This document shows positions 1 to 38,546 of a stretch of DNA of 38,546 bases, in pieces. This DNA is from Allobosea sp. (lineage in GTDB: Bacteria > Pseudomonadota > Alphaproteobacteria > Rhizobiales > Beijerinckiaceae): NCBI RefSeq assembly GCF_030694325.1, contig NZ_JAUXYO010000235.1, positions 1 to 38,546 on the forward strand, given 5' to 3'. The notes below the pieces were generated by a model. That model ran no database searches. It had not been told where the DNA came from and saw only the letters and a list, made by a program, of their open reading frames with translations. Numbering within the stretch: position 1 is the first letter of the stretch; each line of letters opens with the position of its first letter. Made by a program: the position numbers and the translations under genes.

Positions 1-1
1 G

Positions 2-808
2 GCGGGGCTGGCGGCGGCGCTCGGCCCGGAGCAGGAGCGGGCCGGGTTGGAGGCGCAGCGCACCGCTGTGCTCGCGCAGGCCGAGCAGGGCTGGTCGCTG
101 GCGCAGGCGCAGCGGGACGCGCTCCAGGCCGGCGCGGTCGACATCGCCGGTGCCGAGGCGAAGTTGCGCCGCATGCGCTCGGTGCTCGACGGCGCCTCGG
201 CCGAGATCGCGTCATTGCGCGAGGAGGCGGCCGAGCTGAACGGCCGCATCCGCGCCCGCGCCGATGCCGCCGTCGAGGAGGCCTGGCAGGAGGCGGCGGA
301 GAAGCTCGGCGCGGCGGAGCGGCGCGTGGCGGCACTGGAGCGCGAGGTCGCCCTGCTGACGCGGCTGCGGGCGTCGCTGGAGGCGGCCCGCACCGAGGCG
401 CGCGACCATTATTTCGCGCCGGTGATGACGGAGCTGCGGCCGCTGCTCGGGCTTTTGTTCGAGGATGCGACCGTCACCTTCGACGAGGAGACGCTGCTGC
501 CCCGCACCGTCAGCCGCAACGGGCTGGAAGAGCCGGTCGGCGTGCTCAGCGGCGGCATGCGCGAACAGCTCGCCGTGCTGACGCGCCTCGCCTTCGCGCG
601 GCTCCTCGCCAAGGACGGCCAGCCGGCGCCCGTCATCCTCGACGATGCGCTGGTTTATTCCGATGACGACCGCATCGAGCGCATGTTCGACGCGCTGCAC
701 CGCCAGGCCAGCGGCCAGCAGATCATCGTCTTCTCCTGCCGCCAGCGCGCCTTCGCCCAACTCGGCGGCACGATTTTGCGGATGGTGCCGTGGGTGCCGG
801 AGGGCTGA
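2..808 (+). CDS. SMC/YhaN-like ATPase, C-terminal part (5' truncated by window edge)
   Basis: The reading frame is open to the left edge, so this is the end of a longer gene. The first ~130 residues are Ala/Glu/Arg-rich and helical, as in the coiled coil of SMC/Rad50-type proteins. The last ~100 residues carry the C-terminal half of an ABC-type nucleotide-binding head: a signature LSGGMREQ, then a Walker B and D-loop region VILDDALVYSDDDR, and a switch-like stretch QQIIVFSCRQR. Walker A would lie upstream, outside the window. The pattern fits the large bacterial YhaN-type ATPases thought to act in DNA repair, often beside an SbcD-like nuclease; that partner would also be upstream. The family is fairly clear. 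The exact role is inference. Confidence 0.75.
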   Translation, partial: AGLAAALGPEQERAGLEAQRTAVLAQAEQGWSLAQAQRDALQAGAVDIAGAEAKLRRMRSVLDGASAEIASLREEAAELNGRIRARADAAVEEAWQEAAEKLGAAERRVAALEREVALLTRLRASLEAARTEARDHYFAPVMTELRPLLGLLFEDATVTFDEETLLPRTVSRNGLEEPVGVLSGGMREQLAVLTRLAFARLLAKDGQPAPVILDDALVYSDDDRIERMFDALHRQASGQQIIVFSCRQRAFAQLGGTILRMVPWVPEG

Positions 809-838
809 GTTCGTTCGCCATGGCTCCGAACCGCCCCC

Positions 839-932
839 GTCATTCCGGGCTTGCCCCGGAATCCATCGGAGGGCTCCGGAGCTCTACGATGGATCCCGGA
901 GCTACGCCGCTTCGCGGCCTGTCCGGGATGAC
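839..932. repeat. Interspersed palindromic repeat, copy 1
   Basis: This ~94-bp element begins GTCATTCCGG and ends CCGGGATGAC. The outer arms are inverted, and an inner pair (GGAATCCATCG and CGATGGATCC) is also inverted, so the transcript could fold into a long imperfect hairpin. It lies between the convergent ATPase and dihydropyrimidinase genes. A related copy lies at 9138-9230. Such elements are common in intergenic regions of Hyphomicrobiales genomes, and this one could help end or stabilise the flanking transcripts. Confidence 0.75.
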
Positions 933-961
933 GCGGTGTTTCCGAGTACCGCGATTGACGC

Positions 962-2443
962 TCACAAAATCGTCGCGCCGAAATTCCGCTCCGGGTCCAT
1001 TTCCAGCACGAGCTGGCCGGTCGGCTCGGCGGCCGGGCCGCCCGTGCGCGACAGCCAGCGGCCGGAGCCGGCCTTGGCGTGGAGCGTGCCCTCGCTGGCG
1101 ACGACCTCACCGCGGCGGATCACCGTCTCAGGCCAGCCGGTGACTTGATAGCCGGCAAAAGGCGTGAAGCCGGTCAGGTCGTGCATCGCCTCGTCCGTGA
1201 TCGTCACCTCGCGTATCGGGTCCCAGATCGCGATGTCGGCGTCGTAGCCCGGCTGGATCGCGCCCTTGCCCGGCAGGTTGTAGATCTTCGCCGGCGCCGT
1301 CGCGGTCAGATCGACGAAGGCCTCCAGCCCGCGCCCGGCGAATTCGGGCCGGCCCTTCGAGACCAGCGCGTCGAACATCAGGGGCAGGCGGGTCTCCAGC
1401 CCCGGCAGACCGTTGGCGATCTGCTTGAAATTGGGGTTGGGCCCGGCCGAGAGCTTGCCGCTTGCGTCGAAGCGATAGGGCGCGTGGTCGGAGGAGACCG
1501 TCTGGAGATCGCCGAGCGCCAGCGCCTGCCAGAGCGCGTCCTGGTCGGCGGTCTCGCGCGGCGGCGGCGAGCACATCCATTTCGCGCCCTCCAGGCCGGG
1601 CTTGTCGAGATCGGCCTTGGTCATGAACAGATATTGCGGGCAGGTCTCGGCGAAGACCTTGAGCCCCTGGCCGCGCGCCTGCCGGATCACGGCGGCGCCC
1701 TCGGCGGTCGAGACGTGGAAGATCATGATCGGCTGGTCGATCAGCGCGGCCTGCGTGATCAGCCGGGTGAAGGCCTCCGATTCCGAGCCGCGCGGATGGC
1801 TGATCGAATGGAATTTCGGCGCGGTGTAGCCGCGCTCGACCAGCTTCTTGCCCATCCAGGAGATCATACCGTGGTTCTCGGCATGGACGCAGATCAAGGC
1901 GCGGTGCTGGCGAGCGGTCAGCATCAGATCGAGCAGCGGCTCGTCGTCGACCTTGATCAGGTCGTAGGTCATGAAGACCTTGATCGAGGCGTGCCCCTCC
2001 GCGATCAGCGCCGGGAGATCCTCTTTGATCGTCTTCTCGTCGGGGTTGGCGACGATCATGTGGAAGGCGTAGTCGATCAGCGCGCCGCGCTTCGCCAGCG
2101 CCGCATAGTCGTCGACGACCTGGCGCAGATCGAGCCCGCGATGCTGGGCGGCGAAGGAGACCAGCGTGGTGTTGCCGCCGAAGGCCGCCGAGGTCGTGGC
2201 GCTCTCGAAAGTGTCCGCATTCATCAGCCCGCCGGCCGAGACCTGCTCGACATGGGCATGGGTGTCGATGCCGCCGGGCAGGACGAACTTGCCGGCCGCG
2301 TCGATTTCGCGCGCGCCCTTGCCGAGCCCGCTGCCGATCGCCGCGATCCTGCCGTCCTTCACGGCGACATCGGCGACGAAGCGCGCCGTCGATGTACCGA
2401 CCGTGCCGCCGCGAATGACCAGGTCGAAGGGTTGCGTCGTCAT
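962..2443 (-). CDS. hydA: Dihydropyrimidinase / D-hydantoinase
   Basis: A 493-residue cyclic amidohydrolase, the usual length for dihydropyrimidinases and hydantoinases, which open the ring of dihydrouracil or 5-substituted hydantoins. The family metal site is visible: GGIDTHAH with H62 and H64, the carboxylated lysine candidate K155 in SIKVFMTYD, HAEN, IFHVST, and the catalytic Asp in SSDHAPY. I chose the ATG at 2443 because it follows a GGGAG ribosome site and the protein then starts directly with the family beta strand. An in-frame start 18 codons upstream has no such support. No beta-ureidopropionase or dihydropyrimidine dehydrogenase is nearby, so pyrimidine breakdown is not proven. It is divergent from rsgA across ~220 bp in which I see no other gene. 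Confidence 0.9.
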   Translation of the reverse strand: MTTQPFDLVIRGGTVGTSTARFVADVAVKDGRIAAIGSGLGKGAREIDAAGKFVLPGGIDTHAHVEQVSAGGLMNADTFESATTSAAFGGNTTLVSFAAQHRGLDLRQVVDDYAALAKRGALIDYAFHMIVANPDEKTIKEDLPALIAEGHASIKVFMTYDLIKVDDEPLLDLMLTARQHRALICVHAENHGMISWMGKKLVERGYTAPKFHSISHPRGSESEAFTRLITQAALIDQPIMIFHVSTAEGAAVIRQARGQGLKVFAETCPQYLFMTKADLDKPGLEGAKWMCSPPPRETADQDALWQALALGDLQTVSSDHAPYRFDASGKLSAGPNPNFKQIANGLPGLETRLPLMFDALVSKGRPEFAGRGLEAFVDLTATAPAKIYNLPGKGAIQPGYDADIAIWDPIREVTITDEAMHDLTGFTPFAGYQVTGWPETVIRRGEVVASEGTLHAKAGSGRWLSRTGGPAAEPTGQLVLEMDPERNFGATIL

Positions 2444-2664
2444 GCTGTTCTCCCGGCAGGCTGGGACGGCGTGGAGTCGGCCGCTGCCTGCGACCATAGC
2501 AAAGCCGCGGCCAGCCGCGAGCGCTGCCCGACGCAGGGCTATGATGTCTTTGCCGCCGCTATTCGCCGCGCTTATAGGGCAGCCGGCATGACGGTGCTTG
2601 CCAGCCGGCTGGAACCCCGCTCTACCGGCAGGATGAGGATCGCCCGTCTCAGGACCGCCCGCCG

Positions 2665-3672
2665 ATGACCGCGCCCGAGCCCGCCGCCTGGACGCTCGCC
2701 GCGCTGGGCTGGAACGCCTTCTTCGCCGAGCAATGCGGGCCGGAGGACGAGGGGCTGCTGCCGGCCCGGATCGCCACCGTTCATCGCTCTCGGATGAGCG
2801 CGATCGCGGAAGAGGGCCGGATCCGGCTTTCTCTGCCCGTCCACACCGACACCGGCGCCTATACGGTCGGCGATTGGGTGCTGGTCGAGCCGGGAACCCA
2901 TGCGATCGGGCGCCTGCTCGAGCGACGCACCGTGCTGGCGCGGCGCGTGGAGGGTAGCAAGACGCCCCAGCTTGCCGGCGCCAACATCGACACGCTCTTC
3001 ATCGTTACCTCCTGCAATGCCGATTTCAACGTCGCGCGGCTGGAGCGCTATCTGGCGCTCGCCAATGAGAGCGGCGCCGAGCCGGTCATCATCCTGACCA
3101 AGGCTGATCTCACCGACGCGGCCGAGACCTATCGCGCCCAGTCGGCGGCGCTGCAGCGCGAACTCGCCGTCGTCGTCGTCAACCCGAAGGAGCCCGGCGC
3201 CACGGCGGTGCTGGCGCCCTGGTGCGGGGAGGGGCGGACCGTCGCCCTCGTCGGTTCGTCCGGCGTCGGCAAATCGACCCTCGTCAACACGCTGGCGGGA
3301 CTGGTCTCCGAGGAGGCGCAGGAGACCGGCGGCATCCGCGCCCGCGACGACAAGGGCCGCCACACCACCACCTCGCGATCGCTGCATGCCATCGAAGGCG
3401 GCGGCTGGGTGATCGACACGCCGGGCATGCGGACCCTCCATGTCAGCGATGCTGCCTCCGGACTGGAGACGCTCTTCGCCGAGATCACCGAACTGACCCA
3501 TCTCTGCCGTTTCCGCGACTGTACCCATGAGCACGAGCCCGGCTGCGCCGTGCAGGCGGCGGTGGCGAGCGGCGCGGTCGATCCCGACCGCCTCGCTCGC
3601 TGGCGCAAGCTCGACGCGGAGAACAAGGCGAAGACGCCGGAGGTCCGCGGGCCGAGGGGCCGGCGGCGCTAG
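2665..3672 (+). CDS. rsgA: Ribosome small-subunit-dependent GTPase RsgA
   Basis: A 335-residue circularly permuted GTPase that helps mature the 30S ribosomal subunit in the cytoplasm. The permuted order is directly visible. An N-terminal OB-fold region comes first, then G4 (TKAD, 145-148), then G1 (GSSGVGKS, 197-204), a G2-like GRHTTT stretch, and G3 (DTPG, 251-254). The C-terminal zinc motif is C281, C286, H288 and C294. Length and motif order match the family. The gene ends 4 bp from the convergent LysR stop codon. A weak AGGA lies upstream of the ATG. Confidence 0.95.
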   Translation: MTAPEPAAWTLAALGWNAFFAEQCGPEDEGLLPARIATVHRSRMSAIAEEGRIRLSLPVHTDTGAYTVGDWVLVEPGTHAIGRLLERRTVLARRVEGSKTPQLAGANIDTLFIVTSCNADFNVARLERYLALANESGAEPVIILTKADLTDAAETYRAQSAALQRELAVVVVNPKEPGATAVLAPWCGEGRTVALVGSSGVGKSTLVNTLAGLVSEEAQETGGIRARDDKGRHTTTSRSLHAIEGGGWVIDTPGMRTLHVSDAASGLETLFAEITELTHLCRFRDCTHEHEPGCAVQAAVASGAVDPDRLARWRKLDAENKAKTPEVRGPRGRRR

Positions 3673-3676
3673 GCCT

Positions 3677-4627
3677 CTAGCCGGCGGCTGCTGCCAGACC
3701 GAGGCCCGGATGGAGCCGGTCGATCGCCGCGATCTCAGCGCGAAGCTCGGCGATGATCCAGTCGCGGATCTCGCGGATGAGCGGACGGGCCGGGCGGTTG
3801 CGCGGCGTCAGCAGCACGCAGAGCCGGTCGCCCACCGTCAGGCGCTGCGCCGCCGGCACCAGCGCTCCCGACATCAGGGCATGGGAGACGACGGTGATCC
3901 AGCCGAAGGCGATGCCCTGGCCGAGCAGCGCCGCCTGCACCACCACCGCATAGTCCGAGAATGTCAGCGTCTTGGCCGGCCCTGCCCGTCCCGTCGCGAA
4001 GGGGGCGTAGTGCTCGGCCCAGTCGGACGGCGCGTCGGTGAGTTGGATCACCGTGTTGCCGGATGTCACCGACTCGACGGCGCCGGGTTCGCAGCGATAG
4101 CCCGGGCTGCAGACCGGCAGCATGATCTCGCGCACCACCAGAGCCTCAGCGGGAACGGGTTCGTCCGCCCCGACGAAGCGCATGCCGAGATCGACATTCT
4201 CCACCACGCCGCGCAGTGAGCCCGCGATCATCTGGAAGCGAAGATCGACCTGCGGGAAGCGGCTCTGGAAGCGGTCCATGCGCGGCATCAGCCAATGCGT
4301 GGTGAAGGCCGAGGAGACCGAGATCGTCACCGTCTCTTTGCCGCCGCGCAGGCGCTCGACCTCGCGCAGGCCCGCCTCGATGCTGCGGAAGCCGTCGGCG
4401 ACGCGGCGATACAGGATTTCGCCTTCCGGCGTCAGCACCGCGCCCTTGCCTCCGCGCTCGAACAGCCGCTGCCCGAGATGGCTCTCGAAGCGCGACAGCA
4501 TGCGGCTCACCGCCGGCTGCGTCACGTTCAGTTCGTCGGCCGCGCGCGTGAAACTCCCGCTGCGCGCCGCCGCCTCGAAGACGAAGAGCGCATTGCTGGA
4601 GGACACCATGCGGCGCAGGTCGGACAT
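3677..4627 (-). CDS. LysR-family transcriptional regulator
   Basis: A 316-residue LysR-type regulator. The winged helix-turn-helix is at about residues 10-70 (SFTRAADELNVTQPAVSRML, then LFERGGKGAVLTPEG). The remainder is the periplasmic-binding-protein-like effector domain, closest in style to the GcvA/choline-sulfate group. It is divergent from the ABC importer operon starting at 4863, the classic layout for a LysR and its target. The ATG at 4627 has no strong ribosome site and overlaps a 17-bp palindrome; a second in-frame ATG lies at 4609. A near copy of the palindrome lies upstream of the ABC operon. Autoregulation and control of the operon are therefore likely. The effector is unknown. 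Confidence 0.9.
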   Translation of the reverse strand: MSDLRRMVSSSNALFVFEAAARSGSFTRAADELNVTQPAVSRMLSRFESHLGQRLFERGGKGAVLTPEGEILYRRVADGFRSIEAGLREVERLRGGKETVTISVSSAFTTHWLMPRMDRFQSRFPQVDLRFQMIAGSLRGVVENVDLGMRFVGADEPVPAEALVVREIMLPVCSPGYRCEPGAVESVTSGNTVIQLTDAPSDWAEHYAPFATGRAGPAKTLTFSDYAVVVQAALLGQGIAFGWITVVSHALMSGALVPAAQRLTVGDRLCVLLTPRNRPARPLIREIRDWIIAELRAEIAAIDRLHPGLGLAAAAG

Positions 4628-4641
4628 AACATCAGGTTATG
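4625..4641. promoter_or_regulatory. Candidate LysR operator overlapping the LysR start
   Basis: A 17-bp inverted repeat with arms CATAAC and GTTATG around ATCAG. It contains the T-N11-A pattern typical of LysR boxes (T4627, A4639). It covers the LysR start codon, so binding should repress the regulator's own gene. A near copy lies at 4777-4793. Confidence 0.6.
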
Positions 4642-4776
4642 CAACTCCTGATTATTTGGCAATTGCGGCCGAGGCCCTGAATCCCCTTTCATGGCCCTGT
4701 CGATTGCAGCTTGCGGCGACGGGCCCGGCAGAGGCCTGCGCCGTCGGGTGAGCCAACCGGATCCGCGCCGGCACCA

Positions 4777-4793
4777 CATAAGATGGTCTTATG
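4777..4793. promoter_or_regulatory. Candidate LysR operator of the ABC importer operon
   Basis: An inverted repeat with arms CATAAGA and TCTTATG around TGG, centred ~78 bp before the ATPase start at 4863. It has T-N11-A (T4779, A4791). It shares CATAA-N-AT...TTATG with the palindrome at 4625-4641, in the same 17-bp geometry. The position suits an activator site upstream of a promoter. Confidence 0.6.
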
Positions 4794-4862
4794 GCCTGCC
4801 CGGAATTCGGTCTTTGCCCACGCGCTGGCGCGGTGGCGCTGTTATCGCAACGGGAGCAGGTC

Positions 4863-5945
4863 ATGGCGAAGAGTGGCGGCGAGCGCGTCGAAATCCGGTC
4901 GGCCAGCAAGATCTACGGATCGGTGCGGGCGCTGGACGACGTCTCGCTCGACATCGCGCCGCAGGAATTCGTCTCGCTGCTCGGCCCGTCCGGCTCCGGC
5001 AAGACCACGCTGCTTGGCATTCTCGGCGGCTTCGTCCAGCCCTCGGCCGGCACGATCCTATTTGGCGGCCGCGACGTCACCTTCACCCCGCCGCACAAGC
5101 GCGACATCGGCATCGTCTTCCAGAATTACGCGCTGTTCCCGCATATGAGCGTCGGCGAAAACGTCGCCTTCCCGCTCAGGGCAAGGCGCCTGCCGAAATC
5201 GACCTATGCCGAGCGCGTCCGCGCGGCGCTCGCGATGGTCGACCTCGCCGGCTATGAGGAGCGCGGCATCGGCCAGCTCTCCGGTGGCCAGCGCCAGCGC
5301 GTCGCGCTCGCCCGGGCCATGATCTTCGAGCCGCGGCTGATCCTGATGGACGAGCCGCTCTCGGCGCTCGACAAGCAGCTGCGCGAGACCATGCAGATCG
5401 AGCTGCGCCAGCTCCACAAGCGGCTGGGCGCGACGATCATCTACGTCACTCATGACCAGCGCGAGGCGCTGACGATGAGCGACCGCGTCGCCATCCTGAA
5501 GGACGGCAAGCTCGTCCAGATCGACAAGCCATCCCGCCTGCACGACCACCCGGCCAACGCCTTCGTCGCGAGCTTCATCGGCGAGGCGACGCTGCTGCCG
5601 GTCGCGCGCGCCGGCAGCGACGCCGTCTCGCTGGCCGGCACGCCGATCCGCACGGCGCGCGCCCTGCCGCCGACGGGCGAACTCGTGCTCGCCGTCCAGA
5701 CCGAGAAGCTGCTGATCGAGGACGGCACCAGTTCGCCCGAGCGCAACCGCTTCTCGGCGCGTGTCACCGACATCGTCTTCCAGGGCGAAAGCCTGCGCGT
5801 TTTCCTGGTGCTCGACGACGGCACGCCGCTCAGCCTGCGCCAGCCCAGCCATTTCGAGGCCACGAGCCGCATCCCGCCGATCGGCGAGCGGGTCGCGATC
5901 AGCCTTCACCCGCAGGACACGATCATCGTGCCGAAGGCGGGCTGA
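4863..5945 (+). CDS. ABC transporter ATP-binding protein, PotA type
   Basis: A 360-residue cytoplasmic ATPase of a polyamine/opine/spermidine-type importer. Walker A is GPSGSGKT (41-48), the Q-loop is near Q87, the signature LSGGQRQR is at 139-146, and Walker B is LILMDE with D-loop SALD. A C-terminal TOBE-like region (~280-355) is typical of PotA-type subunits. The ATG at 4863 follows GGGAG. An in-frame start 24 codons earlier has no ribosome site and would overlap the operator palindrome. It is the first gene of an operon with its binding protein and permeases at 8052-10918, separated from them by two enzyme genes. Confidence 0.93.
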   Translation: MAKSGGERVEIRSASKIYGSVRALDDVSLDIAPQEFVSLLGPSGSGKTTLLGILGGFVQPSAGTILFGGRDVTFTPPHKRDIGIVFQNYALFPHMSVGENVAFPLRARRLPKSTYAERVRAALAMVDLAGYEERGIGQLSGGQRQRVALARAMIFEPRLILMDEPLSALDKQLRETMQIELRQLHKRLGATIIYVTHDQREALTMSDRVAILKDGKLVQIDKPSRLHDHPANAFVASFIGEATLLPVARAGSDAVSLAGTPIRTARALPPTGELVLAVQTEKLLIEDGTSSPERNRFSARVTDIVFQGESLRVFLVLDDGTPLSLRQPSHFEATSRIPPIGERVAISLHPQDTIIVPKAG

Positions 5946-5993
5946 ACCCCGCCGCACCCCTTTCGCCCCGCCCTACGAGAGACATAGACCGCC

Positions 5994-6695
5994 ATGGCCC
6001 TCCGCGATTTCAAGGTTCTCACATTCGACGTCGTCGGCACGCTGATCGACTTCGAGACCGGCGTGCTGAACGCGGTGCGCCGCATCGGCGGGCCGGCGGC
6101 CGCGAAGCTCAGCGACGACGAGATCTTCGGGCCCTATCTCAAGGGCCGCGAGCTGAATTACGACCGCTCCAGCGAGGCGATGAAGCGGGTCTATATCCAC
6201 CTCGCCAAGGAACTGGCGCTGCCGGCCGACGAGGCCTCGGCGGATTCCTTCCAATACGCCATCCTGCAGCATCCGGCCTTCCCGGACTCGGTCGAGGCGC
6301 TGGCCAGGCTGCGCAAGCATTTCCGGCTGGTCGCCATGACCAACGCCGACCGCTCGACCTTCGCCTTCTATTCGCACACGCTCGGCAACCCGTTCCATGA
6401 CAGCGTCACCGCCGACGAGGCGATTGCCCCCAAGCCCGATCCGCTGTTCTTCGCCTTCAACCGCGGCCGGCAATCGGCTCATGGCTTCAAGCAGGAGGAG
6501 ATCCTGCACGTCGCCCAGAGCCAGTATCACGACATCGGCGTCGCCAAATCGCTCGGCTACACCACCTGCTGGATCGAGCGCAGGCAGGGCCAGGCCGGCT
6601 TCGGCGGCACGCCCGCCGTGCCCGAGCTGACCAAGCCGGATTATCATTTCCCGACGCTGGCGGCGCTGGCCGACGCCGTCGAGGCGGGGGTCTGA
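5994..6695 (+). CDS. HAD-superfamily hydrolase, haloacid-dehalogenase type II-like
   Basis: A 233-residue HAD hydrolase. The nucleophile is D12 in FDVVGTLID. Motif II is TNAD (T116, N117), the motif III lysine is K147 in KPDP, and an acidic residue D180 follows in QYHDIG. The position two after the nucleophile is Val, not Asp. This is usual in dehalogenases and argues against an ordinary DxD phosphatase. The gene sits 48 bp after the ATPase and 5 bp before the flavoprotein gene, so it is cotranscribed with them and probably acts on the imported compound or its product. The substrate cannot be read from the sequence. Confidence 0.85.
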   Translation: MALRDFKVLTFDVVGTLIDFETGVLNAVRRIGGPAAAKLSDDEIFGPYLKGRELNYDRSSEAMKRVYIHLAKELALPADEASADSFQYAILQHPAFPDSVEALARLRKHFRLVAMTNADRSTFAFYSHTLGNPFHDSVTADEAIAPKPDPLFFAFNRGRQSAHGFKQEEILHVAQSQYHDIGVAKSLGYTTCWIERRQGQAGFGGTPAVPELTKPDYHFPTLAALADAVEAGV

Positions 6696-6700
6696 CGCCT

Positions 6701-8014
6701 TTGGCCGGCGCCTCCGCCTGGTCGTCGCTGGAGGCCGCGCCCTCGCTCTGGGGCGCGACGGCGACGCACCTGCGCGCCTTTCCGGCGCTGGCGGGGGATG
6801 CGCAGGCGGATGTCGTCATCATCGGCGCCGGCTATACCGGCCTGTCGGCCGCGCATCATCTCGCGCAGAGCGGCCTGTCCTCGATCGTGCTGGAGGCCAA
6901 CCGCCCGGGCTGGGGCGCCAGCGGCCGCAATGGCGGCGTGATCACCGCCAAGTTCCGCCTCTCCTTCCCGGCCATCGCGAGCGCCCATGGAAGTCCGATG
7001 GCCAAGCGCATGTACGAGATCGCGCTGGAGGCGACCGACATCGTCTCCGAACTGGTTTCGACCTATGGCATCGAGAGCGCCGGGCTGACCCGCTCGGGGC
7101 AGGTCAAGGCCGCGCACAATCACGAGACGCTGGCCTATGCGGTGAAGGAGGCGCAGTGGCTGCGCGCCGAACTCGGCGATACCACCATGTCGGTTCTCGA
7201 CGCCGGCCAGGTCCGCGAGGAGACCGGCTCGAACGGCTTCGTCGGCGGTGTCCTGAATGCCGGCTCGGGCGGCATCCACCCGCTCAACTATCTGCACGGC
7301 CTCGCCGAGGGCGTCGCGGCGCGGGGCATTCCGATCCATGCCGGGACGCCGGCGCTGCGCCTGCGTCGTGACGGCGACGGCGTGCTGGTCGAGACGCCGG
7401 GCGGGGCCGTCCGGGCCAAGCAGGCGATCATCGCCACCAACAGCTATTCGGATCTGACGCCTGCGACGCAGGCCTATCAGCGCACACTGATCCCTTTCCG
7501 GAGCGCGATCATCGCGACCGAAAAGCTCTCGCCCAACCTCGCCGCCGCGGTGATGCCGACGCGGCGGACCTATACCGAGACCAAGCGGATGATGCGCTGG
7601 TTCCGCATGGTCGACGACCGCATCGTCTTCGGCGGTCGCGGCGCCTTCGGGAAGGCGGACTCGCCCGCCGCCTTCCGCGCGCTCCACACCGCGATGGTCG
7701 GCATCTTCCCGCAGGTCGCCGACGTGCCGTTGGCCTATCGCTGGTCGGGCCTGGTGGCGATGACCCTCGACTCCGTGCCGCATGTCGGGCGCGTCGACGA
7801 CCGCGTCATGCTGGCCATGGGCTACAACGGCGCCGGCGTCGCCATGTCGAGCCTGATGGGGCGCTATCTCGCCGCCTTCGCCCGGGGCGAAAAGCCCGAT
7901 GTCGGGCTGCTCGACGTCAGCCGCATGCGCTCCGTTCCGTTTTACCCGCTTCGAGAGCCGGCCGTCCGCATGGTGGCCGGCTGGTACCAGTTTCTAGACG
8001 CGATCGGACGGTAG
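6701..8014 (+). CDS. FAD-dependent oxidoreductase, gamma-glutamylputrescine-oxidase-like (DAO family)
   Basis: A 437-residue flavoprotein. The N terminus SLWGATA, then a FAD-binding VVIIGAGYTGLSAA (G42, G44, G47) and GWGASGRNGG (about 71-79), is the hallmark of the PuuB/OrdL group, which oxidises amines such as gamma-glutamylputrescine. The C terminus has GYNGAGVAMSSLMGRYLA, the usual second FAD contact. The start is TTG at 6701, preceded by GAGGCGGGGG and 5 bp after the HAD stop. The family N-terminal motif begins shortly after this codon, which supports it. With a polyamine-type importer around it, oxidation of an imported amine is the likely role. The exact substrate is inference. Confidence 0.88.
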   Translation: MAGASAWSSLEAAPSLWGATATHLRAFPALAGDAQADVVIIGAGYTGLSAAHHLAQSGLSSIVLEANRPGWGASGRNGGVITAKFRLSFPAIASAHGSPMAKRMYEIALEATDIVSELVSTYGIESAGLTRSGQVKAAHNHETLAYAVKEAQWLRAELGDTTMSVLDAGQVREETGSNGFVGGVLNAGSGGIHPLNYLHGLAEGVAARGIPIHAGTPALRLRRDGDGVLVETPGGAVRAKQAIIATNSYSDLTPATQAYQRTLIPFRSAIIATEKLSPNLAAAVMPTRRTYTETKRMMRWFRMVDDRIVFGGRGAFGKADSPAAFRALHTAMVGIFPQVADVPLAYRWSGLVAMTLDSVPHVGRVDDRVMLAMGYNGAGVAMSSLMGRYLAAFARGEKPDVGLLDVSRMRSVPFYPLREPAVRMVAGWYQFLDAIGR

Positions 8015-8051
8015 TTCTCGAAGATCCGATCCAACAACAGGGGATAAGCAC

Positions 8052-9116
8052 ATGACGAAACGAAGCCTGACCTTCGCGACCGCCTGCGCCGCCGCAGGCC
8101 TGTCCCTGTCTCTCATGAGTTCGCTCCCCGCCCAGGCGGCCGAACAGATCATGTTCGTCTCGCAGGGCGGCGCCTACCAGAAGGCGCAGACCATCGCGAT
8201 CCTCGATCCCGCCGCCAAGAAGCTCGGCATCACCATCAACCAGGACAGCGTGCCCGACGCTTGGCCGATCATGCGCTCGCAGGTCGCCTCGGGGAAGCCG
8301 ACCTGGGACGTCGTCGACGTCGCCACCAATTTCTGCCTGCGCGGCGGCGAGCAGGGCATCGTCGAGAAGCTCGACTTCAGCAAGATCCCCAACGCCGCCG
8401 CGATGCCGGCGGAGTACCGCAGCGACTGGTCGATCGCCTACGAATTCTATTCCAGCGTGCTCGGCTACAGCCTGAAGAAGTTCCCGGACGCCGCGAGCGC
8501 TCCCAAGACCTGGGCCGACTTCTGGGACGTGAAGAAATTCCCGGGCCGGCGCGCGCTGCGCAACCACCCGCTCGCCACGCTCGAGGCCGCCCTGATGGCC
8601 GACGGCGTGCCCGCCGACAAGCTCTACCCGCTCGACGTCGACCGCGCCTTCAAGAAGCTCGAGGAGATCAAGCCGCACATCACCGTCTGGTGGACCTCGG
8701 GCGCCCAATCCGCCCAGCTCCTCAACGACGGCGAGGTCGACATGGTGATGGCCTGGAACGGCCGCATCTCCGCGCTCGCGAAGGAAGGCGCCAAGGTCAC
8801 CTACACCTACAATCAGGGCATCCTGCAGAGCACCTCGCTCTGCGTGCTCAAGGGCGCGCCGAACCTCTCGACCGCGATCAAGTTCCTCAACGAGGCGGTC
8901 GATCCGGTGCATCAGGCCAACCTGCCGCTGCATATCGACTACGGTCCGGCCAACCCCAAGGCCTATGACACCGGCGTCATCCCGGCCGCCCGCGTCGGTG
9001 AGCTGCCGAGCGCGCCGGCCAACGCCAAGGTCCAGGCGCTGATGTCCTATGCCTGGTGGACCTCGCCCGCCGGCGAGGCGGCCGAAAAGCGCTGGCTCTC
9101 CTTCGCGCAGAAGTGA
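8052..9116 (+). CDS. ABC transporter substrate-binding protein, PotD/PotF type
   Basis: A 354-residue periplasmic binding protein. A Sec signal peptide spans about residues 1-30, ending in LPAQAA. The mature part begins EQIMFVSQGGAYQKAQ, the usual opening of the polyamine/opine binding family (extracellular solute-binding family 1/8). WDVVDVATNF and VMAWNGR are typical hinge and ligand-pocket stretches. The ATG at 8052 follows GGGGATA. It lies in the importer operon, 37 bp after the oxidase gene. A palindromic repeat element separates it from the permease genes, which may help keep its mRNA level higher than theirs. Confidence 0.92.
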   Translation: MTKRSLTFATACAAAGLSLSLMSSLPAQAAEQIMFVSQGGAYQKAQTIAILDPAAKKLGITINQDSVPDAWPIMRSQVASGKPTWDVVDVATNFCLRGGEQGIVEKLDFSKIPNAAAMPAEYRSDWSIAYEFYSSVLGYSLKKFPDAASAPKTWADFWDVKKFPGRRALRNHPLATLEAALMADGVPADKLYPLDVDRAFKKLEEIKPHITVWWTSGAQSAQLLNDGEVDMVMAWNGRISALAKEGAKVTYTYNQGILQSTSLCVLKGAPNLSTAIKFLNEAVDPVHQANLPLHIDYGPANPKAYDTGVIPAARVGELPSAPANAKVQALMSYAWWTSPAGEAAEKRWLSFAQK

Positions 9117-9137
9117 GCCACTGAGCTATCCCGCGCC

Positions 9138-9230
9138 GTCATCCCGGACGGAGCGAAGCGGAGATCCGGGATCCATGCCTGAGCCGTTCCGGAATGGGTC
9201 CCGGGTCTCCCTTCGGTCGCCCGGGATGAC
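9138..9230. repeat. Interspersed palindromic repeat, copy 2, inside the ABC operon
   Basis: A ~93-bp element starting GTCATCCCGG and ending CCGGGATGAC, with inner GGGATCCAT and ATGGGTCCC in inverted order. It matches the outer arms and layout of copy 1 at 839-932. It lies between the binding-protein stop and the first permease start. REP-type hairpins at this place are known, for example between malE and malF, to protect the upstream mRNA from 3' decay. Confidence 0.75.
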
Positions 9231-9266
9231 CCGACGAGGTGAAACGCGATCGGCAGGAAAAGCCAG

Positions 9267-10130
9267 ATGACCGCCATCGACCCGTCTCTCCGCTACCGGC
9301 GCCGCGAGCAGGGGCTGATGCTCCTGCTCGCCTCGCCGGCGGTCATCGTCATCCTCGCTTTGGTGGTCATCCCCGTGGGCTGGCTGATGACGCAGTCGGT
9401 CTACGACAACGGCTTCACGCTGGAGCATTATCGCCGCATCTTCAGCGAGGACATCTACTGGCGCAGCTTCGGGCTCACCTTCCGCATCGCGCTGATCGTG
9501 ACCGTGATGACGCTGATCCTGGGCTACCCGGTCGCCTATGCCGCCGCCCATGTGAAGCGGCCCTGGGACGTGCTGATCCTCGCCTTCGTCATCCTGCCGT
9601 TCTGGACCAGCGTGCTTGTGCGCGCCTATGCCTGGCTTGTCCTGCTGCAGCGCACCGGCGTCACCAACCAGATGCTCGAGGGGCTGGGCCTGATCACCGA
9701 GCCGCTGGCGCTCGTCCACAATGAGCTCGGCACGATCATCGCCACCGTCCACATCCTTTTGCCCTTCATGGTGCTGCCGCTCTATTCGACCATGCAGAAG
9801 ATCCCGCGCGAGCTGATGCTGGCCGGGGCGAGCCTCGGCGGCGGGCCGCTGCACAGCTTCCTGCGCATCTTCCTGCCCTTGTCTTTGCCGGGCGTCGCCG
9901 CCGGGCTGACGCTGGTTTTCGTGCTGACGCTGGGCTTCTACATTACGCCGGAGCTGCTCGGCGGCGGCCGCACCATCATGATCTCCATGGTCGTGAGCCG
10001 GAATGTCGAGCTCTACAACGAATGGGGCGCGGCCAGCGCGGTCGGGGTGGTGCTGCTGCTGTGCGTGCTCGCGATCTTCATGGCGGTCAGCCGCATCATC
10101 CCGCTCGACAAGATGCTGGGGCAGAAGTGA
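9267..10130 (+). CDS. ABC transporter permease, PotB type
   Basis: A 287-residue inner-membrane permease with about six hydrophobic helices. The first runs from about residue 17 (LMLLLASPAVIVILALVVIP). The EAA loop that docks the ATPase is visible near residues 190-215 as AGASLGGGPLHSFLRIFLPLSLPG. The ribosome site is AGGAAA before the ATG. Its stop shares one base with the next permease start (TGATG), so the two are translationally coupled and probably form a heterodimer. Confidence 0.93.
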   Translation: MTAIDPSLRYRRREQGLMLLLASPAVIVILALVVIPVGWLMTQSVYDNGFTLEHYRRIFSEDIYWRSFGLTFRIALIVTVMTLILGYPVAYAAAHVKRPWDVLILAFVILPFWTSVLVRAYAWLVLLQRTGVTNQMLEGLGLITEPLALVHNELGTIIATVHILLPFMVLPLYSTMQKIPRELMLAGASLGGGPLHSFLRIFLPLSLPGVAAGLTLVFVLTLGFYITPELLGGGRTIMISMVVSRNVELYNEWGAASAVGVVLLLCVLAIFMAVSRIIPLDKMLGQK

Positions 10131-10918
10131 TGAAACAGCCGCTTTTGCCCCGCATCCTCTTCGGCGCCTTCGTCGGCCTCGTGCTGCTCTATCTGATCCT
10201 GCCGCTGCTGATCATCGTGCCGATGTCCTTCTCGGCGACGCGTTTCCTGACCTTCCCGCCGCCGGCGCTGTCGCTGCGCTGGTATGCCGAGTATTTCGGC
10301 AGCGCCAACTGGATGCAGGCCACGCGGATGAGCCTGCTGATCGGCGTCCTGACGGTCGTGGTCGCGACCCCGCTGGGCACGGCAGCCGCCTATGCCATCA
10401 GCCACTCGCAGACGAAGCTGATGCGCAGCCTGCACATGATGCTGATGCTGCCGCTGATCGTGCCGATCATCATCGTCGCGATCGGCATCTTCTTCGTCTA
10501 CGCCAAGATCGGGTTGATCCAGACCCTGACCGGGCTCGTGCTCGCCAATGTCATGCTCGGCCTGCCCTATGTCATCACCTCTGTGGTGGCCGGGCTTCAG
10601 AGCTTCGACAAGACGCAGGAGATGGTCGCCCGCAGCCTCGGCATGAACCGCTTCCGCGCCTTCCTCACCGTGACGCTGCCGCAGATCAAGGCGAGCGTCT
10701 TCGCCGGCGGCATCTTCGCCTTCATCTCGGCGATCGACGAGACGATCATCGCGCTGTTTATCTCCGGCGGCCAGCACCAGACCCTGACCAAGCGCATGTT
10801 CACCGCCCTGCGCGACGAGATCGACCCCACCATCGCCTCGATCTCGACGCTCCTGACGGCGGCGTCCTTCATCCTGGTGCTGTTGGCGACGAGCAGCCAG
10901 AAGCGCGCCGCAGGCTGA
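10130..10918 (+). CDS. ABC transporter permease, PotC type
   Basis: A 262-residue permease. The first helix is near residues 8-30 (LFGAFVGLVLLYLILPLLII) and is followed by MSFSATRFLTFPP, a typical PotC opening. The EAA loop is ARSLGMNRFRAFLTVTLPQIK. I chose the ATG at 10130 because it overlaps the previous stop as TGATG and the protein then has the family N terminus; longer in-frame versions add a non-membrane Arg-rich extension. It is the last gene of the importer operon. Confidence 0.93.
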   Translation: MKQPLLPRILFGAFVGLVLLYLILPLLIIVPMSFSATRFLTFPPPALSLRWYAEYFGSANWMQATRMSLLIGVLTVVVATPLGTAAAYAISHSQTKLMRSLHMMLMLPLIVPIIIVAIGIFFVYAKIGLIQTLTGLVLANVMLGLPYVITSVVAGLQSFDKTQEMVARSLGMNRFRAFLTVTLPQIKASVFAGGIFAFISAIDETIIALFISGGQHQTLTKRMFTALRDEIDPTIASISTLLTAASFILVLLATSSQKRAAG

Positions 10919-10927
10919 AGGTTCTGC

Positions 10928-10955
10928 TGTCAGACAATCTGTCAATCAGTTGACA
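10928..10955. promoter_or_regulatory. Candidate GntR operator upstream of the LIV-type ABC operon, with overlapping second palindrome
   Basis: TGTCAGACAATCTGTCAA at 10928-10945 contains the palindrome CAGA-CAA-TCTG (10931-10941). It matches the site at 18993-19010 in 17 of 18 bases. A second inverted repeat overlaps it: TGTCAA and TTGACA around TCAG (10940-10955). The TTGACA could be a -35 box for the operon. I see only weak -10 candidates downstream. The centre is ~91 bp before the ATG at 11027. Confidence 0.7.
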
Positions 10956-11026
10956 GCCCTTCGGTTCTGTACGACATCTTTCCGCGTGAGGGGCCCAGAG
11001 AAGGCGCCTGTACGATGGAGGAATCG

Positions 11027-12247
11027 ATGTCGCATAAGTCGTTCACCCGCGGCGTCAGCCGCCGTGGTCTGATGCTCGGTGCCGCGGGCGCCATCGCCGC
11101 GCCCCATGTCGTCCGGGACGCCGTCGCCCAGGGCAAGGCCGTCAATGTCGGCGTGATCGTGCCGCTCTCGGGCGCCAACGCCCAGTTCGGGATCAATTCG
11201 CGCAACGGCATCGAGCTGGTCGCCGACGAAATCAATGCCGCCGGCGGCATCAAGGCGCTCGGCGGGGCCCGCATCAACCTGGTCATCGCCGACTCGACCT
11301 CGACGCCGACCACCGCCGCCAATGTCGCCCAGCGCCTGCTGACGCAGAACGACGTCGTGGCGATCCTCGGCGCCTTCGCCTCGTCGCTCACCATCGCGAT
11401 CTCGGAGGTCACCGAGCGCCGGGGCGTGCCGTTGCTCACCATGTCGTTCTCGGACCAGATCACCGGGCGCGGCTTCGAGAACATCTTCCAGGTCGTCGCC
11501 AAGGCCTCGGTGATCGGCAAGGCGCAGTTCGACGGCACGGCCGCCATCGCGGCGAGCGCCGGTCAGAAGCTCGAGCGCATCGCGATCATGTACGAGGACA
11601 CCGCCTACGGCACCTCGCAGGCGGCCGGGCTGCGCGTCGGCGCCAAGGCGGCCGGCGTCCAGATCGTCATGGACGACGCCTATCCGCTGGGGATCACCGA
11701 CGTCACGCCGCTGATCAACAAGCTCCGCGCCTCGGGCGCGCAGGCGGTGTTCCCGGTCTCGTATCTCAACGATTCCCTGCAGATCATCCGTGCGATGCGC
11801 CAGCAGCGCATCACCATCCCCGCCATCGGCGGTGCGGCCGGCTACGTCATCCCCGATTTTGAGAAGGGGCTGGGCGAATTCGCCGAGGGCGTGCTCTCGA
11901 TCTCGCCGGCCAATTACGACCTCGCGCCGGAGCTGACCGAGCGCTTCCGCAAGCGCTTCGGCTATTTCATGGTCCATGAGGCGCTGGAGCATGCCGTCTG
12001 CATGGATGTGCTGGCCCAGGCGATGGAGAAGGCCAAGTCGGCCAAGCCGGACGACCTGCGCAAGGCGCTCCAGGGCGCCCGCTTCGAGGGCGGCTGGACC
12101 AAGGCCATGACGGGCGGCGCCGTGCAGTTCGACAAGACCGGCCTCAACACGCTCTCCGTTCCCGTCATGGTCCAGTGGCGCAATAAGGAACTCGTCACCG
12201 TCTGGCCTGCCGACGTCGCCAAGGCCAAGGCCGTCTGGGGCGGCTGA
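11027..12247 (+). CDS. ABC transporter substrate-binding protein, LivJ/LivK-like
   Basis: A 406-residue periplasmic binding protein of the branched-chain-amino-acid/amide/urea group (type 1 periplasmic-binding fold). A twin-arginine-like leader SRRGLMLGAAGAIAAP near residues 12-27 is followed by the mature start VNVGVIVPLSGANAQFG. Other family landmarks are DEINAAGGI, TLLTMSFSDQ-type ligand contacts and YEDTAYGTSQ. The ATG at 11027 follows GGAGG with 5-bp spacing; the ATG at 11015 overlaps that ribosome site and is rejected. It is the first gene of an operon reaching 16814. The ligand is unknown; this family also imports aromatic acids and other carboxylates. Confidence 0.92.
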   Translation: MSHKSFTRGVSRRGLMLGAAGAIAAPHVVRDAVAQGKAVNVGVIVPLSGANAQFGINSRNGIELVADEINAAGGIKALGGARINLVIADSTSTPTTAANVAQRLLTQNDVVAILGAFASSLTIAISEVTERRGVPLLTMSFSDQITGRGFENIFQVVAKASVIGKAQFDGTAAIAASAGQKLERIAIMYEDTAYGTSQAAGLRVGAKAAGVQIVMDDAYPLGITDVTPLINKLRASGAQAVFPVSYLNDSLQIIRAMRQQRITIPAIGGAAGYVIPDFEKGLGEFAEGVLSISPANYDLAPELTERFRKRFGYFMVHEALEHAVCMDVLAQAMEKAKSAKPDDLRKALQGARFEGGWTKAMTGGAVQFDKTGLNTLSVPVMVQWRNKELVTVWPADVAKAKAVWGG

Positions 12248-12289
12248 GGCGGAAGGCCGGTCGGGGCCGGGCAGGGGAGAGAGACGGCT

Positions 12290-13150
12290 ATGGCGGTGGT
12301 TCAGGCCATCCTGGACGGCTTGATGATCGGCGGTGTCTACGCCGTCATCTCGATCGGCCTGACGCTGGTCTTCGGCGTGATGGGGATCGTGAATTTCGCG
12401 CAGGCGGAGTTCCTGATGCTCGGCATGTTCGTGGCCTATTACGCCTGGGCCTGGCTCGGGCTCGATCCGCTGCTGGCGGCCCCGCTCGCCTTCGCCGTGG
12501 TGTTCCTGCTCGGCGCGGCGCTCCAGCGCGTGCTAATCAGGCGCGTGCTCAAGGCGCCCGAGGTGGCGCAGATCTTCCTCACCGTCGGCCTGCTGATCGT
12601 GCTGGAGAATGCCGCGCTGCTGATGTTCGGGTCGGGTTTCCGCTCGGTCTCGACGCCCTACCAGACCTCGTCGCTGCAGCTCGGACCGCTCTTCATCTCC
12701 GTGCCCTATCTCGCCGCCTTCGCCATGTCGGTGGCCTCGGGGCTGGCGCTCTGGCTCTTCCTCAAGTCGAGCTGGTTCGGCCGCGCCATGCGCGCCACCG
12801 CACAGGACCCGATGGCCGCGCGGTTGATGGGCATCGACGCCGACCGAATGCACATGCTCGCCTTCGCGCTGGGCGTCGGGCTGACCGCCTTCGGCGGCGC
12901 GGTGATCCTGCCCTATCTGACGGCCTCGCCGACGGTCGGCACGCAATTCGCGGTGCTGATGTTCACCGTGGTGGTGCTCGGCGGGCTGGGCTCGGTCGCG
13001 GGCGCGGTGGTCGGTGGCCTCGCCGTCGGCATCATCCAGTCGCTCTCGGCGCTGGTCTTCCCGATCCAGCTGCAGAACCTCGTCCTCTTCGTCGTCTTCA
13101 TCGCGGTGCTGGCTTTCCGGCCGAAGGGCCTGCTGGGAGCGGCCCGATGA
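12290..13150 (+). CDS. livH: Branched-chain amino acid-type ABC permease, LivH family
   Basis: A 286-residue membrane protein. The LivH opening ILDGLMIGGVYAVISIGLTLVFGVMGIVN is present in pieces across residues 6-35, followed by NFAQAEFLMLG. The cytoplasmic ATPase-contact loop is near RAMRATAQDPMAARLMGID. The C terminus FRPKGLLG is a family signature. The ribosome site is GGGGAGAG. It overlaps the next permease by 4 bp (ATGA). Confidence 0.93.
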   Translation: MAVVQAILDGLMIGGVYAVISIGLTLVFGVMGIVNFAQAEFLMLGMFVAYYAWAWLGLDPLLAAPLAFAVVFLLGAALQRVLIRRVLKAPEVAQIFLTVGLLIVLENAALLMFGSGFRSVSTPYQTSSLQLGPLFISVPYLAAFAMSVASGLALWLFLKSSWFGRAMRATAQDPMAARLMGIDADRMHMLAFALGVGLTAFGGAVILPYLTASPTVGTQFAVLMFTVVVLGGLGSVAGAVVGGLAVGIIQSLSALVFPIQLQNLVLFVVFIAVLAFRPKGLLGAAR

Positions 13151-14130
13151 GCGCGCTGTCCGTTCGGCAGGCCCTCGGCCTCGCGCTGCTTGCGGCGCTC
13201 GCCATCGCCCTGCCTTTCGCCTTCGAACCGCGCGGCTACGGCATCCGCATCCTCTGCCTGGCGCTGCTCTTCGCCGCCATGGCGCAGGCCTGGAACATCG
13301 TCGCCGGGCTCGCCAACCAGATCTCGCTCGGCCATGCCGCGTTCTTCGGCATCGGCGCCTACACCTCGACGCTGCTTCTCATCCATTTCGGCATCACGCC
13401 CTGGCTCGGCATGATGGCGGCAGCGGTCCTGGGCGGGCTTGCTGCGCTTCTGATCAGCCTGCCGACGATGAGGCTGCGCGGCCACTATTTCGCGCTGGCG
13501 ACGCTCGCCTTTGGCGAGGTCATGCGCGTCATCGGCAACAGCTGGGGCGGGCTGACCGGCGGACCGGTCGGCATCTCCGTGCCCTTCGCCAAGCCGAACC
13601 TCGCTCTGATGCAGTTCGCCGATACCCGCGCCTCCTACTGGCTGATGCTGGGGGCGCTCGTCGTGGTGACCGTGATCTTCGTCGCGATCAAGCGCAGCCG
13701 CCTCGGCTATCGGCTGCGGGCGATCAAGGAGAATGCTGACGCGGCCGAGGTCATCGGCGTCGACACCACCCGCACCAAGATCGTCGCGGCGGTGATCTCG
13801 GGCGCACTAACGGCGGCGCTCGGCACGCTCTACGCCCAGTTCCAGTTCTTCTTCGATCCCGACACCGTCTTCGGCGTCGCCTCGATCTCGGTGCGGATGG
13901 CGATGATCGCCATCGTCGGCGGCATCGGCACGGCAGCCGGCCCTATCCTCGGCGCCTTCTTCGTCATCCCGCTGGAGGAGATCGCCAACCAGGTCTTCTC
14001 CGCCCAGGCGGCGGGGCTGTCGCAACTGGTCTTCGGCGTGCTGCTGATCCTCGTGATCCTGGTCGAGCCGCGTGGCTTCATGGCGATCGGCCCGCGGATC
14101 AGGCGCCTGCTGCGCCGGGAGGAACGCTGA
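13147..14130 (+). CDS. livM: Branched-chain amino acid-type ABC permease, LivM family
   Basis: A 327-residue membrane protein with the LivM landmarks AQAWNIVAGLANQISLGHAAFFGIGAYT (residues ~44-71, shown here in part by SLGHAAFFGIGAY), RLRGHYFALATLAFGE, and GYRLRAIKENADAAEVIG, the loop that meets the ATPases. The C terminus VEPRGFMAIG is typical. Start and stop overlap its neighbours (ATGA before, TGATG after), so it is translated together with LivH and LivG. It probably forms the channel with LivH. Confidence 0.93.
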   Translation: MSALSVRQALGLALLAALAIALPFAFEPRGYGIRILCLALLFAAMAQAWNIVAGLANQISLGHAAFFGIGAYTSTLLLIHFGITPWLGMMAAAVLGGLAALLISLPTMRLRGHYFALATLAFGEVMRVIGNSWGGLTGGPVGISVPFAKPNLALMQFADTRASYWLMLGALVVVTVIFVAIKRSRLGYRLRAIKENADAAEVIGVDTTRTKIVAAVISGALTAALGTLYAQFQFFFDPDTVFGVASISVRMAMIAIVGGIGTAAGPILGAFFVIPLEEIANQVFSAQAAGLSQLVFGVLLILVILVEPRGFMAIGPRIRRLLRREER

Positions 14131-14852
14131 TGGTCGCCCCTCTGCTCCAGGTCACCGGCCTCGGCAAGCGCTTCGGCGGGCTGCAGGCCTTGTCGGAGGT
14201 GTCGCTGTCGGTGGCGCCGGGCGAGATCCTCGGGCTGATCGGCCCCAACGGCGCCGGCAAGACGACGCTGTTCTCGACGCTGGTCGGCCTGCACCGCCCC
14301 GATGCCGGTACGATCCGGCTCGACGGCCGCGACCTCGTCGGCCTGAAGCCGCACAAGATCGCCGCAGCGGGCATGGTCAAGACCTTCCAGAATGTCGCGC
14401 TCTTCCTCGACTCGACCGTTCTCGACAACGTCCTGACCGGCGGGCTGATGCGCCATGCGATACCTGAGGCGCGCGAACTCGCCAGGCGCTGCCTCGAGCG
14501 CGTCGGCATCGGCGCGATCGCCGGCAAGATCGCACGCGATCTCTCCTTTCCGGAGCGGGCGCGGGTCGAGGTCGCGCGCGCGCTCTGCACCGAGCCGCGC
14601 GTCCTGCTGCTCGACGAGGCGATGGCGGCGCTCAACCACGCCGAGATGGACGCCTTCATGGATCTGCTGCGCCAGCTGCGCGCGGAGGGGCTGACGCTGG
14701 TCGTCGTCGAGCACCACATGCGCGCGATCATGGCGCTCTGCGACCGGCTCGTCGTGCTGAATTTCGGCCAGATGATCGCCACGGGCACCCCGGCCGAGAT
14801 CGCGCGCGATCCGGCCGTGATCGAGGCTTATCTCGGCCGGTCGGCGGCGTGA
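14130..14852 (+). CDS. livG: ABC transporter ATP-binding protein, LivG family, with degenerate signature
   Basis: A 240-residue ATPase. Walker A is GPNGAGKT (38-45) and the Q-loop is in VKTFQNVALF. The signature reads LSFPERARVEVARAL (138-152): the Ser is kept but the usual Gly-Gly or Tyr-Gly-Gln is lost. The Walker B region reads LLLDEAMAALNHAE, where LivG usually has DEPAAGLNP. The H-loop is VVVEHHM. LivG-type subunits are known to vary here, and pairing with a canonical LivF in a heterodimer would keep one good site. The frame and neighbours show no sign of decay. Confidence 0.9.
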   Translation: MVAPLLQVTGLGKRFGGLQALSEVSLSVAPGEILGLIGPNGAGKTTLFSTLVGLHRPDAGTIRLDGRDLVGLKPHKIAAAGMVKTFQNVALFLDSTVLDNVLTGGLMRHAIPEARELARRCLERVGIGAIAGKIARDLSFPERARVEVARALCTEPRVLLLDEAMAALNHAEMDAFMDLLRQLRAEGLTLVVVEHHMRAIMALCDRLVVLNFGQMIATGTPAEIARDPAVIEAYLGRSAA

Positions 14853-14862
14853 GGAGGGTGCG

Positions 14863-15582
<720 letters not shown>

Positions 15583-15618
15583 GGACCACCGAACACCACC
15601 ACGAAAGGGTCAAGGCCG

Positions 15619-16014
15619 ATGTCGCACAGCGATCAGTTCAACAAAGGGCTCGAAGTCCGCCGCAAGGTGCTGGGCACCGACTATGTCGATGGCAGCCTGG
15701 CCAAGGCCGACGACTTCATGATGGCCTTCCAGAACATCACCACCGAATGGTGCTGGGGCTATGCCTGGACGCGGCCGGGCCTCGAGCACAAGACCCGCTC
15801 GATGCTCAATCTCGCCATGCTGACGGCGCTCGGCAAGCCGGCCGAGCTCAAGCTCCACGTCAAGGGGGCGCTCGCCAACGGCGTGACCGTCGACGAGATC
15901 AAGGAAATCCTGCTCCACGCCACGGTCTATTGCGGCATCCCGGCCGGCCTCGACGCCTTCAAGGCGGCCCATGAGGTGCTGAAGGCCGAGGGGGCCGTGC
16001 CCAACGACAAGTGA
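15619..16014 (+). CDS. Carboxymuconolactone decarboxylase (CMD) family protein, PcaC-like
   Basis: A 131-residue protein with the full CMD domain: RSMLNLAMLTALGK, HVKGALANGVTVDEIKEILL, HATVYCGIPAGLDAFK and EVLKAEG. Length and motifs match gamma-carboxymuconolactone decarboxylase, which acts in the protocatechuate branch of aromatic breakdown. Related AhpD-type CMD proteins use a CxxC pair for peroxide defence; that pair is absent here, which favours a catabolic role. No other protocatechuate gene is in view, so the true substrate may be a different lactone or beta-keto acid. It is cotranscribed with the LIV importer, 36 bp after LivF. Confidence 0.88.
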   Translation: MSHSDQFNKGLEVRRKVLGTDYVDGSLAKADDFMMAFQNITTEWCWGYAWTRPGLEHKTRSMLNLAMLTALGKPAELKLHVKGALANGVTVDEIKEILLHATVYCGIPAGLDAFKAAHEVLKAEGAVPNDK

Positions 16015-16814
16015 GCCCGGCCATGGCCGGCTGGGAAGTCTTCGCCCTGCGCTATGCCGTGCATGAGCGCCGGGCCTTCGAGAACTTCATCCGTGCGCCC
16101 GATCCGCACGATGCGCCCATGCCCATGGACTATTTCGTCTGGGTCGTGCGGCGTGGCGGGCGGGTCGTCGTCGTCGACACCGGCTTCACCCCCGAGGGTG
16201 GAGCCAAGCGCGGCCGCACCTTGATCCGCCCCGTCGAGGCTGCGCTGCGCCAGCTCGGCGTCGCGCCGGAGATGGTGGAGGACGTGGTCATCACGCATCT
16301 CCACTATGACCACGCCGGCAATCTCGACCTCTTCCCGAAGGCCCGCTTCCATCTGCAGGATGCGGAGATGGGCTTCGCGACGGGCCGGCACATGTGCCAG
16401 GCCTGCATCCGCTACCCCTTCGACGTCGAGGATGTCGTCAGGATGGTGCGTGCGGTCTATGCCGAGCGCGTGGTCTTCCATGACGGCGATGCCGAGCTCG
16501 ACGAGGGCCTGAGCCTGCACAAGGTCGGCGGCCACAGCGCCGGCCTGCAGATGGTCCGCGTCGAGACCGCGCGCGGGCCGCTCGTGCTCGCCAGCGACGC
16601 CGCCCATTTCATGGCCAATATCGAGCGGCAGAACCCGTTCCCGATCTTCTTCGATCTCGGCGCGCTGGCGCAGGGCTGGCGCGCCGCGCGCAGACTCGCG
16701 GGAGCGGACGAGCGCATCATTGCCGGTCACGATCCGCTGGTGCGCGAGTTCTATCCCGCCGTGGAAGGATCGGAGGGCGAGACGGTGGCGCTCCACCTGC
16801 CACCGCTGCGCTAG
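16011..16814 (+). CDS. Metallo-beta-lactamase-fold hydrolase, N-acyl-lactonase-like
   Basis: A 267-residue MBL-fold enzyme with a complete two-metal site: HLHYDH (H96, H98, D100, H101), H175 in GGHSAGLQ, D196 in SDAAHF and H240 in GHDPLV. Length and motif spacing fit the AHL-lactonase (AiiA-like) group, which hydrolyses lactone rings. The start is a GTG overlapping the CMD stop (GTGA); an ATG four codons on is a possible alternative. As last gene of the importer operon it may open a lactone formed in a catabolic route, rather than act in quorum quenching. Its stop overlaps the convergent hydrolase stop in CTAG. Confidence 0.85.
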   Translation: MSPAMAGWEVFALRYAVHERRAFENFIRAPDPHDAPMPMDYFVWVVRRGGRVVVVDTGFTPEGGAKRGRTLIRPVEAALRQLGVAPEMVEDVVITHLHYDHAGNLDLFPKARFHLQDAEMGFATGRHMCQACIRYPFDVEDVVRMVRAVYAERVVFHDGDAELDEGLSLHKVGGHSAGLQMVRVETARGPLVLASDAAHFMANIERQNPFPIFFDLGALAQGWRAARRLAGADERIIAGHDPLVREFYPAVEGSEGETVALHLPPLR

Positions 16815-18028
16815 TCAGCGCGGCCCCCGACATGGGCCAGCGCCGCCAGCAGATGCGGGCGGAACAGGTCCGGATGCTCGCACATCGGGAAATGGCCGAG
16901 CCCCTCCATGACGCGCAGATCGGCGCCCGGAATGAGCGCGGCGAGTTTCGCGCCATCCTCGGGCGTCGCCGAATAATCATAGGTGCCGCAGAGCAGCGAG
17001 ACCGGCGTCCGCGCGGCGTCGATGCGGGGCGCGACCTCGGCGCCGTCGAACTCGTCGGAATAGAAGGCGAGGTCGCCGGCATAGATCTCGGGCGCGCCCT
17101 GCGAATAGACCCAGGCGGCCCGGCGGCGGCTGTCGATCGGGCTCGTCGGGCTCATCAGCCCGCGCACGAAGGCGGCGTTGTGCAGCCCGGCATGGACGCC
17201 GACATGATGCTGGAACGGGTTGCGCCGCCCCTTCGAGCGGAAGGGCGGCTCGATCGCGATCACGCCGGCGACGAGATCGGGCCGCTCCGCCGCCAGCAGC
17301 AGGGCGAGCGCCGCCCCCATCGAACCGCCGGCGACGATCGCCTTCTCGCCGATGACCTGTTCGATGATCGCCGTGCACCAGCCGAGATAGCGCTGGCCCG
17401 ACAGCCGGTAGGGCTCGCCCTGCCAGCCTTCGGGCGGCATCGAGCGGCCATGGAAGGGCATGTCCGGCGCCATCAGCCGCCACTCCGCAGCGAGCGCGAC
17501 ATCGGCGAGCTGCCCGTGGAACTGGCGGGAATCGGCGCCGGCCGTGTGCAGGAACAGGACCGGCCGCCCGCTTCCGGCGCACTCCACATGGATCTCGGCT
17601 GCGCTCTCCGGCAAGGCGACCCGGTGATAGCGCCCCTCGATCTGGCTCATTCGGCGCTCGACGGCCGGAGCCGGGGCGGCGGGCGAGAGCGTGACGAGTT
17701 CGAACAGCCGCTCGATCACGGCCCGCGCCTGCGCGATCACGAGCGGGTCGCCGGAGAGGGTGAAGGCGGGATTGGCGATCGCCAGCGCCGTGAAGGCCTG
17801 GAAGCGCGGTGGCGGGGGCAGGGTCAGGAGCCGCGCCCAGTCCGCTTCGGCCGCCGACAGCACGATGTCGGGCGCCGCCGTGCCCTCGAAGACCACGACG
17901 CCGTCATCGAGCCGCAGCAGGATGTCGTCACCCGCCCCCTCGACCCGCAGCACGGCGTGGAGGCCGGCGCCGAGGCGGCGCAGTTCGGCGTCGCCGGTCG
18001 CCGCGGCGATGCGCGCCCGCAGGCCCAT
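16811..18028 (-). CDS. Alpha/beta hydrolase with an extra N-terminal domain
   Basis: A 405-residue protein in two parts. Residues ~130-405 are an alpha/beta hydrolase: oxyanion region LFLHTAGADSRQF, nucleophile S236 in GGSMG, acid D351 in CGTYD, and H379 in GLGHF. Residues ~1-125 form a separate domain with short beta strands (ILLRLDDGVVVFEG, DIVLSAAEADW) and the stretch FTLSGDPLVIAQARAVIERLFELV. This resembles SCP2-like small-molecule-binding domains, but that match is only by eye. The start at 18028 overlaps the reductase stop (TGATG), so the two are coupled. Lactone or thioester hydrolysis would fit the CMD and MBL genes nearby; the substrate is unknown. Confidence 0.85.
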   Translation of the reverse strand: MGLRARIAAATGDAELRRLGAGLHAVLRVEGAGDDILLRLDDGVVVFEGTAAPDIVLSAAEADWARLLTLPPPPRFQAFTALAIANPAFTLSGDPLVIAQARAVIERLFELVTLSPAAPAPAVERRMSQIEGRYHRVALPESAAEIHVECAGSGRPVLFLHTAGADSRQFHGQLADVALAAEWRLMAPDMPFHGRSMPPEGWQGEPYRLSGQRYLGWCTAIIEQVIGEKAIVAGGSMGAALALLLAAERPDLVAGVIAIEPPFRSKGRRNPFQHHVGVHAGLHNAAFVRGLMSPTSPIDSRRRAAWVYSQGAPEIYAGDLAFYSDEFDGAEVAPRIDAARTPVSLLCGTYDYSATPEDGAKLAALIPGADLRVMEGLGHFPMCEHPDLFRPHLLAALAHVGGRAD

Positions 18029-18933
18029 CAGCCGCGCGGACCGGCGGCGAGCGCCTGGAGGTGGCGGTGGATCTCGGTGTGGTCGGCCTGCGGGCCGAGC
18101 CCGCTTTTGGCCGCCTCCCACAGCGCGGCCACGGACTGGACCTGCGGCAGAGGGAGGCCGAGATGATCGGCGAGATCGGCGGCGATGCGCAGATCCTTCG
18201 CCATCAAGGCGAGCGAGAATCCCGAATTGAAGGCCTCGGAGATGACGAAGGGCTTCATCTTCACCTCGGTCGAGTTGTTGCGGCCCGTCGAGGCGTTGAG
18301 CACATCGACGATCGTCTCCGGCGCCAGCCCGAACTGGCCGCCGACCAGCAGCGCCTCGCAGGCCGCGACCAGACCCGCCGCGGAGACGTAGTTGTTCAGC
18401 GCCTTCATCGCGTGGCCGGAGCCGATCGGCCCAGTGGCGAAGATCGACTTGCCCATCGCAGCCAGCACCGGTCGGGCGCGCTCGACCGCCTCGGCCGGTC
18501 CGCCCGCCATGATCGCGAGCGAACCGTCGATCGCGCGCTTCACGCCGCCCGAGACGGGCGCGTCGATCAATTGCAGGCCCAGCGCTGCGAGATCGGCCGC
18601 GAGGCTGACCGTATCCGTAGGCGCCGAGGAGCTCATGTCGATGACGAGCGCACCCTTGGCCAGGGCGCGCGCGGCCCCCGCCTCTAGCAACACGTCGCGC
18701 ACGATCCGACCATTGGGCAGCATCGTGATCAAGATGCCGGCGCCTTCAGCCGCTTGGCTCGCGTCCGCAAAGGCCAGGCCGCCGGCCTCGACCAGAGCCT
18801 GTCGTGGCGCCTCGGCCGGGTCCGCGCCACGCACGGTGAAGCCGGCGGCGATCAGCCGACGCACCATCGGCAGTCCCATCTGGCCGAGCCCGATGAAGGC
18901 GATGGGGGCAGGGGAGCTGGCGCTGTCGGGCAT
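18028..18933 (-). CDS. 3-hydroxyisobutyrate dehydrogenase-family NAD(P)-dependent reductase
   Basis: A 301-residue beta-hydroxyacid dehydrogenase. The Rossmann motif is IAFIGLGQMG (G15, G17, G20). The substrate loop is DAPVSGGV and the catalytic lysine is K177 in GSGHAMKALNNY. The C-terminal helix domain carries the usual MAKDLRIAADLA. The family covers 3-hydroxyisobutyrate dehydrogenase and tartronate semialdehyde reductase. It heads a two-gene minus-strand operon with the alpha/beta hydrolase. A GntR operator lies ~68 bp upstream. Confidence 0.9.
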   Translation of the reverse strand: MPDSASSPAPIAFIGLGQMGLPMVRRLIAAGFTVRGADPAEAPRQALVEAGGLAFADASQAAEGAGILITMLPNGRIVRDVLLEAGAARALAKGALVIDMSSSAPTDTVSLAADLAALGLQLIDAPVSGGVKRAIDGSLAIMAGGPAEAVERARPVLAAMGKSIFATGPIGSGHAMKALNNYVSAAGLVAACEALLVGGQFGLAPETIVDVLNASTGRNNSTEVKMKPFVISEAFNSGFSLALMAKDLRIAADLADHLGLPLPQVQSVAALWEAAKSGLGPQADHTEIHRHLQALAAGPRG

Positions 18934-18992
18934 GGATCAATCCTCCGGCGTCACGCCAAGGGCGGCGCGGCGTCCGGCGGATTTCTGGGCGC

Positions 18993-19010
18993 TATCAGAC
19001 AATCTGTCAA
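18993..19010. promoter_or_regulatory. Candidate GntR operator upstream of the reductase-hydrolase operon
   Basis: TATCAGACAATCTGTCAA, palindrome core CAGACAATCTG at 18996-19006. It differs from the 10928 site at one of 18 positions. Read toward the reductase gene (minus strand), TTGACA at its edge could be a -35 box, so binding would block RNA polymerase. It lies just after the GntR stop codon. Confidence 0.7.
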
Positions 19011-19019
19011 TTCGCGGCG

Positions 19020-19703
19020 TCAGCCGCGGCGAGGCTCGCGCTCCAGCACCGCCAGCGCGACCTTGGCCGCCATAGCGATATGGTACCGACAGGCTTCTTC
19101 GGCCCGGGCTCCGTCGCGCGCCGCGATGGCCTCGTAGATCGCCTCTATCTCTGCGACGCTGTCGTCGAGACGGCCCTGCTGCGTCATCGAGGTAAAGCGC
19201 AGCAGGGTGATGCGGTTGTGCAGCATCGTCAGCGACTGCTTGACGAAGATGTTGCCCGCCCCTTCCATCAACACGCTGTAGAAGCGCGTCTTGGCCGCGA
19301 CGAGCTGAGCGCGGTCGCCGTCGCGGGCCGCCTGCCGGAATCCGGCCACGGCTTGTTTCAGCTCGGCGAGGGCGTCCTCGCTGCCCTGTTCGGCGAAGGC
19401 GCGCCCGGCGAAGCCTTCCAGCAGCGCCCGGACGTCATAGAGCTGGCGGGCCTCGTCGAAATTGATCGATGACACCTCCGGCCCGCGATGCGGCACCGTG
19501 ACGACGAGCCCCTCGGCCTCCAGCTGCCGCAGCGCCTCGCGCACCGAGGTCCGGCCGACACCGATCTGCTCGCAGAGTTCGCGCTCGACCAAGCGCTGTC
19601 CGGGCCGGAAATGCCCGGAGGCGATGGCCTCCCGGATCCGGTCCTCGACCAGGAGCCGCAGCGTGGCGGCCTGCCGCGGAATGCGAAGATTCATCTCGTT
19701 CAT
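19020..19703 (-). CDS. GntR-family transcriptional regulator (FadR/FCD subfamily)
   Basis: A 227-residue regulator. The N-terminal winged helix spans about residues 15-75 (EAIASGHFRPGQRLVERELC, then VGRTSVREALRQLEAEGLV). The C-terminal part is an all-helical FCD effector domain of the kind that often binds carboxylic acids through a metal. The ATG at 19703 gives the normal family N terminus; the frame stays open upstream only because it runs antisense through the TctC gene. It sits between the reductase and TctC genes, with matching palindromes at each side and a third before the LIV operon. It is the obvious candidate to bind them. The ligand is unknown. Confidence 0.92.
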   Translation of the reverse strand: MNEMNLRIPRQAATLRLLVEDRIREAIASGHFRPGQRLVERELCEQIGVGRTSVREALRQLEAEGLVVTVPHRGPEVSSINFDEARQLYDVRALLEGFAGRAFAEQGSEDALAELKQAVAGFRQAARDGDRAQLVAAKTRFYSVLMEGAGNIFVKQSLTMLHNRITLLRFTSMTQQGRLDDSVAEIEAIYEAIAARDGARAEEACRYHIAMAAKVALAVLEREPRRG

Positions 19704-19759
19704 GACGAACACATTGCCGGGTGAGGGCACGCCGTCAATCTCCGCCCTTGACCCCGTCG

Positions 19760-19777
19760 CTGTCAGATTGTCTGATG
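19760..19777. promoter_or_regulatory. Candidate GntR operator between the GntR and TctC genes
   Basis: The palindrome CAGATTGTCTG (19764-19774) is the reverse complement of the core at the two other sites. Across 18 bp it matches the 18993 site in 15 positions. It is ~46 bp before the TctC start and ~66 bp before the GntR start, so it could control both, including autoregulation. Confidence 0.7.
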
Positions 19778-19814
19778 GCAGGCAATTCAGCAAAAAGTGA
19801 TCACGGGAGGATCC

Positions 19815-20783
19815 ATGAAAAAACTTCTGCTCGGCCTGGCGGCCGCAGCCACGCTGGCGATCGCGCCCGCCGCGGCGCAGACCTATCCGGCGCGCCCGGT
19901 GACGATGCTCGTGCCTTTCGCGCCGGGGGGCACCACCGATGTGCTCGCCCGCGTCCTCGCCGAGGAAATGGGCAAGGCGCTCGGCCAGAACGTCATCGTC
20001 GAGAATGTCGGCGGCGCCGGCGGCCGGACCGGAACCGAGCGCGTCACCCGCGGCGAGCCGGACGGCTATACCGTGCTGTTCGGCAATATGGGCCCTATGG
20101 CGGCCAGCCGGGCGCTGTTCAAGGACCAGCGCTACGATCCCCGCACCGATCTCGCGCCCGTCGGCCTCGTTGCCGATGTGCCGATGGTCATCGCGGCGAG
20201 CAAGAAGAGCGGGGTCGCGGACCTCAAGGCGTTCGTCGCGCGGGTCAAGGAGCAGGGCGACAAGGTGACATTCGGCACCGCCGGCTTCGGCGCGACCTCG
20301 GATCTGGCACCGCGGCTCCTCCTGCATCTGTCGGGCCTGAAGGCCACGATCGTGCCCTACAAGGGCGCAGGCCCCGCGATCCAGGATCTGCTCGGCGGCT
20401 TCGTCGACGGTGTCATCGACCAGACGGCGACCCTGCTGCCGCTGCATGCCGGCGGGTCCGTGACGGCGCTGGCCGTGACGGGCGACAGCCGCCTGCCGCA
20501 GGCGCCGGACGTGCCGACCTTCGCGGAGGCCGGCCTGCCCGAGTTCGGCATGAAGGTCTGGAACGCGCTCGCCGTCCACAAGGACACCAGCCCAGCCATC
20601 GTCGCACGCCTGGTGGCCGCGCTGGACACCAGCCTTTCCTCCGACTTCGTCGCCAAGCGCTTCGAGGGGCTGGCCGTGCCGGTGCCGCCGCCCGCCATTC
20701 GCGGCCCGGCGCATCTGGGCCAGCTGGTGAAAGCCGAGGTCGAGCGCTGGGAAGCAGTGCTGAAGGACGTGCCGAAGCAGTAG
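19815..20783 (+). CDS. Tripartite tricarboxylate transporter binding protein (TctC/Bug family), orphan
   Basis: A 322-residue periplasmic binding protein. The signal peptide is MKKLLLGLAAAATLAIAPAA, cleaved near AAAQ. The mature protein begins TYPARPVTMLVPFAPGGTTD, the Bug-family opening, with the ligand loops GTERVTRGEPDGYT and VPYKGAGPAIQDLLGG. The ATG at 19815 follows GGGAGG; a GTG six codons earlier overlaps that site. No TctA or TctB membrane gene is in the window. Orphan Bug proteins are frequent and may act with distant transporters or in sensing. Its operator links it to the GntR regulon, so it may bind a carboxylate of the same pathway. Confidence 0.92.
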   Translation: MKKLLLGLAAAATLAIAPAAAQTYPARPVTMLVPFAPGGTTDVLARVLAEEMGKALGQNVIVENVGGAGGRTGTERVTRGEPDGYTVLFGNMGPMAASRALFKDQRYDPRTDLAPVGLVADVPMVIAASKKSGVADLKAFVARVKEQGDKVTFGTAGFGATSDLAPRLLLHLSGLKATIVPYKGAGPAIQDLLGGFVDGVIDQTATLLPLHAGGSVTALAVTGDSRLPQAPDVPTFAEAGLPEFGMKVWNALAVHKDTSPAIVARLVAALDTSLSSDFVAKRFEGLAVPVPPPAIRGPAHLGQLVKAEVERWEAVLKDVPKQ

Positions 20784-20848
20784 CAGGGCCGGCGGGGCGG
20801 GCTTCGCTACGGCCGGGCCCGACCCGCTACGCGCGCAACCTTCACCTG

Positions 20849-20878
20849 CCCGCAGCCCGGTTCCGACCGGGCTGCGGG
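20849..20878. terminator. Strong perfect hairpin after the TctC gene, possible terminator
   Basis: The arms CCCGCAGCCCGG and CCGGGCTGCGGG form a perfect 12-bp stem with a TTCCGA loop. It lies 65 bp after the TctC stop and ~90 bp before the molybdoenzyme gene. No T-tract follows, so it is a weak intrinsic terminator by rule. It could instead protect the TctC mRNA end. Confidence 0.5.
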
Positions 20879-20967
20879 GGCATTACTGTCGCACTCACCG
20901 ACCGCGTCGGCTGCCGGGCCGATCGCTGCCGCAGGCTCCGGGCGCGGTCGCCAGGAGCGCCTTCGCG

Positions 20968-23274
20968 ATGAGCCCGACAGACCCGGACACCGAGTTCCAG
21001 CCGCACACCTCGCATTGGGGCGTGTTCTCCGCCCGGATGCGCGACGGCGCGCTGGAGGTCCGGCCTCATCCCGGCGATCCCGATCCCAACCGGATCATCG
21101 ACAACTTCCCCGCCGCTTTGCGCCACCGCGCCCGGATCGCCCGGCCGATGGTGCGCCGCGGCTGGCTCGAGAACGGGCCGGGCCCGGATTCGCGCCGCGG
21201 GTCGGACGACTATGTCGCGATGAGCTGGTCCGATGTGCTGGACCGGCTCGGCGGCGAATTGCGGCGCCTCCGCGACGGCCCCGGCCCGCAGGCGATTTTC
21301 GGCGGCTCCTATGGCTGGGCCAGCGCCGGGCGCTTCCACCACGCCCAGAGCCAGATCCACCGTTTCCTCAACACCGCCTGCGGCGGCTATGTGAAGTCGG
21401 TCAACAGCTACTCGTCGGGCTCCTCCCAGGTGCTGGTTCCCCATATCATCGGCGACTACGAGGATCTGACGAAGCGCAACGTCTCCTGGGAGCAGGTGGC
21501 GCAGCACAGCGAAATCGTCCTCGCCTTCGGCGGCATGGCGCTGAAGAACTCGATGGTCGCGGGCGGCAGCGTCAGCCAGCATGTCGAGCGCGGTGCCATG
21601 GAGCGGGCCGCCGATCGCGGCTGCGAGTTCGTGCTGGTCAGCCCGCTGCGCGCCGACCTGCCCGAGGAGGCGAAGGCGCAATGGCTGCCGGTGACGCCGG
21701 GCAGCGACACGGCCCTGATGATGGCGCTGGTCCACACCCTTGTCGCCGAGGGGCGGCACGACCGCGCCTTCCTCGAGCGCTGCACCGTCGGCTGGCCGGT
21801 GTTCGAGCGCTATCTGATGGGCGAGACCGACGGCATCGCCAAGGATGCGGCCTGGGCGGCGCCGCTCACCGGCGTCGCGGCGGACGAGATCGTCGCGCTG
21901 GCGCGCCGGCTGCACGGGCGGCGCGCGCTAATCGTGGTCGCCCATGCGCTGCAGCGCGCCGAGCATGGCGAGCAGCCCGTCTGGATGGGCATGGTGCTCG
22001 CCGCCACGCTCGGCCAGATCGGCCTTCCGGGCGGTGGCTACGGCTATGCGCTCGGCGCGATCGCCTATTACGGCCGGCGTTTCAACGCGGTGCCGGTACC
22101 GACCTTCTCGCAAGGCCGCAACGGCGTCAGCGACTTCATCCCGGTCGCGCGCATCGCCGACATGCTGCTCAACCCCGGCGGCAGCTACCGCTACAACGGC
22201 CAGACCCGAAGCTACCCCGAGATCAAGCTGGTCTACTGGGCCGGCGGCAACCCCTTCCATCATCATCAGGACCTCAACCGCCTGCGCCGCGCCTTCGCCC
22301 GTCTCGACACGCTGGTCGTCCACGAACTGGCCTGGACGGCGACCGCTCGTCATGCAGATGTGGTTCTTCCATGCACCATGACGCTGGAACGCGAGGACAT
22401 CGGCGCCAGCTCGAACGACCCGCTGCTGCTGCCGATGCGCCCGGTCGCGGCGCCATTCGGCGAAGCGCGCGACGATTACGCGATCTTCGCCGATCTCGCC
22501 GAGCGCCTCGGTGCCCGCGAGGCCTTCACCGAAGGGCGCAGCGTGCGGCAATGGCTCGAGCATCTCTACGAGCCCACCCGGCAGGCGCTGGCGGCGATGG
22601 GCCGGCCGGCACCGGACTTCGCCGAATTCTGGGCCGGGGAGGGCTTCGAGCTGCCGCAACTCGCTGACGATGGCGGGCGGCTGCGGGCTTTTCGCGACGA
22701 TCCCGAGGGCCGGCCTCTGCCGACGCCGAGCGGCAAGCTCGAGATCACCAGCAAGACCATCGCCGGCTTCGGCGAGGCGGACTGCCCGGGGCATCCGACC
22801 TGGCTCGGTTCGATCGCAGTCCCCGATGCGGCCACTCCCTTCGTGCTGATCGCCAACCAGCCGCGCACGCGCCTGCACAGTCAGTTCGACTTCGGCGGCC
22901 ACAGCGACGGAGCCAAGCGGCGCGGTCGGGAGGTTGCGAGCCTGCACCCCGAGGATGCGGCGCGACTCGGCCTGGCGGAGGGCGACATCGCCCGGCTGTT
23001 CAACGAGCGCGGCGCCTGCCTCGCGGCCGTGCGGCTGACCGACGGCATCCGCCGCGGCGTCGTCCAGCTCCCGACCGGCGCCTGGTACGACCCTGCCGAC
23101 CCGACCGAGGAGAAGTCGCTCTGCGTGCACGGCAATCCCAATGTGCTGACGCGCGACATCGGCACCTCGGCGCTGGCGCAGGGTTGCACCGGCCAGCTCA
23201 CCACCGTGCGGGTCGAGCGCTACACGGGCAACCTGCCGCCGATCCAGGCGCACGATCCGCCACGCGCGGCCTGA
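20968..23274 (+). CDS. Molybdopterin oxidoreductase, biotin/TMAO/DMSO reductase type (BisC/TorZ-like)
   Basis: A 768-residue enzyme of the DMSO reductase family. The opening TSHWGVFSARMRDGAL and GGSYGWASAGRFHHAQSQ are characteristic of BisC and TorZ. SYSSGSSQ (~147-154) aligns with the YSTGAAQ segment that supplies the molybdenum-ligand serine, giving S149. The C-terminal cofactor domain has LIANQPRTRLHSQ. There is no N-terminal Cys cluster for an iron-sulfur centre and no Tat leader, so it should be a cytoplasmic single-subunit S- or N-oxide reductase, as BisC is. An AGGAG lies 11 bp before the ATG. It is convergent with the AraC gene. No redox partner gene is adjacent. Confidence 0.9.
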   Translation: MSPTDPDTEFQPHTSHWGVFSARMRDGALEVRPHPGDPDPNRIIDNFPAALRHRARIARPMVRRGWLENGPGPDSRRGSDDYVAMSWSDVLDRLGGELRRLRDGPGPQAIFGGSYGWASAGRFHHAQSQIHRFLNTACGGYVKSVNSYSSGSSQVLVPHIIGDYEDLTKRNVSWEQVAQHSEIVLAFGGMALKNSMVAGGSVSQHVERGAMERAADRGCEFVLVSPLRADLPEEAKAQWLPVTPGSDTALMMALVHTLVAEGRHDRAFLERCTVGWPVFERYLMGETDGIAKDAAWAAPLTGVAADEIVALARRLHGRRALIVVAHALQRAEHGEQPVWMGMVLAATLGQIGLPGGGYGYALGAIAYYGRRFNAVPVPTFSQGRNGVSDFIPVARIADMLLNPGGSYRYNGQTRSYPEIKLVYWAGGNPFHHHQDLNRLRRAFARLDTLVVHELAWTATARHADVVLPCTMTLEREDIGASSNDPLLLPMRPVAAPFGEARDDYAIFADLAERLGAREAFTEGRSVRQWLEHLYEPTRQALAAMGRPAPDFAEFWAGEGFELPQLADDGGRLRAFRDDPEGRPLPTPSGKLEITSKTIAGFGEADCPGHPTWLGSIAVPDAATPFVLIANQPRTRLHSQFDFGGHSDGAKRRGREVASLHPEDAARLGLAEGDIARLFNERGACLAAVRLTDGIRRGVVQLPTGAWYDPADPTEEKSLCVHGNPNVLTRDIGTSALAQGCTGQLTTVRVERYTGNLPPIQAHDPPRAA

Positions 23275-23289
23275 GCGACATCGGCCCTG

Positions 23290-24303
23290 TCAGAACTGCA
23301 GGAGGCACTCGCGCAGGGTGCGCGGCTGCTCGCCGCCGCCGTCCAGCCGTTTGGCCCGGAGCAGCAGCCCCGCGGCCGCGGCGGCGCGGACGTCGCGTGG
23401 GTTCAAACCGAACTCCTGCTTGAAGGCGCGGCTGAAGCTGGATGCGTCCTCGAAGCACAGCGCATCGGCGATGGCGTTGATGCTGACGCCGTTGGCGCTG
23501 TCGGAGAGATCGGCATAGCCGCGCAGCAGCCGCCGGTGCCGGATGTAGCGGGCGACGCCGCCATCGTCCTGGAACAGGCGGTAGAGCTGGGTGCGCGACA
23601 TGCCGACCTCGCGGCAGAGCATCGTGGCGTCGAGCCTGGGCTCGCGGAGGTTCCGATCGATGAACTGGCGCACTTTCTCGCGGCGCGTCACGTTGATCTG
23701 GCTGGAGGCCACGTCGAGACGGTCCGCCGACGGGCCGGTGCAGGCCATCACCATGGCTCGCACCGCATTGGTCAGCCGCGGCATGTCGGCGGCTTCGAGT
23801 TCGCTGAAACTGCGCTGGAGAAGGCCGATATAATCGCCCAGGAGCCGGCCGAGTGGGGTGTCGAGGGCCTGGGCCTGCGCCGCGTCGAGCAGCGGCGCGA
23901 GCTCGCGGAAGCTGTCGCGCGGCAGATAGAGCTGCAGACGCTCGTCGCTCGACCTCTGGCTGACGAGTTCGCGGCCGAGCGAGGCGACATAGGGCACCGA
24001 TCCCGGCACGTCGAGAATGAGCCCTCCGCCGCCCGACCCGACGGTCCGGCGATGGCCGAGCGTGATCACCCAGTGGTCGATAGGGTTCGCGCGCAGCAGC
24101 GCGGTGTCTCGCACCGCGGTGAGGGCAGGGGCCTTGACATGGCTGAGGCCGAATTCGTCCAGCGTCCAGACGACGCTGCTCGCGGCGAAGCCGGACTCGC
24201 TCTCGTTGAGCGCGATGTTGAAGACGCCGTCGAACCAACTCCGCCACGCGTCGAACTGCTCGCGAATCGGCAAGTCCGTCGTCGTAAAGCGAACAGGAAT
24301 CAT
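23290..24303 (-). CDS. AraC-family transcriptional regulator, first copy
   Basis: A 337-residue regulator. The N-terminal ~200 residues resemble the AraC_binding_2 sensor domain (FDAWRSWFDGVFNI, then a glycine-rich turn and ILDVPGSVPYVASLG). The C-terminal double helix-turn-helix spans about 207-308 (MSRTQLYRLFQDDGGVARYI and CFEDASSFSRAFKQEFGLNP). The ATG at 24303 is preceded by a GGGGGG stretch; a longer in-frame version adds 19 residues without support. The DNA-reading helices resemble those of the second AraC gene at 31203. It ends 15 bp from the convergent molybdoenzyme gene. Its targets are not clear from nearby sites. Confidence 0.9.
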   Translation of the reverse strand: MIPVRFTTTDLPIREQFDAWRSWFDGVFNIALNESESGFAASSVVWTLDEFGLSHVKAPALTAVRDTALLRANPIDHWVITLGHRRTVGSGGGGLILDVPGSVPYVASLGRELVSQRSSDERLQLYLPRDSFRELAPLLDAAQAQALDTPLGRLLGDYIGLLQRSFSELEAADMPRLTNAVRAMVMACTGPSADRLDVASSQINVTRREKVRQFIDRNLREPRLDATMLCREVGMSRTQLYRLFQDDGGVARYIRHRRLLRGYADLSDSANGVSINAIADALCFEDASSFSRAFKQEFGLNPRDVRAAAAAGLLLRAKRLDGGGEQPRTLRECLLQF

Positions 24304-24474
24304 GAGGCCCCCCGGCACATCGAATGCCGAAGGGTAACATGGCGGAAGGCGGACTGACATGCGCAGCGCGAGGCCACGAACGCTGGGGCTGTGCGGTCCG
24401 AAGTCTTGACGACATCTACGGCAGCAGGCACGTGCCCGAGACCGCGCGCCCGCCAGCCGCAGTTGGGTGGATGC

Positions 24475-24705
24475 CTACCAGCGGCGGCAGACCTGGACCC
24501 GGCGCGTCTGCCAGCGGCCACGATGGTCGCGGAAGCGCCGTGTCTCCCACCAGCAGCGGCGGCGATGCCAGTTGGCCTGTTCGACGCCGTTGTCGGCCTT
24601 GAGGCCCGGCGCCGAGGCGACCGGTGCGGCCGAGGCTCCGGGTGCGTAGAGGGCCGCGAGGCCCAGCCCGGAAGCCAGAATGAACGCTCGAACCCACATC
24701 GTCAT
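24475..24705 (-). CDS. Small secreted Arg/Trp-rich protein, unknown function
   Basis: A 76-residue protein not recognised as any characterised family. Residues 1-25 form a clear Sec signal peptide (WVRAFILASGLGLAALYAPG, then ASA before the cut). The mature ~50 residues are basic and end in a run rich in Arg, Trp and Cys (RRRCWWETRRFRDHRGR and VQVCRRW), with two Cys. The ATG at 24705 follows AAGGA. It starts 36 bp after the SLC13 stop and could be the last gene of that operon. Small secreted proteins with RRCWW-like repeats are frequent in Hyphomicrobiales, but no role is known to me. Confidence 0.65.
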   Translation of the reverse strand: MTMWVRAFILASGLGLAALYAPGASAAPVASAPGLKADNGVEQANWHRRRCWWETRRFRDHRGRWQTRRVQVCRRW

Positions 24706-24741
24706 GTCCTTCCCTGCGAGAGGTGAAGAGGTTGCCCGCAC

Positions 24742-26583
24742 TCAGAACCGCCAGATCAGCGGCACGATGAAGACCGCAACGACGAAGAACCAGATCAGCA
24801 GGGGCAGGCCGAGCTTCCAGTAGTCGCCGAAGGCATAGCCACCCGGCCCCATCACCATGAGATTGGTCGGTGTCGCGATCGGGGTCAGGAAGGCACCGGC
24901 CGCCGCCACAGCTGTGCTCATCAGCACCGGTTTCGGCGAGATGCCCATGCTGGCGGCAGCCGCGACGCCGATCGGAATGACGATCAGTGCGGTCGCCGTG
25001 TTGCTGATCAGCTGCCCCATCACCGCCGTCAGCACGAAGAGGCCCGCCAGCAGCGCCATCGGCCCGGCATCGCCGACCATCAGCACGAGCCGCTCGGCCA
25101 GCAGCTTGGCCGCACCCGTCTCGACCATCGCCGTCGAGAGCGGCATCATCGCGCCGACGAGGATCACGGTGGTCCAGCTGATCGCGCGGTACGACTGCTC
25201 CACCGTCATGATGCCGGTCATGATGATGGCGCCGGCGGCGAGCAGCCCCGCCACGGCCGGCGGGACGATGCCGGTGGCCAGCAGCAGCACCATGCCGAAC
25301 AGGATGGCGACCGCCTGCTTGGCGCCGGGGCCCATCGGCACCGCCTGGCGGCGCACCAGCTCCGGCGAACTGACCACCAGCACGTCGGGGTCGTCGAGAT
25401 GGGTGTCGAGCGCCTTCCAGGTGCCCTGCAGCAGCATCGTGTCGCCAGCCTGCAGCACGACGCCGCCGGCCTCGCCGGTGACAGCCTCGCCGACGGCGAT
25501 CTCGTTGCCCGAGCGCTGCACCGCGAGGATGATCAAATCGCCGCTCTCGGTCACCATGCCCGGGAAGACGCTCTGTCCGATCAGCCCGGAGCGGGGCGGA
25601 ATGACCACCTCGGCAAGGCCGGAGCGCTTGTTGAACAGCGTCTCCTCGCCCTCGCCCGTCGTCGCGCTTTCGTCGCGGAAGGCCAGGTGCATCGTTGCGG
25701 CGAAGGTCGCGGCCGCCTCGGCATCGCCGCGCAGCAGAATGTGGTCGCCCTCGGCGATCGCGTTGCGGCGCAGCGGGCCGGCGCTGTCGCCCTCCTGGAT
25801 CGCGACGAACTGGAGGCCGGGGAAGGCCGCGAGGTCGATGGCGCTCGCGGGCTGGCCGACATAGGGGCAGGTGGCGCGCACGCGCAGCTGATAGATGCCG
25901 CTCGCGAGCCCGTATTGCTCGACCAGCGTCTTGGCGTGGCGGCTGAAATCCGCCGGCATGGTCGCCCCGTTGCGCTCGGGCAAGAGCTTCTGCCCGAACA
26001 GGATCATGATCGCCATCGAGCCGGCGAGCAGCGGAATGCCGGCGAGCGCGAATTCGAAGAAGCCGAAGCCGCCGACCCCGGCATCGACGCCCGCTTCCGA
26101 GACGAGCACGTTCACGGGCGTGCCGGTCAGCGCCAGCATCGAGCCGGCATGGGCGGCAAAGACCAGCGGCATCAGGAGCTGCGAGGAGTTGCGCTTGAGC
26201 CGGACCGCAATGACGACGACGACCGGCAGCAGGGCCGCTACCGCGCCGTTGACGCTGATCAGCGCGGTCAGCAGCGCAACGAGCCCCATGGTCAACAGCA
26301 GCAGGCGGGTTCGGCTCTCTTCGCCCGCGCCCTTGATCAGGAGTTGTCCGGCCCAGGCGGTGACGCCGGTGACCTCGAGGCCGGACGACACCACGAACAG
26401 CGCGGCGATGAAGATCACCGCCGGGTCGCCGAGCCCGCCCAGCGCCTGCGGCAGGGTCAGGACGCCGGTCGCCCAGAGCGAGAGCGCCGTCCCCATCGCC
26501 ACCAGCACGACCGGAACCCTGTTCGTGACGAACAGGATGACGGCCGCAGCGATGATCAGGGCGGTATAGGCAATGGGGCTCAC
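24742..26583 (-). CDS. SLC13/DASS-family permease with two TrkA-C-like domains
   Basis: A 613-residue inner-membrane transporter. Two hydrophobic bundles (about residues 1-200 and 420-613) flank a soluble middle that contains two RCK/TrkA-C-like stretches (VRATCPYVGQPASAIDLA and VIPPRSGLIGQSVF). Each bundle has the SLC13 hairpin motif: LALTGTPVNVLV in the first and TPIATPTNLMVMGPGGY in the second. The family moves dicarboxylates, sulfate or similar anions with sodium. The start is GTG at 26583 after AGGAG; no ATG is near. It is 52 bp after the M20 peptidase gene on the same strand. Substrate unknown. Confidence 0.9.
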   Translation of the reverse strand: MSPIAYTALIIAAAVILFVTNRVPVVLVAMGTALSLWATGVLTLPQALGGLGDPAVIFIAALFVVSSGLEVTGVTAWAGQLLIKGAGEESRTRLLLLTMGLVALLTALISVNGAVAALLPVVVVIAVRLKRNSSQLLMPLVFAAHAGSMLALTGTPVNVLVSEAGVDAGVGGFGFFEFALAGIPLLAGSMAIMILFGQKLLPERNGATMPADFSRHAKTLVEQYGLASGIYQLRVRATCPYVGQPASAIDLAAFPGLQFVAIQEGDSAGPLRRNAIAEGDHILLRGDAEAAATFAATMHLAFRDESATTGEGEETLFNKRSGLAEVVIPPRSGLIGQSVFPGMVTESGDLIILAVQRSGNEIAVGEAVTGEAGGVVLQAGDTMLLQGTWKALDTHLDDPDVLVVSSPELVRRQAVPMGPGAKQAVAILFGMVLLLATGIVPPAVAGLLAAGAIIMTGIMTVEQSYRAISWTTVILVGAMMPLSTAMVETGAAKLLAERLVLMVGDAGPMALLAGLFVLTAVMGQLISNTATALIVIPIGVAAAASMGISPKPVLMSTAVAAAGAFLTPIATPTNLMVMGPGGYAFGDYWKLGLPLLIWFFVVAVFIVPLIWRF

Positions 26584-26635
26584 GCGTCAGCTCCTGGTTG
26601 GGCCTTCATCGACCGGGCGACCGCCCGAGTGGTCC

Positions 26636-27838
26636 TCAGTCTTCGAGCGTCGCCATCAGGATGCCGAGCCGGCAGCCCTTCTCGTATTCGTCGAGCTTCA
26701 CGAATTCCTTGATCGTGTGGATCTCGGCCTGGCCTGCGCCAATGGTGATCGTCGGGACGCCGGCCTTGTCGAGCCAGTTCGCATCGAGCCCGCCATTGGA
26801 GAAGATGTAGGTAGGCTCCATGCCGAGGATCCCGAGCGCACGGGTGGCGCGCTTCACGACCGGCGAGTCCTGATCCAGCCGGAAGGGCGGGTAGGCCGCC
26901 GCCCGCTTGAAGGCGACTTCGGCGGTCGCCCCCTCATGGTCGGTGACCGCGGCCTTGGCCTTGGCGAAGGCGGCCTGGAATCCGTCGACGATCTGGGTGG
27001 CGAAACTCAGCTCCGGGCTGCGCGCCTCGCCCTTGAGGAAGGCATAGTCGGTGACGACATTGGTCGCGTCGCCGGCCGCCTTGCCGTTGCGCCCGCCGAA
27101 GATGCCGATATTGCTGCTGCCGAAGGCCTCGCCCTTGACGACCTTGCCGAACCAGCCGGCGGCCCGGGCCTCGGTCAGGCCGATGGCGCCGACCATGGTC
27201 GCCGAGATGCCCTTTTCGGGTGCGACGCCGGCATGCGACGCGCGGCCGGTGATCTCGACCTCCCAGTTCTCCTGGCCGACAGCGCCGATGATCAGCTCCG
27301 AAGCGAGCTGGCCATCGACATTGATGCACATCGCCGGGCTCTTGAGGTCCGCAGGGTTCAACTCGCGGGCACCATGCAGCCCGCTTTCCTCGCGCACCGT
27401 GAACAGCAGCGTTATCGGCGGATGGGGCAGGTTGTTCTTGATCAGCGTCTCCGCGACCACGACCAGCAGTGCCACACCGGTGCGGGCATCGCCGCCCAGA
27501 GCCGTCGTGCCGTCGGAGACGATCCGGTCGCCCTCGCGCCGCGGCTTGGCGCCGGCGCAGAGCGGCACGGTGTCGAGATGGGTCGAGAACAGCAGCCGCG
27601 GTCCCGGCTTCGTGCCCGGCAGCTCGACGATCAGGTTGCCGGTCTGCGTCGGCAGCGGGATGCGGCTGTTGACGTCGTCGTAGCGGATCGCCGAAGCGGG
27701 CACGCCGATCTTGATCAGTGCTTCGCTGACCGCGGCCGCGATCGCGGCCTCCTCTCCGGTCACGCCCTCGACCGAGAGGAAGTTCATCAGGTGGTCGATG
27801 GCCGCTTCGACATCGAGCGGAACAGGGGCAGTGCTCAT
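26636..27838 (-). CDS. M20-family metallopeptidase (peptidase T / M20B-like)
   Basis: A 400-residue zinc peptidase. The metal and catalytic residues are H87 and D89 in STHLDTVP, D117 in LGGDARTG, E150 and E151 in REESGLHGA, an Asp in VDGQ, and a C-terminal His in EIHTIKEF. The dimer-domain landmark ASHAG is present. The closest style is peptidase T and related M20B tri- or dipeptidases. The ATG at 27838 follows GGATGGAT; longer starts at 27847 and 27871 are possible. It lies 68 bp after the AbgT gene. In Escherichia coli AbgT is paired with the M20 enzymes AbgA and AbgB, which split p-aminobenzoyl-glutamate, so cleavage of an amide or dipeptide imported by AbgT is likely. Confidence 0.9.
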   Translation of the reverse strand: MSTAPVPLDVEAAIDHLMNFLSVEGVTGEEAAIAAAVSEALIKIGVPASAIRYDDVNSRIPLPTQTGNLIVELPGTKPGPRLLFSTHLDTVPLCAGAKPRREGDRIVSDGTTALGGDARTGVALLVVVAETLIKNNLPHPPITLLFTVREESGLHGARELNPADLKSPAMCINVDGQLASELIIGAVGQENWEVEITGRASHAGVAPEKGISATMVGAIGLTEARAAGWFGKVVKGEAFGSSNIGIFGGRNGKAAGDATNVVTDYAFLKGEARSPELSFATQIVDGFQAAFAKAKAAVTDHEGATAEVAFKRAAAYPPFRLDQDSPVVKRATRALGILGMEPTYIFSNGGLDANWLDKAGVPTITIGAGQAEIHTIKEFVKLDEYEKGCRLGILMATLED

Positions 27839-27906
27839 GAGATCCATCCGGGCTTCGGCCCGCCTCGACATGGGAGGCCGGGCGGGTTTTTCGGGTCAGC
27901 GGCGGC

Positions 27907-29457
27907 TCACAGCCCCCAGGGCAGGCCGAGCATCTTCCAGACTGCAAAGAGCGCGGTCCACAGCACGAACATCCAGATGACGTAGGGGATCATCAGCGCG
28001 ACCACGGTGCCGACACCGGCATTCCGGTCGTATTTCTGCATGAAGCCGACCACGAGTGCGAAATAGGCGTTGAGCGGCGTGATCGCATTCATCGGGGAAT
28101 CGCCGATGCGGTAGGCCGCCAGCACCGCCTCGGGTTCGACGCCGAGCTTCATCAGCAGCGGCACGAAGACCGGTGCGAAGATCGCCCATTTGGCGATGGC
28201 GCCCGTCAGCAGCAGGTCGATGAGGGCGACGACGACGATGAAGCCCAGCAGCAGCGGCAGCGCCCCGATATTGGCCGACTGCAGGATGCCGGAGAGGCTG
28301 AGCGCCATCACCGTACCCATGTTGGTATAGGTGAAATAGGCGACGAACTGGCTGAGCACGAAGAACAGGAAGATCGTCCCGCCGAGGCCCTTGATCGATT
28401 TCTCGATGGCGGCGATCACCTCGGTCAGCGTCCGCAGCGTGCCCGCGCCGATGCCATAGGTCCAGCCCGTGGTCAGGAACATCAGCATGATCAGGGCGAT
28501 CAGCCCGTTCATGAAGGGCGAGTTGCCGATCAACTCGCCGGTGGTGGGATTGCGCAGGGGTGCGCCGGCCGGCAGCGTCAGCAGCAGAAACACGGCGACC
28601 AGACCGAGAAGACCGAAGCCGGCATAACGCAGCCCGCGCGATTCCTGCTCGCTGAGCACGGAACTCTGCTCTGTCGTGGTGCCTTCGGCGGCTGTGGCCG
28701 GATCGTATTTGCCGAGCCTCGGGCTGATCACGCGATCGGTGATGAAGGCGATGACGGCGGTGAGAACGATCACCGAGGCGATCGAGAACCAGACATTCGA
28801 GGCCAGGCCGATCTGCCTGCTGGGATCGACCAAGCGTGCCGCGTCATTGGTGAACTCGACGAGCACGGCGTCCAGCGGCTTGATCAGCATGTTGACCGTG
28901 AAGGCGCCCGCCACCGCCGCGAAGCCGAGCGCGAGCCCGGCCAGCGGATTTCGGCCGACCGCGAGATAGGCGATGCCGGCCAGTGGGATGAGAACCAGAT
29001 AGCCCGCATCCGCCGCGATGCTGGCGAGGATGCCGACGAAGGAGAGGATATAGGTCAGCGCCCAGGCCGGCGAGATGATCACCAGCTTGCGGATCAGCGC
29101 GGTGACGAGCCCGGATTCCTCGGCAACGCCTGCGCCGATCATCGCCACGATCATCAGGCCGACGGCCGTGAAGCTCATGAAGTTCGGAATCAGCGATGTG
29201 TAGATGAACCGGATGCCCTCGACATTGAGGAGGCTCCGGATCGCGGTTGAGGCCGTCTCGACCTGATGGGTCACGGGGTTGATCTGCTCGAACGTGACGG
29301 CGGCGCCAAACAGGCTCAGAACGGCCGAGAGCACGATCACGATCCCGATCAGGATCAGGAAGATCACGACCGGATGCGGCACCATGTTGCCGACCTTCTC
29401 GACGCCGTCGAGGAAGCGCTGCATCGTCGTCTTGGGTGCGGTGCTCTCCATCGCCAT
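27907..29457 (-). CDS. AbgT-family transporter
   Basis: A 516-residue membrane protein. The opening RFLDGVEKVGNMVPHPVVIF and the later SLIPNFMSFTAVGLMIVAMIG, AADAGYLVLIPLAG and DSPMNAITPLNAYF are AbgT-family landmarks. The family includes the E. coli p-aminobenzoyl-glutamate importer AbgT, and also MtrF and YdaH, reported to export sulfonamides. The M20 peptidase next to it favours import. The shared upstream element with the RND efflux operon leaves export open. The ATG at 29457 has GGAGGAAGG upstream. It is the first gene of a minus-strand cluster reaching about 24475. Confidence 0.93.
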   Translation of the reverse strand: MAMESTAPKTTMQRFLDGVEKVGNMVPHPVVIFLILIGIVIVLSAVLSLFGAAVTFEQINPVTHQVETASTAIRSLLNVEGIRFIYTSLIPNFMSFTAVGLMIVAMIGAGVAEESGLVTALIRKLVIISPAWALTYILSFVGILASIAADAGYLVLIPLAGIAYLAVGRNPLAGLALGFAAVAGAFTVNMLIKPLDAVLVEFTNDAARLVDPSRQIGLASNVWFSIASVIVLTAVIAFITDRVISPRLGKYDPATAAEGTTTEQSSVLSEQESRGLRYAGFGLLGLVAVFLLLTLPAGAPLRNPTTGELIGNSPFMNGLIALIMLMFLTTGWTYGIGAGTLRTLTEVIAAIEKSIKGLGGTIFLFFVLSQFVAYFTYTNMGTVMALSLSGILQSANIGALPLLLGFIVVVALIDLLLTGAIAKWAIFAPVFVPLLMKLGVEPEAVLAAYRIGDSPMNAITPLNAYFALVVGFMQKYDRNAGVGTVVALMIPYVIWMFVLWTALFAVWKMLGLPWGL

Positions 29458-29474
29458 GTCGGCCTTCCTCCCCG

Positions 29475-29492
29475 GCCGGGAGCGCTCCCGGC
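29475..29492. promoter_or_regulatory. Perfect 18-bp palindrome in the AbgT leader
   Basis: GCCGGGAGCGCTCCCGGC reads the same on both strands. It ends 18 bp before the AbgT start codon, directly before the GGAGGAAGG ribosome site. It could be a repressor site. As RNA it could pair only with another copy or in a tight loop. Function unknown. Confidence 0.4.
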
Positions 29493-29567
29493 GACAACGA
29501 CCCGTCCACCGGGGCCGTGGCCCAGGCGGAGTCCAGAGGCGAACTTAGTGGGATGAGCCGCTGGAAC

Positions 29568-29608
29568 ATCGGCCCAGAATCCCAAAGCTTGGGCCGGCTG
29601 TCCCAAAA
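29568..29608 (-). promoter_or_regulatory. Candidate AraC-type regulator site upstream of AbgT
   Basis: Read toward AbgT, TTTGGGATTCTGGGCCGAT (29586 to 29568) matches 17 of 19 bases with the element upstream of the RND operon at 32273-32291. A second TTTGGGA lies exactly 21 bp further upstream (29608-29601). Direct half-sites about two helical turns apart are typical for AraC-family dimers. Confidence 0.65.
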
Positions 29609-29818
29609 TGGCGGAAATCGGGCGATAGGGTGGTCGGCCTGTCACTCCGTGACGAAAGCAAGGCGGCAGGCTTGTCTTGGCGCCGTTACGTCGTTTCAAT
29701 ATCGCTGCGTCACGAGCGCGTTGCGAGCCTGGCCGGCCCGGGGGCGCAAGGCGAGACGCGCAGTGTATGTCCGGCGGGACGGTCCGCCGGGTCGCTGAAG
29801 AGTTCGGAGTTCTGCCTC

Positions 29819-31057
29819 ATGCCGGAACAGCGACCGACGACGCGAGACGGCGTCCCGGAATGGACCGGCCAGAGCGCGGCGTCGATGATGGCGCCGCCGG
29901 GAGGCAGCGAAACCCGCCCGCACCATAGAACGGCCGGCATCGCCGCCACGCTCGCCGCCGGTTTGTTGGTCGCAGCCTGCGCGTCCGCACCGCGAGGTCT
30001 GCTCCAGACCGTCGCGCCCGTGCCCGACACCTACAAGCTTGACATGCTCACCGCGACGACGCGGGCGATCTCGGACGACCCCGGCGTGCTCTACGATGGC
30101 GAACGGGGCCGAGGCGTTTCCTTCAGCAACATCGTCGTCTCGATTCCCCGCAATCGGGAGCCCGGCACCATTCAGGTTCCGCGGTCGGTGCCGGGCAATC
30201 CGGCGACGGATTTCACGGTCAGCGCGGCGACCTCGCTGCGCAAATCCGATCTGCCGCGCTGGTTCGCGGCGGCCGGCGGCCGCAAGCGTCGCGCCTTCAT
30301 CTTCGTGCACGGCTTCAACACGCCGTTCGACCGGGCCGTTTTCCGCTTCGCGCAACTCGCCCACGATTCGGACGCCAATGCCGCGCCGATCCTGTTCTCC
30401 TGGCCGTCGCGCGGGCGCCTTCTCGACTACCGGCTCGATCTCGACAATGCGTCCTATTCGCGCTCGGATCTTGCCGAGGTGCTGATGATGGCGGCGCGCA
30501 GCCCGGCCGTGGGCGAGGTCGTCGTCCTCGCGCACTCGATGGGTGGGTGGCTCGCGGTCGAGGCGCTCAAGCAGGTCGCGCTGAAGAACGGCGGCGTCCC
30601 GGCCAAGATCAACAACCTCATCCTAGCTTCGCCCGATCTCGACGTCGGGGTCTTCCGCCGTCAGATCGAGGATATGGGTCCGCGCCGGCCGCGGATCACG
30701 ATCTTTGCCTCGCAGAACGACCGGGCGCTGCAGCTCTCCCAGTTCCTGGCGCGCGGCGCGACCCGGCTCGGGGCGATCGATCTGTCGCGCGAGGACTACC
30801 AGTCCCAGCTCGGCGACCTGAAGGGCATCACCGTCGTCGACATCAGCGCGATCAAGGCCGGCGACCGGGTCAACCACGACACCTACGCTTCGAGCCCCGA
30901 GATCGTCCAACTGATCGGCAACCGCCTGATCGAAGGTCAGGTCATCACCGATTCGGACGTCACGGGCACGGGCACGGCGCTGGAGACGGTGGGCTCGGCG
31001 GCCGGTCTGCTGATCACGGCGCCGATCCGTGTCTTCGACGCAGCGACGACACGTTGA
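29819..31057 (+). CDS. Lipoprotein alpha/beta hydrolase, DUF900-like
   Basis: A 412-residue protein. A lipobox LLVAAC (Cys54) ends a hydrophobic leader that begins near residue 38, so it is probably a lipid-anchored envelope protein. The N-terminal stretch before the leader is long; starts at 29885 or 29888 would give a normal signal peptide, whereas the ATG at 29819 has GGAG upstream. The hydrolase domain shows IFVHGFNTPFDRAVFRFAQL, nucleophile S240 in AHSMGG, and ASPDLDVGVFRRQI, the usual pattern of DUF900 esterase/lipase-like proteins. The substrate is unknown. It is divergent from AbgT and appears to be a single-gene unit. Confidence 0.85.
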   Translation: MPEQRPTTRDGVPEWTGQSAASMMAPPGGSETRPHHRTAGIAATLAAGLLVAACASAPRGLLQTVAPVPDTYKLDMLTATTRAISDDPGVLYDGERGRGVSFSNIVVSIPRNREPGTIQVPRSVPGNPATDFTVSAATSLRKSDLPRWFAAAGGRKRRAFIFVHGFNTPFDRAVFRFAQLAHDSDANAAPILFSWPSRGRLLDYRLDLDNASYSRSDLAEVLMMAARSPAVGEVVVLAHSMGGWLAVEALKQVALKNGGVPAKINNLILASPDLDVGVFRRQIEDMGPRRPRITIFASQNDRALQLSQFLARGATRLGAIDLSREDYQSQLGDLKGITVVDISAIKAGDRVNHDTYASSPEIVQLIGNRLIEGQVITDSDVTGTGTALETVGSAAGLLITAPIRVFDAATTR

Positions 31058-31202
31058 GGATGACGCAGGGTTTCCTGACCAAGATCGGCGGCATCGCGTA
31101 TATTGAGGCAGATCACATCACGGAGGACAGCCCCGGCTATACGCTCAACGGGATGCTCGGAAGACAAGCCGCACGCAATGATCCGCATGAACGGAGGCGA
31201 CC

Positions 31203-32285
31203 ATGGCACTGTCCGCAAGCCCTCGACCCCCTGTCACGGCGGGATCAGTCCTGCCGCCCATCACGATCCCGCACAACCGTCCCGAGCCGCAACTGGGGGC
31301 CTGGATAGGGACGTCCGTGGAACCACTTCACGGGCCGGCTGACACTCGGTTGTCTCAGGACCCTCGGGTCGCGACCGAATGGCGCTTCGGTGCGCTCACA
31401 CTGATCCGCTGCTTTTGCTCCATAGGGCAGCCCTCGCCGGCTGCGCCGCGCGGACCCGGCCTTCGGCACCAGGGTTGCGTTGCGCTGTCGCCCGGCGCGG
31501 GTGGCGGCGTCTCGTCGATGCTGTTCGTCTCGCCCAGTGTCGGTCTCGCTTTGGCGGCGCTGGAGCAGTCGGTCCGCCAATCCGACGGCGCCGCGGAACG
31601 CCTGGCGCTTCTGGTGCCCCGAGACTGGCTGGAGGAGGCCGGTTGGGTGGCACCGGTGCGGCGGCTCGCGACGCAAGCCGGCCCCGGCGCGCTGCTCGCG
31701 GGCTTCATCCAGCAACTCGGCGGGCAGTCCGGCCAGTTCAGCGACGACCAGGCGAGGAGCCTGGCCATGGCGATGCGCGCCCTGCTCGAGGCCTGCCTCG
31801 TTTCAGCCGGGCCCTCCATCGCGACGACCGCTCCATCGTCGACCACCGTGGAACGCGCGCGCCAGATCGTGCAGCGACACATGGGCTCGCCCGATTTCGG
31901 CCCGCCACAGCTCGGACGGCTTCTGGCGATGTCGCGTTCGAAGCTCTATCGGCTGCTCGACGGTTACGGCGGCGTCGCCCATTTCATCAATCGCGAGCGG
32001 CTGGTGCAGGCGCGGCACGACCTCACCGCGCCCGGCGATCCGCTCTCGGTCCACGCCATCGCCAGCCGCGCGGGCTTTCGCGACCACTCGACCTTCAGCC
32101 GGGCGTTCCGTCGCGAATATGGCTGCAGTCCCAGCAGGTTGCGTGAACGGCCGGAACCGGGCCGTCAGGACCGAGGCGACCCCGACGGTGGGCGATGGGC
32201 AGCGCAGCGGGTCGCGGGCACCGTCTGCATGCACTGCGAAAGCCGCGGGGAGAATGGGATGAACAGCCCAGATTTGGGATTCTGA
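31203..32285 (+). CDS. AraC-family transcriptional regulator, second copy
   Basis: A 360-residue protein. The double helix-turn-helix spans about 215-315 (MSRSKLYRLLDGYGGVAHFI and GFRDHSTFSRAFRREYGCSP) and is similar to that of the first AraC gene (23290-24303). The N-terminal sensor half is shorter and more Pro/Gly-rich, with SSMLFVSPSVGLALAALEQS as the best-formed part, so it may be diverged. A ~45-residue tail follows the DNA-binding domain. The ATG at 31203 follows GGAGG. The end of the gene overlaps a 19-bp element shared with the AbgT promoter region. It is directly upstream of the RND operon and probably controls it. Confidence 0.88.
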   Translation: MALSASPRPPVTAGSVLPPITIPHNRPEPQLGAWIGTSVEPLHGPADTRLSQDPRVATEWRFGALTLIRCFCSIGQPSPAAPRGPGLRHQGCVALSPGAGGGVSSMLFVSPSVGLALAALEQSVRQSDGAAERLALLVPRDWLEEAGWVAPVRRLATQAGPGALLAGFIQQLGGQSGQFSDDQARSLAMAMRALLEACLVSAGPSIATTAPSSTTVERARQIVQRHMGSPDFGPPQLGRLLAMSRSKLYRLLDGYGGVAHFINRERLVQARHDLTAPGDPLSVHAIASRAGFRDHSTFSRAFRREYGCSPSRLRERPEPGRQDRGDPDGGRWAAQRVAGTVCMHCESRGENGMNSPDLGF

Positions 32286-32291
32286 GCTGAT
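32253..32291 (+). promoter_or_regulatory. Candidate AraC-type regulator site upstream of the RND operon
   Basis: TTTGGGATTCTGAGCTGAT at 32273-32291 overlaps the AraC stop codon and matches the AbgT-side element in 17 of 19 bases. An ATGGGAT half-site lies 20 bp upstream (GGG at 32256-32258 and 32276-32278). It is ~135 bp before the first adaptor gene. Confidence 0.65.
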
Positions 32292-32425
32292 CCGGGCCGG
32301 TGACGGTGTTGCTAGCCTGCCGGCAGATGCTCGGAAGCGGGGCGCGATGGCGCTCGCCGGGTGCCACGGGAGGCGGTCCTCGTTTCCGGCATGCAACGGA
32401 CAGTCGCGATGCGAGTGAACGACTG

Positions 32426-33559
32426 ATGCGAAAGCCCGATCGGCAACACGGCCCGGAGCGTCCGACGGGCAGGCACCGCCTTCGTGGCGGCGCGGTCGCG
32501 CTCGCCCTTCTGCTACTCGTGGCGGCAGGCTGCCAGCGCGAAGGCGACAGCGCGCCCGCGCCGGTGATCCGGACGGTGCGCACAACCACGGTCGAGGCGC
32601 CGCGCCAGCTCGCTGATCTCGGCTTCAGCGGGCATGTCGAGGCCCAGGACCAGGCTTCGCTCTCCTTCCGCATCGGAGGACGCCTGGCGGAGCGCCTCGT
32701 CGGCGTCGGCGCGACGGTGGCCGAGGGTCAGGTCGTCGCGCGGCTCGATCCGGAGAACGAGCTCAACGACCTGCGCGCGGCGCGAGCGGCGCTGACGGCC
32801 GCCGAGGGCGCCCTGCGCAAGGCGGAGAACCAGCATCAGCGCCAGGAGCATCTGCTGGCGCGCGGCATCACGAGCCAGGCCGATTTCGAGGCCGCCGAAC
32901 AGGGGCGCACCGCCGCGCGTGCCCAGGTCGAGGCAGCCCGCGCCCGCGTGCGGACGGCCGAGGACATCGTCGCCTTCACCACCCTCAAGGCCGATGCGCC
33001 GGGCGTCGTCACCCGCGTCGGCGCCGAGCCGGCCGAGGTCGTCTCGGCCGGTCGCATGATCGTCCAGCTCGCCCGGCGCGACGGCCGCGACGCCGTCTTC
33101 GCGCTGCCGGCGGAATCGATCCGCGCCATTCCTGCCGACGCCGCGGTTCATGTCGCGCTCGCCAGCGACCCGTCGGTCAGCGTGCGCGGCCATGTCCGCG
33201 AGGTTGCGCCCCAGGCCGATCCGGTCACGCGCACTTTCCAGGTTCGCGTCGGTCTGGCCGACCCGCCGGCCGCCTTCCGGCTCGGCACAACCGTTTCGGG
33301 GTCGATCCGCGGCGGCGAGGCCTCCGGCGTCGCTATACCCGCGACGGCGCTGACCGAGCGCGAACAGGCCACCGGCGTCTGGGTCGTCGATCCGGCGGCG
33401 CTGACCGTCTCGCTGCGCAAGCTCGAGCTGGTCTCGCGTGATCCTGCCACAGCGATCGTCGCCAAGGGGCTGGCGATCGGCGACATCGTCGTCACCGCGG
33501 GCGCCAACCTCCTCAAGGAAGGGCAGCGCGTGCGCCTGTCCGGGACCGAGGCACGATGA
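32426..33559 (+). CDS. RND efflux periplasmic adaptor (membrane fusion) lipoprotein 1
   Basis: A 377-residue adaptor. A signal ends in the lipobox LVAAGC (Cys36), so it should be lipid-anchored in the inner membrane facing the periplasm. The lipoyl halves (FRIGGRLAERLVGVGATVAEGQ before, and GVVTRVGAEPAEVVSAGRMI after) flank a coiled-coil hairpin at about 95-165. The beta-barrel part contains QADPVTRTFQVRVGL. The ATG at 32426 has only a weak ribosome site; the open frame extends further upstream without support. It overlaps the pump gene by 4 bp (ATGA). It is the first gene of the efflux operon. Confidence 0.9.
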   Translation: MRKPDRQHGPERPTGRHRLRGGAVALALLLLVAAGCQREGDSAPAPVIRTVRTTTVEAPRQLADLGFSGHVEAQDQASLSFRIGGRLAERLVGVGATVAEGQVVARLDPENELNDLRAARAALTAAEGALRKAENQHQRQEHLLARGITSQADFEAAEQGRTAARAQVEAARARVRTAEDIVAFTTLKADAPGVVTRVGAEPAEVVSAGRMIVQLARRDGRDAVFALPAESIRAIPADAAVHVALASDPSVSVRGHVREVAPQADPVTRTFQVRVGLADPPAAFRLGTTVSGSIRGGEASGVAIPATALTEREQATGVWVVDPAALTVSLRKLELVSRDPATAIVAKGLAIGDIVVTAGANLLKEGQRVRLSGTEAR

Positions 33560-36500
33560 GCTTCAATCTTTCCGAATGGGCCCTCAAGAGCCGCTCGGTC
33601 GTGATCTATCTCATGATCGTGGCCGTGGCCGCCGGCGTCTTCGCCTTCGTCAAGCTCGGCCGCAACGAGGACCCGGCCTTTGTCATCAAGTCGATGGTCG
33701 TCGTCGCCGCCTGGCCGGGCGCGACGATGGAGGACACGCTCAGCCAGGTCACCGAGCGTCTCGAGCGCCAGATCGAGGAGACGCCGGGGCTCGATTTCGT
33801 CCGCAGCTTCACCACCCCGGGCCGGACGACGATCTTCGTCAACCTGAAGCAGGACGTGCCGGCCCATGCCGTCCAGGAGACCTGGTTCAAGGTCCGCAAT
33901 CTCGTCGCCGACGTTCGCCACACCCTCCCGGCCGGCACGATCGGCCCCTTCTTCAACGACCGCTTCGGCGACACCTTCGGCATCATCTACGGCTTCACCG
34001 CCGACGGCTTCACCGGGCGCGAACTGCGCGACCATGTCGAGGCCGCCCGCTCACGTCTGCTGCTCGTCCCCGACGTCTCGAAGATCGAGGTCATCGGCGC
34101 GCAGGACGAACGCATCTTCATCGAGTTCTCGGTGCGCGAACTCGCCAATCTCGGGATCGAACGCTCGGCCCTGCTCGGCGCCCTGCAGGCCCAGAACGTC
34201 GTGCGCCCGGCCGGCGTGGTCCAGACCCAGGACGAGAAGTTCTCGATCCGCGTCTCGGGCGCCTTCCAGTCGGAAGCCGACCTGCTCGAGATCAACTTCC
34301 CCGTCGGCGACCGCATGGTCCGCCTGGCCGATATCGCCACCGTCAAGCGCGGATTCGCCGACCCGCCGCAGCCGATGTTCCGCGTCAACGGCCAGGCTTC
34401 GATCGGCCTCGGCATCGCGATGCGCGACGGCGGCGACATCCTGGCTCTGGGCGCCAACATCAAGAAGGCGATGGCGGAGATCACGGCCGGTCTGCCGGTC
34501 GGCATCGAGCCGCGGCTGGTCGCCGACCAGTCGGTGACGGTCGACGAGGCGATCGCCGACTTCATGAGCTCGCTCTGGCAGGCTGTCGCGATCATCCTCG
34601 TGATCAGCTTCATCAGCCTCGGCGTGCGGCCGGGTCTGGTGGTGGCGCTCTCGATTCCCCTGACGCTGGCGGTCGTCTTCGCAGTGATGAACGTCATCGG
34701 CATCGACATGCAGCGCATCTCGCTGGGCGCGCTGATCATCGCGCTCGCGCTCCTCGTCGACGACGCGATGACGACGACCGACGCAATGGTGACGCGCCTC
34801 GCCGCCGGCGACGAAAAGGCCAAGGCCGCGACCTTCGCCTTCGAGAAATACGCGGTCGCGATGTTCGCGGGCACGCTGGTGACCATCGCCGGCTTCGTGC
34901 CGATCGGCTTCGCCGCCAGCTCGGCCGGCGAATACACCTTCTCGCTCTTCGCGGTGGTGAGCATCGCGCTGGTCGTCTCCTGGTTCGTCGCCGTGATCTT
35001 CGCACCCGTTCTCGGCATGGCGCTGCTCGTCGCGCCCAAATCCTCAGGGCAGGCGGTGGGGCCAGGGCGAGTGGAGCAGGGCTTCCGGACGATGCTCTCG
35101 GGAGCGATCCGGGTGCGCTGGCTGACGATCGCCGTCACCATCGGCCTGTTCGCGGCGTCGATGCTGGCGCTGCCGCTGGTGCCGCGGCAGTTTTTCCCGG
35201 CCTCCGACCGGACCGAGCTGCTGGTCGACATGACGCTGCCGCAGAACGCCTCGATCTACGCGAGCGAGGCGCTGGTGAAGCGCTTCGACGCGGCACTGAA
35301 GGACGATCCCGATGTGGCGCGCTGGAGCACCTATGTCGGGCGCGGCGCGATCCGCTTCTACCTGCCGCTGAACGCACAGCTGCCGAACGACTTCTTCAAC
35401 CAGGCGGTGATCGTCGCCAAGGACGTCGCCGCTCGCGACAGGCTGCAGAAGAAACTCGAGGCACGGCTGGCCACGGAATTCCCGAACCTGATCGCGCGGG
35501 TGTATCCCCTCGAACTCGGCCCCCCGGTCGGCTGGCCAGTGCAGTACCGCGTGACCGGTCCCGACATCGCCGAGGTCCGCGGCATCGCGATGAAGCTGGC
35601 GCAGGTCGTGGCGGCCAATCCCCACACCGACCAGGTCAATTTCGACTGGATCGAGCCCTCGCGCGAACTGCGGCTGCGGGTCGACCAGGACGAGGCGCGG
35701 CGTCTCGGCCTGAGCTCCCAGGCTCTCGCCGCGATCGTCAACACGGTCGTTTCTGGGACCGTGGTGACGCAGCTGCGGGACGACATCTACCTCGTCGACG
35801 TCGTCGTGCGGGCACAAGGTTCCGATCGGGTCTCGTTGGACACATTGCGCACGATGCAGGTGGCCCTGCCGGGCGGCCGCTCCGTGCCGCTCTCGCAATT
35901 CGTCACCTTCAGCTACGATCTCGACGCACCGCTGATCTGGCGCCGCGACCGCGTGCCGACCCTGACGGTGGCCGCCGACATCAAGCCCGGCGTCCTGCCC
36001 GAGACCGTCGTCAGCGCGCTGGCTCCCGGCATCGAGGCACTCAGCAAGACGCTGCCGCCGGCCTATGGCATCGCCACCGGCGGCACGGTCGAGGAGAGCG
36101 CGAAATCCCAGGCCTCGGTCATCGCGGTAGTGCCGGTGATGCTGCTGATCATGTTCACCGTGCTGATGGCGGAACTGCGCAGCTTCAAGCTCTTCGCCAT
36201 CGTCATCAGCATCGCACCGCTGGGCATGATCGGTGTCGTCGGGGCGCTGCTGATTTCGGGCAAGCCGCTCGGCTTCGTCGCGCTGCTCGGCGTGCTCGCC
36301 CTGATCGGCATCATCACCAAGAACGCGGTCATCCTCATCGGCCAGATCGAGTCCGAGCGGGCGGCCGGCAAGAGCATCACCCAGTCCGCTCTCGACGCCG
36401 CCTCGACCCGCTTCCGCCCGATCATGCTGACAGCGGTCTCGACCGTTCTGGGCATGATCCCGATCGCGCCCACCGTGTTCTGGGGGCCGATGGCCTTCGC

Positions 36501-36645
36501 GATCATGGGCGGGCTGCTGGTCGCGACCGTGCTGACGCTGATCCTTCTGCCCGTGCTGTACGTCACCGTCTTCGGTGGGCAGTCGCCCGCCGCCGAGCCG
36601 GCGCGGGGGGCTGCGCCCGACACAGTGGGAGCGGCTGCGCGATGA
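33556..36645 (+). CDS. RND-family efflux pump (AcrB/TriC-like inner-membrane transporter)
   Basis: A 1029-residue proton-driven pump, normal length for the family. The N-terminal helix opens SRSVVIYLMIVAVAAGVFAF. The proton relay pair is D402 and D403 in LLVDDAMTTTDAM, and the relay lysine is K922 in TKNAVILIGQIE. The periplasmic loop opens with the typical NEDPAF and VAAWPGAT. The FRPIMLTAVSTVLGMIPIAP stretch near the C terminus is a family signature. It is flanked on both sides by adaptor genes with 4-bp overlaps. No outer-membrane channel gene lies in the window, so a shared TolC-like channel is probably used. The cargo is unknown. Confidence 0.95.
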   Translation: MSFNLSEWALKSRSVVIYLMIVAVAAGVFAFVKLGRNEDPAFVIKSMVVVAAWPGATMEDTLSQVTERLERQIEETPGLDFVRSFTTPGRTTIFVNLKQDVPAHAVQETWFKVRNLVADVRHTLPAGTIGPFFNDRFGDTFGIIYGFTADGFTGRELRDHVEAARSRLLLVPDVSKIEVIGAQDERIFIEFSVRELANLGIERSALLGALQAQNVVRPAGVVQTQDEKFSIRVSGAFQSEADLLEINFPVGDRMVRLADIATVKRGFADPPQPMFRVNGQASIGLGIAMRDGGDILALGANIKKAMAEITAGLPVGIEPRLVADQSVTVDEAIADFMSSLWQAVAIILVISFISLGVRPGLVVALSIPLTLAVVFAVMNVIGIDMQRISLGALIIALALLVDDAMTTTDAMVTRLAAGDEKAKAATFAFEKYAVAMFAGTLVTIAGFVPIGFAASSAGEYTFSLFAVVSIALVVSWFVAVIFAPVLGMALLVAPKSSGQAVGPGRVEQGFRTMLSGAIRVRWLTIAVTIGLFAASMLALPLVPRQFFPASDRTELLVDMTLPQNASIYASEALVKRFDAALKDDPDVARWSTYVGRGAIRFYLPLNAQLPNDFFNQAVIVAKDVAARDRLQKKLEARLATEFPNLIARVYPLELGPPVGWPVQYRVTGPDIAEVRGIAMKLAQVVAANPHTDQVNFDWIEPSRELRLRVDQDEARRLGLSSQALAAIVNTVVSGTVVTQLRDDIYLVDVVVRAQGSDRVSLDTLRTMQVALPGGRSVPLSQFVTFSYDLDAPLIWRRDRVPTLTVAADIKPGVLPETVVSALAPGIEALSKTLPPAYGIATGGTVEESAKSQASVIAVVPVMLLIMFTVLMAELRSFKLFAIVISIAPLGMIGVVGALLISGKPLGFVALLGVLALIGIITKNAVILIGQIESERAAGKSITQSALDAASTRFRPIMLTAVSTVLGMIPIAPTVFWGPMAFAIMGGLLVATVLTLILLPVLYVTVFGGQSPAAEPARGAAPDTVGAAAR

Positions 36646-37793
36646 ACCGTCCTGCATCAGTGAAACGCGCCTTGTTCCGTCGCACGCGACCGCTCCTGCC
36701 GCTCTTCGGCCTGCCGCTGCTGCTCGCGCTCGCCGGCTGCGATCGTGCCGAGAAGGCGCCTGCCCAGGCCGGCCGTCCCGTCCAGGTCGTCAAGGTCGAG
36801 GCCAGCCTCCTCACCGCGGGGGTCGAACTCTCCGGCGAAATTCAGGCCGAGAAGACCGTGTCGCTCGCCTTCCGGATCGCGGGGCGCATCGCCGAGCGGC
36901 CGGTCAATGTTGGGGACCGCGTCACGCCCGGGCAGATCGTCGCCAGGCTCGATCGGACCATCGAGACCAACGCTGTCGCCGCCGCCGAGGCGGCGCTGGA
37001 GGCCGCGCGCGGCGAGGTCGTGACCGCGCGCAGCACCTTCGAGCGGCAGGAGCGGCTGATGGGGCAGGGCTTCACCACGCGGCCCCGCTTCGATGCGGCG
37101 CAGAAGGCGCAGGAAACGGCCCAGGCTGCGCTCAAGAACGCCGAGGCGCAGCTCGAACAGGCCCGCGACCGGCTCGGATTCACCGATCTGCGTGCCGATG
37201 TCACCGGCGTCGTGACCCTGCGCAGCGCCGAGCCCGGCGAGGTCGTCCAGCCCGGCCAGGCGGTCCTCCAGATCGCCCGCGAGGATGGCCGCGATGCGGT
37301 CTTCGCCGTGCCGGCGCGGCTGCTCGAGGGCAAGACCGGCGATCCGCTCGTCCGCGTCGTGCTCGCCGAGGCGCCGGGGATCAGCGCCAGCGGGCGCATC
37401 CGAGAGATCGCCCCGCAGGCCGATCCCGTCACCCGCACCTTCCAGGTCCGGGTCGGACTGCAGGATCCACCCGAGGCGATGCGGCTGGGCTCGACGGTGG
37501 TGGGGTCGGTCGAGACGACCTCCTCCATCATCATGTCGATCCCCGCCAAGGCGCTGACCCGGTCGGGCGCCTCGCCCGCCGTCTGGATCGTCGATCCCAA
37601 GACCTCGACGGTCAGCCTGAGGCCGATCGACATCCTGCGCTTCGATCCCGACCACGTCGTCGTCTCGCAGGGGCTCGCCCCGGGGGAAACCATCGTCGCC
37701 GCCGGCGTGCAGGCGTTGCATCCGGGTCAGCGCGTCGCGCCGCTGCCGCCCGCACGCAGCGCGGCGACAGCCGCCGACAGGGCGCCGGGCTGA
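36642..37793 (+). CDS. RND efflux periplasmic adaptor lipoprotein 2
   Basis: A 383-residue adaptor with lipobox LALAGC (Cys33). It has the same layout as adaptor 1: FRIAGRIAERPVNVGDRVTPGQ, a hairpin at about 95-165, GVVTLRSAEPGEVVQPGQ, and QADPVTRTFQVRVGLQDPP. The last element is nearly the same as in adaptor 1, so the two are paralogs. The ATG at 36642 overlaps the pump stop (ATGA). Two adaptors with one pump recalls TriA-TriB-TriC of Pseudomonas aeruginosa, where both are needed, although the gene order differs here. Confidence 0.9.
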   Translation: MNRPASVKRALFRRTRPLLPLFGLPLLLALAGCDRAEKAPAQAGRPVQVVKVEASLLTAGVELSGEIQAEKTVSLAFRIAGRIAERPVNVGDRVTPGQIVARLDRTIETNAVAAAEAALEAARGEVVTARSTFERQERLMGQGFTTRPRFDAAQKAQETAQAALKNAEAQLEQARDRLGFTDLRADVTGVVTLRSAEPGEVVQPGQAVLQIAREDGRDAVFAVPARLLEGKTGDPLVRVVLAEAPGISASGRIREIAPQADPVTRTFQVRVGLQDPPEAMRLGSTVVGSVETTSSIIMSIPAKALTRSGASPAVWIVDPKTSTVSLRPIDILRFDPDHVVVSQGLAPGETIVAAGVQALHPGQRVAPLPPARSAATAADRAPG

Positions 37794-37856
37794 CGCGACC
37801 ACCACGCGACCGCCGCCGGCGCGGCGACCGCCCCAGTGAATTGAAGGACGTCTCCC

Positions 37857-38375
37857 ATGAGCGATCTGGTCTTCATCGCCTTCCCGACCGAGCAGAAGGC
37901 CGAGGAGGTCCGCCAGAAGGTTCTGGCGATGCAGCGCGAGTATCTGATCGAGCTCGGCGATGCCGTCGTCGTGGTCAAGGACCAGGACGGGCAGATCAAG
38001 CTCAACCAACTGATCAACCTGACGACGACCGGCGCCGCCTCGGGCGCGCTCTGGGGCACGCTGATCGGCTTCATCTTCATGGCACCGCTGCTCGGCACGG
38101 CGCTGGGCGCGGCGTCGGGTGCGCTGGGCGGCAAGCTGACCGATGTCGGCATCAACGACCAGTTCATGAAGGATGCGGCCGCCGCGCTGCAGCCGAACAC
38201 GGCCGGCCTGTTCCTGCTGATCCGCAAGATGACGACCGACAAGGTCCTGGCGGATCTGCGCGGCAGCGGCGGCACGCTGATGAGCACCTCCTTCGACGAG
38301 ACCAAGGAAGCGGCGCTGCGTGAGGCGCTGGCCGCCGCGGCTCCCGGCGAGACGGTGACGCCGGCCGCGACATGA
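37857..38375 (+). CDS. DUF1269-family membrane protein
   Basis: A 172-residue protein with the DUF1269 pattern: an N-terminal ferredoxin-like stretch (DLVFIAFPTEQKAEEVRQKV and ELGDAVVVVKDQDGQIKL), then a glycine-rich membrane hairpin at about 58-95 (GAASGALWGTLIGFIFMAPL and LGTALGAASGALGGKLTD), and a C-terminal repeat of the alpha/beta part (LFLLIRKMTTDKVLADL). The function is unknown; family members are often near stress or transport genes. It starts 63 bp after adaptor 2 and may belong to the same transcript. Its stop overlaps the next start (ATGA). Confidence 0.88.
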   Translation: MSDLVFIAFPTEQKAEEVRQKVLAMQREYLIELGDAVVVVKDQDGQIKLNQLINLTTTGAASGALWGTLIGFIFMAPLLGTALGAASGALGGKLTDVGINDQFMKDAAAALQPNTAGLFLLIRKMTTDKVLADLRGSGGTLMSTSFDETKEAALREALAAAAPGETVTPAAT

Positions 38376-38546
38376 TCGGCCCTGGTGCCGGCGGGCCGGT
38401 GGCGGAGCGAGCGCAATGGGCGCTCGCGACCGCCCGGCTCGCCGACTTCCAGCCGCTTCTGCCGGCCGAGGAGGAGGTCGTCGCCCGCCTGCTCAGTGGC
38501 ACCTATGACCGCCTCGGCGACGGCAGCCGACCCACCACGCCGGATC
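38372..38546 (+). CDS. Unrecognised protein, N-terminal 58 residues (3' truncated by window edge)
   Basis: The ATG at 38372 overlaps the DUF1269 stop (ATGA), and the frame stays open to the right edge. The visible part (AERAQWALATARLADFQPLL, then EEEVVARLLSGTYDRLGDGS) is soluble-looking and has no signal peptide. I do not recognise the family. The overlap and even codon use suggest a real gene, coupled to the DUF1269 gene. Confidence 0.6.
   Translation, partial: MIGPGAGGPVAERAQWALATARLADFQPLLPAEEEVVARLLSGTYDRLGDGSRPTTPD

What the first reader, a model, noticed from the sequence alone, without database searches (positions are those of the whole stretch)
10928..19777. Three copies of one palindrome link the LIV-type importer, a reductase-hydrolase operon, a Bug protein and a GntR gene
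CAGACAATCTG occurs identically at 10931-10941 and 18996-19006 and in reverse at 19764-19774, each in a promoter region. The first two match in 17 of 18 bases, and the third matches the second in 15 of 18. The GntR/FCD gene sits between two of the sites. FCD-type GntR proteins usually bind such short palindromes near their own gene. This defines a likely regulon over ~10 kb.
Basis: partly seen in the sequence, partly recalled or inferred. Interest (0 to 1): 0.75.

Follow-up and report, generated by a model that had tools for sequence, protein, structure and literature searches.

The report
GntR operator uniting a catabolic regulon
Three near-identical DNA sites in this soil bacterium look like the switch sites of the regulator gene lying among them, and the same kind of site stands before the genes that bean-nodulating rhizobia use to take up compounds from bean roots, which gives that circuit a testable candidate regulator.

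Summary
CAGACAATCTG occurs exactly three times in the 4.63-Mb genome, all here. The conserved site is larger: 17 contiguous invariant columns, TCAGACAATCTGTCAAT, at site 1 in seven Bosea genomes. It follows this GntR/FCD regulator through Bosea, Bradyrhizobium, Rhizobium, Ensifer and others: 96 exact 15-mers in 80 (partly redundant) regulator loci, 0 for the reversed control. In 249 genomes of the order, 8 have site and regulator, 5 regulator only, 3 site only; most exceptions shrink on closer look. Layouts and importers differ; a PcaC-like decarboxylase, a hydroxyacid dehydrogenase, an alpha/beta hydrolase and often a lactonase-like enzyme recur. Most likely the GntR is a ligand-released repressor on three promoters. 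Unexpectedly, on bean-symbiont plasmids the sites lie 121-125 bp before teuB, the transporter locus that papers describe as bean-exudate-induced and needed for competitive nodulation (passages). This GntR is a candidate for its missing regulator. Bosea itself has no close teuB.

The parts
10929..10946 (+). Site 1: operator before the liv / decarboxylase / MBL operon
   Evidence: Exact core; TCAGACAATCTGTCAAT invariant in 7 Bosea genomes
10950..10955 (+). TTGACA, possible -35 element of the liv promoter, 3 bp after site 1 (4 bp in two relatives)
   Evidence: TTGACAG invariant in 7 genomes; read by eye, the simple promoter scan found none
11015..12247 (+). LIV-type ABC importer, substrate-binding protein (start may be 11027)
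   Evidence: Peripla_BP_6 1.6e-55
12290..14130 (+). Two LIV-type permease genes (12290-13150 and 13147-14130)
   Evidence: BPD_transp_2
14130..15582 (+). Two LIV-type ATPase genes (14130-14852 and 14863-15582)
   Evidence: ABC_tran, BCA_ABC_TP_C in the first
15619..16014 (+). PcaC-like carboxymuconolactone decarboxylase family protein
   Evidence: CMD 1.2e-21; TIGR02425 141.7 bits, below cut-off 155.7; 90-99% identical in 7 Bosea relatives
16011..16814 (+). Metallo-beta-lactamase-fold protein, resembles AHL-lactonase family
   Evidence: Lactamase_B 6.5e-20; lactonase models below cut-off
16811..18031 (-). Alpha/beta hydrolase (the open frame runs to 18121; ATG at 18031 overlaps the reductase stop)
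   Evidence: Abhydrolase_1 1.2e-18; translation
18028..18933 (-). 3-hydroxyisobutyrate / tartronate-semialdehyde-type dehydrogenase
   Evidence: NAD_binding_2 and NAD_binding_11; NCBIfam models below cut-off
18994..19011 (+). Site 2: operator before the dehydrogenase-hydrolase operon; on the minus strand it contains TTGACA
   Evidence: 16 contiguous invariant columns in 8 genomes
19020..19703 (-). GntR/FCD regulator
   Evidence: FCD 3.4e-28, GntR 8.5e-21
19759..19776 (-). Site 3: operator between divergent gntR and Bug genes
   Evidence: 11 contiguous invariant columns in 8 genomes
19748..19776 (+). Possible Bug promoter: TTGACC 19748-19753, 17 bp, TCTGAT 19771-19776 inside site 3
   Evidence: Read by eye; CTTGAC kept in 7 of 8 aligned genomes; simple scan found no promoter
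19815..20783 (+). Bug (TctC-type) solute-binding protein
   Evidence: TctC 1.9e-47; beside gntR in 7 of 7 Bosea relatives

Best explanation
The three sites are operators of the GntR/FCD protein encoded at 19020-19703. A dimer binds a FadR-type core (GT-CAG-AC, the left G often A) plus a second half-site (TGTCAA) to its right. Bound, it covers promoter elements of three transcription units: liv importer-decarboxylase-lactonase, dehydrogenase-hydrolase, and the divergent gntR/Bug pair. A plant-derived substrate or an intermediate bound in the FCD domain releases it and switches on uptake and a catabolic pathway. Shown by comparison: site and regulator go together and stand before recurring target genes. 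Inferred: binding, repression (about 0.65), ligand, pathway.
For: Only three exact copies in the genome, all around this gene. Eight Bosea genomes with the regulator (77% identity or more) hold 27 exact 11-mers, 22 within 10 kb of gntR; 41 other Bosea genomes hold 32. Islands of 17, 16 and 11 contiguous invariant columns at the three sites. 96 exact 15-mers in 80 regulator loci, 0 reversed. Co-occurrence over 249 genomes, Fisher 6e-10 uncorrected for relatedness, 11 of 13 regulator genomes with a site at one mismatch. Different gene layouts, same site before the same kinds of genes. In three annotated plasmid stretches 21 of 21 sites have a gene start within 300 bp, 19 within 150 bp. Core fits the FadR-subfamily consensus in PMC4494728 (passages and two sections).
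Against: No binding or expression data. Some orthologs have no site at 2 mismatches within 5 kb: L081 (71% identity), L144 and L146 (59%); G093 and G219 have none in the genome at 1 mismatch. One genome, G163, has the site but no regulator at E 1e-30. The left core half is degenerate in two of the three window sites. The simple promoter scan found no promoter at sites 1 and 3, so the promoter overlap is read by eye.
Confidence: 0.85

Rival explanations
1. The same GntR binds the same sites but acts as an activator, at least at liv, where site 1 lies directly upstream of the conserved TTGACA.
For: Site 1 ends 3 bp before TTGACA, a position also used by activators (established knowledge); PMC2230225 reports both repressor and activator roles for one FadR-type pair (passage).
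Against: Site 2 contains a TTGACA and site 3 a possible -10, where binding should block polymerase.
Confidence: 0.2
2. Another regulator that binds the same sites controls the cluster, and gntR is only a neighbour or target.
For: The cumate operator of the TetR-type CymR contains the same 11-mer (passage of PMC3694467); AraC genes lie nearby in the window and on Rhizobium plasmids.
Against: The site tracks gntR across genera and layouts; the CymR operator's arms differ. I did not search for a CymR homolog.
Confidence: 0.08
3. Chance repetition of an 11-mer.
For: At 2 mismatches the 11-mer is not enriched in the window; the genome-wide expectation is about one copy.
Against: Invariant islands in diverged intergenic DNA and cross-genus pairing.
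Confidence: 0.01

Closest known systems
FadR/FCD-subfamily GntR local regulators and their operators (Suvorova et al. 2015, PMC4494728; abstract, passages and sections 10 and 17 seen)
   Same: GntR plus FCD domains; GT-N3-AC core; a site in a divergon with the regulator gene; an extra half-site near the core
   Different: Left half usually weak (AT for GT); the right half-site is as conserved as the core; no member of the set I read carries this operator, though the paper's supplements were not seen
teuBAC1C2, bean-exudate uptake locus of R. tropici / R. etli (Rosenblueth et al. 1998; primary paper not held; seen through passages of PMC3557214, PMC4125696, PMC8581550, PMC8416774)
   Same: The same operator stands 121-125 bp before teuB on plasmids that also carry 60-64% identical GntR genes
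   Different: Bosea has no teuB at E 1e-30 except a 26% match in one of eight genomes; its importer is LIV-type
Cumate operator of CymR (TetR family)
   Same: Contains CAGACAATCTG
   Different: Other regulator family, other arms; judged a coincidence
TIGR03338 PhnR (Burkholderia type) regulators
   Same: Best NCBIfam match of the GntR, 137 bits
   Different: Cut-off is 271.5 bits

Membership tests
FCD (FadR) subfamily of GntR regulators | N-terminal GntR winged helix and C-terminal FCD domain | tested here: met
   Both above Pfam gathering scores
FCD (FadR) subfamily of GntR regulators | Operator of the form NyGTM-N0-1-KACNy | tested here: inconclusive
   Site 1 has GTCAGAC; sites 2 and 3 have ATCAGAC; consensus from PMC4494728
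FCD (FadR) subfamily of GntR regulators | Binds the operator and is released by a small molecule | not testable with these tools
   Needs protein
TIGR03338 PhnR (phosphonate-associated) | Score above the curated cut-off | tested here: not met
   137.3 against 271.5 bits
PcaC (TIGR02425), for the decarboxylase | Score above the curated cut-off | tested here: not met
   141.7 against 155.7 bits
teu (bean-exudate uptake) regulon, as a relative | The operator stands before teuB | tested here: met
   R. etli CIAT 652 and R. tropici CIAT 899; also R. ecuadorense G071, exact site 114 bp before a 100% identical teuB
teu regulon, as a relative | The window's genome carries teuB | tested here: not met
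   No match at E 1e-30 in G000
teu regulon, as a relative | Induction by bean exudate through this GntR | not testable with these tools
   Induction of teu is reported in passages; the regulator is not named there

The most novel reading that the evidence does not exclude
This GntR family is the exudate-sensing switch of the bean-exudate (teu) regulon on plasmids of bean rhizobia, controlling importer, chemoreceptor, oxygenase and lactone-opening genes from about a dozen operators per plasmid; and Bosea and Bradyrhizobium use the same sensor, with another importer, for the same class of plant compound.
Probability: 0.42. Interest if true: 0.78.

Novelty: new member of a known kind. Interest (0 to 1): 0.55.

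Why it matters
An FCD GntR regulon is an ordinary kind of thing. The value is that its 15-bp word is specific enough to read off a regulon across several genera, and that it lands on teuBAC1C2, which the papers I saw describe as induced by bean root exudate and needed for competitive nodulation. If this GntR controls teu, the identity of the bean compound and how it is sensed become directly testable, with Bosea as a free-living reference with a smaller gene set.

Tried and rejected
Chance: rejected on cross-genus pairing. CymR-type operator: judged an 11-bp coincidence; no CymR search was made. PhnR and PcaC as names: below cut-offs. Naming the substrate: family and solved-structure searches gave only hints (Bug best match BugD, terephthalate-binding proteins also listed; RutA-like oxygenase and RutF-like reductase in Rhizobium, below cut-offs; no solved relative at 1e-15 for one Rhizobium hydrolase). 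Literature searches on the gene set listed nothing that fits by title and abstract (two papers, none, one, one). The BisC-family reductase at 20968-23274 was left out of the regulon: none of 7 Bosea relatives' stretches matched it. Simple promoter scans found no promoter at sites 1 and 3. Bean association: of the 60 listed of 68 plasmid records, 44 are Rhizobium or Sinorhizobium and 40 of these name Phaseolus (2 name no host, 1 only a nodule, 1 blueberry); no background rate for Rhizobium plasmids was obtained, so sampling may explain it.
Full report
Observation. They are the only exact copies in the 4,634,029-base genome; the pattern read backwards has none. A first-order Markov model expects 0.011 in the window and 1.3 in the genome. 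The motif was chosen after seeing it, so the independent tests below weigh more. At 2 mismatches the 11-mer is not enriched in the window.

Genes. On the + strand a LIV-type importer, a PcaC-like decarboxylase and a metallo-beta-lactamase-fold, lactonase-like protein run from 11015 to 16814. On the - strand lie a 3-hydroxyisobutyrate/tartronate-semialdehyde-type dehydrogenase, then an alpha/beta hydrolase, and upstream of them the GntR/FCD gene; a Bug gene runs divergently. The window is one whole contig. Its genus is Bosea, judged from same-genus contigs whose lengths match named Bosea records.

Site and regulator in Bosea. Orthologs of 77% identity or more occur in 7 of 48 other same-genus genomes. 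Those eight genomes, window included, hold 27 exact 11-mers, 22 of them within 10 kb of gntR; the 41 other same-genus genomes hold 32, or 0.78 each. In six of the seven relatives the gene order is the same and all three positions hold a site with 0-3 mismatches to the 15-mer; the seventh (G011) has no match to the liv operon (only a 29% ATPase match) or the alpha/beta hydrolase in the stretch, and its third site lies before the decarboxylase. Aligned upstream regions have contiguous invariant islands of 17 columns (site 1, seven genomes), 16 (site 2, eight) and 11 (site 3, eight); after site 1, at 3-4 bp, TTGACAG is also invariant.

Beyond Bosea. 80 named regulator loci were kept of 103 found; several are near-identical Rhizobium plasmids. 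In their 1.475 Mb the 15-mer TCAGACAATCTGTCA occurs 96 times exactly, 176 with at most one and 225 with at most two mismatches, against 0, 0 and 1 for the reversed 15-mer; shuffled cores gave none on 40 of the 80 loci (its per-locus listing showed 37 of 80). Of 34 loci put in a tree, 25 have a site (2 mismatches) within 5 kb of gntR; the nine without are six with regulators under 50% identity and three at 59-71% (L081, L144, L146). Label and tree are clustered but not cleanly one clade, and many branches are weak.

Order-wide test. Of 249 genomes, 11 have the exact 15-mer, 13 the regulator (E at most 1e-70), 8 both (Fisher 6e-10, not corrected for relatedness). In 7 of the 8 a site lies within 10 kb of gntR; G221's exact copy is on another contig, but it also has a one-mismatch site about 130 bp upstream of gntR. 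With one mismatch 11 of the 13 regulator genomes have a site (not G093, G219). G083, G191 and G242 have theirs about 10 kb from gntR, beside a 33-34% dehydrogenase homolog. Two of the three site-only genomes (G052, G140) carry the site about 720-760 bp upstream of a 41-44% identical GntR homolog; G163 has no homolog at E 1e-30.

Architecture. Three sites around liv, dehydrogenase, gntR and Bug in Bosea; one site between divergent liv and gntR in several Bradyrhizobium and Tardiphaga loci; many sites on Rhizobium plasmids. The importer changes (LIV or sugar-type ABC) while decarboxylase, dehydrogenase and alpha/beta hydrolase recur, with a lactonase-like protein in many but not all loci. Rhizobium adds a RutA-like FMN oxygenase and a RutF-like flavin reductase, both below the cut-offs for those names. 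In 7 of 7 Bosea relatives the decarboxylase is the most conserved of the four enzymes.

Shape. Over 88 non-redundant sites (collected at up to 2 mismatches, so the core is conserved partly by construction) conservation reaches from about -3 to +16, where 0 is the first T of the 15-mer. Positions -1 to 5 fit the FadR-subfamily core of PMC4494728, the left G usually A; TGTCAA to the right resembles the extra half-site that paper reports 7-12 nt from the site centre. Many Rhizobium sites extend to a longer palindrome, ATTGACAGATTRTCAGACAATCTGTCAAT, centred on that core; Bosea sites lack the left arm.

How it likely works. Site 1 abuts a conserved TTGACA; site 2 contains TTGACA on the dehydrogenase's strand; site 3 begins 6 bp after a TTGAC kept in 7 of 8 genomes and covers a possible -10 of the Bug gene. 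These elements are read by eye; the scan found no promoter at sites 1 and 3. The geometry suits a repressor released by a ligand. Direction, ligand and pathway are inference; the enzymes suggest lactone-opening, decarboxylation and hydroxyacid-oxidation steps.

Bean connection. 68 plasmid records hold the regulator at E 1e-45. R. etli CIAT 652 pB annotates teuB, teuA, teuC1 and teuC2 about 14 kb from a GntR gene; an exact 15-mer lies 121 bp and a two-mismatch copy 202 bp before teuB. In R. tropici CIAT 899 plasmid a, a one-mismatch copy lies 125 bp before the 92% identical gene. In R. ecuadorense (G071) an exact copy lies 114 bp before a 100% identical teuB. Four whole plasmids hold 13, 13, 12 and 11 sites at up to two mismatches, against 1, 1, 0 and 0 reversed. 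In three annotated stretches 21 of 21 sites have a gene start within 300 bp, 19 within 150 bp; one also overlaps a small hypothetical gene. [quoted passage not shown] atropurpureum and required for nodulation competitiveness; PMC4125696 that teu is on symbiovar phaseoli plasmids and absent from symbiovar mimosae Mim1; PMC8581550 that such transporter genes rose in bean exudate. The 1998 primary paper is not held. Searches listed no paper naming a regulator of teu in what I saw; the primary paper may say more. Against a shared substrate: of eight Bosea genomes with the regulator none has teuB at E 1e-30 except a 26% match in G007.

Verdict. As a kind it is ordinary; the link to the bean-exudate regulon raises its interest.

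Noticed in passing
window 20968-23274: BisC-family molybdopterin S/N-oxide reductase gene between Bug and an AraC gene; none of 7 Bosea relatives' stretches matched it, so it looks like a local insertion.
   Followed up: partly
window 15619-16014: The PcaC-like decarboxylase is the most conserved of the four enzymes in the 7 Bosea relatives compared (90-99%, against 77-97% for the regulator), hinting that it does the defining reaction.
   Followed up: partly
window 10929-10956: CTGTCAATCAGTTGACAG is itself a 7-bp inverted repeat across the end of site 1 and the TTGACA; the spacer is one base longer in two relatives.
   Followed up: no
window 10931-10941: The 11-mer is also inside the cumate (CymR) operator used in expression vectors.
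   Followed up: partly
L188 19104-19880 and L190 14086-14595: The lactonase-like gene before gntR is annotated in two pieces in R. etli CFN 42 and shortened in CIAT 652; possibly damaged or an annotation matter.
   Followed up: no
L190 24915-26730: An FMN reductase and a ribBA (GTP cyclohydrolase II / DHBP synthase) gene lie in the Rhizobium cluster, perhaps to feed the flavin-dependent oxygenase.
   Followed up: no
L144 upstream of gntR: An Acidisoma locus without a standard site has TGTCAA and TTGACAGACAAT just upstream of gntR, possibly a diverged operator.
   Followed up: no
window 24742-26583: CitMHS/DASS-type anion transporter gene beside the AraC gene.
   Followed up: no
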